Source of the DNA: Linderina pennispora
Taxonomy: Eukaryota; Kickxellomycota; Kickxellomycetes; Kickxellales; Kickxellaceae
Direction: 5' to 3'
Length of the DNA: 64,000 nt
Assembly: GCF_002104995.1 (NCBI RefSeq)
Contig: NW_024468256.1
Location: 82,001 to 146,000 of the forward strand
The notes under the pieces: model-generated
The model's database searches: none
What the model saw: the letters and a program-made list of their open reading frames with translations, nothing else
What the model was told of the DNA's origin: nothing
Translations under genes and position numbers: made by a program
Shown here: in pieces, positions 1-64,000 of the stretch
How positions within the stretch are numbered: the first letter of the stretch is position 1
Layout: each line of letters begins with the position of its first letter

Positions 1-485
1 TATGCGAGTTGGTTACGATCTTGTAAAGCGTCGCGTAACAAAAGTCAATGAAGGACGCAACAAGGTTACCAAAGACCTGGAACGGTCCAGCGCGCATTAA
101 TAGACGGCACGTCCAATAGACCAGCGCGTTGAAAAAGGTAGTGAGAAACATGGTAAAGAGTAAGGAGAGCAGGTGTTCAGGAGATAGCAACGAAAAGAAG
201 AGCCGTTCTGAGATGTCCTCTGTGCTCTCCCCAATATCGGGCCTAGCCCTCCTTGGTTTTAAGTCTGCATTCAATTGGCACAAGCGGGCGAAAGCGCGAA
301 AATGTACACCCAGGCGCATTGCTGCTATGGTGGACAAGGGATCTGCTCCGTAAGGCACTATGGCGAGATCGACAAATTGCTTGGTGCAATCATATGTATA
401 AAAAACATACCTCCTTTGGCCCGGCGCACAGTATATATTCCGGATGAAATCCATGCATGGCCCGCTGTAAGGCAGAGCCAAGTGT
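1..485 (-). CDS. Partial unrecognised membrane protein, cut by left edge
   Basis: The reverse strand is open for about 161 codons from near 485 to the window edge, so neither stop nor C-terminus is visible. The translation reads like protein: it contains YVFYTYDCTKQFVDLAIVPY, a charged linker (KPRRARPDIGESTEDISERL) and then a long hydrophobic stretch around LLSLLFTMFLTTFF, probably a membrane segment. An in-frame stop lies just upstream. The 5' limit is therefore either an intron acceptor (candidate CAG at 486-488 on the reverse strand) or the internal Met codon at 452-454. I do not recognise the family. The gene is divergent from ATG3. Any further 5' exon between 490 and 1170 could not be established. 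Confidence 0.5.
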
Positions 486-1248
486 CTGCACACTGTCTGA
501 ATTATCAGGAGTCAAAGGGCAGCAGCGTGCTTGAGGAACTCGTCAGAAACTGAATGCTGGAGTCGCCCATATATTGCTAGCTTTTCTTTGTTGTTGCCAA
601 TTTTTGTGTCACTATAATGCCGCACCGTGGTGCGGTCTTTGATAGAGCCCTAGATTTGCTCCGCCTTTACTATTTTGGTCTGGCAGCGCTTATCGTTGTG
701 CGTTCTCTTTTTTAATAGCAACTTGGGAGCAGGTCTCGGTGTAGAAGGCAATGCACTGTTGAAGATCAGGATCCGCCTCTTGCCTCTTCTTAGCTGAGAC
801 CAGGTGCTGCCTGGAATGGTTTGGTGGCCGCCAGAGTGCCCTCGCAGCCCAAGAAGCGGTTTGGTAGAAACAGCTGTTTGATTTGCCCTGGCCGGTAAAT
901 ACGCACCAATGCTTGCGCGAGTGCGCATTTATACAGTTGCCTTCATTCCAGCTTAGTAAAAAAAACTCGAGAAGGCAGGTGCATGGCGACTACCTGCTAC
1001 TACTAGCGTCGCTCCAGCAACATGCACGCCAAATATAGTTGGCAAGGGCCATGCCGCGGTATCCTTGGCCGATATCAAGCATAGGCGATTGTTCGAGGGT
1101 TGATCGCCCGGATCAAGCCTGAATAATCTGGCTTTCAGGCCTTCAGGGAATACGTTTAAATGCGCTGGCACTATTCCGAGGTTCCCTTGCCAGCCTCTGT
1201 TCTTCTCCTCCTATTCAAATTTGTTTCTAAATTCCGTGTACCACCAAA
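486..1248. other. Intergenic, divergent promoter region
   Basis: No convincing coding region is seen. It lies between the left-edge minus-strand gene and ATG3. A CT-rich stretch (TTCTTCTCCTCC) sits about 40 bp before the ATG3 start codon. A missing upstream exon of the left-edge gene could be hidden here. Confidence 0.5.
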
Positions 1249-2632
1249 ATGACTACGATTTATTCGTTGCTGCATGGAGTCAAAGAGTATCTGAACCCGG
1301 TGCTGAAGAACTCAAAGTTCAAGGAGACCGGAGTGTTGACACCCGAAGAGGTGAGTATTGGGTCTTTTTTCCAGTGTGCTAGAGGCTTCAGTAAATGTGT
1401 CGTCATTGCTAATTTGTGCTTAATGCATAGTTTGTTGCGGCTGGGGACTACCTGGTATTCAAGTGCCCGACCTGGAGCTGGTACGTAGGACGGAAAAATT
1501 ATCGACAGCAGACTTAATGCTTGGGAATAGAAAGCTGGCCCCGCATGCTGCAAAGTCACGGCATCTCATGATCGAGCAGCAAGCCAAGCACGGCTTGATT
1601 TATGGTCAGGAGAAAGGCGTGGTATAGTGCGTGTGTGAATGGCAGACGGCGCTACTTAAGGAAAGAGGAACGCTGTCTGGCACTGAGAGACTCTGGGCTA
1701 TTGTAGGGAAAAGGGCAATTCAAACAAGCGTCGGGATTACCTGCCAGAAGACAAGCAGTTCCTTATTACGCGCAATGGTAGGTATTTGCACGCAATTTAC
1801 CCGGAAGCAGCGAAAGAGGGAGGGGATAATGGCTAAAAAGAGCACTATTGCATTAGTTCCTTGCCTGCGCCGTGCCGATCAAATGTCGTACGGACTCGAT
1901 GACGAGGTCGAGCAGGTGGGCGACGAGGGCTGGGTGACAACATACGCACGGCATCGCGCAATGACGACTGAGGACGAGGAGGCAATTGAGGAGATTAAGG
2001 GTATTGAGGAGGTGCCATCGGCGAGCCAGGTAGGGCAGTTGGCCGAGGGTGTGGAGAATGTCCGAATTGGGGAGCAGGACCTTGACCGGCCACTGGGGCA
2101 GAACGATATTGAGGATATCCCCAGCGACCTCGACGATATCCCTGATTTCGAAGAGGAGATGGCCAAGCTCGAGGCGCTCGAGGACGCCGACCCCACCGAG
2201 CCTGAGCCTGAGCCTGAGCTTGCTGCCAAGCCCGCCAGCAAGGCGGCCGACGACTCCGAAGACAAGATTCTGCGCACTCGCACATACGACGTCAGCATCT
2301 CATACGACAAGTACTACCAGACACCGCGAGTGTGGTTGTTTGGATACGACGAGCAAGGAAGCCCACTGACAGCACGGCAGATCTTTGAAGACATCAGCGA
2401 GGACCATGCCCGCAAGACGGTAACCATCGAGACACACCCGCACTTGTCGTTGCAGATGGCGTCGATTCATCCGTGCAAGCATGCCCACGTCATGCGGAAG
2501 ATTATTGAGAGGGCGCTCGAGAGCGGCAGACGCGAGATCCGGGTAGACCAGTACCTGGTTATCTTTTTAAAGTTCATGAGCAGCGTGCTGCCCACCATAG
2601 AGTACGACTATACAATGTCGACCGACATTTGA
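1249..2632 (+). CDS. ATG3: ATG3, autophagy E2-like conjugating enzyme (4 exons)
   Basis: E2-like enzyme that transfers Atg8 to phosphatidylethanolamine in autophagosome formation, acting in the cytosol and on membranes. Exons are 1249-1350, 1431-1480, 1707-1777 and 1857-2632. All junctions are GT-AG, the phases agree, and the sum is 999 nt, giving 332 residues. The N-terminus (YLNPVLKNSKFKETGVLTPE) and exon 2 (FVAAGDYLVFKCPTWSW) are classic Atg3. Exon 3 gives YLPEDKQFLITRNVPCLRR across the last junction. The catalytic cysteine is in HPCKHA at about residue 281. Between them is the usual acidic flexible region (about residues 75-190). Family length is normal (yeast about 310). The identification is firm; the exon borders are inferred from frame and homology. 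Confidence 0.95.
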
Positions 2633-3622
2633 CGTGCTTCAATCTAATTATTATTCCACTCTTCACTTTGTGCAAGTTACCAGCCAGTATCATTTATTGC
2701 CCGAAGGGCGTGCTCTAAGGGATTCTATTCGGACAATAGCCAGGATCTGCACATTGGAGAAGGGTGCGTGTATCTGGATACGTGGATTGTTCACGTATTC
2801 AACATGTTCCACACCTTTGCCTGGAAAGACATGCGAACAGCCTCGCGCACAGACACAGACAGACGAGATGGGATTGGCCAGAATCCAGCAGGTTCACAGC
2901 CAGTGACATGTCACTGCACTGGGGCTTGGCCACAACCAAAAACAGGTTTTCCATTTGCCTACTGGGGCATGGCGGTCATCAACAGCAGCAGCATTGGAGC
3001 ACACAATCTGCCTGGCTGACCACCGTAACAGCTGCCACTTTCGGGCCGACAGCGCGAGGTCTCATGGAAAGGAATGTGAATTTGCCGATCGCGCTTGCAG
3101 AGTCGGAGTTTGGATACACACGCTCCTTTATTGCAAGGCTGCTAGAAAGGGCAAGGTCTTGCAGGCTATCTCTTTCTACTGATATCTAAAGCCGCAAAAA
3201 AAGAACATCGGAGGTTCAGTTCTTCTGAATAAACGATAATGCCAGACCTCCTGTGAAAGGGAAATACCCGTGCCCTTGAGCGGGCGACTGGGGCTATTGG
3301 CAGCAGCAATGAGGGGCACAATTGTATTCATTCCCAAAAAAAATACAACGGTGCGGCTGACAGGGCGGTAGCATTGAATGACCAGGAAGGATGGACGCTC
3401 ATACATATGGCCGTCATGCGGGTATGCGGGTCAAGAATTGTGATCCTTTACCTCAGCGTCTAGCTCCTTCTCCCTGTTTTTTTTCCGAGCAAATAGTTAT
3501 CTCTGCATTCGTTCTTTTTCCCTCAACAATTTTCGCACCTCTAGTCTGATTCCCGCATCTATTCTCTTTTTCGTTTCTTATACGCACTCGCGCACAGCAT
3601 ATATAGGATTGTATCACAGCAC
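2633..3622. other. Intergenic, ATG3 to orphan gene
   Basis: Nearly 1 kb without a recognisable gene. The last 200 bp contain pyrimidine tracts (for example around 3475-3530), typical of the region before start codons in this genome. Confidence 0.5.
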
Positions 3623-6600
3623 ATGGATAACAGGCTGGCAAACGCGCAGAGGCGGTTCACGCTGAACAGCAGCGCACACGCCGCAGAGTTCAGCCGTCGC
3701 AACAGCACACGCCACCAGAGAGCCAAAAGCATGGGCATACAGGATGGGCACGCACGCGACCCGCCCCGTCCGCGAATGCCTGGTATGCCTGCTACAGCAA
3801 ACGCGGTGCCCGGACACCGGCGCTCGCGTTCTACCGGCATTGTTAACACAACCATTGACGCCGATTACCACCACCCGATGCCCACAGACGAACAACAGTC
3901 GCGTGGCCGGCGCGGGTTTTTAGGAATCGGCTTTCGTCGTTCAAAGAGCCAGTCAGGCAGGCGGCGGTCGCAACACCAGCCGACGCATGACGAACACGGT
4001 AGATCCCGCACATGGACCAAAGAGGACGTAGATATGCTGGAAGAGCTAACTGCCATTGCGTGGGCCGGTGGCCAGATCGTCAACTTCAACACCATTTCCA
4101 AGGAAATGAACCGTACAGCCAAGGACGTCCAAGAGATGCTCAGGCAGCAGATGCGCACGCTCTTGTATGTGAGTGGCCATGACTTTTTGAGCGAGTTTCC
4201 CCGGGCAATCGTTTTACAGTGGGCTGGTATCGAGTTCCCCGACGACCCTTTACTGGGCAGCTATCCGGCACAGGAGGCACGCAAACTGCTGATGCGCGAA
4301 TCGTGCATTTCTAGCCTGCTGTGCCGCGCTCCACGCCAGGTCATCCCAGAGGTTCCGATTATTGCAAACACGCGGTTTGACCGGAACCATGTCCCGGGCG
4401 ACCTATACGACGAGATTCGGGCACAGGATACTCGGTACAGGGCACAGAACGCACTCCAGGAGGTTCAGCACGACGACACTGACTTGCGGTCGTCGCGGAC
4501 TACGCAGCGTGTGGTGACAGAGCCCAGTGCGGTATTACACGCGAGCTCAGCCAATGTGGCAGCGCAGCTGCAGAATGCATTTTCTGAAAAGGCTGCCACG
4601 CAGACTCCGAAAACGACACGCAACCGGTCCAAGAGCACGCTGATGCCAAAAGATTCAGATACGCTGCGGCGGTTCCAGTTTTCGGCTGCCCAGCCTGCAC
4701 GTAGGCCAGCGGCTATTCCGGTCTCGGTTCCAATGCAGTCACCATTGTCGGCGACGTTCGGTCTTGCTCCCCGCACCCCGGAGCTGGCGGTCATGCGGAG
4801 GGCAGCTGATGCAGCCACGGCACGGCCCCGGCGCAGGCGCTCACGAAGCCACGCGCCCAAGGTCATCGAGAATCCAGATGCCCAGCGGGCACTCCAGGCC
4901 ACATCACCCCCAGTCGATCCTGCTGCACTTGCGCAGCCTGTAGAGGATGACACGAGCGTTGCAACTTCGCAGCCGCCGGCTGGTAACCGCATATCCCAGG
5001 ACAGCGGCCATGTTGACGACCGGACGTGCGGCTCGATTTCCCTGGTCCACAAACTCCGCGAGCTCAAAAAGTACAGCACTATCAATTCGGACCACACCAG
5101 GCGGCTTGACCGAGATACGCGCTATACTGTTCGACGGGCCGTGTCCGAGTTCCTCTGCCAGGACGAGCTCGGCAAGCAGGTGTTTGACCATGTGGTGACG
5201 AATGTCGACAACAGTTTGTTTATGAGATTCAGCCGATGCTCTGACACGCTGCTTGCACTCCCTAACCACTTCGGAGAAGCGTTCCGTATGCAAGTGGTGA
5301 ACCTTATGAACTCCAAATATGACCAGGGGATGAAGGCGTATAGCATGGCCATGTACGCATATGTCCTGGAGGCAATCAACGGACCAGACGTAATCGACCG
5401 GCCACGCAACTGGGGTGATATTTCAGACTTCGCCTTGGAATGGGCCAACCGCAAGCTCTCTGCTGCCCGGTACATCTCTACGCCCGCGATGGACGAGACC
5501 CACCTTCGGATGGCCGCTTACCATGTCGGCTCAGAGGCTGGCCAGTGTTTCTACGACATGTACCGAAGGGACCTGGGTTGGCGCGTTTCCGACAGGGAGC
5601 TCCACCTGTTTTTAACTGACGAGCAGCAAACGCCTTCTGGGGAGAGAACCAAGCTGGACCTGCTGAATCTCAAGCATGTCATTGACGTGTGGGTCGACGT
5701 GGCTTTCCGGCGGAATGCATCCAAGCACGGCCATCTCACGTTTGCCGCAGCTGCCGAGCTCGTGAACATCAACATGGTGCTAACATGGGGCAACTTGAAG
5801 AACGAAAGCGACATTGCCGAAAAGTCGCTGACGTTTGACAGAAACTGCCTTGAAGTCGCTTCTCTCTATGGCATGGACGACATGAAGGGTCTACCGGATT
5901 CCAGTGTCGCCAACGAGCTCGCCCGGGCGTTTGCACGAAAGTTTTACGATGACAACCGGGCTGAGCTCTTCCAGCTTGTCCTCTGCCAGCATCAGTTTAT
6001 TGGTCCCGACTACGACGAGTTTGCCGACTGGGTAGCCCTTGGATACGGATGGGCCGGTGGAGGCATCGACTACAACATACTTTTCCAGCTGAACCAGTAT
6101 CTGCTTAGCATGGGATTCAAACCTATTCGGAAGTACTGGGATACTATCAAGCAGGATGTAGTCGTCTCTCTCCTCAACCTCGTGCACCATAGCAATACGT
6201 CGTTTGACTGGCATACCGTCGATGGGTTCCTCTGGCCGCGCGAGCATGCAGACAAGAAGGATTCCACCACTGGCCAGCCGCTGGATCCGACAGCATCTAC
6301 TACCATGGCAATCGGGTACAATCGCCTGCTGGGCCCGGCTAATGACAGTCTCCATATATCGCTGGTGGCAGGCGAGCTTCCAGGCGATACGGGTGCTTCA
6401 GGGCTTAGTCGTCAGAGAACCATCAAGAGGCTCGATCCCGAAAATGCCTCGCTGGTACATATCCCCGACCTTGCTGGAATCGTTGATGGCCCCTCTCTTG
6501 CTGACCAGCGTCGCTATAACAACTCAAACATCGATGCGCCAGAACAGGCTGAATCCTCGTCCGCCAAAGTCAGGCGGCGCCACACCACGGTTGTATCCAA

Positions 6601-7915
6601 GGCCACCACGGTTACAGCACCTGGTGGGGAGCCTCCAGTAGAACTGGACAGCATCATGCCCGAAGACAGCCACACTAATGGAAGGCAGGCAGAGTACGAC
6701 TCGCCGTCAGCAAGCGTATCGTTGCGTTTTAGCCGTACCAAGCAGATACTGGACACAGGCTCGCCTGCACGCTCTGGGTCTGCACCTCCTCGCTCGCCCG
6801 AGTCCTTTTCGAGTGCATTGACGTCTAACCCAAAAATGTCAGGCGCAACTTCTGCTGAACTTCCACCCAGTAGCACAACTGCAGATGAGGTTCCACCTAC
6901 ATCGCTGCCTGTACTGACATCTCAGCCGGCATTCACCACTGAAGCAGCTGCGCTGCCCATTCCGGCACCGAAGGGATCTCCTGATGGGTTTGCGCCGCGC
7001 TCTGACAGCTCAGGACATTTAAATGCAGCTGCGGTACATGTGTCGCTGCCTGTGCACTCGAAGCAGGAGATGATCGAGACAGCGCAAGCGTCTAAGCCGT
7101 CCGCATTCTCACATTACAAGACAACCAGCAGTGCCCAGAGGCAGCTGGCAGGTGCTGCGAAAAAGCCAAAATTCACTCTCAAACGGCCAGCATCCCCGCA
7201 CAACCAGGAAGCAGCTGAAGCTGCAGCCGGGCCATTGATGGCAGTGCAAAGCGCGCCGGATGATATCCAGTCTCAGGCTAGTCATGTTCACGGCAGCGAA
7301 GGAAGTCTCCAGGAGGCGTACCGACCAGTGCAGTCTGGTCCACATTCAGCTGCTAGTGCAGCAACTGCACAGGCACCAGTGAGCAATGGCTATGCAACCC
7401 CACATATGTTGCAGCAGTCGTACGCCTACCCTCAGTACCTGCAGGCACAGCCACTACCCCCACAATATCCTCAGTATTCTCAGCAGCCAACGCAGCCACC
7501 TCAACAGCCGACACAGCCACCCCAGCAGTCAATGACCAGTCCTCAGTTCCATACGCAGAGCTGGCAGTCGATACCCCAGCCGCAATACTACCAGCTGCAA
7601 CAGCACCCGTCGATGCAGTACGCTCTTCAACAACGGCCAGTCCAGTACGCACCGCAACAACCTGAATACGCGCACCCGCAGCAGTATCCGCAAGGATACC
7701 AATTCCAGGCTCCCGGACAGCAGCCTGCCCAGACTGGCGGGTACCCGGTCCAGCCGATGGGCCAGCCTGGCAATTACCCCACACAGCCCATTGGGAATCT
7801 GCATCTGGCGCACATGAACGACGCGGAGTGGGAGCGGTACAAGCAGCGGATGGAGTACCAGGTGCAGCTGGCTGAGCGGCTACAAAGGGCGCAGAACCCA
7901 GGGTGGAGCGTGTAA
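3623..7915 (+). CDS. Orphan protein with SANT/Myb-like segment and Gln/Pro-rich tail
   Basis: Intronless 1430-residue protein. Residues about 130-175 contain WTKEDVDMLEELTAIAW and ISKEMNRTAKDVQEMLRQQM, which fit a SANT/Myb-like three-helix fold (spaced tryptophans, third helix matching a recognition helix). Residues about 480-900 form a folded, mostly helical domain rich in W/Y/F that I do not recognise (for example DFALEWANRKLSAARYIS). The flanks are basic and Ser-rich with RRSRSH-type patches, possibly nuclear localisation signals. The last 200 residues are low-complexity Q/P/Y (PQYPQYSQQPTQPPQQ). A nuclear chromatin or transcription role is inference from the SANT-like segment and the Gln-rich tail. 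The start is the first ATG after a pyrimidine-rich leader. Confidence 0.85.
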   Translation: MDNRLANAQRRFTLNSSAHAAEFSRRNSTRHQRAKSMGIQDGHARDPPRPRMPGMPATANAVPGHRRSRSTGIVNTTIDADYHHPMPTDEQQSRGRRGFLGIGFRRSKSQSGRRRSQHQPTHDEHGRSRTWTKEDVDMLEELTAIAWAGGQIVNFNTISKEMNRTAKDVQEMLRQQMRTLLYVSGHDFLSEFPRAIVLQWAGIEFPDDPLLGSYPAQEARKLLMRESCISSLLCRAPRQVIPEVPIIANTRFDRNHVPGDLYDEIRAQDTRYRAQNALQEVQHDDTDLRSSRTTQRVVTEPSAVLHASSANVAAQLQNAFSEKAATQTPKTTRNRSKSTLMPKDSDTLRRFQFSAAQPARRPAAIPVSVPMQSPLSATFGLAPRTPELAVMRRAADAATARPRRRRSRSHAPKVIENPDAQRALQATSPPVDPAALAQPVEDDTSVATSQPPAGNRISQDSGHVDDRTCGSISLVHKLRELKKYSTINSDHTRRLDRDTRYTVRRAVSEFLCQDELGKQVFDHVVTNVDNSLFMRFSRCSDTLLALPNHFGEAFRMQVVNLMNSKYDQGMKAYSMAMYAYVLEAINGPDVIDRPRNWGDISDFALEWANRKLSAARYISTPAMDETHLRMAAYHVGSEAGQCFYDMYRRDLGWRVSDRELHLFLTDEQQTPSGERTKLDLLNLKHVIDVWVDVAFRRNASKHGHLTFAAAAELVNINMVLTWGNLKNESDIAEKSLTFDRNCLEVASLYGMDDMKGLPDSSVANELARAFARKFYDDNRAELFQLVLCQHQFIGPDYDEFADWVALGYGWAGGGIDYNILFQLNQYLLSMGFKPIRKYWDTIKQDVVVSLLNLVHHSNTSFDWHTVDGFLWPREHADKKDSTTGQPLDPTASTTMAIGYNRLLGPANDSLHISLVAGELPGDTGASGLSRQRTIKRLDPENASLVHIPDLAGIVDGPSLADQRRYNNSNIDAPEQAESSSAKVRRRHTTVVSKATTVTAPGGEPPVELDSIMPEDSHTNGRQAEYDSPSASVSLRFSRTKQILDTGSPARSGSAPPRSPESFSSALTSNPKMSGATSAELPPSSTTADEVPPTSLPVLTSQPAFTTEAAALPIPAPKGSPDGFAPRSDSSGHLNAAAVHVSLPVHSKQEMIETAQASKPSAFSHYKTTSSAQRQLAGAAKKPKFTLKRPASPHNQEAAEAAAGPLMAVQSAPDDIQSQASHVHGSEGSLQEAYRPVQSGPHSAASAATAQAPVSNGYATPHMLQQSYAYPQYLQAQPLPPQYPQYSQQPTQPPQQPTQPPQQSMTSPQFHTQSWQSIPQPQYYQLQQHPSMQYALQQRPVQYAPQQPEYAHPQQYPQGYQFQAPGQQPAQTGGYPVQPMGQPGNYPTQPIGNLHLAHMNDAEWERYKQRMEYQVQLAERLQRAQNPGWSV

Positions 7916-8767
7916 TAGATGTTTTGGCCACTATTCCCTGCGCTGCAAATGAACCAGTTTTCTGCTTGCAAAACAATACCTGTTGTCGCCCGAGTGGAGC
8001 GAATAGTGCAAAGGATGCCATTGCAGATCTCTTTGTTTTTCGCAAGAAAACGGGTGCAAAAACATCTGTGCGCACAGATGGCTCTGCAGCGGTCTCTGGC
8101 GGTCCCTTTAGTCCCACCAAAGTCTGTGACAGGGCGGCGGAGCAGCTGTGGCCGGAGTTTGAATCTCCGGAGGATTTCCCCTCTGTCTGTGACACTGTCT
8201 GCAGCCAAGAACAAAGGGGACTAATCGGAAATGGTGCTTTATTGCTAGACAATAGCTGCGAGAAACTAATGGGCGGCAATAGAAATCTTCCCCATCCCTT
8301 ATTACGCGGTCTGGGATCTTCGCCAGCGTCCCTTTTCGGCGCTGGCATCAAGTACATGTCCATGTCACTGGAGACAATACGGGTTTCTTTGCTGCCACCC
8401 CTTTTATGCAGTCAGTCAGCCAAACACCAAAGACGACATGACCGCACAGCTGAGCAGACCCATTGTGGCCATTGGCCAGCAGACAGGGGATGCTATGTCT
8501 TCGCTGTTACCGAACCAGGGGCTGAAGAAAAACACACAGCAAAGGTATTCCTTTCTTGCTCTTCATGGAGTCGCCTTTTAGTTCCCCTAGCCTTTTATCT
8601 CGCTTGTAGAGTACCCTTCTGGCGTCTCCATTTCTCTGTTTATTCAAGCTTTTTCTGGAGGAGTGGAAAGGAGTCGGGCTTCTTTTTATTAATGTTGTCC
8701 CTACCGCGTTTATATTTAGTGCGCGACTGACGACACCAGCAGTCGACTTTTTTTTTTTCTGGGCACC
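7916..8767. other. Intergenic between two orphan genes
   Basis: Probably 3' UTR plus promoter. A 47-codon open frame beginning at 8438 is followed by a possible splice donor, but nothing supports it as a gene. A run of T precedes the next start codon at 8768. Confidence 0.45.
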
Positions 8768-10279
8768 ATGGATGCGATACACAACGAACAAATGGTTCCC
8801 CAGCCAGCAAAGCAGCGACTCAGCATCTTTTCCCGCACACCTGTCCGCACCTCCAAAACGCTCGAGCAGTCAGTCGCAGAGCTCATGAAAATGGTCGACC
8901 CTGTATCGCAGGTAGCAATCCCGCGGCACGTCGAATTGCCCTACACTGGCCCGTGGCTCGACTCAACAAACGCACAGACAAACGCGCAGTTAATACAGAT
9001 AATCGATATACGGTGTCTCGTGGACATGGTGTTATTGGATACATTTGGCACGGTGATTGGGCACAGCCGGCGGCCAGTCGGTAGGCACATCTTGGCGATG
9101 AGCGAGACGCAGAGGGCGATGAGGTTTTATGCGCAGATAGCACACAACTTTCGGGAGTCCATTGACCTGCATATGGACCAATTCCCAGCCATCGTACATA
9201 GCGTTGTGCTCATAAACAACAACAATGTGCTGCGCGGCGCTCCGCAGTCGTTCGAGATGGTCGGGCTGCCAGACTCCACCACTGTGCCAACATTGGTCGA
9301 CGAGGGAGCAAAAAAAGCATCACAAGCACAGCTGGCCGAGCGACACCAGGAATTTAGGCGGCGCCAGATCTACATGCGCCAGGCGATGGAGATGGCTCAG
9401 AGGTGTGCAGACGACGCATACAGGAATTGCCCGATACTAGTGGAGGCGATGGAAGAGACAAAGGCGCATGTTTGGCCGCTGTGGTCATACATGGTCGATG
9501 ACCACATGGCTCTTGTTGAGCATGAGCGAAAAATGGCACGGCGGAGACAGCCTGGCACGCTAGGCGAAAGACACGTTAGGTTTAGCGACGGAAACGGCAC
9601 GGCGCAGGCAGAGACCGAAACGTCGTTTCAGCAGATGGGGGAGGAGCAGCTGGAGCGCGAGGTTGCCTTCCGTCTGCACACACACTGCCTGGAGCTCCTC
9701 CACAACGGCAAAGTACCGCACGACCACATCAAGCTGTTCTTGCACACAATGCTGTTCACAGTCATTCTTTTCAACGAAAAGGTCTTTGAGCGGTATGCGC
9801 CGCGGCGGGAGTCCAAAGACTCAGCAATGGTCGATCCCCACTCGTCTTCAATGCAGCAGCGGGCAACGCCGATTCCAGCCATGGATGCGGCCGAGAAAAA
9901 TGGTCTGGTTCCGCCGGTCCCAGGCGGCGAAGGGCAGCCGCTGATGGACAAGGAGCATGTGTGGATGCTGATGGAGTGGAGTTTTGCTAAAGCCATGGGC
10001 TATTACCTGGCGCACAGATATTCAAAGCAGGAGCTGGACACTGCGGTTGAGCGGGCAAAGCAGGAGAGATATGTGCAGTCAGTCGAAGTCTCGCCGGCTG
10101 CAACGTATCAACCGCTGAATAGCGATGACACAGCGTTCCACGAGATGATCTGGCAGTATGTCCGAGAGCGATATGACCACAGGAAGGAGTTCTCCATACT
10201 GGTCATCGATGAGGCAGTCCGGGAGTACAATGCGATCCTCCAGGACATTCGCTTCAAACACCGTTTGCATTTACATTAA
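8768..10279 (+). CDS. Unrecognised 503-residue protein
   Basis: Single-exon ORF with context CACCATGG at the start, and a clear coding bias. The N-terminus is basic and Ser-rich (SIFSRTPVRTSKTLEQS). The rest looks helical and mainly cytosolic, with no signal peptide or membrane segment. Notable stretches are FRESIDLHMDQFPAIVHSVV, the helix-rich FRRRQIYMRQAMEMAQRCADD, and the aromatic C-terminus EMIWQYVRERYDHRKEFSIL. I do not recognise a family. It could be a lineage-restricted protein. It lies tail-to-tail with the chitin synthase, 213 bp away. Confidence 0.8.
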   Translation: MDAIHNEQMVPQPAKQRLSIFSRTPVRTSKTLEQSVAELMKMVDPVSQVAIPRHVELPYTGPWLDSTNAQTNAQLIQIIDIRCLVDMVLLDTFGTVIGHSRRPVGRHILAMSETQRAMRFYAQIAHNFRESIDLHMDQFPAIVHSVVLINNNNVLRGAPQSFEMVGLPDSTTVPTLVDEGAKKASQAQLAERHQEFRRRQIYMRQAMEMAQRCADDAYRNCPILVEAMEETKAHVWPLWSYMVDDHMALVEHERKMARRRQPGTLGERHVRFSDGNGTAQAETETSFQQMGEEQLEREVAFRLHTHCLELLHNGKVPHDHIKLFLHTMLFTVILFNEKVFERYAPRRESKDSAMVDPHSSSMQQRATPIPAMDAAEKNGLVPPVPGGEGQPLMDKEHVWMLMEWSFAKAMGYYLAHRYSKQELDTAVERAKQERYVQSVEVSPAATYQPLNSDDTAFHEMIWQYVRERYDHRKEFSILVIDEAVREYNAILQDIRFKHRLHLH

Positions 10280-10492
10280 TCCAGCGATCCATCAGTACAT
10301 CAACCACCCGTAAATAGACATAATCAATCACGATACTAAATGACAGGATATGAGGAAACATTGCACATGAGTATGTTGGAATATAAACAAGAAAGCCAGT
10401 GGAGAAGGGGAGCTAAGAAAGATGAATTTGGGAATATCGCTACTAAAGATTGATATGGAAAGGGGAGGCAGATGGAAAATGGCTGTGAAGGA

Positions 10493-13400
10493 TTAGTCGC
10501 CAAGGAAAACATGGCGGACAAGGTACCACATGCTGCCCAGGAAGCGGAAGGCCGACAGACCAGCAACCGACCAGAAGATGAAGCTCAGATACGGGTTGAA
10601 TGACAGGGTTGCATCGAGCTTCTCAGTGTAGTCAGCCCACCAGGTTGACGAGAAGATCATGGCGACGACAGCGTTGGTGCACATCCAGGCAAGAACCAGC
10701 GTGGTACGGAAGTTCTTGTTCTGGTCCTCGCGCTTGGTCTTGGCATCACGCTTCTCCTTGGTCTTGACAACCGGTGTTTTGAGCGTGCCGATAAACTCGT
10801 CGTAGTTCTTGTTCACGTCGTTCTCATCGGTGGCAACGTTGATGTGCGCAACCTCCACACCGTCCTTCTTCTCGATCTTGGCGTGGCCGAGATCGCTCTG
10901 GAGACCAGTGTCGCCCTTGGTTCCCCACGACACATCGTGGGTGTTACAGAAGGCGTACACCATGAGGATGTTGATTGATGACGGGAGCCACATCATGTAC
11001 TGGACAAACGAGGTGAACATATGCCACGGCTCGAGGTACAGCAATGACGCGATCATGTACACGCCGTATGTCGATCCAATCGAGATCACAATGTCGCGGA
11101 ACTTTGGCTGCTTGAGCAGCTCGCCGAGGCCGATTGTCTTGTCTGTGTGCCAGACTGTGTACACAGCACAGTAAATGGCGACATATGTCAAGATAATCAT
11201 GATGACCGTGAACAGGAACACAGTGAAGCGGTAGATAGCCTTTGTGCCTTGCGGGCGGTTTCCGAGCGACAGCACAAACTGCATGATAAGGGCCAGAATG
11301 TACAGCTCGCGGAAAAGCTCCATGACGATGTAGCCGGCACCCTGGAACGGATCAGCATGCAGACTGACAGTGGGGTTATCTTCGTGGTCATTGTGGATCT
11401 TGATGACGTTCTGCTCGAGGAAGAAGTAGGCGAGATAAAAGTTGGCCAGCGAGAACCACGAGAAAATCATGTTGATGGTCTGGTACAGGAACTCGATCGT
11501 CAGCAGCAGGCGGCGGTACAGGCTGTGCGATGTGCCGAACATGCGCCACCAGTGGACAATGGCGTAGAAGGCAGCAAAGAACGATCCGTTGAGCCAACGG
11601 CGGCGCTGCGAAATCAGTTCGGCCAGCGTGTCGGGCACATCAGTCACGGCCTTGGCGCTCTTTACGTAGCGCAGGACGTAGTTGCATTTGCGCTTTGCGA
11701 CCAGCTCAAAGCACAGGATACGGTCCTCAGCAAGATACATGTTGGCCTCGAAAATGCCGCCCTCCGAGTCGGCACTGTGCATCAGCTCGCCCTTGAAGTA
11801 TGCAGCCAGCGGGCCGACGCCAGGGGACGTGTTCTGCAGCGCTGAGTAGCGGTAGGCCGAGAAAGCGCCCGGAAGCACGGAAATGTACCCAAACACCGAC
11901 TCGAGCGGCTTGTCCAGGATATTGGAGATCTTGTACTCAAAGTTCTGCGCAGCCACCAGCGGATTGAACAAGACGCTTGTGCAGCCCTTGCCAAGATCAG
12001 CAGCAATTTCGCCACAGGCACCCGCAACCTTGGGGTCGTGGTCGAACGACTTCCACAGATGGTAGATCGAGGTTCCCGTGGGCTTGGTTCCAACATCGAT
12101 CAGGACACAGATCTTGGGGTTGATCAGCGGCGAGAAGGCATTGAAGAACCAGCGGTGGGAGTTGATCTTTTTGGCGTTCTTCTCCTTCAGGCAGAACAGC
12201 ACCTGGACGGGCGGCATGCCCTTCGACGGTCCGCGGAAGTTCATGCTGGCGTCCATGCACACCTGCGCGGTGTACTCAAAGATATGCCCTGTTACGGGCT
12301 TGTTGTTGACCGAGTTCTGCATTACGCCATCCTGATACACGCCCATGGTGCCAAGCACTGCCAAGACCCGCTCGTTGATTTTGTTGCGGCCATCGGACAC
12401 AATGCACACAACGACCTTCTTCCACGCATCGGCACCCCAGGTCCGGCTGTTGGTGCGCGAGCACAGATGTGCGATGTTCTTCATGACAGCGGCGAAAGTG
12501 CGGTTGAACAGGATCTCGTCCTCGTTGTACATGGTGAGCACGATAAACAGCTCGGTCTCGCGGCCATACAGCACCGGGCGAAGTGTGTACTTTGCGTTCA
12601 TAAATTCGTTGGGGTCCGAGGTGACCGCCGTGTACCGCATGTGTGTGAACTCGTTGCCCTCACGGTACTTGCCCATCTCAATCACACGGCGCGGCACCGG
12701 GCAGTCCAGAACCAGGTTACCGGACGTCAGCTCGACCTGCTTCAGATGGCGCTTGCGGCGCTCCTGGTACCGGTCGTACTGGCGCGCACCAGGAGGCGGG
12801 GCATTGTCGGCGTTGTACAGCGACGACAGAGCGGGGTCGGCCTCGGGCATGATCCGCGGATCCAGCTTTTGCTGCTCAGTGAGCACGGATCCGCTCATCT
12901 TGTCGCTCATCCCGTCGTTGCTCATCATCGGCGTGCCCGGAATTGAGTGCGCCTCGCGCAGCGGCAGCAAGTGCGGTGAAGGAGCGCCATCGCGATTGAT
13001 TCCTGCAGCCGGCATCTGCGGAACAGGCAGCGGCTTGTAGGCCTGCGGGGCCTCCATGGGCGGGTACGAGTATGTGTCGCCCGAATTGCCGTAGTTGTTG
13101 CCGTACTGGAGAGTGCCGTCGTGGCCGTATTGTCCCTCTACCAAATAAGGCAATCGCAAAGATGGGGTTAGCAGCTATTGTAAAAGAGCGACAATAGGGC
13201 TCTCTTTCCGCTCCGGCCATTGCTCCATGTGTTGCTTACCTGGCTCGTAGTAGCCGGCGCCAGCGTCGGCATACAGGCCTGTAGAGGGCTCGGTTGAGTA
13301 CTGGTAGTAGCTCGCGTTAGGGTCAGGCGCTGTGGTCTCGAGGACGTCAAGCTCGCTGCGGCTGATGTTTTGATGGCCCATGTTGAGCTGCGGGGCCGAC

Positions 13401-13531
13401 GGCGTAGCGTTCGCGCCCTGCGCATAGCCAGACATGTAGTCCCGGTCGAGCATCTCGTACTCTCCCGGATTGCTGGCACTCATGTTTGGGCGATGGGAAG
13501 AGCCGTTCTTCCTTCCGTGGTTGTCGGCCAT
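10493..13531 (-). CDS. Chitin synthase, division 1 (2 exons)
   Basis: Integral plasma-membrane GT2 enzyme polymerising UDP-GlcNAc into cell-wall chitin. Exon 1 is 13240-13531 and exon 2 is 10493-13137. The junction (GTAAGC donor, GGTAG acceptor) joins GYYEP to EGQYGHDG in frame, giving 978 residues. The first 200 residues are a disordered Tyr/Gly/Pro-rich tail. Then come the chitin synthase N domain and the catalytic core with TMYNEDE, VVVCIVSDGR, CVLIDVGTKP, AEDRILCFELV and the hallmark QRRRW motif. At least six membrane helices follow, and SWGTKGD is typical of class I-III enzymes. The exact class is not assignable by eye. Downstream, the gene is convergent with the orphan ending at 10279. 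Confidence 0.95.
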
Positions 13532-14936
13532 GGTTCTTGCTGAAAAGGTGCCCTAAAATAAAGTATATGCGAGTGTGCAAAGCAAGGTCTGTGAGCGTAT
13601 GCAGAGGGTGGAGATTGAATATATAAAACAAAAGACGCGGGAGAGAGAGGCGGGAGAGGAAGAAGAGGAGGATGCTGATAACCCTTATAAAAAAGGAACA
13701 CAGAGCGTGGCCGGGAAAAGCGCGTTTATTTATAGTTCAGCGCGCATGTGCAAGGACAACGAATGGGAACCAAAAAAATATTCGACGGGCAGCGAGGGGA
13801 GCGCAGCGGATGGCCAATTGGCAGGGATAAAAATAGTGCAGTGCAAGAGTGGTGTGCTTGTGCAAACTGACTGGTCTGTCACGACCCGCCCCAGCCTGAC
13901 AACCCAAAAGATTAAAGCGCGAACCACCTGAGCAACGGCACGCCGGAGAGGGGAGCACACTTACCGAGTCGTAATAGCAGAAGGTAAATTGGAAAGAGGA
14001 CGCGGGAGAGGAAGAGAAGAAAGTAGGGTTTTGGCTTGTTTACCCTGGCCTTCACTCTCTGAAGGAGAAGGGTGCCCATGCGCTGAGGGATCGGCTCTGT
14101 GAAAAGGCGATCTGCCTGATGGTCTCTGATGATGTCAATGGGAAGTGGCAACTGCTTTTCTTTCTTCTTCAGTGAGCACAAAAAAGAGCTATTGCCCAAC
14201 AAACACTGGCGCCTTTGCTTTCCGGATCTCGGCTGTGGTCCTGCCAGGCCACCTCTTTTCTCACACTCTGTTGGTGGTCTGCGCTAATCTGGTTCTGTGG
14301 GTGATCCGAAGCTTCGATTTAGCTTGCTTGGGGAGGTGAGCAGGAGCCGCGTGTGCTGGTGCCGTTCGCAGCGAACGCAGGGGCGGTTATACCGCTTATA
14401 TCCCCATCTATTAGCTTGCATAAAAATGGACGAATGCCATTGGCAACCCCTCCATTCCTTTCTACCTGCGATCAACAACAATATTATTGTTGTTCCTGCG
14501 GACGCTGAGGAGGCGCGGTGCACAGTGCCAGTGTTCCGGCAAAGGCGCAGAAAGGAGGCGACTGCCAGACCGCGGGCTGCCATTGTTTGGAAATGGACGC
14601 CTTTACCATAGCACTGTGCTCCAAAGATAGCTCAAAAATAACAAACAGTTTTGGTGGGCTAGGAGATTAGTTTGGGCAATTGGAAGTGTGCGGCTCCTGG
14701 CGATGTCGATCCTTTTCACAGTTCTATTGCCGGTTCATCCCCACCATGCGCTCCACCTTGCATCCTAATGAAGAGCAGGCTAATGTCTACATGGCTCTCC
14801 TCTGCCTCAAAGTCCTCCACGCTTGCTATTTTATTATTCCTTCCCTCTCCCCTTCCGCCTCTATCCCGCACACCCGCCTTCCTCTCACCCTCCCTCCTCC
14901 TCCCCCTTAAACCTATTTCACTTATATTACGTTATT
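13532..14936. other. Intergenic, divergent promoters of chitin synthase and membrane protein
   Basis: About 1.4 kb with only short overlapping frames, none convincing. It presumably carries the chitin synthase promoter and 5' UTR. Before the next gene there is an almost pure pyrimidine tract at about 14836-14909. Confidence 0.5.
14836..14909 (+). promoter_or_regulatory. Pyrimidine-rich tract upstream of start codon
   Basis: A strongly C/T-biased strand of about 70 nt ends about 28 nt before the first ATG at 14937. Such CT tracts near transcription starts are known from filamentous fungal promoters. Several genes in this window have shorter versions. Confidence 0.4.
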
Positions 14937-16092
14937 ATGCTAATGGCTAAGCCTGGACGGATATTCGCCTTGTGTCTCCTTGTTCTCGCCGTGCATGGTC
15001 TGCCGGCCGATGATGACAGCAGTAGCCACGCCTCTGTTGTTTCCTCAGCGACATCAAGGGCCAGCTCAAGGACAGCAGCGCAGACCGACTCGGCTACGAC
15101 AAAGGTGTCAGCATCGGCAAAAAGTAGCTCAGAGTCAGTCCCCGTCTCAGCCTCGACCTCGGCTAGCAGTGCCGCGGCATCCCCAACTGGCTGTGTTGGC
15201 GAGTCCACAAAGCCCACATGCGGTGACGGTGAAGTGGCAGTCTACACTGGTGCTACCCTTGACCAATGTCCATACTACGAGTGCCGGGTGGTAGGCGGTT
15301 CAGAGAGCAAGCCAAAGTCCAAAGCGATTTCAGTAGCCCTGCCTGCGGTGTTTGGCACGGTATTTGGAATTCTGCTGCTTGTTGGAACCTGGTTCCTGTA
15401 CCGTCGCTGGAGAAGCACCCGTCATGTACCTGCAGACTCGCAGCGTCTGGGCAGCAGGGACGGCATGCTGCGCCAAGGGCGGCCGTCAGAAACCGAGAAA
15501 TGGGGCAACCAGGGCATGGTTGGCATCCGGATGCCGACTGACAACCGCGCGTCGGTTCCGATTTTCTACTCGAGCAACGACGAGGACGAGAAGCGCCGGA
15601 CACAGTTCTATGGATCTGCAGGCAGTCCGTATGGCGCGAAGCGTGGCTCGACAATCGGGAATGTTGTCAACGTCGTGGCATCGGGCGGCAAGGCACAGCT
15701 GGTACACCTCAGTGGCTCTGGAGCCGCCAGAGAAGACCAGCCTGCGCTCTGCCAGCCCGCGCCCAGGTAGCTCCCGCACAGTAAGCCCCCATGCAGCTGG
15801 TCCGCCGTCGGTTATTCTGCCCAGTGACAGGTCCAGCGCCCGTATGTCGGGTGTCGCACATATCTCTAGCACTGTGAACACGCAGAAGCCGCGCCTTGTG
15901 CAGATGGCTAGGCCAAAGATCCTACACAGCCCCAGCGCGCTGCAGCCTGTGCATCTGAACTCGCCGCTACGCATGGACGACCGCCCGGACACTGGCGACT
16001 CAATGCTCATCGGCTCAATGAGCAAGCCTGTGTCGCAGGCCGGTGCAAAGAGCGCCAGGCTGTCGATGGGCAATGGCAATGTAGTTGACTAG
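14937..16092 (+). CDS. Single-pass Ser/Thr-rich membrane protein, paralogue A (apparent frameshift)
   Basis: A hydrophobic N-terminus (FALCLLVLAVHGLPA) is a probable signal peptide. A Ser/Thr/Ala-rich ectodomain follows, then a cysteine module (CGDGEVAVYTGATLDQC then YYECRV) and one membrane helix (VFGTVFGILLLVGTWFLY) with a basic stop-transfer RRWRS. The cytosolic tail is about 250 residues. The layout resembles fungal wall-stress or polarity sensors of the Mid2/Skg6/Axl2 type; that function is inference. The frame that begins at 14937 stops at 15770. The tail plainly continues in the next frame (from about 15725, PPEKTSLRSASPRPG, to the stop at 16092). A one-base error or mutation near 15725-15745 is therefore likely. 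ATG at 14943 is an alternative start. Confidence 0.7.
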
Positions 16093-16849
16093 CGGACTCC
16101 GTAATAGACGTCGCTCTTTGTACGATTTTTGACAACCCTCCCCTTGCAACCTCTTTTGATTGACTTGCATCCGGACACGGGAAATCATGCCGCTGCCTGT
16201 CTCCCGAAATAGTTCGCCAGGCAAGTGACGCTGCTATTTTGACATCGCTTGCAAGCACCCTTGTTGAGCAGAAAAATAGTGCCCATGCTGGCCAGAGGCG
16301 GGTGAGAACCGCTCTTAGTTTTCTCTTCTCTTCTCTTCGGCAACAAGTCCTTTTGTTCTCCAACTCTCCTTTCCGCTTTACCTCTTTTTGCCTTTGCTAA
16401 CCTGTATATTCTTTTTCGAGCAGCCTTGGAGCGGCGCTGGGTCCTTTGTCTATATATTAATTGTATCACCCAGCTCACGCCCGCGTCACTGGTGCACCCC
16501 CGGTGTATTGCACGCGTATTAAACATCGACACACACCAGCAGTCAGGTAGGTGACGGCAGTATATTAATGCCTGGGAGGTTGGCCAGCCCTCAAGGCTGC
16601 TGTCGCATGGGCATGGGTGGGCATTTGCTGGAGAAGCTGATTTTTCGGTGCGGCACGCGATTGAACAGCTCGGCCATTATGCTCATACCGCGTCCGTAGC
16701 AACAATGGCCATTACCCGTGCCACCTTCCCCCCTGTCCCTGCTACTGAAATGCCCTAATCTGTGCTGCCTTCTTCCTGTCTTCCTCTCCATGTAGGTGTG
16801 CCTCAAATCCCCTGTATAAAACATAATCCTGTAAATTACCTAGTGTTTT
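16093..16849. other. Intergenic between paralogues A and B
   Basis: No gene is recognised. Pyrimidine-rich stretches occur around 16315-16400. The signal peptide missing from paralogue B could be encoded by an unrecognised exon here. Confidence 0.4.
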
Positions 16850-18010
16850 ATGGCAAGTCCTGACGCCAAAGAAGTACCGCTCACTGGTCCCCCCGATAAG
16901 CCTGCACTTACCCGCCCTTCTCAGCAACCCGCACAGAGGCTCATCACCATCTCGCAGATAGAGCCCACTATGGGTACCGAAGGTTCGGTGGTCAGCTCTG
17001 CGCCCACACGCAGATCCAGTGCGTCGCAGACACGAGCTTCGCCGACCCCCACCTCTGTGGCACAAAGCCCGATAGAATCAGCAGACATGACGTCTTCATC
17101 GTCTCTACCATTCATTCCGTATCCGACAACTACGGACAGCCAAGGCTTGCAATGAAAACGAGGTGTACATGTGGATCGTTGACAGCAGCGGCAACGGCAA
17201 ATACGAGTGCAAGGTCGACCAGCAGTACCGGCCGGCTAAGAGTCACCGTGGGCTGTTATCGGTGGCTCCCTGGCCGCCGTGTTCATTGCGCTTCTGATCA
17301 TTGCTGCTCTGATCATCTATGGCCGGTACAAGCGCAAGCGCTATGAGCGTCTGGCGTACGAGAAAGACACGGTTGATCTGGCCAACGAACTGTCAGCGGC
17401 TCCACTGCTCGGCAATAGTGCCGATTCTGACAACTTCAAGCCGGAGCTTGGTTTAGGCACGAAGCTGGCTCTGGCATTTGGGCTGAGCAAGTCGCGCACA
17501 TGGAAGAACAGCTCAGAGTCATCCATCAGGCCTCTGATACCGGCACCCGAGGAGGCCGGCACTGAGCTGACTATGGATATTGTGAACCGTCCGATTGAGA
17601 AGGATGCGACTCTTGAGCTAATCGAAGGTTCGATTCCCTACCGCACTGAGAAGACTGCAGACGCCTACCCGATTTTGACCCAGTATCCGCTGTTCCAAGA
17701 TACCGCTGACTACTCGCCCAACTACAGCTCAGCCAGCCTGCCCAACAACAACGGCCGTGGATCTCCCCGCCGCGCCCAGGGATCGCAGCTGACGATGGCC
17801 ACCAGCCCGCCGGCATTTGAATCCCCCGATCAGATCCTGACCAGAGGGTATGCAATGGCACAGATGACCGGAAACGCTGCTATCGAAGCTGCACGCCAGA
17901 GTTCGAGCAAGAGAGACTCCGCCCAGGCATTCAACCCCTTCAATGCCGTACCCAGTGTGCGGAGTTCGCCGACATCGAGCGTGGCACGCAAGCCCAGCGA
18001 CAAGAGCTGA
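16850..18010 (+). CDS. Single-pass Ser/Thr-rich membrane protein, paralogue B (two compensating frame shifts)
   Basis: Tandem relative of paralogue A. Its Ser/Thr/Pro-rich ectodomain is read in one frame from 16850. The cysteine module (ACNENEVYMWIVDSS then KYECKV) lies in a different frame at 17145-17245. The membrane helix (GGSLAAVFIALLIIAALIIY) and tail return to the first frame and end at 18010. One extra G near 17144 and one missing G near 17250 would explain this. The module matches paralogue A in pattern (C...EV...YEC+V immediately before the helix), so it is real coding sequence. No signal peptide follows the ATG at 16850, so the true start may be upstream. The role is unknown, perhaps a cell-surface sensor. 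Confidence 0.6.
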
Positions 18011-19263
18011 GTGAGGATTTTATTGACATTTACTGTATTTGAACATTCTATTTTGGGTGTTGGATGTGGTGGAATGCCAATATGTAGTGACGTTCAGATG
18101 ACTGGCGTGGTGGTGAAAGAAACAGGTATTAGCCCTTGGCAGAGGTTGCACGTGCATTCGCGCCCATGATGGTCCTCGTCGTAGCTGATCCGGAACAGAC
18201 GCGGCATCCGATCCATCTCCATGAGCAGATGCTTTTGGGCTTTTTGGTGATATCCTGGCTGCAGTAAAAGATGAGAAAGGAGAGCAGAAAGGAGGGTGGG
18301 AATGGCACTGCTGAGATGGACCGGGAGGCAAGCTATAAATTGTGTTTGGGTCCACCGCCCTGCGATTCGGTGGAAGGGATAGGCTCTTTGAGGCATGGAG
18401 GTTTAGGGTCTTGCGCCGTTAGCAGTGGTTGTAAAAGAACCATACACTCCCATTCGCCCGGTATCAATGGTTGGGCTGGCGTTCTGTTTGCATTTTGATG
18501 GACTGAGAGCTGCTGCCAAGTCTGGTGGCGAGGGCATGGGAATCTCCAAAAGAAAATTGATAACTGAATACACTCGCTGGGCACACAATGGATAGGGGCG
18601 GACTTGAGAATGGATAACCCAACACGCCGCCAGGGAGCGTTGTCGGAGGTTGGTGGTTCTAGAATGGAAGACGCCTCTCTGCTTCTTGTTTGATTCGCTT
18701 GCCAGGTATACGACAGGTATACGACAGGTATATGTGGCCAATGCTCTGTAGAATACCCAAGCGCGCGGAGCGATATGCCATGGCAGTGCATATATCCAGA
18801 AAGTCGAGAGCTTAGTGAAATAGTAGCACGCCGCACCGGGGCCGACTCGAGCTCAAGGGGGTAGCCAGCAACAAGGTAGGGGAGGAGCGCAATTTCATTT
18901 ACAATCGACATTTCCGAACCAGGCTATTCGCTCTGGATTGTTTTCGCTGCCAAGAGCGTTGGGTAAATGTGCCTGCAAACTCCAGTCCGAATCGGCCAAT
19001 GCTTTTAGACCCACCCTTTCATTTCCAAATGAGCGATTGTTTACCGTTTGCTACTTGGGTTTAGCCATCATCTTGCAAAATCTCAGTCAGTGCAAAGGAG
19101 GCTGGGCAACCAGTGTGACAAGTGTGAGTGACGACAAAGCGATTTGTAGATACGAAGCCAACTTATTTTGCAGATTGTTCGCAGTGGAATTCTTGCTGCT
19201 ATCTAGTACACCACTAACAATCGGATGTATGCAGTAGGATATGTAAATATTATGTACATGTGC
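18011..19263. other. Intergenic with weak minus-strand open frames
   Basis: Two overlapping minus-strand frames (18094-18396 and 18333-18911) are the only sizeable open ones. The first is listed separately. A short tandem repeat, ACAGGTATACG-like with an 11-12 bp period, occurs at about 18703-18732. Confidence 0.4.
18094..18396 (-). CDS. Possible small protein or terminal exon
   Basis: The second half of this 100-codon frame looks like protein: LLMEMDRMPRLFRISYDEDH followed by the cysteine cluster CTCNLC near the C-terminus. It is preceded by a long pyrimidine tract ending in CTGCAG, so the real feature may be a last exon starting near 18262 rather than an intact ORF. No family is recognised and no upstream exon was found. 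Low confidence. Confidence 0.25.
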   Translation of the reverse strand: MPQRAYPFHRIAGRWTQTQFIACLPVHLSSAIPTLLSALLSHLLLQPGYHQKAQKHLLMEMDRMPRLFRISYDEDHHGRECTCNLCQGLIPVSFTTTPVI

Positions 19264-20859
19264 TCAGTGATAGAGCGTGCCAAAATGCTGCTTTTCAAAA
19301 ACGCCAATGCATTTGCCAGCTTCCTCGGCATACGCCTCAAATCTCTCAATGTAGCTTGGAGGAAGGCCGAGTTTCATCAGCACCGGCGCACGCTCAATCA
19401 GCAGCCGCACCCACGCTACATCTGATGCACTCAGGACTAGCGCATACGAGCTAATTGCAAACGTCTGCAGGCTCGTGCTGATGGGATCAGTGCTCTCCAC
19501 AATAACGTCGGGTCCTTCGTCAGGGCTGACCATGGTGGACCGCAGGATCTCGATGGACCACAAGTGAGGCAACTGGCTCAGCATTCGTGCAAAGCCCGTC
19601 CAATCGATCAACTCAGTTTCGATTGTCAGCTGGCGTAGCTCTGACCATAGAATGCCCTCGGGAATGGGTAGTGGCAACCCACCCAGCAGGAGCTCTGCAT
19701 GCTGTACAGGGGATCTGGTCATAAAGAACTTTGTGATGTCCTGATAACTCATATCGGACAAATTCAGATCTTCGTCGCAGATAATCAGGTGCAGCTCGTC
19801 CACCTGGGCAATAACCTGCGGATCCACGTCGTGCAGCATGTCAAGGTACTCGCGGAGCTCTAGCGACCTGAGTGGTGAGTCGTGGAACAGCGTGTAGAAG
19901 TCGGAGTAAAACATCAGCACGTTCTCCACAACCAGTTTGCGCAGCTTAGGGAACGCCATTTGTAGCTCGTCTTGAATGACAGATAATGATTCGGGCTCGC
20001 CATAGCTATACTCTAGTTTGAGCTCCTCCAAGTTCTCGAATATCGCTTGGCTGTTGGTGGGGTCACTCGCAAACATGCTCCACCTAAACTCGCCATCGAG
20101 CTCGAATATCTCCATCTGGCGCAGCTGCGGAGCAGGGATTTGTGGGAACTTTGGTAGGTTCGCAAGGAGACTAGCGTCGATCCGTACCTTGGTTACGTTC
20201 TGCGGAATGCACTTTAGCCCAACTACCGGAAACGGGTACCAGATATGAAGCGTATGGAGCTGCGGCAGAAAGTGCCGAATAAGCATGTTGGAAACCACCC
20301 CTTGTAGCGAATTCGCCGCTGCCAGCTGCGTGTGGTCAACCTCGACAAGTCCAGGCAGCCGCTTTCCAAGGTAAGCACACGCTGAATGTGCTACCTCGCC
20401 AACCGAGGCAGTGCCAACTGAAAATATGCCCCCGACAAATGTAATCGACCGCACATTATCCCACTGGCCAGCGCTGAACCCCAGGGTCTCAAGGACTTCA
20501 TTCAGCACAGCACCCTGCGTGTCAAAAGCGCCTATTACTCGCATATCTTTAGCGCGATCTGACATGCCAGCTGCGACTATGCTGCCAATGTTCGACACCC
20601 ATCTGCTCTTTGCGGCTGATGCCGGCGCGGACCTTTGGTTCTTCGGGATGGCATTCACGTTCTGGACAATGATAATGCGGGAGAGCAGCCGGTTCGCACT
20701 CCTCCGCCAGCTCTGGCACACAGCTGCCAGTTGCACCGCCTTCATGTAGTTGTCCATCCCGACCGTCTGCGCCAAATAGCTGCGGCATGCTATCGCCAGA
20801 ATGCGCTTGAGAATATCGCCTCCTGCAAGCTCGCTAATGTGCAGCCCGTCATTTGCCAT
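19264..20859 (-). CDS. F-box-like / leucine-rich-repeat protein
   Basis: 531 residues, intronless. The N-terminus (about residues 5-65) has the F-box-like pattern: ISELAGGDILKRILAIACRS followed by AAVCQSWRRSANRLLSRII. This would bind Skp1 in an SCF ubiquitin ligase. The rest shows irregular leucine-rich spacing (ENLEELKLEYSY, FPKLRKLVVENVL, SPLRSLELREYL, ELRQLTIETELIDW), consistent with an LRR-type substrate-recognition region. Proteins of this style form large, fast-evolving families in early-diverging fungi. Substrate and function cannot be told from sequence. The start is the first ATG; the gene is isolated, with gene-poor flanks. Confidence 0.75.
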   Translation of the reverse strand: MANDGLHISELAGGDILKRILAIACRSYLAQTVGMDNYMKAVQLAAVCQSWRRSANRLLSRIIIVQNVNAIPKNQRSAPASAAKSRWVSNIGSIVAAGMSDRAKDMRVIGAFDTQGAVLNEVLETLGFSAGQWDNVRSITFVGGIFSVGTASVGEVAHSACAYLGKRLPGLVEVDHTQLAAANSLQGVVSNMLIRHFLPQLHTLHIWYPFPVVGLKCIPQNVTKVRIDASLLANLPKFPQIPAPQLRQMEIFELDGEFRWSMFASDPTNSQAIFENLEELKLEYSYGEPESLSVIQDELQMAFPKLRKLVVENVLMFYSDFYTLFHDSPLRSLELREYLDMLHDVDPQVIAQVDELHLIICDEDLNLSDMSYQDITKFFMTRSPVQHAELLLGGLPLPIPEGILWSELRQLTIETELIDWTGFARMLSQLPHLWSIEILRSTMVSPDEGPDVIVESTDPISTSLQTFAISSYALVLSASDVAWVRLLIERAPVLMKLGLPPSYIERFEAYAEEAGKCIGVFEKQHFGTLYH

Positions 20860-23683
20860 TTGCTGTGAATTAAGTAAATTTGTGGTAAGAGAGTGAGAAA
20901 GGGTGTGGAGTTAGTCAGCGCTCGCCAATGCCTATCAGGAGCATCACCAGTGAATTGGAGTGTTTCAACGATGACGCCATTTTCTACCAATAGCATTGCG
21001 CGATGAGATCGGATGCTCTTGTACACGCCGTGGGTGCCAGATTCTAGCCGAAGCGCCTACCATTTCGATAATAGCTCTTCAGGCGACGGAAATTCAGGCG
21101 TGGACCACCTTGGGGTGCCTACAGCTGATGCAGAATGACACTGGCTGAAGTATGGCTCTGTCCAGCTCCTGATACCACAGCCAATCTGACTCACTATGTT
21201 TCATGAATGGCTGGCGCATTCACATACAGCTCAGCTTCATTCAAACTGCCAATTCCATGTACGCAAATAGTCTCCAAAGGTCACTGCCTAATCAGGAGGA
21301 GGGCAGGAACAGCAGGTAACCCGTTGGCCCAACTCTGCAGCTGTCTCTCTGCACCCCACCTCAATTCCTGCCACTGTGGCTGTCCCATGTGCAATAGATG
21401 ACAAGGCTGTGGCAAGTTCTTGTCCATGGTGGATGTGCACTGTAGAGATCGTCCTGGCGCTATTCCTGCGTTGCTGATTGGATCATCTGACACGGTGATA
21501 AACACGGTACAGGGACCTGGAATGGTGGCGTTGTCCCTGCAATATGTGAGAGGTAGTGCTGGCATTCACATCTAAAGATGCCTTGTGATAGCTAAATGGT
21601 GGCTATATATGTGGCTGGTGATTGTTTTCAATCACAAACACAGTTGTTAAAGACATGTAAATAAATGGCCGGTTGTCTTCAGACATTCAGCAAGCTCATA
21701 AACTTGAACATCCCAGAGCGTACAACTGTGGCAGCACCCGAAGGAAAACAATAGCCCGTGTAAATCGTCCCTTGTCATAAGGATGGGCAGTGAGTAAAGT
21801 CCGACCATGAAAATCCGATGTCATCCAAAAGGACGCTTGCCTTTCTCTCCCATGCAGAGAGAAATCACGCCTAGTGCTTGAACATTCATCTTTCTTACAG
21901 AGCTATAAAGAGTAGCTTGGGTGTCTTTGCGAATATCAAGACACTGCAGAACAGTTTGGCGGTGTTTTTTATGTGTTTTTGAACGCATGGTCGTTTTTGA
22001 ATACTTAGCGTTGCGGAAAGAGAACGCGCATTTTTACCAGGTTGAATTTCCTCAGACATATAAAAGATGCTGGGTCTCCGAGCAGCCCTTTGCCAGCCCG
22101 CATTCGCCATTCGCAACACAACCTTTTCCTCCTTCCTATCACCCAAGTCCCCTGATTCCTTTCTGCCTATCGCCACTACCGTTAACCACGCATACCCTAT
22201 GATCCAATACAGCATTACACTGCCTGACCCCCCGACTGAAGAGCAAGTCGATAACCTCCTTGATAGCTTTTGATATAGCAATCTAATCTAATACTTGAAC
22301 CAGTCACTGAACAAACTTGATTATAAATGCTGAGCATTGTTCAAATAGTTTGGAAATATAAACAAGACTATTTCCATCATCAAATAGAGCCAGCTAAAAA
22401 GAATGTGCCTTCACCTAAGCTTCAATATACAATTTTAAGAGCCGAAGTAGTTGGAAAAGTGATAGTGAACTGGAATGATCAGTGAACTAAGATCATTTCT
22501 ATTTTACGGTACATGGCCATGCTTCCTATCGAGTGTTGTCACCCAGAGAACTGCTTCTATGGCAATGGACGTGCTCAAATATAGGACGAGGCTTACCATA
22601 ATTTTTGCAAGTTGGATTGCAAACTATTGCGGCAAGATATTTATCCGAACTACATGCATAGCCTAGCAGACAGCCGACGTTGCTAGACAGTACTCATTAT
22701 AACGTGCTATGGTTTGATAATTGATTGTATTGGATAAGATATATGTGATGGCAGTGTATGATGAAAAGGATATGCATGCGCAAGCGTGCAATTTGAGCGA
22801 TAGCGCGTGTAAGGTGCATGGTAGTGTCTATGGTATTATGTACATATGTGAATATGAATATAAATAAAACAGAGAGGGCTCTCAGCACGACAGACCCCCA
22901 CGGCACAACGAGCAAGTACACTGGCGATCGTAGCTGACGAATGTCGAGCGAGTATGTGCAACAGCCATTCCAATGAAAACTAAAAAAAAAAAAAAAGGCA
23001 ACACGAGAAATGTGCTTATCAGACATCTTGCTTTTTGTCCAAAATAACAGGTATTTATACATCTCTCAGAACCCTCTCCGATACACCGAACCGGCGAAAA
23101 CTATTTTGAATGTTTTGTTTACGGGTCCAAAATGAAAAAAGTACTTTTTGCTAAATAGTAGGTAGAAGAACTCCTCGCTATTTCAAGAAAAAACAACAAT
23201 TGCGCTGGTTAGCATGCACTTCATTTAGCCATATATGGCATAAAGCATGAGTGAACAAGGGGTTGCTTGGGGACTGTCGGGGACTGTCGGGTTCTCGCAA
23301 AACAACCCAAACAATCAAGGGGTGTTCTTTCTTGTGCATTACAAGTTGTTGACGCCGCTGTATGCGAGACAGGGGAGGCTGGTAAAGTATAGCATTTTTC
23401 GCTTCTGACGCAACTACTGTTTTTAGAGTTGCCTCCCTCGACCTCCTGATGTGGCGTCTTGAGAGTTTCTTGCAGCAGAAGTAGCATTTTGCAGAGGCTT
23501 TTTAGAAAAAAAAATCAACCGACCCTCTTTTATCCATACAGTATGAAAGCTGCGCCATTTGGTCGATCCTGAAAGGCAAAAAAAAAACATGCTATGCAGA
23601 TGCTGATGAAAAAGGGTGGAAGCGAGAGAAATTAGGTGTATGAAGAAAAGGGAAGCCAAAGGGAGAAGGGAGATGCTATGTTA
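20860..23683. other. Gene-poor region of 2.8 kb
   Basis: No convincing gene, tRNA or transposon was found. It contains one short ORF worth noting (22199-22273, listed separately), a poly-A run at 22981-22996 and a tandem duplication of GGGGACTGTC at about 23270-23290. The part beyond 22260 is AT-rich compared with flanking coding DNA. Confidence 0.5.
22199..22273 (+). CDS. Possible very short ORF or first exon
   Basis: The ATG follows a CT-rich leader (about 22115-22195) like that of real genes here. It encodes 24 residues, beginning MIQYSITLPDPPTEEQVDNL. This resembles the first strand and helix of peptidase-inhibitor I9 propeptide-type domains, but the frame stops at once and no continuation exon was recognised. 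It could be a decayed or rearranged gene, or chance. Confidence 0.2.
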   Translation: MIQYSITLPDPPTEEQVDNLLDSF

Positions 23684-26600
23684 CTAAAAGTGTTTCGGAA
23701 TAGTAGGCGAGTCCACGGCCGCCGGTGCCGTTCTGCCCATGTATGCACTAGACCGAATCCTTGGCGGTAGCGACGGCAGCCTCGGGTAATCTGCCGACGC
23801 CGGCGGCGCCGCAATGGTCTCGACCCGGCGCACCATGCCCGGCACTGTCTGCGCCTTGGGTGCTTGCACAGTCTGGTGCCTCGAGACCGGCTGGGTCTGC
23901 CTGGGGACAGGCGGCAGAGGCCGGTAGTCGGCCACGGTCATTGCATTCATATGCTTTGCGATATCGGCATCGTCAATGTAGCAGGGGCTCTCGGGCTGCA
24001 CGGCGGTTTCGGCAGCCGGGCTGTCCTCGCTGAGCTCACGCGCAATATCAATGAGAATGTCGGACTCACGCAGCATTATTGGAGTCGGCGACAGCGGCCC
24101 GGTGGCGGTGCTGGCAGTGTTGGGGAGGGTGATGCCGTAGATGCCCTGGCGGCGGCCTAGCGACTTGCTGCTGATGCTCTGTGCGGATGAGGCGCCAGAG
24201 GAGGTTTTGCTGATGATTTGGGCAGATTTTGGCATATTGCCGTCGTCTGGCGACCGCACATCCCACGACTGGCTGGCGCTCACCGAGCCACTAGGCATAG
24301 GCAACGCACCGCGCTTGATGCCCGACAAGTCGACGGTCAGCTCTGCTGGTGGCGGCGAGTCGTTGCCAACATTGCTTAGCGCCTGGTCAAACTCCAGCTT
24401 CAGGTCATCCGGAATGCCCAAGTTGTCGCCAGCAAGATCGAGCTTCAGCGAAAACACTGACGATCCGTCATCGGGCTTCAAACCCTCGCGTGCCACAACC
24501 GACATGGACCGGCGCTTGACGATCTCGTCAGACTTTGTGCTAGCAGACTCATTCAGCTTCACCAGTGAGGGAGACGAGCCAGAGAGGCCGACCGGCAGTG
24601 AGCTCAGCGAACCAGTAAAGCTGCCGTATCCGGTCGACTGCGTCGAGAACACGCGCGACAGGCGCTGCAGTGGCGATGAATGGCTCGACGACGCATTGGA
24701 CGAGGTGCGTGTTCGCGGCTCGCGGCTTGTGTGCGCCCGCTCGCGTATCGCCATCTCCCGCTCACTGCCGAGCTGGTCGGCCGAGCTGCGTGCGAAAATG
24801 CCCGCCCGTGGCAGCGTGTCTTTGATAGTGGCCGCTGATGCCGTGCGCAGATGACCAGCCATTCCAGCGCTGAACACGAATCCCTTGGTGCTGCTCTTGG
24901 GCGTCACCGGGCGGGTCTGCAGAGATCCAGATTTTGCTAACGACGGGCTGGAGGTTGTTGCTGGGCGCGGCAGCGTCGCACCCGCCGACTGGGGGGGCAC
25001 AGTGGTGTTTGCGCGGCGGGACGTGCCACTCATGGACGCGCCTTTGCCTTTGGTTCTGTATTTGCCAAACATGGTCGATGCGTGCTGGGTGCTGTGGGTG
25101 GCAGCATCCACCGGCTGCTGGGTGCCGTAGGCTGACGCAAACAGATTGCTGGTATCAAGAGACTCGCGATGGTTGGACGAACTGCGCAGGCTGTTGGAGA
25201 ACAGGTGCTTGGCGCGCGAAAGCAGCTTGCGCGGAGCCGCTGCCACAGCCTCGTTCTTGACCGCCGACGAGCTGCCCAGCGCGTTCCTGTCGAATAGCGA
25301 GGCCAGGATGCTGCGGTTGTAGCACTGCTGCACGCGGTGGTGCTCGGGGTACGCCAGCAGCACATACTGGTACATGATGATGGCCTGCTCGACCAGCCGG
25401 CACAACGCAGGCCAGCTGTTGACCGTCTCGCGCTCCTCGCTGAGCTCAGCATACGTGTCCTCTGACCCGCCGGCGTGGGCATCCAGCGGCAGCACAGTGG
25501 AGGTGATATCAAACCACTCGTTGCCCAGATCGACCACGCGACAGGCCTGGAACGGATAGTACACAGTCGAGTCCTCGCTGCCGCTGTAATCCCAGATCAC
25601 AGTGAGATCGGCCATCAGCGCGTTTGGGCAGTCGTGGCGCGACCGCGCGTAATCAGCAGAGTCCCAGATACGCACGGCCCACGACTGGCCGCCAACATCG
25701 ACGCGGTCCAGCTCCGGGTGGCCAAGACTGACGGTCCGGCGGCCCGTGCCAGTGCCCTTGACGCTGCTCGAGCTGCTGCCGTGGCGGCTCAGGCCACCGG
25801 TAGACTCGAAGCAGCGCGCGACGCTGCGGTCCCAGGCGGTATTGAGGAACTCGAAAAAGGCATCGCGCGTCAGCGGCGTGTCGACCTCGAACTCGTGCAG
25901 CGACTGTGGGTGCCAGTACGCCGCGTCGCCATACGACTCGGTCGTCTCGCTGGGATACAGAATACGCGCAAACTCAACCTGCATCGGATCCTCGCTGGCC
26001 TTGCCGCGCCCCCGCGCCCCCGGTGACGACGTCAGCGTGCTTGCCGAGTCGAGCGAGATCACAGAGGCGCCGCTCTTGCCGCTGGCTGTGCCCACGCGCG
26101 TGCGCCGCGCCTCACGCGGATCCAGGGCCGACTGGTCGTCGTTGGTCGGGTACCGCAGAACGTAGAAGGCTGTAGCTCCCGGCACCACGCTTTTCTCCAG
26201 CACGCTGATCCTGCTGATATCGATCCATCCAGCGAACCGGCCCCATTTTGTCGCACCAGATGCTGCCGAGCCGCTGGCCATGAAGGCAGTTGTTGCTGTG
26301 CTCAGCGAGCCACCAGAGCCGCACGTACACGACGCGGCCTCGGCGCTCTTCTTTGCGGCGCCATGCACTGGACACGAGGCTGTGCTGGATTTGCCAGTCA
26401 CACGGATGTCGCCGTGGCCCTTAGGCGGCCAGTACCGCTCGACCATCATCAGCAGATCAGAGAACACCAGCAGCGCCATGGGCTTCCTGGGCTTGCCAGT
26501 GGTCAGATCAAGCTCCGACGCATCGACGGCACCGATGAATTCACGCGATGCGCTGATGAGGTTGGGCGGGCAGCCGTCGACGGTGGTCTGAATGCGGTGC

Positions 26601-28591
26601 AGCTCAGTAACACTCTCGGCGATCTGGTTGTCAGCCAGCTGGCCGATCTCGTTGATGCGCTCGAGCGCCATCTGGATGCGCTGGAAGTCGGGGTCGTCCT
26701 CAGCCACGGCCTTGAGCAGGTCGGTCAGCAGCAGCGTGTACCGCGGAATGCGCTGGACAGGCATGATCAGCAAATCGCTGATCCCCAGCTTGCGGCACTC
26801 CTCGCGCTCGCGCGCCTTCTGCAGAAAGCCAGCATACAGTGGGCTCTTGGCCTCCAGCGCGCGCGAGCACTCGAGTGCGTGGTGGTAGCCGTTGATATAC
26901 CGCTTATACACGTGGAAGTCCACAAAGTGGTCACGGCACAGCGACCCAATGGTTTCCTTTGGATCCATCTCGCCGCGGTGCCATGCCTCCAGGTCGCCCA
27001 GGAACCGCTCGTTGACCTCGTATACGCGCTCAATATTGCCAAAGATCACGTGTGCGTCGTATGCTGGAATCAGCGCATTGTTGGCTGACCGCGCTGCTGA
27101 CCGCAGCGGCACTGCGTAGATGTCAATTAGCGCCCGCAGCTTGGCCACGTAGCTGCGCTCGGTGCTGATCAGCTCCATGATCACATTGCGTCGCTTCGCC
27201 TCCAGCTCCGCCTTGGTCTTCTGCCGCCGCGCCTTGCTCTTCGTTGTGCCGTGCTTAGCTGAGCCGTCGCCCGAGTCACCTGCATGTGCTGCGTCAGCGT
27301 CGCCGCGCATGCGCGCGCTGGCTCGCTCCAGTGTCCGCAGGAACCGCCGGTGCGGAGCCGCTGTGCCGGAGAGCTGCACGTGATCCTGCGCTCCCTCCAC
27401 TACAAAGTCAATGCGCAGCCGGCGGCGGTACAGCTTGGGCTCCAGGCTACGCAGCAGCGGCTTCAGGTGCTCGTCGCGCAGCTCGGTCAGGCTCTCGGTG
27501 GCCACGGCCAGATCCCGCGCATACCGCTCGTTGGCCAGGAACACGTCTATTTGTGCCTTCAGCACCGGGTCGTCGCCTGCGTCCGTAGCGCCAATGGCTG
27601 CCCGCCGCTCGCGCACCGGCGCATTGAGCGTCGGGCTGTCGCTGGTAAACAGACTGTCCATGAAGCTGCTGATTTCTTCGCGCCTCAGCTCCGTCGACCG
27701 CTTAGCACCCGCCGACTTGATGGCCTGCCGGGCGGGCGCCGTCTGGCTCCATGCGTCTGCTGATTTGAGGGCTGCAGCATCGGCGCGGCTGGCGTTCTCG
27801 GTGGTGAGCCGGCGGTTGCGTAGCGCTGTGACCAGATACCCACGCCGCTCCTCGTCGGCCTGCTGGAAGTAAATCCGCAGCGCATGGTACAGCAATATCT
27901 TCTGCGGAGTGGGGCTCGAGAGCCGGTCCAAGTCGGTGCCGAAGATCGGCTCGTCAATGACCATTGTTGGCACAAACACCACCCCGAACTTGAACGGCGT
28001 ACGCACCAGCGCCTTATAGCACTCGTGCGACTCGCGCGTGCTGATTGAGATGCAGATGGGCCCAATCGACGACTCGTACCCGAAGAAGTTTGTATGCGGC
28101 TTTGCCACCAGCGCATTGAGCCAGAACTCCATTGCATACTGTCCGTCGTTTTCGTTGTCATTTGGGATCTCGTACATGTTGCGGGCCACCGGCTCCTCGA
28201 TGATCTCGCTCGCCCGCTTCTTCCGAGTGTTGCTGCGCGTCACGCTTGCGTCTGCCAGCGCCAGCTCCTTGGTGCGTCGCCGCACCGTCCCGGCCTGCCG
28301 GTTCTTCTCTTCTGTCACCGTCGCCCGCCGCGTCAGCGACGGCAGGAGCGCTGCCCCGACTGACTCCAGTTTCTGCTGCTGCTGTATGATCCCCGGCGAT
28401 GTCGGCGAGGACCGGAATGTAAACTCGGCGTGTGTCGTGGCCGCCGACGGTGTTGTTGGTGTTGTTTTGGTTCCGCTGCGAATGGGAGTGTTTCGGCGGT
28501 CGAACCGGCGCGTGCTGCTGCTCTTCAGCCCTGCTGAATGTGTCTGCGTGTTAGTGGGTCGCCGCAACGATGTCTTTCTGTCTGGAAACAC
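23684..28591 (-). CDS. Large RhoGEF (DH-PH) with RapGAP-like N-terminal segment
   Basis: 1635 residues, intronless. The Dbl-homology domain lies at about residues 465-665. It starts VIMELISTERSYVAKLRALI and contains the signature helix SDLLIMPVQRIPRYTLLLTD. A PH-like region follows (about 675-930: PMALLVFSDLLMMVER, then FAGWIDISRISVLEKS). It therefore likely activates a Rho-family GTPase in polarity or wall signalling. Residues about 155-260 (HTNFFGYESSIGPICISIST, then FGVVFVPT) resemble the N-terminal half of RapGAP domains; the catalytic half is not seen. The rest is disordered Ser-rich sequence with several basic patches. It is divergent from AGC1. Confidence 0.88.
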   Translation of the reverse strand: MFPDRKTSLRRPTNTQTHSAGLKSSSTRRFDRRNTPIRSGTKTTPTTPSAATTHAEFTFRSSPTSPGIIQQQQKLESVGAALLPSLTRRATVTEEKNRQAGTVRRRTKELALADASVTRSNTRKKRASEIIEEPVARNMYEIPNDNENDGQYAMEFWLNALVAKPHTNFFGYESSIGPICISISTRESHECYKALVRTPFKFGVVFVPTMVIDEPIFGTDLDRLSSPTPQKILLYHALRIYFQQADEERRGYLVTALRNRRLTTENASRADAAALKSADAWSQTAPARQAIKSAGAKRSTELRREEISSFMDSLFTSDSPTLNAPVRERRAAIGATDAGDDPVLKAQIDVFLANERYARDLAVATESLTELRDEHLKPLLRSLEPKLYRRRLRIDFVVEGAQDHVQLSGTAAPHRRFLRTLERASARMRGDADAAHAGDSGDGSAKHGTTKSKARRQKTKAELEAKRRNVIMELISTERSYVAKLRALIDIYAVPLRSAARSANNALIPAYDAHVIFGNIERVYEVNERFLGDLEAWHRGEMDPKETIGSLCRDHFVDFHVYKRYINGYHHALECSRALEAKSPLYAGFLQKAREREECRKLGISDLLIMPVQRIPRYTLLLTDLLKAVAEDDPDFQRIQMALERINEIGQLADNQIAESVTELHRIQTTVDGCPPNLISASREFIGAVDASELDLTTGKPRKPMALLVFSDLLMMVERYWPPKGHGDIRVTGKSSTASCPVHGAAKKSAEAASCTCGSGGSLSTATTAFMASGSAASGATKWGRFAGWIDISRISVLEKSVVPGATAFYVLRYPTNDDQSALDPREARRTRVGTASGKSGASVISLDSASTLTSSPGARGRGKASEDPMQVEFARILYPSETTESYGDAAYWHPQSLHEFEVDTPLTRDAFFEFLNTAWDRSVARCFESTGGLSRHGSSSSSVKGTGTGRRTVSLGHPELDRVDVGGQSWAVRIWDSADYARSRHDCPNALMADLTVIWDYSGSEDSTVYYPFQACRVVDLGNEWFDITSTVLPLDAHAGGSEDTYAELSEERETVNSWPALCRLVEQAIIMYQYVLLAYPEHHRVQQCYNRSILASLFDRNALGSSSAVKNEAVAAAPRKLLSRAKHLFSNSLRSSSNHRESLDTSNLFASAYGTQQPVDAATHSTQHASTMFGKYRTKGKGASMSGTSRRANTTVPPQSAGATLPRPATTSSPSLAKSGSLQTRPVTPKSSTKGFVFSAGMAGHLRTASAATIKDTLPRAGIFARSSADQLGSEREMAIRERAHTSREPRTRTSSNASSSHSSPLQRLSRVFSTQSTGYGSFTGSLSSLPVGLSGSSPSLVKLNESASTKSDEIVKRRSMSVVAREGLKPDDGSSVFSLKLDLAGDNLGIPDDLKLEFDQALSNVGNDSPPPAELTVDLSGIKRGALPMPSGSVSASQSWDVRSPDDGNMPKSAQIISKTSSGASSAQSISSKSLGRRQGIYGITLPNTASTATGPLSPTPIMLRESDILIDIARELSEDSPAAETAVQPESPCYIDDADIAKHMNAMTVADYRPLPPVPRQTQPVSRHQTVQAPKAQTVPGMVRRVETIAAPPASADYPRLPSLPPRIRSSAYMGRTAPAAVDSPTIPKHF

Positions 28592-30037
28592 CTGTTTGTC
28601 CTCTGAATGCAGCGTGCCAGTCTACAAAGCGCAACCCCAGTTAGTCTTTCTTTTAGTCTCCTCAAATGTCGCCTGCTGGCTCTTGATTGCCTTGCCTGCA
28701 TTTACCATTGTAGCATTAACAATAATAATAAAAAGTACAAATTTATGAAACCCGAACAAACGAAGTGAAAAAAAAAAAAAAGAAAACAAAAAGCGCATGC
28801 TTTTTTCAGTCCACTATTTGGTGTTTTTGTGCTGCTTACCCCGCGTGGTTTATTTTGTTGCCCTCGCCAAGCTTCGCTCTGAGCCAAAAGCGGGTTTTTC
28901 TAAAGTATAACAAAAATATCGGTGTGACAGAAGAGGAACCAAGCTTGGCCTTTTAAACCACCAGCGATAGAGCGTGAAAAGAAAAAAAAAAAACGAGCTC
29001 CCAGTGCGCTGCAAATCCACGTCTTCATCAAGGCTGCCAGGCGCCTGTTCTAAAAACAAACTAACCAAAACAATCCCTCGGTATTAATAGCTGCATATTT
29101 TTAGCCCTCACCCAGACCGCGTCCACGATAGACAGGAGCGGTCTGCGCGGTCTATGGGCCCCTCTACAGCGGCAAAAAAGTAAATAAACCTGGCCCGGAA
29201 AAACCGCTGGGGCCGATCGCACGACGCCCAGCCCAGTGGAATTACAGGCTCTTAATTTCCTGGTCGATTACGCCACATGATCACCGTTCCTGAGTGGTGA
29301 GCCACGGCTTTCACATGCACCCCCTTGCTGCCAAAGCCTGGTCGAGCACGGTACTGGCGCGGCGAATTATTTTGGGTCTAGTCGGTATCTAGGAGCTTTT
29401 GCAGGAGCTTAGGAAAATTAATTGGCCATACTCTGCCCGGGCAAATCCTGCCTCCACTATGCCTGGGACATAGGGGCATGAACCTTGAGATCGCAGGTCC
29501 TCCCGATAACTGAGTCACAGCCCGCCTTGCTTCTGTCCCCGTTTTCCGCTAGCCGCGCCCGCATGGGTCTGCCAGAGTACGGGTGAACTAGGAAACCAGT
29601 TCGTTTGGGTCGGAGCAAATTTTTCTGCCCTTCCCAAACGAGGAATAAGAAATCCTCCTATCCACAGCTCAAGGCTTTCATTCTTGTCCTGCCCTCTCTC
29701 CCCTAGCAAGCCCTCTTTCTTCTTCTCTCCATTGCTTTTACTTCTTTTTCCTTGGCCCCAGGTACAACTGGCATTAGCGCTCTCCTGCTCTATCAAAATC
29801 GCTCTTTGGGTAAGCACGCATTGTGCCACCGGCTCGCCTATCATCCTCTCGTCTGCCCGGCTGGGGCGAAGGGAGAGAATCGCAATCATACCAGTCACAG
29901 TGCGTGCCTCAATTAGGCAACCCTCCCTTTCGACGACGAGTACACCCAGTCAACATGCCAAACTCAACGCTTCTCTGCTCTTCTCTCCTGTAGGCAACCC
30001 TTTGCGTTTCTTTTCTTTTCACCTCGACAAAATCACC
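28592..30037. other. Divergent promoter region, RhoGEF and AGC1
   Basis: About 1.4 kb separates the two divergent start codons. Poly-A runs occur at 28768-28781 and 28982-28993. The AGC1 side carries pyrimidine tracts and a likely 5' UTR intron. Confidence 0.5.
29810..29993 (+). other. Likely 5' UTR intron of AGC1
   Basis: GTAAGC donor at 29810. A strong pyrimidine tract (CTTCTCTGCTCTTCTCTCCT) leads directly to a TAG acceptor at 29991-29993, 44 nt before the AGC1 start codon. Transcript data would be needed for proof. Confidence 0.45.
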
Positions 30038-31984
30038 ATGACGGCAGGCAGATCCCAGCAGCGGCTTTCCAGCATCGAAATCGAACGGCTTTCGGAAGTT
30101 TTTGACACACATGCAACCGTTGCATCGGATGGGGCAAAATACCTGACACCAGACGGCTTTACGCGGGCGATCACACCGGCATTGCACCAGCAGCAGCAGT
30201 CTTCTTATTCGGCCTTTTTCTCCGTAGCCGATAAGCATGCTTCAGGCCGGGTTTCCAAGGATGAGTTCCTAGAGTTCCAAAGCCTGCTAGTGCGTCACGA
30301 CGCAGCCTCCAGCCTGTCGTTCAAGGCTGTCACGCAGTCTGATTCGGCGGCAGCCCCCGCCTTGGGCGCGCTCATTGGTGACTCGCTGATTGCCAATTAC
30401 CTGAAGAGCCAGGGCCAGGTTTCGTATGCCGAGTTTGCCCAGCTCGTGGAGTCTGTGCGGGCCGACCGCATCCGCCAGGCATTCGCGGCTGTCGACAGAG
30501 AAAAGACCGGCTTCATCCAGGTCGACCAGCTGGTGGCTACCGCCAGCGAGTTCACCCCCGTGGCAGTGCAGAGTACGCTGGCGGAGAGACTGGCGCTGGT
30601 GGCGACCGAGGGCAAGGTTGGATACCCGACATTCCTCGCTGTTGTCAGTCTGCTGAGCGACCCGACCAAGATCGCCCATGCCGCTGCCGAGGTCGCAAAG
30701 GCGCCAAGCCAGATTTCTGCTAGCGAATTCGCCGCCACCACTGACATCCTGACGCCGCTCGAGGCCAGCGTGCTGTTCACGCTTGCCAGCGGCCAGGCCG
30801 GCGCCGAGACGGCAACCACAGCCAGCATCACAGGAATCCTGGACTCCCTGCACGACAGCCTGGTGCCTGCAGGCCGGAAATCCGACGTACCCATCACGCA
30901 CAAGAAGCCCGAGCGTACGCTATTGATGGAGCTGCTGTTCCAGGCGTACAACTTTGGCGTCGGTGCCATTGCCGGTGGAATTGGCGCGACTGTCGTCTAC
31001 CCGATCGACCTGGTCAAGACGCGTATGCAAAACCAGCGGGCGGCTGTGGTCGGTGAAATGATGTACAAGAACAGCATTGACTGCTTCAAAAAGGTCATCC
31101 GCAACGAGGGCATTCTCGGCTTGTACCGCGGGCTGGGCCCGCAGCTCGTCGGCGTGGCACCCGAGAAGGCCATCAAGCTGACCATGAACGACTTTGTGCG
31201 CTCGCGCATGAAGAACAAGGATACTGGCGAGATCACCTTTGCGGCCGAGCTGCTGGCTGGTGCAGCCGCTGGAGGCTCGCAAGTGGTGTTCACGAACCCG
31301 CTGGAGATCGTCAAGATCCGCCTCCAGACGCAGGGCGAGATGCTCAAGGATGCGACTGGGCTGGGCGCCAAGGCTACCGGAACCTCGCCGGCTGTGCGGC
31401 GCGGCGCCATCACCATCGTCAAGGAGCTGGGTCTGATGGGCCTGTACAAGGGTGCCTCGGCCTGTCTGCTGCGCGACGTGCCATTCTCGGCCATTTACTT
31501 CCCGTGCTACTCGCACCTGAAGAAGGATCTGTTCCACGAGGGCGAGCGCGAGCTCAGCATCACCGACCTGCTGCTGGCTGGTGCCATCGCTGGCATGCCA
31601 GCAGCCTACTTTACCACGCCTGCCGATGTCATCAAGACACGTCTACAGGTTGAGGCAAAGAAGGGTGAGACCGTCTACACCGGCCTGATGGACGCCGCGC
31701 GCAAGATCTACAAGGAGGAGGGCTTCAAGGCCTTTTTCAAGGGCGGCCCGGCGCGCATCCTGCGGTCGTCGCCGCAGTTCGGCACCACGCTCATGTGCTA
31801 CGAGCTGATCCACCGCATGGTGCCGTTCCCGGGCGAGGAGACACATAAGCGCAGGGATGTGGGCGAGGAGCGCGCCCGTGAGGTGTCGTCGCAGATGGCG
31901 CTGTTCAACGCTAGCAACGCGCTGCGCCTGATGCACGACGGGAACTACAAGTTTGGTGCCATGCCGAAGACTACCACTGCCTAA
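30038..31984 (+). CDS. AGC1: Mitochondrial aspartate/glutamate carrier (aralar/citrin type)
   Basis: Inner-membrane antiporter exchanging aspartate for glutamate, part of the malate-aspartate shuttle. 648 residues. The N-terminal about 290 residues are the regulatory EF-hand-like domain facing the intermembrane space (for example [20 protein letters not shown] and [16 protein letters not shown]). Three mitochondrial carrier repeats follow, with signature motifs [10 protein letters not shown] (about 322), [11 protein letters not shown] (about 421) and [11 protein letters not shown] (about 528). The EF hands are degenerate, as in yeast Agc1, so calcium control is uncertain. The ATG at 30038 (ACCATGAC) starts the conserved domain; the frame is open upstream but reads non-coding leader. 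The 3' end faces the Fanzor gene, 196 bp away. Confidence 0.93.
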
Positions 31985-32180
31985 AACCGAAATGCCCTTT
32001 TTTGCTTTTGTTTATTGATAGAGTTTTACTAGAATTGCTCTGCTCGCGATGCGAGCTCGACTGCTAGTCAGCATGGGTTGACACGTCGATACGAGCATCA
32101 CGGCGAGCCGGTCATTTGAACGTGTCGGATGGTTGTTGGTGCAATATCGACCATGGGCATCTCCCACCTTGGTGGTCTGC
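31985..32180 (-). ncRNA. Candidate OMEGA (guide) RNA region of the Fanzor locus
   Basis: Fanzor and TnpB guide RNAs are known to be transcribed from the 3' end and downstream flank of the nuclease gene, running to the transposon end, with the guide taken from the flanking DNA. Here that zone is the 196 bp between the Fanzor stop (32181) and the AGC1 stop (31984), read on the minus strand. It contains a perfect 6-bp stem with 3-nt loop (GCTCGC-GAT-GCGAGC, 32042-32056). The position is family-based inference. The exact ends and fold are unknown. Confidence 0.3.
32042..32056. repeat. Short perfect inverted repeat (hairpin)
   Basis: GCTCGC / GCGAGC arms around GAT, between the convergent AGC1 and Fanzor 3' ends. 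It could be a hairpin in a 3' UTR or in the Fanzor guide-RNA scaffold. Confidence 0.5.
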
Positions 32181-33851
32181 TCAGCGCAGGCGCTTCAGCG
32201 GTGGCTCGCCACTACTGGCAGCAGAACCGCCTGCTGCTGCACGCCTCTTGCGCGACCTCTTTGTTGCAGGAGTGGTGCCAGAAGCATCGGCAGCAATGGC
32301 CGTAAAGCGATGGAACCGTTCAAGAATACTGTCTGAATCACAGAGTGACTGGAAAATGAGTCTGAAGTTTAGAACTGCTGCGAGATCGCGGTTCAAGAGC
32401 TGAGACGAATAGGCTCGCCTGTATTGTGTCATGGCCCGCTTACATGACTCGCTTGTACAGCGGAGAAGGCCATGGCACTTCACAGTTGGGTTCTTCGATC
32501 TCTTGTGGGGCCGCGGGTTGGGAACATGCCGGAATGTCTGCTGCGACTTTTCGCAGCAGAACGGGCACATCGACGGTGTCCAGAATTCGTCGATCAGATA
32601 GACTTCAAAGCCATGGTGCTTGAACTTGTCACACCATCCCTTGCCACGAATCGGCGCATGGTGTCGGGCCATCGGCGCACTCCAATTGCCCATGATCAGC
32701 ACTGGATCTGGGCCGAACTTGCTCCGGAGTTTCGCGGCAAGCCTGTGGTCTGCACGGGCCTGGTTCATGAATGAATCAAGGCGCAGCTTGCGGTGAAGCG
32801 GGTACACCTTGGGACTGGTACTGACACCTGGATGGGCCTTCCAGCGCCTTTGGTGCTGCTTGTTTGACTTAGTGGGCTGCTGCTCTGGTAACCTTCGCGC
32901 TGTCATCGTGTTGGCATAAAACGGTGCTAGGACACACCGCACAGATGCATGGGCAGTAACGTAGGCACGGAATTTTGCTGGGCTAAGGGTCCGGCTGCAG
33001 TGCTTGGAAAGCTCTGCCTCTGCTCTGCGGACAGCATCTTCTGGGACTTGATCCTTTGTAGCCTGACGAATCCTGTCATAGTGGCGCAGCTTGAGCTCCT
33101 TATTGCGCTGCTGCCGTGTGTAGCGGTAGAGCATTTTTTCACCTTCTTTCCCATTGCTGCTATTTTCGTGCATCATGTATAGCAAATTGCCCCGACCTGG
33201 ATCGATGAATACACAGCGGCCTTTCAGATTCTGCAGCTCTGGCTGTGGGATCTGGTGGATATAGCGACAGTCAGCTATAGTATTGCCTCCCGCAGCATTG
33301 CCTCCCACAGCATTGCCTCCCGCAGCATCAGCATCTACTGCAGCACCAGCCTTAGGTACCTTGTCTTGTAGCAAAATCCATATTGTTACACCATCTGTTG
33401 TCGCCATTCCGTGGAATCTTCTATCACCATGCGCCTTAAATGGCTTTGATGTTAGATCTGCAACCCGGCCCCACACATCCCACACAGATTGTGTGATCCC
33501 TTGGACTGTGTCGTGTGCATAGACTGGGAGTGCTGGTGCATATTCATTGTTAAGTACTGCAACAGTGTCTGCTGCTGCCGCCGATGCAGCAGCAAGTGGA
33601 TTTGCCTTCATGTTATGATAGATAAATAAATAAGTAGAACAAAAGAATCCCTTTTTCACAAATGTTGCAGGGTCAAAGGCATCATTGTCAGCTAGTTGAT
33701 GGAGTAGTATCCATCGTGCAAGCATGTATGTATGCTCTTTGATGATATTGACGCTGCGTACAAATTGCTCTAGGCGGGGCAACATAGAATCACGGAAGCC
33801 AATCCCACCAAGTGATGTCTTTATGACAGTAGTGCTGCGGGTAATGTTCAT
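32181..33851 (-). CDS. Fanzor, eukaryotic TnpB-like RNA-guided nuclease
   Basis: 556 residues, intronless. The C-terminal half has the split RuvC fold of TnpB/Fanzor. RuvC-I is CVFIDPGRGNLLYM with Asp217. VYLIDEFWTPSMCPFC puts Glu422 beside a zinc ribbon (Cys429/Cys432 with Cys465/Cys470 in GLLRCTSESC), as in the rearranged active site of Fanzors. RuvC-III is LLNRDLAAVLNF with Asp489. All three acidic positions are present, so the nuclease looks intact. The C-terminus has basic clusters (KRSRKRR, PLKRLR) typical of nuclear localisation. Family members are RNA-guided DNA endonucleases carried by transposons. Residues 178-191 are a Gly/Asn/Ala repeat. Codon third positions are more A/T-rich than in flanking genes, suggesting mobile origin. 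No partner transposase is seen. Confidence 0.88.
   Translation of the reverse strand: MNITRSTTVIKTSLGGIGFRDSMLPRLEQFVRSVNIIKEHTYMLARWILLHQLADNDAFDPATFVKKGFFCSTYLFIYHNMKANPLAAASAAAADTVAVLNNEYAPALPVYAHDTVQGITQSVWDVWGRVADLTSKPFKAHGDRRFHGMATTDGVTIWILLQDKVPKAGAAVDADAAGGNAVGGNAAGGNTIADCRYIHQIPQPELQNLKGRCVFIDPGRGNLLYMMHENSSNGKEGEKMLYRYTRQQRNKELKLRHYDRIRQATKDQVPEDAVRRAEAELSKHCSRTLSPAKFRAYVTAHASVRCVLAPFYANTMTARRLPEQQPTKSNKQHQRRWKAHPGVSTSPKVYPLHRKLRLDSFMNQARADHRLAAKLRSKFGPDPVLIMGNWSAPMARHHAPIRGKGWCDKFKHHGFEVYLIDEFWTPSMCPFCCEKSQQTFRHVPNPRPHKRSKNPTVKCHGLLRCTSESCKRAMTQYRRAYSSQLLNRDLAAVLNFRLIFQSLCDSDSILERFHRFTAIAADASGTTPATKRSRKRRAAAGGSAASSGEPPLKRLR
33282..33326 (-). repeat. 15-bp tandem repeat inside Fanzor gene (3 units)
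   Basis: Three copies of ATTGCCTCCCGCAGC (the middle one has a single G-to-A change, reading CCCACAGC). Together they encode a GGNA-type linker at about residues 178-191, just before the RuvC-I segment. The repeat is in-frame and probably length-variable between copies of the gene. Confidence 0.85.
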
Positions 33852-34470
33852 TTGAGAAATTCAATAGGCAAGTAAGAAGAGAAATGATGCTGTTCAGTTT
33901 TGCTTTATTGCGTATGCATAGCATTAAAAACTTTTTATTAAAAATGATCTGGCTTGCATGGTTCTTGGGGCCCTTAGCACTGATATAGTCTCTTGAATCA
34001 GTCTATACATACTGGGTCCGTTGTGACCCAAATACTACCGCTTACGCATGTTCATAAGACAAATTAATTTATAAAATAAGTCCACAAATATTGCATAACC
34101 ACCAGAGGAGCTACATGGCCTCATTCAATAGGTGCTCATAAATAAACATCCTAAGAGTGTTGCGCAGCCGGTGATGACCACCATGATGACGCCATAGAAG
34201 TTATCAGGCCGACCGACAATGAGACCAGCTCTTGCGCTGAACCAATGGAGATATCTAGTGGAGACCTGTGGCCACTACAATAACAACTTGTCACCCTGGT
34301 TTCACCGATAAGGTCAGATGCCGCACAAGATCAAAAGGAGTTTACGGAGCAAGTCACCTAAACCCGTGTTGACGCTTAAGAGTTTTATTTTTTAACCAAA
34401 TAAAAAATTTCTAGCGGACGGTCAGACACTTCGACTATAAAATCTTATATATAGGTAAAGATTGCGTGTG
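33852..34470. other. AT-rich non-coding region upstream of Fanzor
   Basis: No gene is seen. Contains GGGTC-CGTTGT-GACCC (34014-34029), a 5-bp-stem hairpin, and AT-rich tracts at about 33925-33945 and 34380-34410. It probably holds the Fanzor promoter and the left end of its element. Confidence 0.45.
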
Positions 34471-35214
34471 TTACGACATAAAGTGGTCGCCCAGTGCGCG
34501 CATAATGTTCAGCGACCGCTTCATCACATTGGCCGACACGCCGACAGCGCCTTCGACGAGCTCAAACGAGCTGACCAGCATCTGGTGCGAGTGCTTGTGG
34601 ATTGTGTTGATGGACTCGCGCACCGTAAACTGCACCATGCTCAGCGGGCACACCAGATACGTCACCCCCATCGTATGCATCACACCGCTGAATCCCATGG
34701 CCGTATACGTTGCGTCCACAACATATTCAATTTCAAGCGGCGGCGATTCACGCAGGTTCCGGCACTTGCTCATCAGGTCGCCGAAAATCCGCATATCTGT
34801 GTCCCGCCGCATATCGTAATTGAAGTCGACCTTCTGCACAAACACTGTGTTCCCGCGCTTCTCCAGAATACGGTCATGCACTGTCGTGCGGAATATAAAC
34901 TGCTCTGTGCCCTTCAGCCGCCCCCGCAAGTGTACTGTGTCTACATGCACTGTAACCAGGTTGGGATTGTACACCGTTATCTCTAATGGCAACTTCAGGT
35001 CAATTGTCTGGTGTCTCACTTGCACATCAGAAGGCTCCGTGCCTGGAATGCCCGACAGATAGATTTGCGGTGGCAGCCGTAGGTACTTTACGTAGAACGC
35101 TGTGCTAGCAACTGCCAGACACACAATCATTAGCGCTTGCATTAACTGGGCCTGCCATGAATGCAACACTGGTTTATATGGCTTTGATTTTAGCTTTTTC
35201 ATAGTGGCTTTCAT
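34471..35214 (-). CDS. LEA2-like single-pass membrane protein
   Basis: 247 residues from the ATG at 35214 (MKATMKKLKSKPYKPV). A longer open frame upstream reads hydrophobic, non-conserved sequence and was not used. A basic N-terminus precedes one membrane helix (QALMIVCLAVASTAFYVKYL). The lumenal domain is a beta-rich LEA2/DUF3712-like fold: LPLEITVYNPNLVTVHVDTV is the typical late-embryogenesis-abundant type 2 core strand pattern. Fungal members sit in the vacuolar or ER membrane, with roles poorly defined. The assignment rests on this motif and topology; function is unknown. It is co-oriented with and downstream of the tRNA, and upstream of the Fanzor locus. Confidence 0.7.
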   Translation of the reverse strand: MKATMKKLKSKPYKPVLHSWQAQLMQALMIVCLAVASTAFYVKYLRLPPQIYLSGIPGTEPSDVQVRHQTIDLKLPLEITVYNPNLVTVHVDTVHLRGRLKGTEQFIFRTTVHDRILEKRGNTVFVQKVDFNYDMRRDTDMRIFGDLMSKCRNLRESPPLEIEYVVDATYTAMGFSGVMHTMGVTYLVCPLSMVQFTVRESINTIHKHSHQMLVSSFELVEGAVGVSANVMKRSLNIMRALGDHFMS

Positions 35215-35509
35215 ATATGTGATAGAAACTATAATTAAGCGGAAGTAGAGAAGGAAACATGCGACCTCGCTAGCTCTTGGCGTCAAAATATATATCTGGA
35301 GAAGTAAAAACATGCGCCTGTCGCTTTTGGGGCGGCACTGGGGACATCTACTGTGACGCCAGTCGTCTATGAGTACAGCGCCTCCAAAAACAATACTGCT
35401 TCCGACCTTGCTGTTGGCATAGTGCAGTGTCTATTGGTTAGCAGCATTTCCAAAACCCTTAGTTGTAGAAAAGACAAAAGCATGCAGCTGAGAAAAAGAA
35501 GCAAAAAAG

Positions 35510-35582
35510 CGACCGATCACGGGATCGAACCGTGGACTTCTCGCATCGGAAACGAGCGCTCTAGCCTCTGAGCTAAGCGGCC
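35510..35582 (-). tRNA. tRNA-Arg (anticodon CCG)
   Basis: A 73-nt cloverleaf is readable on the minus strand: D stem GCTC/GAGC, anticodon stem CTCGT/GCGAG with loop TTCCGAT (anticodon CCG, codon CGG), a 5-nt variable region, and T stem CACGG/CCGTG with loop TTCGATC. The acceptor pairs 6 of 7 (one C-T mismatch, one G-T wobble). There is no intron and no encoded CCA. A T run follows the 3' end, as for Pol III termination. It is identical to the copy at 46095. Confidence 0.93.
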
Positions 35583-36115
35583 TAAGCCTTAACGGCTAAC
35601 ACATCTGAATATTCCTGGAAATTCACTCCTATATTATGTTACGCATTAGCCTGCCCTCCATTGCCTCCTTTGTTTGGCAAAACCAACCTCCTAGCAATCC
35701 ACAGCTTTGTTTATCATGCCCCTGATGGCTGATCTTTAACAGCCTCTACAGTTCTGCACATTGTGGTTCCCATATTGCTACTCGCAACTCTTTGTTGATA
35801 AACTGGATATCCATTACACATATCTACCAGGATTCCATATACGTTGTTTTGTAGTTGTTTTGTAGTCATTTTGATTACTAGTCGGACGTATCACTACTGC
35901 GGTGTATGCTTTATCTCATGGGTCGATGCTAGACTATTTTCCCATTATTTTCATGTCTGCTCCAGGAGTTCAGCGCCAGATGTGCTTTACATATCAGTTA
36001 ACCACATGTGGCACATTCTTATCAACCAGCTAAGGCAAGTGCATTTCATGGTTGAAAATTTGAAGCAGCGTGAGCACTTAACAGGTAACTGTGGACAAGA
36101 ATCTACAGGAACAAT
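35583..36115. other. Intergenic, tRNA to NMA111
   Basis: No gene found. The first about 20 bp (TTAGCCGTTAACGGCT-like tRNA leader) are shared with the other tRNA-Arg copy. The rest is AT-rich spacer and the NMA111 3' flank. Confidence 0.5.
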
Positions 36116-39067
36116 TTAAATTGCCTCCCATCTCCACTTGGCGTCAACGCTATTTCCTCGAACCCTCTGCCAAGCTTGGAGATAGTGATCGTCAGTGCGG
36201 AACTTGTACACATAAACGATTCCCTTGGTGTCAACCAAACGGAACTTCACATCACAGCCCGGTGGTGATGTGATACTTCTGCCAAGAGTACCCGCTGCGA
36301 CTGCTGCATTAAAGCCAGAGTCGCTTCCCTTGAACCGGCAAATTATTCTCACCAGATCGTCCATATCCTCGACTTTCTCGTCATTGACCTCAGTAATGAA
36401 GGCAGGCCAGTTTTTCATCCAGCGGGCTGGGGACCCAGCAGCGATTCCATAGATAAGACACTTGGAGGGAACAGAGTGTGCATATCGATATATGCTGACA
36501 TAGGGCTCCTGAATGGTAAGTCCAGACCATCTTAGAACGCGACGGGTGTTGGTCTCGTGGGGAGGGACTGTTCTGACAGTGATTGCAACCTCCTGGCCCT
36601 GGCGCAATATAACAAGATCGACTGCATCCTTTCCGTATATCGTGGCAATATCGTCGATTCTACTCACTAGCTTGCCGTCAATAGACAAGATAATATCGCC
36701 GACCTCAACTCCGGGAGATTTCACCGCGCTCTTGATGTCGATTTGGTGAACCTGGAACAAGCAATTTCCACAGGCTGGGCTGGCAGCAAATTTCTCAACC
36801 CATCTGCTGGTGAGTCCAAACTTGCAGGCTGTCGAGAGTCGGACCTTGGCAAACTTTGCGTTCAGCGTTCTCACAATATCCGGGTACTCGTTGCTCGACC
36901 TTAACGCCTTGGTAATCTCGCGGAGATGCGAGACATCTAGCCCAACTAATGGATCAGGATTGTGCCTGTTGCCGCAGAGAGGCAAATGAATCCAAAGCCC
37001 TAGAGCATAGCCATCAGCACTGCATAATACACCCGCCATACTCTCTGAATCGCGAGCTGTGGCAAGGCTGACAAGATCCACATTGAAGTGTGATGGAGAA
37101 TAGTGCTTCTTGCAGTGCTTAGTGCCGTCGTAGAGGTACCGATCGCTGATGTGTGTCTTTGTGAAATACGGGGATCCATTTTTGTTGGCGCCAACGAGAA
37201 CAACATCTTGGCCGACAGTAAGACAGGCCTCGCCTCCCCAGTAGTTGCTGTCGACAGGGAGGTCGCTCACCAAGCCATTTCCAGCGGGGCCGAGATCAGA
37301 AGGGTCATACTTGAGGAAGATCAGTGGATACAACGGGTGAATATACACTATAGTTGCTGCGGTCTGGAAAGTGTTGCGGATGGTAATTGAGATGTTGGAT
37401 GCTGATCCAGTGAACACTGCAGCACTGCATACAACAATTCCGTTTGACCTGTCAAGGACAACCCCATTTCCGTCTACAGTTCCCTCACATGTCTCATCCA
37501 TGCTGCCATCACGACTGCTTGTGATATGAACGATACTCTGCCAAACCCGGTCCAAATTAGAGTGACCATCCACAAGATGACCGTCAGTGAAGCCGAGATG
37601 AGGAATACTGCCGCCCATGTCTTGCAAATCGCCTCGAATAGCACCACTGCACATCTCGATCCGCTCTTCAGACCAAAATCCGCTCTCTATATCTCGCGTG
37701 AGCACTCTAAACGGCCCAGAATCCCCTGGAAGCGTAGCGATGGTAATAATATGATCGTTACCATTAATATGACCAATAGCCTTGATAACCATGGACTGAC
37801 CGACTTGGATGGTACGGAATATACTCAGAAGCGCTGTGAGATCCGGGGTAGGTATACCGTTCACAGACATGATGATGCGATGCTCCTTAAAGATGGTCGC
37901 AGGTAGAAACTCCTCAGACATGGTTGCAATATATACGCCCTTAACCTCTAGAGAATATCTGTTGGCCAGCATCAGGGACATATCATGGAGCGTAGCATGC
38001 CCAAGAGAAAGGAGCTGGGTAGGTGAGACGTCATACATGTCCTGCACTCGAACCGAGACAGGAACAGACCTGCCCTTGCGCCAAACGACGAAATCAACAG
38101 TGCAGCCAATATTGGCATCCAGCACTGACTCCAAACCAACGAAATCGCAGATAGGCTTGCCATCCATACTGATGACAATGTCGCCGACTTCGAGAGCCCC
38201 GTACGCTGGGCCCTTGTGCAGAATCTTGTCAACAACTATCATGCCCTCGGACTTTGGGTTAGCCAGGCGAGACTCCTCGATTTCCTGCTCTGCCAGCCCC
38301 AGGCGCTGCACTTCCTGATACGTCTCGAATACAAACACCGCCTGGATAGTTCCGCGGGGGGCGCGCTCGCCACGCCTCATGTACTCGAGTGAATACACAA
38401 CCCGCTCAAGCGGCAAGAAGAAGCTTCCACCGTCATTGACGTTCTTAGCCGCCTTGATTGCAATTGCAGCTCCGTTGATATCCAGCAATGGTGAACCCGA
38501 AGAGCCTCCAGCCGAAGTGGTGGAGGCTTGATAGTAAAATGTGTTTGAATCTCGATTGTCACCCACATTAGGCGTATTCCGGTTGATCTGGGACAGAGTG
38601 CCCGCGCAAACTGTCATCTTCTCTCCAGCAGAATTGCCGATAATTTGGAAAGGAACACCTGGCCTTGCACCTGCAGGGAACAGCCTAATTGCCTTCGGCT
38701 GGGTGTACTTCAATGCCGCAGGGTCGTAGCGGAAGAAGGCAAAATCGTGGATTGGGTCGTAGTGAACTGGCTGGAGGTAAACGAACTCATTCGTGTCGAA
38801 CGTGGCTTTGTGGATTCCTGGGCCAAATTCAAGGACGTGCCTGTTCGAGAGAATGATCCCCTGGTCGCTATCGACTACAAACCCAGTAGCACATGAGCAT
38901 GTTGGTCCAACGGCCCCAAACCCAAATGGACGGATGATACTGATTGCCACAATAGAGTTTCGAACTTCAGCATGGACATCCTCCCACGTACGCCCAAGGC
39001 TTCTGGTGGGAGCAGGCGTGGTTGAAGAGTGCGGGTGCGGGTGCTCGTTGATGGTGTCAATAGTCAT
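36116..39067 (-). CDS. NMA111: NMA111, HtrA-like pro-apoptotic serine protease
   Basis: 983 residues, intronless, close to yeast Nma111 (about 997). It has two HtrA-type halves. The first has an intact trypsin-like triad: His77 in LSNRHVLEF, Asp108 in YDPIHDFAFF, Ser190 in AGGSSGSPLL. PDZ domains follow (YGALEVGDIVISMDGKPICD and later VEVGDIILSIDGKLVSRI). The second protease half is degenerate and presumably inactive, as in the family. Yeast Nma111 is nuclear, cleaves the inhibitor-of-apoptosis protein Bir1 and affects lipid homeostasis. The first ATG matches the expected N-terminus before SLGRTWEDVHAEVRNSIV. Function here is by homology. Confidence 0.95.
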   Translation of the reverse strand: MTIDTINEHPHPHSSTTPAPTRSLGRTWEDVHAEVRNSIVAISIIRPFGFGAVGPTCSCATGFVVDSDQGIILSNRHVLEFGPGIHKATFDTNEFVYLQPVHYDPIHDFAFFRYDPAALKYTQPKAIRLFPAGARPGVPFQIIGNSAGEKMTVCAGTLSQINRNTPNVGDNRDSNTFYYQASTTSAGGSSGSPLLDINGAAIAIKAAKNVNDGGSFFLPLERVVYSLEYMRRGERAPRGTIQAVFVFETYQEVQRLGLAEQEIEESRLANPKSEGMIVVDKILHKGPAYGALEVGDIVISMDGKPICDFVGLESVLDANIGCTVDFVVWRKGRSVPVSVRVQDMYDVSPTQLLSLGHATLHDMSLMLANRYSLEVKGVYIATMSEEFLPATIFKEHRIIMSVNGIPTPDLTALLSIFRTIQVGQSMVIKAIGHINGNDHIITIATLPGDSGPFRVLTRDIESGFWSEERIEMCSGAIRGDLQDMGGSIPHLGFTDGHLVDGHSNLDRVWQSIVHITSSRDGSMDETCEGTVDGNGVVLDRSNGIVVCSAAVFTGSASNISITIRNTFQTAATIVYIHPLYPLIFLKYDPSDLGPAGNGLVSDLPVDSNYWGGEACLTVGQDVVLVGANKNGSPYFTKTHISDRYLYDGTKHCKKHYSPSHFNVDLVSLATARDSESMAGVLCSADGYALGLWIHLPLCGNRHNPDPLVGLDVSHLREITKALRSSNEYPDIVRTLNAKFAKVRLSTACKFGLTSRWVEKFAASPACGNCLFQVHQIDIKSAVKSPGVEVGDIILSIDGKLVSRIDDIATIYGKDAVDLVILRQGQEVAITVRTVPPHETNTRRVLRWSGLTIQEPYVSIYRYAHSVPSKCLIYGIAAGSPARWMKNWPAFITEVNDEKVEDMDDLVRIICRFKGSDSGFNAAVAAGTLGRSITSPPGCDVKFRLVDTKGIVYVYKFRTDDHYLQAWQRVRGNSVDAKWRWEAI

Positions 39068-39568
39068 ATTTGTTTACTAGTAAGCGAAAAACTGCAGAAA
39101 AGAAAAAGAGCTGAAACGTGGCAGTGCAGCTTTCATCTCATAAGCGTCACAGTAGATTTCACACTGCTGCCCATGTTGACAACTTCCCACACATGGCTGC
39201 AAGCCACCATGCCAAAATTGACGCATGACGATCTTTGATTTTGGGATCACACCGAGAATTGAGTGTGGATACCTGGTTGTCAAAGTGAGTCACATCTGCT
39301 GTTATCACTATGGAATGCATATTGTAAGACTACGTGATGTTTTACTATGTTACACTTTTACACAGCCATACATTTCAGAAGTCTACTTTGGGCTATTGGA
39401 CAAGAACCATGAATGAGAGAAAAGTGAGGAACTAGAGGGCCTTGAGCTTGAGAACCCCATAGCCTTATGGTGCTATGAACCGCCTTTGCTTTCAAACGCA
39501 AGGCAAAGTGAGAGACATGCTATATCTAAACGAGTTGAAATGGTATGCATGGTATGAAAGTATACTGA
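39068..39568. other. Intergenic, NMA111 promoter and P450 3' flank
   Basis: No gene recognised. It lies upstream of NMA111 (minus) and downstream of the broken P450 gene. Confidence 0.5.
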
Positions 39569-42500
39569 TTACCATACATCTTCCACGTAACGATTGGCCG
39601 CAACCAGGTCAGCAAGGTACTTGCTTGCATCGGCGGAAGAAAGGTGACCATGGGTCTGGAAAACATCAACCATGGTCCTGACAACGTCCTTGGCCAGTTT
39701 ATCTGCTGAGCCACAGACATAGATGCGGCCACCCGCTCTGTAGATGTGACCAGATCTGGGCACCATCGGCAGAAATGTGGTGCCTGCACGTACTTGTGCT
39801 CACTACCAACACGCGAAAAACGCAGGCTGGTAGCTTGGCCAGTGTGCCACTCTGGATGTATTGCTCGAGCTCGTCCTTGTAGAGGTAGTCATACTCTGGG
39901 CTGCGGCAGCCAAAGTACAGCGTGGCATCGCCGGTGCCTGTGTGATTCATCTCTTGCAGGAAGCCGCGGAACGACGCGATTCCAGTGCCAGCACCGATGA
40001 ACAGGACTGGTATAGCAGATGAGGACGGCAGGTGGAAGGCTGACTGAGGCGGGAAGATGAGAGACCGAAAGACGAGAGCCAGACTCCAGTGATGCAAGGT
40101 ACTCAGTTGCCAGACCGCCATACAAGCGACCATTGATGATGTCATCAACAATCGCAACCGAAAGATGTACTTCGTTTCCGGACTACGGCCTGGCAACTGG
40201 CGATCGAGTAGCGACGAGGAGCCATGGCCGACACAAAGTGCAGAATCGACCCGAACGGAACCTGCCGCACAAGGGGAGCATAATGACGAAGCACATCTAG
40301 GACTGTGCGAGTCTGCGAAATGAACTCGCTCCAGCCAAGCGACTGCTTTCCCAGCGTATTGACATCGTCAGCCGCCTTGCGCAGGACATTGTACGCAGCA
40401 TCGTCACCAGCAACCTCGTCCAGCGCAACAACCAGCTCGCGCGAGGGCGCTTCCTTCCAGTCACATACGTACTGAAGTGCGTCAGAGACCGAGCATGTTG
40501 CTCCTTGGATAGCAGCGGCAGCCGAACGACTGAAACGGGAAGCATTTGAAACCTGCTCGATTTTGAGTACGCTTGCTATATCCATGCCAAGAATTGCAGC
40601 AACCTCATGCACCACACCGGGCTTGTTGGCTGGGTACACGTTGAGATGGTCACCGGTCTGATACTGAATACCCGAGGACTGATCCAGCACAATCTCGATG
40701 TGCCGAGTACTGCGGCCGCTCTTGCTGACATCTTGCAACTCTTGGTTAATCTTGATGCTAGCATTCTCAGAAGCGATTCTGAACGGAGCCGCGGTGCCAC
40801 CGACTAGGCTGATGTTGAATGGCAACGACTTTGGAGCTGAAACTGCCTCGACAAGCCCTTCGGTGCCCGAGCCGTAGTGATCAGTGACAAGTGCACAGAT
40901 ACGCAGAGACCACTGCAAGAAATCCTCGTCCAAATCGTCATTAGAGTTGCCAAATTGGAATTCGCTTAGAGGAGTCGCACCAAGCATACCAAGACGCTTG
41001 TGGATATGGCGCGGGAACTTCTGGTACGTACGCCAGAGTGAGTTGCCACATCCAAACACAACATAGTCGACACCGTGCAGTAGATCAGCCTGGCTTGTTC
41101 CATCGAGCGACTTGGCGAACTGGGTTGCGTTATCGGGCGGCAAGCCGTTGTAAGTGCTCGTGATCACGATGGCCAGAGTGCGCTTACCACCAGCGGCCTT
41201 GGCTGATAAGATATCCCAGTCGTCAAGCGCCTGGACAGATGTGTCCTCAAAACCCATGCGCACAACCTGCTCGCTTAATTGTGCAGCGTATTCCTCACTC
41301 ACACCCATGTTGGACCCAAACAGGATTGAAACCCGCGGCAGCTCATCGGAATTTGTGACAACAACAGGAGCACTGATCTTGCTGACACTGGCGGCTGGTG
41401 CTGTGGCATGTGTGGAGTCTGAAATGAAGGTCTCGGCGCCAGGCGCTGGGAAGTTGATCCGCTTGTGTGCCGCCATTACTAGATTGAGTGGTTTTGTTGT
41501 AATGCTTTGCGGATCATAGATGGCCTCTACATCATCGATGCAACAAAACTCATAGTTGGATAGCAACCGAGCCAAAATAATGCGCATCTCGATCATTGCA
41601 AGTTGGAATCCGATGCAGCTGCGCTGGCCTGCCGAGAATGGCAACCAGGCGCTCTCTGGGATCAACTTCATGTTCTCGTCTGAAAAGCGGTCAGGGTCGA
41701 AGCGATGTGGGTCCTTGTAGACATCTGGACTCCTGTGCATCGACCATATGTTGATGGTAAACACCTGGCCGCGTTTGACTTGGAAGCCGCCTGGAATAAC
41801 ACAATCCTTGGCACAGTACTTGTTGATCGACGGGACAGGTGGATACAGGCGCAAGGTTTCCTTGATGACTTGCGTCAGGTACTTGAGCGAGTTCGCCTCC
41901 TTGACACTGATTGGCTGACCAGGCTTGATTCCAGTATCGGCCAACTCTTGCAGAACGCGATGTTGGGCATGCGGATTGCGGACGAGCAGATATAGCACCC
42001 ATGATAGCGTCACAGCACTTGTCTCACTGCCAGCAATGCCCAGCGTGATGATTTGGTCGAAGATGTTGGCGTCGTCGAGTCCGACAAGGTTGCCGGTCCT
42101 CATCAGGAGCACGCGCATTGAGCATGAAGCCGAGCAGATCCTTCCTCATATTGGTTGCGTCAACCGAGGCCCGGCGCTCGTCAATAACCTCTTGGACAAT
42201 ACTGCGCATTACCTGCATCTGCTTCTTGTACTCGTAGTTTCCGCGTGTAGGTAGCATTTTCCAATATGAAGTTCTTTTGAACCGCTTCTGTATCTCGCCC
42301 AGGCAAAAGTTCATGGCATACAGAAACGGGTGCTTTTCAGTGTATGTCGGATCGAGAAGATGAAAATCATAACCGAAACCAACAATACCAATTGTCTGGA
42401 ACGTCATGTTGGTAGTAAAGTCGACGACAGTGAACGGCTCGTTCAGACGGGGGTTGAGCCAGCTGGATGCCTCCTCAGCTACCATGAGTATCTTATTGCT

Positions 42501-43182
42501 GTAGATCCTCATAGCGCTGGCAGAGAAAGCCGGCAGGAGAAGTCGGTGGGCAAGTTGCCACGCAGGATCAGATGCAGTCGTTGTGAATAGCCCCTTCCCG
42601 CCAAGTTCCTGCAATTCAGCAAATGGCTGCTCTTCAGCACGCTTGAAAAAAATACTCGCTCTCGTACATGATCGCCTTTGCTACAGTCGGGTCACGCGTC
42701 ACAAAAAACCTTTGGCTGAAAATGTAGAGCTGAACAGTGTCGCCATGAGAATCGTGCATGCTGCTCAATCCTTCGCGGAAATTCCTCATAAACCGTGGCA
42801 AAGCCCCAATAAGTGGGTATCCGGGTACCAAGGGTGCCTCTCGGACAGAAACTGGCTTTGCCAAGAACGCGACCTTGCAGGCAGATAGATGACCGATGCT
42901 CTCAATGACCTTGCCGTTAATATCCTCGAGCTGGATTGCCTCAGGAACGAACAATGCACCGGGACTACGCTTTGCGATCGACTGGCGGAAGTTGGACAGG
43001 TCGGCATCGGCAAGGGTAGTGGAGACGATGAAGCCATCAGTCTCTGGCGCCTTCCCCTTCTCAACGACGACAATATACACAGTCTGCAGGTCAATGGCAG
43101 GACAAGCGGAGGTGTTGGAGACAGCCGCAAGGCACGACAAGGAAGTGATAGATGCCACAGAGTAGTTGCTGCTGGAAAGCAT
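39569..43182 (-). pseudogene. CYP505-like P450:reductase fusion with about six frame breaks
   Basis: Self-sufficient fatty-acid hydroxylase architecture (P450foxy/BM3 type). The haem domain has I-helix AGSETS, KETLRLYPPVP (ExxR) and FSAGQRSCIGF (Cys ligand). It is followed by an FMN domain (SILFGSNMGVSEEYA, TYNGLPPDNA, FGCGNSLWRTYQKFP) and the FAD/NADPH reductase (APRRYSIAS, FIGAGTGIASFRGFL, GGRIYVCGSADKLAKDVV). The reading frame changes near 42646-42652 (7-A run), 42091-42100, 40175-40185, 40055-40065, 39816-39820 (5-A run) and 39775-39777. Each break is explained by one base, and none fits GT-AG introns. I see no extra nonsense codons. Either this is a young pseudogene or a patch of sequencing error. 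An unusual 110-residue N-terminal extension precedes the P450 start. Confidence 0.85.
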
Positions 43183-43749
43183 AGTTGGTTGATTGGTTGA
43201 ACCAGGTTATAACTGAAGTAAGTATATGGTAAAGTTATAATGGAAATGTTGATTGCCTAGGCACTACAAGCTGGCTTGGGTATGTCCACTATTTAACCAG
43301 GCTCTCTAAAGTAGCGTTCAAGCTCATTTCTTGGCAAAAAAATTGATAACGCCACAAAAGGAGAACAATATGTATGCTATAGATTTTATTTCGCTCAGGA
43401 TAGAGATTGGTGGTGGCCGACATCGCATCCGAGTCAGGTGCAATTTCCCGATGCATGCCTAAAACACAGAATGAGACGGAATGCCCGTGTCTCTTGATCT
43501 ACGGCCATGGCAAATGCCTGTCTCATGGACATTTATTACCTCCAGGACTAATCCGGAGCCTAGCTGGTTAACTTTTAACTGGCATTTCATATAATATATA
43601 TGACAATTCATCAGCTCGAGCATAATTAAAAATGTGCTTCTTTGCCTGTTCCCTGATAGCCAGAACATATCGGACTATGGAAAATCTTATCATAGCACGA
43701 GTCTCAAAAGCAAGTTCGTGTTATATTTCACCCCTAACATTACCAGATA
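43183..43749. other. Intergenic, P450 promoter and ligase 3' flank
   Basis: No gene recognised. AT-rich, with only short open frames. Confidence 0.5.
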
Positions 43750-45393
43750 TTAAAGCTTGGCCTTGTGCTTCTGCGACTCGCGCTCCTTCAGAACACGCCG
43801 GAGGATCTTCCCGGTTGCTGACTTGGGAACGGCATCGATGACCTCAATTCCACCACGCAGCCGCTTGTAATGAGTGACGCGCGAGTTCAGCCATGAGTGA
43901 ATCTCATCAACAATACCTGTTTTGTTGGCATTGGGCTTGATAACGACGAATCCCTTGGGAACCTCAGTTGCCCGAGTGTCGTCATAGACACCAATGACTG
44001 CTGCGTCCAGAATCGCTGGGTGATCAAGCAGCAGGCCCTCAATTTCAGCGGGTGGGATCTGGAAGCCCTTGTACTTGATCAGTTCCTTCTTGCGGTCGGT
44101 GATGAAGTTGTAGCCGTCCTTGTCGATATAGCCAACATCTCCGGTATGGAGATAGCCCTCAGAGTCCAAGGTCTCGGCAGTAGCCGCTGGATTCTTCAGG
44201 TAGCCCACCATGATGTTGGGACCGCGGTAGCACAGCTCGCCAACCTCACCAGGACCAACCTCCTTGCCATCATCGTCAATGACCTTGGCAGTCATGTTTG
44301 GAATGAGCTGGCCTGATGAGCCATACACAACCTTACCAGGGCTAATCCGGGTAATCACTGGGCTTGATTCAGAAAGGCCATATCCCTGGCAAACTGGGAA
44401 TCCCAGAACCTTCTGTGCCTCCTGCTGCAGCTCCTTGGTGAGTGGAGCAGCCCCACTGTTGATAAACAGCAGGCTCGAGATGTCGTACCTTTTGACAACC
44501 GGGCTCTTGGTCAGACCGAGGATAATAGGCGGCACCAGGTGGGCAGCGCGGCAGCGGTACTGCTGCACTAGCTGGCAGAACTTTTCAAGGTCGAACTGGG
44601 GCATGATCACAAGTGGGCGGCCCTGGCACAGCTGCAAGTGCATGATGCATGTCAGGCCGTAGATGTGGAAGAACGGGAGGACAGCGATCATATGTGCATT
44701 AGGCTCGATATGTGCGTAGGCGTCGGTAAGGTACTTGTCGCTCTTGTCAACTGCCAGGTTCTGCGTGATGTTGGCGACGACGTTGCGGTGGCTGAGCATG
44801 ACACCCTTGGGATTGCCGCTGGTACCAGAACTGAAGACAATAAACGAAAGCGCATTCTTCGTCTCTTCCTCAGTGCGCAGATAGACGCGCGGGAAGGGCT
44901 TGGTTGAGAGGATGTTGAAAATAGGGTTGGCACCATCTAGCGTAAAGATGAGGTTGTCAGGAATAGACGACGCAGCAGAATTCACTGCTTCCTTGATGGC
45001 AGGGACCTTGGCGTCAATCGAAACCACCATCTTTGCGCCAGTCAGCTTGATCTGGTGGGCAAGCTCGCGCGCAGTGTACAGTGGGTTGGCGGTGGTGACG
45101 ACAGCACCGACCATCTGTGTCGCCAGGGTGATTGCTGGGTAGTAGACGTTGTTTGGGAGGACGACCAGCAGTGTATCGCCCTTATTCAGACCGGTGTTGT
45201 TGAAAAGGCCCGAGGCGAGAGCATTGGTGAGCTTCTCCAGATCAGCAAACGACAGGGTCTTGGACTCGCTGACAAGGAAGGGCAGCTCGGGCTTCTGCCC
45301 AAATAGCGTCGAATTCTTTACTGTGTTGAAAAAGAATGTCGGCAGATCAACCGATGGGATGGCGATGCTGGGGGCGAGAGAGGCAATGGGCAT
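43750..45393 (-). CDS. Acyl-CoA / 4-coumarate-CoA ligase-like enzyme, peroxisomal
   Basis: 547 residues from the ATG at 45393 (MPIASLAPSIAIPS). The frame is open upstream but reads leader with a TATA box. ANL-superfamily adenylation enzyme activating a carboxylic acid with ATP and CoA. The AMP-binding P-loop is FSSGTSGNPKGVMLSHRN, then YGLSESSPVITR, GELCYRGPNIMVGYLKNP, HTGDVGYIDKDGY, DRKKELIKYKGFQIPPAEIE and the catalytic Lys motif KSATGKILRR. The protein ends HKAKL, a PTS1-type signal (AKL), implying peroxisomal import. 4CL-like members in fungi act on fatty or aromatic acids; the substrate is not readable. It is adjacent to and co-oriented with the broken fatty-acid P450 gene. Confidence 0.9.
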   Translation of the reverse strand: MPIASLAPSIAIPSVDLPTFFFNTVKNSTLFGQKPELPFLVSESKTLSFADLEKLTNALASGLFNNTGLNKGDTLLVVLPNNVYYPAITLATQMVGAVVTTANPLYTARELAHQIKLTGAKMVVSIDAKVPAIKEAVNSAASSIPDNLIFTLDGANPIFNILSTKPFPRVYLRTEEETKNALSFIVFSSGTSGNPKGVMLSHRNVVANITQNLAVDKSDKYLTDAYAHIEPNAHMIAVLPFFHIYGLTCIMHLQLCQGRPLVIMPQFDLEKFCQLVQQYRCRAAHLVPPIILGLTKSPVVKRYDISSLLFINSGAAPLTKELQQEAQKVLGFPVCQGYGLSESSPVITRISPGKVVYGSSGQLIPNMTAKVIDDDGKEVGPGEVGELCYRGPNIMVGYLKNPAATAETLDSEGYLHTGDVGYIDKDGYNFITDRKKELIKYKGFQIPPAEIEGLLLDHPAILDAAVIGVYDDTRATEVPKGFVVIKPNANKTGIVDEIHSWLNSRVTHYKRLRGGIEVIDAVPKSATGKILRRVLKERESQKHKAKL

Positions 45394-46094
45394 GATGGAG
45401 AGATTGAGCAGACGTACAGATAAAGAGCGGAAGCAGTCACAGTTACCAGGGAGACCAGCAGTCTTTGCTGTGCCTTTTATACGGTTGTGCAGCAGCATAT
45501 CCTACGGGTGGCCGGAGGTGTTTTTGCAGCCGAAATCCACCGGTACAGTCCTGACTGGCTCCAAACACGAATTTCTGTCGTTTGGAAGGTTTCCGCTTGA
45601 GCGTGGTAATCGAAAATTGTACGGACGGAATGGTCAGGCATTTAGGGATCGCCCGGCTTTTCGCAAATGGGAAGAACGGAGCGGAGCAGTGGTTTCAAAA
45701 GCCGATCCGCACGAGCCGGGTGGACTACATATTAGGCAGAGTTTAGGGAACACTTGTTCCGGCCAGAAGGGCGCATGGTGAGAGTATTTGGCGACAAGAT
45801 AGACATTTGAGCAAGCTGTACTCAAATGGGACTTCACATGGACATGGGGGCTTATGCAACGGATACACAGTATATAAACTGCGGGTTCTAAGTACCAGCA
45901 CATATGTTATCATATACACAGCTGCCGAGAGGGTAAGGGGTCAAATATCAGCGGTAGCATGCACAAAGTAGAGCAGTGTTGATTGCATGCAGGCTAGCCT
46001 CAGTAAACAAAGGTGACGATGGAGAGTGTGAATGCGTAACATAGCATAGGAGTGGATTTCCATGACCCTCAGACGTGTTAGCCGTTAAGGCTTA
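45394..46094. other. Intergenic, ligase promoter to tRNA
   Basis: Contains the ligase TATA box (45474-45481) and, at its end, the tRNA leader shared with the other tRNA-Arg copy. No other gene seen. Confidence 0.5.
45474..45481 (-). promoter_or_regulatory. TATA box of acyl-CoA ligase gene
   Basis: TATAAAAG on the minus strand, about 85 bp upstream of the chosen start codon at 45393. It supports that start over the upstream in-frame ATG at 45498. Confidence 0.55.
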
Positions 46095-46167
46095 GGCCGC
46101 TTAGCTCAGAGGCTAGAGCGCTCGTTTCCGATGCGAGAAGTCCACGGTTCGATCCCGTGATCGGTCG
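46095..46167 (+). tRNA. tRNA-Arg (anticodon CCG), second copy
   Basis: Identical 73-nt sequence to the copy at 35510-35582, in the opposite orientation: anticodon CCG in loop TTCCGAT, same D and T arms, same imperfect acceptor pairing. A run of five T follows directly, a normal Pol III terminator. About 19 bp before the gene (TGTTAGCCGTTAAGGCTTA) are also shared, so the duplicated block includes the leader. Confidence 0.93.
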
Positions 46168-46285
46168 CTTTTTGCACTTTTGCAGTCGATGCGTATCGAC
46201 ATGTGGATATGCTTTTACTCTTTGAATCTCATAGATGGTACGAATGCTACATTTAAAGGTGTCCACGACGAGGCCACAACTTGTT

Positions 46286-48292
46286 TTATATCAAACTGGG
46301 GGGTGGCCGCGCTTCCCGTGATGTGTTTTTCCGCAGCCGCTCCGTGTGCTTCCGGCCACCGCCAGCAAGATCGCCTTTATCTTTTCCACCGACATACCGT
46401 GTTGCAGACTGTGCGCCTAGATCTGTGGCAGTGCCAGTCTGGTGTTCCGGCGTGACCTGGGCCGAGGGGGTGAGCATGGACAGGGGGGCTTCAAGGCGCG
46501 GGCGCTTCTCAGGAGTGGTCTGGCACTCAGAATCGCGGACCATGTCGTCGAAATCAATATTTTTGCGCTTGGCGGCAGCCAGGATCTTGGGCGACAGCAG
46601 GGATGGTGGGGGTGGCATGGAACGAAGATTCGTCGGGGTGGCAGGGCGCGAATTGTGGCGCTTGCGGTGCGGGCGTCCGCCGCCCTCAACATCGCCCTGC
46701 CGCCAGTTGTCGACGTATCTTGGCTTCTCGGCAGCCTTTCCGGTTTGTGACTTGGGAGTGGTCATAGCGCTGCGTGTGACAGTGGTCTTTCGCGGTGGTG
46801 TTTGCGGTGGTTGCTGGATCGAAGCAAAGTCCAGGGCGGGTGGCGGTTGGTCATGGAGGGCGCGACTGGTGCGGCTCAGGCGCCGGTCGTGTTTGGCCGA
46901 AAGCAGGGCGCTAGGAGATTCCGCAATCACAGTATTCTCGATGTCAATGGTGTCGGCGCTAATCATGGATGAGCTAGCGTGCTGCGGCGTCTGGGCGAGC
47001 TGTGACGACGTCGGATCAATAGCATGGCTAGGTGCTTCCTCCTCTGATTCCAACGACGATCTCCGAGCTGCAAGCCGCGTTGGCCGCCGTGCGCTGCGCA
47101 TCAGCACATCCTCTGAGGGACTGGCAGGCATAGAGTCACCATCGATGTGCATGGCTGTTGGTGTGTCCGGGACGTAGATCCGCTGAGGCTGAAGGCTGCG
47201 GGTGATTGCAGCAAGGTCATCCATGGTCTGCGGTGCGGGTTCTGGCGAGAACGGGTTGGGTGACGTCTCAGGGTCGAAAATAAGTTGTGGATGGGCGGGC
47301 AAATCCAGAGAGTCATCCGGTGAGCTGAAGAAGCCGGGCGGGAACGACCCTGACTGGCGGATCGACGAATACACATCTAGTGTCGGCGGCTCCAGGCGGT
47401 CCAACACAGCACCCAAATACACAACCAGCCGGTTTGCAAACGCATGTGGTGACTTGAGCTCAGCCAGTTCCGTGATAGCTGCATCGGCTGTGCGCTTGCT
47501 CCTCATCTTCCTGGCCAGTTCTTTGATCCCAATCAATTCTTGGTCCAAGTCTGCCGCCAACTGTGAAGTTGCTGCGCCCCACAGCTCCGGGTATAGTGTG
47601 GTGCGTCCCTGATCTGCATCTGGGCCGACGTAATCCAGCGCTGCAACTACCTGGTCATTCGAATACTCGCCAAACACGCTGCTTGCCAGGGCCAGCTGCG
47701 CCAGCAGCATAGAAAGAATCGAGAACCACTCGGCGCCCACCGACACCTGCGTCAGCGTCTCGCTGTGGGCACCATGGAACACCACCAGCTGCTGCGACAG
47801 ATCCAGGAATATCTGCAAGATTGTTTGCGGCGGGCGGTTCGGGCGCATCAGCGACCACATCGGGTGGGCCGTCATATCGTCCTCTCGCGGATCGTAGGCG
47901 GTGAGTGGCCACTGGCGCACACTTCCGAACTGCTCGCCGTGGCGCCGATCGGAGATAGGAAGAATGTCGCTGAAGCATGATCCGATAAGCTCGTAAACGC
48001 GTGTGCGCACCCGGAACCCCTCGGTGGAGCCAGTGACGCAGCCTCGCTGCCGCAGCTTCTCCACGACCCCAAACGTACTTTGCAGCTGCGGAGTCAGAGC
48101 CTTCAGCTCATCAAAGTACCGTGCAGCATCGCTGTAGAGCGTCTCAGTATCGTCCCTGTGCCGCCGCTCCTGGATGCGACCAAGGCGCATGCGTAGTGTT
48201 AGGAGCCGCAGCGCGTAGCGCGTCGCCTGGTCCAAAAACGACTCTAAAAGCATGGACTGCGCCAGGGCTGCTGTTGGTGACTCATCCGCCAT
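46286..48292 (-). CDS. Unrecognised 668-residue, probably nuclear protein
   Basis: Intronless. The N-terminal half (about residues 1-330) is helical and well ordered (LLESFLDQATRYALRLLTLR, MRLGRIQERRHRDDTETLYS, QVSVGAEWFSILSMLLAQLA). The C-terminal half is disordered, Pro/Ser/Thr-rich and basic, with probable nuclear localisation signals (RPHRKRH, KRPRLEAP, AAKRKNIDFDD) and many TP/SP sites fit for cyclin-dependent kinases. I do not recognise the family. A nuclear, cell-cycle-regulated role is only inference from the tail. The start is the first ATG. It is followed by 118 bp to the tRNA. Confidence 0.75.
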   Translation of the reverse strand: MADESPTAALAQSMLLESFLDQATRYALRLLTLRMRLGRIQERRHRDDTETLYSDAARYFDELKALTPQLQSTFGVVEKLRQRGCVTGSTEGFRVRTRVYELIGSCFSDILPISDRRHGEQFGSVRQWPLTAYDPREDDMTAHPMWSLMRPNRPPQTILQIFLDLSQQLVVFHGAHSETLTQVSVGAEWFSILSMLLAQLALASSVFGEYSNDQVVAALDYVGPDADQGRTTLYPELWGAATSQLAADLDQELIGIKELARKMRSKRTADAAITELAELKSPHAFANRLVVYLGAVLDRLEPPTLDVYSSIRQSGSFPPGFFSSPDDSLDLPAHPQLIFDPETSPNPFSPEPAPQTMDDLAAITRSLQPQRIYVPDTPTAMHIDGDSMPASPSEDVLMRSARRPTRLAARRSSLESEEEAPSHAIDPTSSQLAQTPQHASSSMISADTIDIENTVIAESPSALLSAKHDRRLSRTSRALHDQPPPALDFASIQQPPQTPPRKTTVTRSAMTTPKSQTGKAAEKPRYVDNWRQGDVEGGGRPHRKRHNSRPATPTNLRSMPPPPSLLSPKILAAAKRKNIDFDDMVRDSECQTTPEKRPRLEAPLSMLTPSAQVTPEHQTGTATDLGAQSATRYVGGKDKGDLAGGGRKHTERLRKNTSREARPPPSLI

Positions 48293-48556
48293 GAGTTGAA
48301 TTCAAAAGTAGGCTGTTAAAAAAGTGCAGGGAAATAGAAAGGGCTGAATTGGGCAGGCTAAGAAAAAGTGTCTCTACAGTGTAAAAAAGTATAGGAAAGA
48401 GGAGGCGAAAGACAAAACGCGTTTCATGGGCACACAAGAATTACAAAACCGATGACGCCGCAAGTCGAGACAAAAAAGCCATCTTTCCTGATCCGCTCGC
48501 GTGTCTGGCTATATGCACTCGCGTCAAGTTTGGCGATGCCAGTAAATAATAGTACA

Positions 48557-48931
48557 TTAGTCGTCCTTGTCCTGGTCCTTCATGGCCAGCTCGCGCTCTA
48601 GATCCAGGAATGCGCGCATGGTTGGGTCAATTGAGTCGCGCAGGTTCTCAGGCTTTAGCTCCTCGGGCACAGGTTTCCCTTGCTTTTCGAATTCCTCGCT
48701 GATCGCCTTTGCTTGCTGCTGGTACTCACGCATGTCGTCGTCGTATAGATCCCACACGCAGAATTCACACCCTGTCAGGCAGCATGAGTCGTCCTCGGGC
48801 GGCTCGGGTTTGGGCGGCAGCGTGCGCATTAACGCCTTCAGGTCCTTTGAGGGCGCGGGGGTTGTGGAGAACAATAGACGGTGTGGGAGGCCGAGCGCTG
48901 GTCGCCGGACTAATTTGAACAGTGAATTCAT
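48557..48931 (-). CDS. Oxidoreductase-like domain protein (OXLD1-type), mitochondrial
   Basis: 124 residues from the ATG at 48931. A longer upstream frame reads promoter-like sequence. The N-terminus (MNSLFKLVRRPALGLPHRLL then FSTTP) is a likely mitochondrial presequence. The core is PPKPEPPEDDSCCLTGCEFC followed by VWDLYDDDMREY. This is the signature of the oxidoreductase-like family (proline-rich, then paired cysteines, then VWDxY). Members are small mitochondrial proteins of poorly known biochemical role. The tail is acidic and Lys-rich. It is divergent from the M50B-like gene, with a 440-bp shared promoter. Confidence 0.85.
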   Translation of the reverse strand: MNSLFKLVRRPALGLPHRLLFSTTPAPSKDLKALMRTLPPKPEPPEDDSCCLTGCEFCVWDLYDDDMREYQQQAKAISEEFEKQGKPVPEELKPENLRDSIDPTMRAFLDLERELAMKDQDKDD

Positions 48932-49371
48932 ACAGAGTGTATTGAGTAGCAGAGGAGATAACAAAAGATTAGTTGCTGGCAAAGTCCACAGGCTATAGCC
49001 TGCGACTGTCCTGGAGACCAACAGTAAAGAGGCCTGCAGACCGCAGAGGGCGGAAAAGCGGAATCTTGTGTTCCTGTCACACGGGGGGAGCTGGTGCTGC
49101 AACTCGTGGCTCGGCTCGATGCTGGAAGCGACGTTCTAGTGCCGCTCAGCACTATATTTAGATTCGCACAAAGATGCCAGGCTGCTGTGCTGCGCGCCAA
49201 GAGCAGCTTCATCTTAAAATAGTGCAGAAAGGAAGGGTCTCGGGCTGCACATCTCCAGTTGCTAATAGCCAGGTTCTTTGGCAGGCCAACCCATCTTCCG
49301 CCACCATTCATTTCCTCTCTCTCCACACATACCAGCTTTTCACCTGTATTTATACACTTTTAGACACACTC
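48932..49371. other. Divergent promoter between OXLD1-like and M50B-like genes
   Basis: 440 bp between the two start codons. A CT-rich tract (about 49312-49325) precedes the plus-strand start. No coding signal. Confidence 0.5.
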
Positions 49372-50148
49372 ATGGCACCTGTATATCCATCCGATACATT
49401 GCACTTTGCCAAGCGCGCCCTCACAAAAGACCAGATTGTCGAAGGCCTGACGCCGACACATGACCAAAAGATAACCTTGGTGGTTATCGGCGCCTACGCG
49501 CTGGCCATCCTCATCCTCTGGAACATGCCGTATGTAAACTACATCCTGTATCCGTTCAAGCTGGTAACAGTAGCCCTACACGAGTTCAGTCACGCCGCCG
49601 CGGGGCTGTGCACAGGCGCCAAAATCAAATCCATCACAATCGATCCCGACGAGGGCGGCCTGACGCGCATGGTCGGCGGCAAGTGGTTCTGCACGATGCC
49701 TGCGGGATATCTGGGCAGCTCGTTCCTGGGCGCGCTGATGGTGTTTGCCGGGTTCAATGTCCTGGCGTCGAAAGTCGTCTCGGTGTTTATTGGCGTCTGC
49801 CTACTGGCTACGCTGTTCTGGGCACGCAACTGGCTGACGCGCGGCATCACACTGCTGTTTGTTGGGCTGATTGTCGGCCTGTGGTTCACGCCCAGAGGTA
49901 TTGGGCTGAAATACGTGGTGCTGTTCATGGGCGTCATGAGCTCTCTGTACAGCGTCTGGGACATCATGGATGACACTATTCGGAGAAAGGTCAACGAGAG
50001 CGACGCGTCGCGGTTCGCAAAGGAGACGCACTGCAGCTCGCGGTGCTGTGGACTCATATGGCTTATCATTGCCCTGGTGTTCCTTGTTGCTGCCATCCTG
50101 CTCGGCATTGCCTTCTTGAAAAATGACCCGGCGGTGGCGTCCAAGTAA
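49372..50148 (+). CDS. Peptidase M50B-like membrane protein
   Basis: 258 residues. The start ATG at 49372 follows a CT-rich leader. The zinc-metalloprotease motif HEFSH (HExxH) lies inside the first membrane region (VTVALHEFSHAAAGLCTG), followed by Gly/Asp-rich sequence (SITIDPDEGGLTRMVGGKWF) and at least five hydrophobic helices, the last near the C-terminus (LIWLIIALVFLVAAILLGIA). This is the fungal M50B-like family, related to site-2-protease-type fold enzymes. The second metal ligand was not assigned with certainty. Protease activity is unproven. Likely in the ER or another endomembrane. Confidence 0.9.
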   Translation: MAPVYPSDTLHFAKRALTKDQIVEGLTPTHDQKITLVVIGAYALAILILWNMPYVNYILYPFKLVTVALHEFSHAAAGLCTGAKIKSITIDPDEGGLTRMVGGKWFCTMPAGYLGSSFLGALMVFAGFNVLASKVVSVFIGVCLLATLFWARNWLTRGITLLFVGLIVGLWFTPRGIGLKYVVLFMGVMSSLYSVWDIMDDTIRRKVNESDASRFAKETHCSSRCCGLIWLIIALVFLVAAILLGIAFLKNDPAVASK

Positions 50149-50347
50149 ACTCCTTTGCAGCTGTGCTGAGTTTTGGCAGCCAGCCCTTGTGGAAAAATTA
50201 AATCAAAAATCACTGTTTTTTCTTTCGTCAACAGCCAAAGGGCTGTCAGGGAACGCAAAGGTCAAGCACCATTCTCCTTCCGCAAAAACTCAGCAAATAT
50301 TCGTTTTATTTTTGTTTCTATAGCGCACAGTCATATTCTTTTGTAAC

Positions 50348-53300
50348 ATGGAGACTGCAGAGTCCCTTTGCGAGCAGCCTCTCGAGCTGAATATAATTAA
50401 GCAGATTCAACAAGGCGAATGGAGCGGCCTCAACGACAAACTGTAAGCAAGCCACGAACACCGTCATTCCGTTCTCCTCCTTGGCAACTGACCAGTTCAA
50501 GACAGCAACGCGTTATTATGAAAGCATTTCCGAACTAAAACTCCCCCTCCCCACGAGACATCGTTCTATTTTTCTCTCCACTTAGCACCAACGCGCTTTT
50601 GTCTGGTGCGCCCGAGGGTGCTGAGGCCGTGCTCTGCACACAGCTGCTGATTGCAGCGTGCACAAAGACCGACAGCCATGGATTCCCGGACGCCAGCACA
50701 TTCGCGCAAGGCATCTCACAGTGGGTCTCACACCACACAGACACACTCCGCAACACAACCAACGACGACGACGCAGAGCACGCACGGCGGCGCCTCAGCG
50801 AGGCCCTGGCAGACACGGTGTGGGCGCTAGGCGTCGAGTGGGCGCCGGACACTCATGAGACGAATACGGAAATAGAGGCTTGGTGGAGGACGCAGCAGAT
50901 GCGCGTACTGGAGCAAAGCAATCAGCTCACGATGGTGGCGAAGGCGCTGCTAGCAAAGAAACTGGTCACAAATACGTCAGCGCTGCAGCGGTGGGAGGGC
51001 AAGATGCTGGAGGCCACAGGCGTGGTGAAGAGCGCCGACATATATAACCGCAAGTACGTGCGGCTGTACACGACGCTGAATTTCAAGCAGACAAAGTACA
51101 ATCTGGTGCGCGAGCAGTCCGAGGGGTTCTCGAAGCTGCTGACGATGATCATGTGGGCCACGATGAAGGTTCCGCAGAGCGAAATTACGCCTGAAATCCT
51201 GGAACGCCTCGACTCTGGTTCGGACCGGCTTGGACCGCGTTCCATGGCGGCGATTCGCGAGATTCCTGTCCTGCAGGAGTGCGTGGGAGACCTGTTGCGT
51301 AGCATTAAGGGGGTGATTGGTCAGTTCAGCCTTGACCCGAACCGTGTAGTCGATATTCTGCTCGACTGCTTCATCACCGACGTGCGTGTCAGCTGGGCGT
51401 TCTTCCTGGCGCTGATTGACGCATCGCCGTGGGCTCGATCCGACCGGCTGGCGCAGCTTGTCGGCTGGCGCTTTCAGATTGCAGCTAAATCAGCCAAAAA
51501 CACAAAGCCAGCCGAAGAGCTCGTCACAGTGGCAGCGCTGCTCATCTCCCACGACCTCATCTCCCTGTCGGCACTGTACCCGTATCTGATGCCCAGCAAA
51601 GATGTACCGTTTTTGGCAGAGTTGAATGCGTGGCGTGACTCGCTCAGAGACTTGCAAGGCAGCCCGCTCAATGCGCTGGCATCAATGGGAGCGCTCGAGG
51701 GCGACGGCAGCGGCGGCAGCGGCGATGGCGGTGAAGACGAAGAGGAAGTCAAAGAGCCTGACGTCAACCAGCACGCGCTGTTGTGCGCGAAGCTGCTGGC
51801 GGTGGGCGATGCAGACAGCGCGCTGCGGTATCTGAAGAAGGAGCCAGACATGGCCCGCGTGAACCCAGAGATTGCTGACATTGTGGTGCGCATGATCGAC
51901 GAGGCCACGCGCTCGGTTTACGAAGCCACCGACTGCGTGCGGCTGCCAAGTCGGCCGCGGATCCGCGTGAAGATCTCGGTTCCAAGCAAGCCGCAGGCGG
52001 AGTGCAACACGTGGGGGCTGCCAGCACACGCCAAGCCCGAGGACGATGGGCATGGGCGGACGATCATTGTGCTGACGCCGCTGGTTACCCGATCGGTTGA
52101 GGGCTTCTTTTACGACAAGTTCTGGCTCCGCGGGCGCCTACCCACGGCTACAGCGCTGAGGGATATGCCGATGGTTCTGGCGCCGTGGTTGCGTGTGGCG
52201 TTTGTGCGACTCGCGGAGTCTCCGCAGCTTCTGACTCGGTTCATCCGGCTCTGCCGGTTCGGCATGCGGACCGATTTCGAGAGGTGGTATGGGTTCCTGT
52301 GCTCATGGGTGGTCCCAGCCTACTCGCTGGCCAAGTCGATGCCCGGGCTGTCGAACGAGCTGTGGTCGCTTGTCGGTGCCCTGCCGCTGAGCAGGCGCTA
52401 CGAGTTCTACAACATGTGGGAGGCGCTACTGGCTACTTGGGAGTCGAGGCTTCCCGAGATTGTGTCTGATGGTGAGCGCCCGGGCTCTAAGGCCAGTCAG
52501 CCGATTGACCTGATGTCAATGTCGCTGGAGGAAACATTCGATGATGATGACGAAGAAGTCATGGTCAGTAATGAAAAGGCGGTGCAGCTGTCGATGGTCG
52601 AAATCGAGGTGCTGATGAAGAAGGCGCGACGCGACGTCAACTCTGTGATGCGGCGGCTATCGGGCGAGAACGCGCGGGCCATGGGGCGACGCCTGTGCCA
52701 CCTGTGCCATGCCACGCCAACATTCTCTCTTGCGGTGATTCTGGGCCAGGTAACATCGTACGACAACCTTGTTGAGCCCGTGGTCGAGGCATTCCGGTAC
52801 CTGTCGCCGATGGACGCTGACATCTTATTCTACTTGATCATCCAAATGATCAACGACCCGGAGCGCGACAACCTGAAGCGCAAGAAGCTGAAGTCAGACA
52901 ACGTCAACCCGGCACACTGGCTGCAGAGCTTGGCGGCGTTTGTTGCAGCATACAGCCATCGGTACGAGTACGCGGGACTGGGCTTGGTCCTTGAATATCT
53001 GCTGAAGCGCATGCTGCGGGTTACACGCAACATTGACAATGAGCCAGTATACGAGCTGGTAATTGTCTCCGAGTGCATTCGGCGGTTGGCAGGCATTGAG
53101 CCGCTGTCGTCGCCCACAGACGACCAGACCCTGGCGCTGCAGGGCGGGCCACATTTGCGGCTCGAGGCGTACGGCATGAACAGCTCATGGCTGGTATCTT
53201 CAGAGGCGTCCGTGGAAGCATTGCTGGCAATCAACACGACTAACAAGCTGACGCATCGGCTGGCTGTCTGGCTGACGGACTTGCTGGTGGAGCGCAACCT

Positions 53301-56082
53301 GGTGCTGGGGTATATTGTCGGCATGTGCACGCACGCTGAAGCGATTGCGCGCACAATGACGCTATCAGTGAGCAACGCGTCGATATTCTATGACCGTGAG
53401 GTGGAGCACATCAACCAGCTGTTTAATTTGCTGGTGTCATATCTGCCGCCAGAGCGCTACGCATCCCTGGTGCCACCTCCTGAGGTGCTGGCGCAGAAAT
53501 ACGGGCTGACATGGCAGTGGGCGGTTTTGTTTGGGCGGCCAGTGTTGTCACAGCAGCTGGCCAAGGGGCTGAAGCAGTGGGAGGCGGATGGAGCCAGTGT
53601 AGAAGTGGAGATTGTCGAATCTGATACTCCAGCCCAGGAAGAGGAGGAAGAGAAGGAAGATCGGGAGGAGGCCAGCGGCACTGAGACCGACAGCGACGAC
53701 CGACAGCCGCGGGTGGTGCGGGACCTCACATACAAGGCGCCACTAGTTTCGCGCGAATTCGTAGACTACATCAGCAAGATAGTTCCAGCAGCGTCGCTTG
53801 AGCGTGGCATCACAGCGGACTTTGTTGCGGTGTTTTGGGTCCTGACGCTGTACGACACGGAGGTGCCTGCGCTGCGGTACAAGAAGGAGATCGAGATTTT
53901 GCGCTCGCTGACCAAGCGGATTGACGCGGTGGAGCGGTCGGCGTCGCGGTCGCAGCGCCATAACTTGGAGAATCTGCGGAAACGGGCGAAGCTGCTGGCA
54001 GAGGAGTTAGAGCGCGAGCACCAAGAGCAGCAGCAGCACGTGGGACGGATCCGCAAATGGCTGACAGTGCAAAAGGACTACTGGTTCTGCATGGCCCTGG
54101 TGCAGCGCAAGTTCACGGTCGAGGCTATATTGGACCACTGCGTGCTGCCGCGCAGCATGCAATCGGCGGCGGATGCCAGCTTCTGCGCCAAGTTCCTGTG
54201 GATGATGCATTTCCCGCTGGCGACCAACAAGTTCAGCATTGTGTCGGTGTACGATCACGTATTCTGCAAGAAGGCTGCTGATATCCTGAGGTCAATGACC
54301 GAGAACGAGACACGCTACTACGCGCGCTTTATGGATATTTCGCTGATGTACCTGACCAATATGCGGGCGAACGAGAGGCTCTACAATGACCGGGCGCTGA
54401 ACGCATGGCGCGGGTTGATTGGATTCTGCCGCACGTGGACGTACCAGCGTGGGTTCCTGCCGCCGCCGTCGCGGACGATCGGACGAGCGCGGGGCCCGGC
54501 GACGCCCGGCGACTACTCGCGCATCAAAAAGAACGTGGTGCAGATGACATTTGATGATTTCCGCTCGGTGATGTTCAAGTTCCAGGCGGAGCTGTACAAT
54601 GGCATTGAGCTGGCTCTGGACAAGGGCAACAAAAACACCGTGCGCAATGCGATCCTGGCGCTCAAGGAGATGCACAAGTCGTTCCCGGCCACCCAGCGGC
54701 TGGGCGAAAAGATCCAGGCTAAAATCGACGTAATCACCACTAGCGACGAGACGAACCTCAAGGTCTTGGCCATCTCGTACAATGCCGTGCTGAGCGCGGC
54801 CAGAAGGTCCATGCTGCCCGAGTCCGAGTACTGCCCGAACCCCAGAAGTGCTGTCCGGCCGTCAACCGCCAGCTCGGCAGTCTCGTCGCCCAAGGAGCCC
54901 GCCAAGGACATTGCCAAGTCACGCAATGAACCGCCCAAGACCAAGCCGCCAAAAGCCGAGCCAACCCGCAGTACTCAAGACGGCTCGCCGCGTCGCCCTG
55001 CACCCAAGCAACCAGCAGCTCGCGATACGCACCGTGCAGTGACTGCCGCCGCAGCAGCAGCCGCCGCCTCCACCAGCCAGGCAGCCGGGCGCCGCACCGA
55101 CCGAAAGCCAGCTGAGGCCAAAAACGAATCCATGGCCCGTCGCCAAAATGAGCCCAACCCGGAACCGCCTGCGAAACGCGCACGCGACCCGCCCGCCGAC
55201 AATGTGCCGGATGTGAAGCGCTCGCGTGCGGATCGCCCCGCAGAGCCCCAGCAGGACGCGAAACGCGCACCACCCGAGCATGGCGTCAAGCGCAGGCGGG
55301 ACACACCAGATCGGGCCCAGGAGGCCGTGCCAGCCAAGCGCATGCGCGACACGCCTGAGCACGGCGTCAAACGCAGGCACGACACGCCCGATCGGGCCCA
55401 GGAGGCGGTGCCGGCCAAGCGCATGCGCGAGTCGCCAAAAACTGAGCGCAAGGACGAGCCATCTGGTGAGTCACCGGCAGCCGAATCGGTTGGGCAGAGG
55501 ACAGAGCAGCGGAAGCAGGAGCTGCGCGCGCTGGTGCGCCAGCAACAAAACCAGCGTCAGCACGAGAAGGAGCGCGCGCCGAGGCAGGGTCGTGGCAGCC
55601 GCAATAGCTCCAGGGGGCGTGAGCCCGAGAAGCCACGGGAGTATGAGTCGCCCAGGCACCAGAATAATCGCCGCAAGGATGACCGCGGTGTGGCCAGCAG
55701 ACTCGGCCCTGAGCAGAAGAAGCAAGAGCCGAAACCAGAGCCCAGGCAGCAGCAGCGCCAACAGCAGCGCCAGGACCAGCGCCAACAGCAACAGCAGCAG
55801 CAACAGCAGCAGGTACCGGATCGCCACCACCGCCGCAACCGCGGCAATGACAGCCGTGGAAATGACAGCAGAGGCAGCGATGGCAGAGCCGATAACCGTG
55901 GCAGCCGCCGCGCATCGCCTGACTATAACGGTCGCCAGCAGCCGCAGTCGCAGCCGCAGCAGGCGCGACGCGACAACCAGCAAAATGACGGTCGCAGCGA
56001 CAACCAGCGCGGCCCACCTCCCCGGCGCGGCGGACGCGGGGCTGATCAGCGGCACCGCAACGACAGGCGGCACCGCAAGTAG
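50348..56082 (+). CDS. THO2: THO2, THO/TREX complex subunit 2 (2 exons)
   Basis: Scaffold of the nuclear THO complex, coupling transcription with mRNA export. Exon 1 is 50348-50442 and exon 2 is 50586-56082 (GTAAGC donor, CTTAG acceptor). The junction codon CT|C gives NDKLTNALLSG, and the total is 1863 residues. Family signatures are KYNLVREQSEGFSKLL, IGQFSLDPNRVVDILLDCF (the Tho2 N-domain hallmark) and the downstream THOC2 core. The C-terminal 400 residues are a disordered basic tail with Arg/Pro/Glu repeats, a 27-residue tandem repeat and a polyGln block, presumably an RNA-binding tail. ATG at 50348 is the only upstream start that fits the splice. Confidence 0.93.
55276..55437 (+). repeat. 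81-bp tandem repeat in THO2 tail (2 units)
   Basis: Two adjacent units at 55276-55356 and 55357-55437. Each encodes 27 residues beginning EHGVKRRRDTPDRAQEAVPA, with only a few substitutions. They lie in the disordered C-terminal tail, probably from a recent in-frame duplication. Confidence 0.9.
55749..55814 (+). repeat. CAG/CAA/CGC low-complexity run (polyGln/Arg) in THO2
   Basis: About 22 codons, almost all Gln with scattered Arg, ending just before QVPDRHHRRNRG. Slippage-prone sequence. Confidence 0.85.
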
Positions 56083-56159
56083 AAACCACGTGCATTTTTC
56101 CCAGCAACCAATATCTCTATTATAAACCTCATCCACTGAAACACTCGGCCTGCAGTATG

Positions 56160-58736
56160 CTACTTGAACGAGATGCTTGCGCTGCGGTTCAGATCAATGC
56201 TGAGACCCTCCACTGTGGTGCTGTCGTTCTCTGACAAAATTTTGGCTGCGCTCTGCGATGCACCGCTAACCCTGACTGTCTTGACATTATCGACACCAAG
56301 CAATACGACTTTGGTGAGCTTGGGGGCCACTCTGTAGTTGCCACTGTCCTGTGAGACCGACAGCCTACCGTTCTTGTACTCCAGCGAGATCCAGCGATGC
56401 GGAGTATCGAAGGTCTCGCCATCATCCAGGTACAGCTTTCCCTCAGCACGACCACGCTCATCTACGGCAACGACAAGATAATAGTCGTTCTTGCGCGAGT
56501 CGGTGGTCGTCATGGCGGGAACCTGGGCCGGCAGAATCGCACCACCACGGACATGCACGTTGACGTGCTCCAGCGGGGCATCTAATGTGATTTCCTTGTT
56601 CTCGCCCTTGACTGCCTTGTATGTGTACCAGTCGTACCAGACGCCCTTGGGGAAGAACGCATCGACAGTGACTGCACCTTGAGTCAGCACCGGTGAGATC
56701 AGGAGCCCATCGCCGATCAGGAACTGCTTGTCAATTGCAGAGGTGGCTGCGATCTCGGGGTACTGGAACACGAGCGGGCGGGCAACTGGCCAGCCATTCT
56801 CGACAGCATGCTGGTAGTTGGTGTAGAAGTATGGCAGCAGAGCATAGCGAACAGCAAGGGCACAGCGGCTGGCCTCGGCCACAGACTCCCACCGGTAGAG
56901 CTCCTGCGGGATGGCGCCAATGACATTGTGGTCGCGCGAGAACGGATAGAAGGCACCGACCTCAATCCAGCGTGCGCACAGCTCCTCGGTTGTATTGCCG
57001 TTGAAACCGCAGATATCAGCACCCACCATCGGGATGCCAAAAATACCAAAATCCAGCATCGATGCAATTGACACATGCAGGTCCTTGAACGACGACTCGT
57101 TGTCGCCGGTCCAGTGGCTGACCAGGGCGCCGGAGCCGGCAAACGTGGAGCGCGAGAGCAGGAACGGCCGCGTGTTTGGCCTGTAGGTTGTCAGGAACTT
57201 GTGCGTGGCAATAGACATCATCAGTCCATAGATGTTGTGCACATGGTAATCCAGGACGCCATTGGCATGCAGGGCTGTGGTCTCGATGGTCTTGTTGGAG
57301 AGCTCCACCCATGGATTGTGGATAGCATACGGTGGTACCAGCATCGGGTTGCTTATGTTGAGCGGCCGGTAGACCGGTGGCGGGTCGGCATTCCAGGGCA
57401 ATGGCGGCACAACATCTTCAGGGATTCCTGAGCCACAGCTGCCAGTGCAGAAGCTGGCAGCCTCGTTCATGTCAATCCACATGCCATCAATTGGCAGCGC
57501 TTCAAAGTAGCGCTTCAGCTCGCCACTCCACCACTTGTCGGCGTTGGGCGCGAACCAGTCCGGGAATGCCGTGTACCCGGGCCATACCTGGCCTACAAAC
57601 ACGCTACCGTCAGAATTCTTGACAAACACGTCCTGCTCATGGCCGCGCGCATACGGGCCGTAAGAAGAGTTGCGCTGGATGGCTGGGTCGGTCATAAGCA
57701 CCATCTTCTGATTGTGCGCGTGCAGGTACTTGAGCTGCTTCTGCATCTCACTGAGCGGGAAGTTGACTGGGTCAAAGGTGAAGTCGCGCGTGCGGTCCAT
57801 GTAGTCGATGTCGGTCCAGGCCACCTCCAGTGGGATCTCGGCCTTGGAGTAGTTGGCAATCACGTCGTTGACCTCATAGACGCTCTTGTAGCCATACCGG
57901 CAGTTCTGGAACCCCAGTGCCCAGTACGGTATGCGGTTCGGACGGCCAACCAGCTCCGTGTACTGGTCGATGACATCGAGCGCCGTCGGTCCGTTGAAGA
58001 AGTAAAAGTCGGCGGTGCCGCCCAGCACGCGGTACTGGATTGTGTTGTTGGCGAGCACAATGTCCATGCCGTGCGAGTTGTGCAGGTAGGCGCCGTGGAA
58101 TTTGCCATTGCGCAGCTCCATGTGGATCGAATGCGAGCCGTAGACATTCTCCTGGAACGGATCTGCTGCATCGCGGTTCCACAGTGTCTTGATTGTGTTG
58201 GCGGTATCACGCCGGAACCAGTCGGGTGTCTCACCAATGCCGTAGATGTTGGCATTGCTGGGCAGGTTCGATGTCACTTCAATGTACTGGTCCTCGAAGA
58301 TCAGCGGGTGACCGGTGGTGTCGAAAACTGTGTCCTTGCCGCGCGACACCTTGAAGCCGAAGCCATGCTTGGCGTCCTGGAAGTAGTTGAACTTGAGGCT
58401 CGCCTTGCTCTTGTTTGTCTGTTTGCTCGCATCCAGCTTCAGCACCGATGCTGGGATCTGGTACTGTTTGCCGGCTGAATCTTGCACATGCACATGCAGT
58501 CGGTCCTGGCTGTCAAAATCGACATTGAGCTTCAGATCGCTAACGTCATTGCCATAGGCATTGCAAGGTTTGCCGGCAAGCTTGAGCGTGGCTGAGAACC
58601 CGCTAGCCGTATCTTGCTTGGAGACGATCTTGTAGCCGGGGCAAGAGGCAATATTGCCGCGCTTGCCCAAGTCACTGTGTGCTCGGACAGCGATGGCTTG
58701 GACGAGCAGTGCCAGAATGCTGTACTTGAATAGCAT
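56160..58736 (-). CDS. Secreted GH31 alpha-glucosidase
   Basis: 858 residues. The N-terminal signal peptide is MLFKYSILALLVQAIAVRAH, so the enzyme is secreted. GH31 retaining alpha-glucosidase, releasing glucose from maltose- or starch-type substrates. The nucleophile is in GMWIDMNEAASF (Asp about 422) and the acid/base is in SHWTGDNESSF (Asp about 545). Other family landmarks are IPLEVAWTDIDYMDRTRDFT, SNANIYGIGE, and RSTFAGSGALVSH before the acid/base. Length is usual for fungal secreted members. Many Asn-X-Ser/Thr sites suggest N-glycosylation. A TATA-like box lies about 145 bp upstream. It is convergent with THO2, 77 bp apart. Confidence 0.95.
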   Translation of the reverse strand: MLFKYSILALLVQAIAVRAHSDLGKRGNIASCPGYKIVSKQDTASGFSATLKLAGKPCNAYGNDVSDLKLNVDFDSQDRLHVHVQDSAGKQYQIPASVLKLDASKQTNKSKASLKFNYFQDAKHGFGFKVSRGKDTVFDTTGHPLIFEDQYIEVTSNLPSNANIYGIGETPDWFRRDTANTIKTLWNRDAADPFQENVYGSHSIHMELRNGKFHGAYLHNSHGMDIVLANNTIQYRVLGGTADFYFFNGPTALDVIDQYTELVGRPNRIPYWALGFQNCRYGYKSVYEVNDVIANYSKAEIPLEVAWTDIDYMDRTRDFTFDPVNFPLSEMQKQLKYLHAHNQKMVLMTDPAIQRNSSYGPYARGHEQDVFVKNSDGSVFVGQVWPGYTAFPDWFAPNADKWWSGELKRYFEALPIDGMWIDMNEAASFCTGSCGSGIPEDVVPPLPWNADPPPVYRPLNISNPMLVPPYAIHNPWVELSNKTIETTALHANGVLDYHVHNIYGLMMSIATHKFLTTYRPNTRPFLLSRSTFAGSGALVSHWTGDNESSFKDLHVSIASMLDFGIFGIPMVGADICGFNGNTTEELCARWIEVGAFYPFSRDHNVIGAIPQELYRWESVAEASRCALAVRYALLPYFYTNYQHAVENGWPVARPLVFQYPEIAATSAIDKQFLIGDGLLISPVLTQGAVTVDAFFPKGVWYDWYTYKAVKGENKEITLDAPLEHVNVHVRGGAILPAQVPAMTTTDSRKNDYYLVVAVDERGRAEGKLYLDDGETFDTPHRWISLEYKNGRLSVSQDSGNYRVAPKLTKVVLLGVDNVKTVRVSGASQSAAKILSENDSTTVEGLSIDLNRSASISFK

Positions 58737-58879
58737 TGACGAAGTGAAGGATGCTACCAGCGAGGAATTAGGCAGGGCTGAAGGTGCTTATGGATTATTA
58801 GGTAAGAAGAGAGAACGAATCTGCTTTAGCTTGTTGCTGAGGTGAGCCTGCAGTTTCTGGTGGGGGTGCGTGCGCTCGG

Positions 58880-58888
58880 CTTTATATG
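58880..58888 (-). promoter_or_regulatory. TATA-like element of the GH31 gene
   Basis: CATATAAAG on the minus strand, about 145 bp upstream of the start codon at 58736, in an otherwise non-coding leader. Confidence 0.4.
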
Positions 58889-59519
58889 TGACAGAAGCCC
58901 AGCTATGTATTTGGAGAATGGGGGTGGGCAGCTGCATGTGTCAGGAAGGCGAGTTGGGGATCTCTGTGGTGAAATACAGACCGAGGCACAAAAATCGCCT
59001 GTCGCTCAGATGGCCGAGGGACTCAACTGCATAGAACGGTGCAGTTTCTCGCAGATAGAGAATTCTCACCGTCCTAGTGGCATTTGATGCTCAGAGCAGT
59101 CCTCAGAACACACATGATTTACATGCATTTCTCTCAGTATGTATCATCTGCAGGTGGACATCCCCAGAGGGAGAGTGACCTGTCTGCTGCGCTCACGATA
59201 CAAACATTGGGTATGCCGAGACCTCCCTCTATTAGCAATTCGGCTGCCGCCGCTGCAATACAGGCAAGGCTAAAGCTTGGACGATTTGCATCTAGCCAAT
59301 CTCCTTCATCCCCTACTCCACCAGCCCCATTATGCAAGTGGTTGCTTGGGCCTGCTGCTGCTTTTCGACAGAGAAATTCTCCTCTCGCCACACATGCGTT
59401 TCCTTAGTAGCACTGAAGCTTGGAGAGACAGGTCGATCTTGTCTTTTTTTCTTATCAAGATAATCCTGATGCCGAATGGACGATGCACTTTCCGGCCATT
59501 CTCATTATTAATAGAGGCC

Positions 59520-59650
59520 AGAATCTAGCTGGCCTCATACCAGTATTGATGCTGTCGCATGAAAAGTGGAGAGGATTCTTTCGAAGCCGGCAGTTAAGCT
59601 GACAACAGGTCGTGTGCTGGATTGGCAGGCGGATTCCGCTCTGACAGGTG
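59520..59650 (-). pseudogene. Fragment of ACC-synthase-like aminotransferase
   Basis: About 115 bp aligns at roughly 75-80% identity, in the same orientation, with 62007-62125 inside the larger aminotransferase pseudogene. The first about 30 bp (AATCTAGCTGGCCTCATACC onward) are nearly identical. On the minus strand it reads residues like AGFERI and HATASILV, broken by a small indel and stops. Nothing homologous continues downstream. It is a relic of a duplicated or transposed gene piece. Confidence 0.6.
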
Positions 59651-60042
59651 CCTAGTGTGGCAGGTGGGGGTTCTTTTGGAGACCGCGTTCAGCGACAATG
59701 GTGATCAGGACTTTTGTCTGGCAGAGCAACATCAGCTTCAAACAGCCTAGCGTCTCGGCCCAACTAATGCTATCATTGTGTGTGGTGACATTCATGCTTG
59801 CTGCAGCGGAGGTCCGCACATCCGCATGCCAGAGCCTTTCTGCCTTGGTCTGGCTCTTGGGAGAACAATTATTCATGTACATAAGCATGTACATAGCAGT
59901 TTAACAAGATGCGATGTTGCATAGTATGAGAATATAGCCCCAACAAGTCCAAAGGGCTTATAAAGGCTACATAATTTATGTGCTCTAAGAATGTTCACAT
60001 GTTAAAAATATGCTATGCTCTATACTGCATGACCACGCATCA

Positions 60043-60642
60043 TCAGGCAATGAAAATAGATGGGTAGGGACCAGGGTTCGTTGGCTTAATACGAATGGTC
60101 TTAGGGCGGTTAGGGTTGGATCTGACCTTGCCTGAACTCTTCTTAGAGCTGACGCGTTGGTTGCCGTCATTGGTTCTCTTTACAAACATGTCGAGAATCG
60201 AGGCAATGTCACCTGGGCTTACTGCATCACCAATTCTGCCGAGCCCACGACCAATACCTCTACCAAATCCGCCACGCTGGTTGTAGGAATCTACGTAGTA
60301 TTCGTTGTCATGCTCGTAATCGTAATCGTCGCTGCGCTTGCTGAGACCAGGAAGCTCGAAAGTGTCGGGGAAGAACGGCGGGCTCTGGTAAGGCAGCCTG
60401 GTGCCAATCCGGCCTCTGCCAGCACCCGACTTCCTCCCCGTGCCCCTGTAAGTAGCGCCATTCGAACCGCGCTGGTTGGTGTTTCCCTCAAGATCGACAA
60501 AGGAATCGTAGGGAACTCTACCCAAGCCCATGGCATGGTAGTAGGAAGCATCCGCAAAATCTGCGTCGCCAATGGGGATTGCTTGGTTGGCGGCAGCAGT
60601 AGCGGCGAAGAAGGCGAGTGAGGCAGCAAGAGTAACACGCAT
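60043..60642 (-). CDS. Small secreted protein with dibasic processing sites
   Basis: 199 residues from the ATG at 60642, chosen because it begins a clear signal peptide (MRVTLAASLAFFAATAAANQ). A longer open frame upstream reads Ser/Pro low-complexity leader. The mature part has a Gly/Arg-rich segment (GTGRKSGAGRGRIGTRLPYQ) and a Kex2-type site in GLSKRSDDYDYEH. An acidic Tyr/Asp stretch, a GGFGRGIGRGLGRIG motif, another FVKR site and a strongly basic C-terminus follow. No cysteine is visible after the signal peptide. I do not recognise a family. It may be a processed secreted peptide precursor. A TATA box lies 160 bp upstream. Confidence 0.7.
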   Translation of the reverse strand: MRVTLAASLAFFAATAAANQAIPIGDADFADASYYHAMGLGRVPYDSFVDLEGNTNQRGSNGATYRGTGRKSGAGRGRIGTRLPYQSPPFFPDTFELPGLSKRSDDYDYEHDNEYYVDSYNQRGGFGRGIGRGLGRIGDAVSPGDIASILDMFVKRTNDGNQRVSSKKSSGKVRSNPNRPKTIRIKPTNPGPYPSIFIA

Positions 60643-60702
60643 TGTATCAGAGCTGTTATTGGCGGGGATGCAGATGCAAAAGTAGGTGTGAGATGTGTTG
60701 CT

Positions 60703-60775
60703 TGGTGAAGCAGGTGAAGCAGGTGATGCTGTTGATGCTGTTGATGATGGTGATGGTGGTGATGATGATGTGGGA
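60703..60775. repeat. GAT/GGT-type microsatellite in 5' leader
   Basis: Imperfect trinucleotide and 9-mer repeats (GGTGAAGCA, TGATGCTGT, then GATGATGGTGATGG) in the presumed 5' UTR between the TATA box and the start codon. Confidence 0.8.
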
Positions 60776-60801
60776 TGTGGAATGCAGCAGCAGCGCCGGG
60801 C

Positions 60802-60808
60802 TTTTATA
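60802..60808 (-). promoter_or_regulatory. TATA box of the small secreted protein gene
   Basis: TATAAAA on the minus strand, about 160 bp upstream of the start codon at 60642 and followed by CAG/CAT-rich leader. Typical of a regulated gene. Confidence 0.55.
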
Positions 60809-61582
60809 CACCGATCAAACGGCTTCAAGGAGACCCCCTGTCATGCGCTGAACGCATCTAGGGTTTGTTCTCACTAGTATTCTAATTTTAGTGGCCCCAG
60901 TAAACCTCATCCTTCAGACGACGCGGACAAAATGCCATTAGCGTATCAAAAGGCACGCCGATCGGCGCTATGCGTGGCCGATAGGTCCCTAGAAAACTTG
61001 CTTATGCAGGCCAAGAAATACTGGGCACGGCCTCTCAGAAAGAAGCTGCAAAGAAATGGTAGGTTTCCGCAAATACTTCTGGGGACTGCAGATGCTCCCA
61101 TCGTGTAGCTGTATGCCGACAACCGGAATTTCATGGTAGGTTTCTAAAAATGTGCACTGGCCAAGCAAGCCATTGCAGCACAGGTTTGCGCTTTAATACT
61201 TTCTACACGAGTTTCTGCACGCGGTGGTCTTGGCAACTACTAAAAATATTAGTAATTTGTGATGACAAAAAAAACAACAAGAATTATGTGAGCGGCTGTC
61301 ACAGTTGAGCGCAGATGATATACAAATCCCGCGATTAGCGGAGGCACCACATTCTCCTTCATCGCCTGAGAGCATGGCTACTGTCGCAATCTGGTAATTG
61401 TATGTGTATATTACCGGGTCCTTGTGCCCATCGCCAAAGTTACAAAGTCAGACATTGCTTTAGTTTACAGCCCAAGGCAAACCTACGGGCACTGCTTGGC
61501 AACTTTGTATATTCAGATACACTAAATGATATTTACCATGAATTGAATGATACGGTATCAAGCCATTTATGGAGATACAGGC
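60809..61582. other. Intergenic, no gene seen
   Basis: Spacer between the secreted-protein promoter and the aminotransferase pseudogene. It contains a poly-A run at about 61266-61276 and only short frames. Confidence 0.5.
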
Positions 61583-62218
61583 CTAGTCCAGCTTGAACGA
61601 GTTGCCAATGCGATCAAGAGCAAGAACAAGTTGCTCTTTGGTAATGGCGAACGTGAATCGGAACCATCCAGGCTCAGTCGAGCAGAATGATTGGCCGGTA
61701 GGGAAGTACACGCGCTCGTTTAGGACGATGTGTTCCCATGCCGTGAGATCGGTCTCCTTTGTCCACAGCTTGGCCACTTCAGTGGCCTGCAGAGCGCCAA
61801 GTGCACGATGTGCCTTTGTGCTGGCAGCAATAGGCAGCTTGAACCAGATATAGTGACCTGCCGAGCATGGCACATACTCCACACTGTGCTTATCAAAGAA
61901 CTCTGTAGTCAGTGCGTAATTCTCGGCCAGGTTCTTGCGGCTAGTGGAGAGCAGATTGTCGACGAACGCGTGGTTAGCAAGGAAATCGGCAATGATGTGG
62001 TCAAAATCTAGCTTGCCTCATACCAGTATTGATGCTGTCGCGCAGGAGGCGGAGGGGATTCTTTCGAAGCCAGCAGCTGACAGCAGATCGCGTGTTGGAT
62101 TGACAAGTGGAGAATCCACTCTGCCAGATATCGAGCTCAGATCAGTGAGCACAGGGAAACCAGCTCGCTGCCCCAGATGGCTCGGCTCGGCTCATTCCTG
62201 TGGACGATGGCATGCATC
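61583..62218 (-). pseudogene. Truncated ACC-synthase-like class I/II aminotransferase
   Basis: The C-terminal third of a PLP-dependent aminotransferase of the 1-aminocyclopropane-1-carboxylate synthase type. VEYVPCSAGHYIWFKLPIAA and PTGQSFCSTEPGWFRFTFAI (C-terminal substrate-binding Arg) are intact to the stop at 61583. Upstream the frame hits TGA near 62023 inside ASILV-stop-GKLDFD. Before that LVNPTRDLLSAAGFERIPSA continues the family sequence, and near 62150 a one-base shift is needed. The region aligning with the PLP-lysine motif (SKDF-like) reads LTDLSS, so the lysine is lost. The N-terminal two thirds are missing. A decayed gene. Confidence 0.7.
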
Positions 62219-62661
62219 TTTTTTGCTCAAGTGACCCCCCTCGCTTGCTTTGGATACAAATAGAGAGGGCGGTTAATCCACAGAAGCAGCACACGTTTTT
62301 GCCTTGTTTCGCAGTCACCGCCTATAACCCGCCAACCTCGACAATATCCCGCCATATTACCAGCTCCAGCGTATAGTGTCTGAGGGTGCTGCGCATGTGC
62401 ACCGATTTTGCACTGACAGTGGCGGTAGCTGCACGGTGCAAGGCCTCTCTCGTCATACCATTGGCTGCCGTCGCAAACAGGTGACCATTCACACACAAAT
62501 CGCAAAGCTCACATCCCCCTGTTCTGCGCACGTTTTAAAATTACACCTTAACTCCACTTACTGCCAAACTATCTCTCTTTTTCTCTACTTGAGAAGCTAT
62601 TACCCGCTACTTTCTCTTGACTTTTCTTCCCAATTTGCCAACCTGCTATTATTATTTGCAA
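62219..62661. other. Intergenic, MAF1 promoter region
   Basis: No gene seen. The last 100 bp before the MAF1 start are pyrimidine-rich (for example TCTCTCTTTTTCTCTACTTG at about 62571). Confidence 0.5.
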
Positions 62662-63866
62662 ATGAAGTACCTTGACGTCGAGTCGTTCAGAAACATCAAC
62701 TCGCTCTTGTCGTTCCCAACAACCAGCGGCGACCGGCATGTGGTCGGCAGAGTTGAGGCATATTCATGTAGGTGCTCCAAAAGTCTTGGGCGGGCTGGTG
62801 CTTTTGGAGGGAGGGTGTGTTAGAAAGACACTCTGCTTCCCGCCCTTGACACCTGCACGCGTCTCAGTCCCTTGTACATACTAACATCCTACTCCGCCAC
62901 GTGAGCACACCACTGCAACCCGCTTCCCACACATTGTCTGTAGGCAAGGCTGCAGGAACCGACAAGAAGCTGTACAAGTACTTGGAAAACAAGTACCAGG
63001 AAGACCTTGAGGAGGCCAAGAGCCTCTCGCCAGAGCAGAGCTCGTTGACTAACATTATTTCGCCGTTCGGCCCGCTGACACAATCGGCATCGAGGAAGAC
63101 GCTGTTCTATCTCATTGGCACGCTGAACGCCAGCTTCCCTGATTACGACTTTAGGTACCGTAGCAGTGTGTTTCCTTTATGTCTGCCGCTTTGCCTGCGC
63201 AGTCTAGACCCTGTGCGGCTTTTGTTGGGGAGAGGCGTGGTTCCGGATCGAGGATGAGCGGTCCAGCCCTGATCGTCCATTGGCCTTTTTGGGGGAGGGG
63301 AATGGACATTCTCCCAGAGCTGGTACCGTGAGCTAACAGTGCTAACCGGTACTCTCCTCCTCATTCAGCTACACTCCTGCGTTCGCCAAGATGCTTGCTA
63401 ACTCCACCCATACCACCATGCGTTTTCAAACTGTAGCTCGCTGAGCGCGGACCAGTTCGTCAAGGAGCCATCGACTGGCGACACGATCAAGTCAATCAAC
63501 ACGACCTTGATCAACGTCGGCTGCCCCGCTGGCCTGCGCACCAGCCGCATGTGGGATGTCATCGACAACACTATCAACATCGACGAGTGCGACATTTACA
63601 CGTACACACCCGATGCCGAGTCGGACCCGTACGAGGAGGACGGGCCGGTGTGGTCGTTCAATTACTTCTTCTTCAACAAGCGCATGAAGCGGATCGTGTT
63701 CTTTACGTGTCGCTGTGTGAGCAATCTGGACGAGCTCGAGACCTCGAGTGACAATGGCTTTGTGTTTGGCGACGTCGAGGACGACGAACCGGTCGAGCTC
63801 GAGTTCTACCCTACCAGCCAGCATGCCCTGAAAGGCATGATGATTGGCGGTGGGCTCAAGCTCTAG
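62662..63866 (+). CDS. MAF1: MAF1, repressor of RNA polymerase III (3 exons)
   Basis: Conserved TOR-regulated inhibitor of Pol III transcription (tRNA, 5S), shuttling between cytoplasm and nucleus. Exons are 62662-62767, 62944-63154 and 63437-63866. Donors are GTAGGT and GTACCG, both acceptors are TAG, the branch point GCTAAC lies 34 nt before the last acceptor, and the total is 248 residues. The first box is MKYLDVESFRNINSLLSF, HVVGRVEAYSCKAAGTDKKL. The second box is SRKTLFYLIGTLNASFPDYD, FSSLSADQFVKEP. The final signature is CDIYTYTPDAESDPYEEDGP, VWSFNYFFFNKRMKRIVFF. The acidic tail is short. A CAG acceptor at 63366-63368 was rejected because the homology resumes only at 63437. Confidence 0.95.
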
Positions 63867-64000
63867 CGGAAGGAGGCTCTCCGTTGTACGTGCTTTTGCG
63901 CTGCTCATGTTTGCTCTCTCGCAGGTCCCAGCTCATTCTCCGCCTTTTTGCGACATAGTGTTGCGTCTATTTCTAGAGCACACATGTCCGCCAACGCCTT
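63867..64000. other. MAF1 3' flank; possible start of next gene
   Basis: An ATG at 63984 (ACACATGTCCGCCAACGCC) opens a frame to the window edge after a leader with CTCTCTCGC. It could begin another plus-strand gene, but only five or six codons are visible. Confidence 0.3.

Follow-up and report, generated by a model that had tools for sequence, protein, structure and literature searches.

A probably inert, internally deleted member of a Fanzor1-carrying, non-autonomous Helitron-type family in a Kickxellales-like fungus

In the window, the 64,000-nucleotide stretch of fungal DNA analysed here, we find what is very probably an internal-deletion copy from a non-autonomous, Fanzor1-bearing Helitron family, and this copy is itself probably inert (Table 1). 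The family reaches high copy number in a Kickxellales-like fungus, and its intact sister copies encode a full-length Fanzor1 of about 860 residues under purifying selection; a RepHel Helitron with the same kind of 5′ terminus probably mobilises it in trans. One in-frame deletion would then have removed the REC region, and the deleted set, now at seven places, would have spread as passive DNA, the junction and the broken frames being what is observed. A protein made from the window copy would keep the RuvC/zinc-ribbon half; having lost the REC residues that contact the TAM and the heteroduplex, it should not cut RNA-guided targets.

Table 1. Features of the deleted Fanzor1 copy and its element in the window
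Feature	Position	Strand	Details and basis
Whole element: non-autonomous, Helitron-type, carrying the deleted Fanzor1 gene	32029..34461	-	2433 bp; blastn ends, empty site
Helitron-type 5′ terminus TCTTTACCTATATATAAGATTTTATAG	34435..34461	-	exact ends; likeness to the RepHel 5′ end in L041
Internal-deletion junction; 277 codons (about 0.83 kb) lost, encoding residues 85-361 in the full-length protein	33598..33604	-	alignments; junction search
Internally deleted Fanzor1 reading frame	32181..33851	-	556 aa; ORF listing, translation, sequence match
RuvC-I Asp217 codon	33201..33203	-	translation and homologue alignment
Catalytic Glu422 codon, beside zinc ribbon	32586..32588	-	translation and homologue alignment
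RuvC-III Asp489 codon	32385..32387	-	translation and homologue alignment
3′ subterminal hairpin GCTCGC-ATC-GCGAGC	32042..32056	-	five pairs kept in 28 or 29 of 29 copies
CTAG at the 3′ terminus, consistent with Helitron CTRR, then TA	32029..32032	-	end alignments

Much of what the original prediction described is there. The ORF listing bears out its uninterrupted frame, which is encoded by the minus strand (read on the plus strand, the interval contains 17 stops), and the catalytic residues that it named occupy conserved columns in an alignment of 34 homologues taken from 76 matches: position 217 is Asp in 34/34, position 422 is Glu in 33 of 33 letters and position 489 is Asp in 29 of 32 letters. 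The named homologues come from Coemansia and the Mucorales, plus one short, weak match from Kickxella. In alignments the three residues line up with the active sites of the Fanzor1s of Parasitella parasitica (PpFz1) and Spizellomyces punctatus (SpuFz1, where they correspond to D383/E541/D606; PMC10432273, in extract), so that the RuvC D...E...D is present. Translation also yields the predicted CPFC zinc-ribbon cysteines and basic C terminus; the C4 ribbon comprises C429 (Cys in 33/33 homologues), C432 (32/33), C465 (31/32) and C470 (26/31). Assignment to the Fanzor family holds as well, the nearest solved relatives being Fanzor1s both by sequence and by predicted fold: the window protein is Fanzor1-derived. 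The TnpB profile (NCBIfam guided_TnpB, NF040570) gave it 15.4 bits against a curated cut-off of 100 bits, and a Pfam scan returned no match at 1e-3 and two unrelated, chance-level matches up to E 10. Pfam scored the TNB domain at only 15.3 bits (cut-off 26.3) in two full-length sisters, and PF26935, precomputed for many homologues, was yet absent from scans of P0002, P0003 and P0020.

Codons 85-361 of the full-length sister L028 are missing, in frame, from the window copy; a second difference from L028, at codons 457-481, maps to a Gly/Ala repeat that is variable. Among the 27 other loci read, 8 (L028-L035) contain the same start in an uninterrupted frame of 857-889 residues, and L015 has an 823-residue frame at the right place. 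Residues 7-78 of the window protein match positions 516-586 of the PpFz1 chain (PDB 9cf0) and the next match starts at residue 124, chain position 810, leaving 45 residues of the window protein against 223 in the PpFz1 chain; the part of the protein that matches most of the REC domain is thus absent. Residues 129-311 of the L028 protein align with 8gkh chain positions 519-688, or SpuFz1 125-294 when converted by equating the catalytic Asp. The SpuFz1 REC and WED contacts to the TAM and the heteroduplex are R96, Q129, Q130, N133, Q148, R157, R260, R268, S269 and R291 (PMC10432273, in extract), and in the alignment their counterparts all fall within the deleted segment, R96 being placed by extrapolation. 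By these alignments the WED and REC N-terminal part is missing from the window copy; it is present in the sisters and matched to solved structures. Other internal deletions occur in the family, one shared by L020 and L021 (element positions 1168-1792) and a third, separate one in L017.

The window copy also carries private changes at conserved sites: R407C, where 30 of 34 homologues have Arg, and S426P, where Ser stands in 31/33 and Pro in 2/33. The published Fanzor motif, D-X(125,275)-[TS]-[TS]-X-X-[C4]-X(5,50)-RD (PMC3627910, in extract), is matched by D217, T425, the zinc cysteines and R488-D489, but its [TS]-[TS] pair is broken by Pro426, where the full-length sisters L028-L035 have TSS. 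With the 277-codon deletion, both substitutions and this broken motif, the description of the gene as intact-looking, with all marks of a Fanzor, fails. Since the frame is open and the D/E/D triad, the zinc ribbon and a basic C terminus are present, the window protein might still be a complete, active compact Fanzor, as first proposed; against eight full-length sisters, however, 277 codons are absent, the counterparts of SpuFz1 R96, Q129, Q130, N133 and R291 appear to be lost (by alignment and extrapolation), and the deleted segment is under purifying selection in the intact copies, so that we hold this reading to be extremely improbable. The surviving catalytic residues and zinc ribbon may leave the window protein some residual nucleic-acid activity.

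Pooling seven intact copies gave an omega of 0.33 (codon bootstrap 0.26-0.43), with 0.26 in residues 85-361, the segment deleted in the window copy, and 0.28 in residues 501-780; the full-length Fanzor1 frames of the intact sisters are under purifying selection. No such selection is visible in the changes private to the window copy relative to 22 family members, which comprise 26 nonsynonymous, 5 synonymous and 0 stop changes, against 20.7, 9.3 and 1.0 expected without selection under the same spectrum. Because unselected private substitutions would average only that 1.0 stop (an expectation for substitutions alone), we read the frame as still open by chance. In a second alignment, with five deleted sisters, window-only changes stood at 18 nonsynonymous to 3 synonymous against 14.3 to 6.1 expected, and those common to the window copy and a deleted sister at 6 to 2. 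Omega was 0.49 among ten copies grouped as decayed and 0.46 for window-intact pairs, values below 1 that we attribute to shared history before deletion or decay.

The deletion junction recurs at seven genome places including the window (four exact, two with one mismatch, one with two), a reversed-pattern control giving 0 matches. Five of the six other junction copies were read (L042, L043, L052, L053 and L054; C212:176098 was left out), and each lacks exactly codons 85-361 and has S363P in common with the window copy. The identical junction and S363P in all six point to a single origin of the deleted copies. As the frame is broken in all five sisters read, passive spread as DNA, with no intact frame, is the most likely history of the set; the 3′ flanks differ mutually among the four deleted copies read as far as the right end (the window copy, L052, L053 and L054). 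On a tree, the deleted copies (four rows) need two changes, and 36% of the bootstrap trees place them together to one side of a branch, a result that fits one origin or several. Near residue 232, L043 and L052 (L054 similarly) show a same-looking frameshift, GEKNALPLH, by eye an extra A in an A-run, and 21 of the family's 108 protein-level matches (lower-bound counts, with 78 of 476 candidates scored) start at residues 231-238, which suggests an amplified frameshifted lineage among the copies.

Among transposases, derivatives with an internal deletion can act as repressors of their parents, and the REC-less window protein might be such a regulator, binding the family guide RNA through RuvC/TNB/WED and competing with full-length Fanzor. 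The deletion is in frame, the start codon and C-terminal half are kept, and solved Fanzor1 structures place the main RNA interface at RuvC/TNB and the RuvC-WED junction (PMC11423790, in extract). Against it, the frame is broken in all five other deleted copies read, the private changes of the window copy show no purifying selection, and R407C and S426P fall at conserved sites; we judge this role highly improbable.

When the window copy was compared by blastn with a first batch of 19 other loci, its right end was the same in 19 and its left end in 14. The element starts with 5′-TC and its hairpin stands 9 nt before the 3′-CTAG, as expected of Helitron ends; of 29 aligned copies, 28 have TA after their terminal CTAG or CTGG. 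A 37-mer of the 3′ end matched 200 times with up to three mismatches, and 0 times in reversed-pattern control. On contig C193, found as the second genome place matching the left flank of the window element, counterparts of window 31399-32028 (97.6%) and 34461-34803 (99.4%) lie 6 bp apart; the element is absent there, so the insertion differs between two homologous contigs. No TSD of at least 3 bp is visible at this one empty site; a few base differences in its sequence leave the exact target base ambiguous. An empty site for L016/L021 was also sought by pattern, with no match; both are homologous places that each carry the element. Short contigs (C193, C5 and C54) show 90-100% homology to segments of long contigs; two haplotypes, or recent duplications, are apparently present in the assembly, which would give natural empty sites. 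ATCTTT-like variable runs lie directly 5′ of the element in L010, L012, L017, L020, L034 and L041, possibly as footprints of aborted or repeated 5′-end insertions.

A candidate source of transposase is present in the same genome. PF14214 matches occur at 13 places (about seven loci), and the open pieces of the L041 RepHel element encode PF14214 and, separately, PIF1 domains. The element's 5′ end shares 81 bp with the start of the full-length sister L028 at 98.8% identity (88.9% with the window copy); its 3′ end has a hairpin of its own and CTGCTAG, on the same plan as the Fanzor-element 3′ ends (hairpin, CTAG) with sequences not closely alike. On the evidence of the shared ends, the family is probably trans-mobilised by RepHel. 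An alternative would make the element a non-Helitron transposon that resembles the RepHel 5′ end by chance or recombination: no RepHel frame lies among the ORFs inside the element, the 3′ ends of the two differ beyond the hairpin plan, and by eye a short 5′ palindrome (CTATA...TATAG) with T-rich 5′ surroundings recalls Helitron2 over classical Helitrons (no matching 3′ ATIR, a Helitron2 trait, was seen by eye). Such an origin would leave unexplained the 5′-TC, the 3′ hairpin with CTAG, the empty site without visible TSD and the 81 bp in L028, and we consider it very unlikely.

The 3′ end of the RepHel Helitron occurs eight times (up to three mismatches, a pattern search that diverged ends would escape), and in 8/8 (among L041, L044-L051 and L055) a family 5′ end follows directly. 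Seven of these abutting elements carry Fanzor, about 1.5 kb being read in six and one being interrupted after about 320 bp, and one carries other cargo behind the same 55-bp start; the RepHel CTAG is joined to TCTTTACC in five cases, to TTACC in one and to TACTT in two. The other cargo, at L045 (C2), has after the RepHel 3′ end a family 5′ end, about 0.65 kb of different sequence and a 3′ end of GACTAGCCGAGCTCGCATCGC...GTCTAG, and is apparently another non-autonomous family member. On contig C5 both the L041 left flank (90%, 427 columns) and the Fanzor of L041 (99.3%, 2330 bp) are present and RepHel is absent, which most simply means that RepHel entered the 5′ end of a resident element there; it may instead have been lost from C5. 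Among the RepHel 3′ segments (421 bp, eight copies) the differences number 1-10 bases, or 20-23 for L046; partner Fanzor modules (1.5 kb, six copies) differ by 12-91, and the two divergence matrices show no correlation (r 0.12; 239/720 permutations as high). On a tree, the six composites need two changes; they form one group in 36% of bootstrap trees and may have a single origin. Movement of RepHel and Fanzor as one composite unit was rejected as the sole explanation, given the uncorrelated divergences and the RepHel-free C5; L044, L049 and L051 could be unit-derived. The confinement of the RepHel copies found to such sites may reflect Rep binding to the 5′ terminus, or joined-end circles may recombine through the shared 80 bp. 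A third candidate, which we rate as very improbable, is Fanzor-guided homing by RepHel and Fanzor as a two-part system: the RepHel right-end flank, a family 5′ end at every site found, would serve as the Fanzor guide, and RNA-guided cleavage of unoccupied family 5′ ends would be followed by repair or invasion by RepHel.

The Fanzor1 of the intact sisters is presumably an RNA-guided nuclease that takes its RNA from the element 3′ end. The 3′ untranslated part shows 6.5% pairwise divergence against 6.7% at third codon positions, one 20-nt block (0.9%) being the only block more conserved. At the 3′ end we saw almost no covariation (1/25 pairs), its predicted stability was unremarkable (z -0.75), and Rfam at E 0.1 over 31500-36200 returned only a tRNA.

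Several neighbouring genes had been called degraded, a description not borne out by a scan of 12 neighbouring ORFs, from 87 others of at least 120 aa: eight have unremarkable domains (mitochondrial carrier, Nma111-type protease, P450/reductase, AMP-binding enzyme, THO2, GH31, RhoGEF and chitin synthase) and four have no Pfam match. Only the second half of the P450 profile is covered in the P450 ORF, from an intron or truncation. The nearest match of the Nma111 neighbour is from Linderina pennispora (63% over 68% of length), which points to a Kickxellales-like host. Two tRNA-Arg(CCG) genes lie at 35509-35582 (-) and 46095-46168 (+), one of them about 1 kb from the insertion.

A Fanzor1-carrying non-autonomous Helitron family is an already known kind of element. 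In the extract of Bao and Jurka (2013; PMC3627910), Chlamydomonas CRe-1, 2 and 3 are Fanzor1 genes in non-autonomous Helitron2 elements; like the present family, they carry Fanzor1 only, have a 5′ end matching an autonomous RepHel Helitron and no transposase of their own, and include numerous copies in which the interior is deleted and the 3′ end intact. Unlike those elements as described there, the present family has a fungal host, ends that look 5′-TC/CTAG and RepHel copies directly upstream of its members; TSDs accompany many CRe copies, whereas none is visible at the one empty site here. The SpuFz1 partial and 'ghost' loci likewise place many partial copies in one fungal genome, but SpuFz1 elements have inverted repeats, with no transposase found within them according to the extract of PMC10432273, where ours have Helitron-type ends. 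Among the fungal Helitrons, the Fusarium oxysporum FoHeli elements, as the extract of PMC5148889 has it, include a Helitron inserted immediately before the 5′ end of another, as well as copies that bear several 5′ termini; those are single cases, whereas all eight RepHel ends found here abut the family, with Fanzor elements as the usual neighbour. We found no report of a Fanzor in Linderina or Coemansia in the open-licence literature.

The window copy is thus probably inert, which corrects the claim of an intact nuclease, and the placement of RepHel is a more interesting by-product than the copy itself. With at least eight full-length Fanzor1 frames, deleted copies, insertions that differ between homologous contigs (one site being empty) and RepHel HUH transposase copies at Fanzor-element 5′ ends in one 26-Mb assembly, this family makes the role of Fanzor for a Helitron testable within a single organism.
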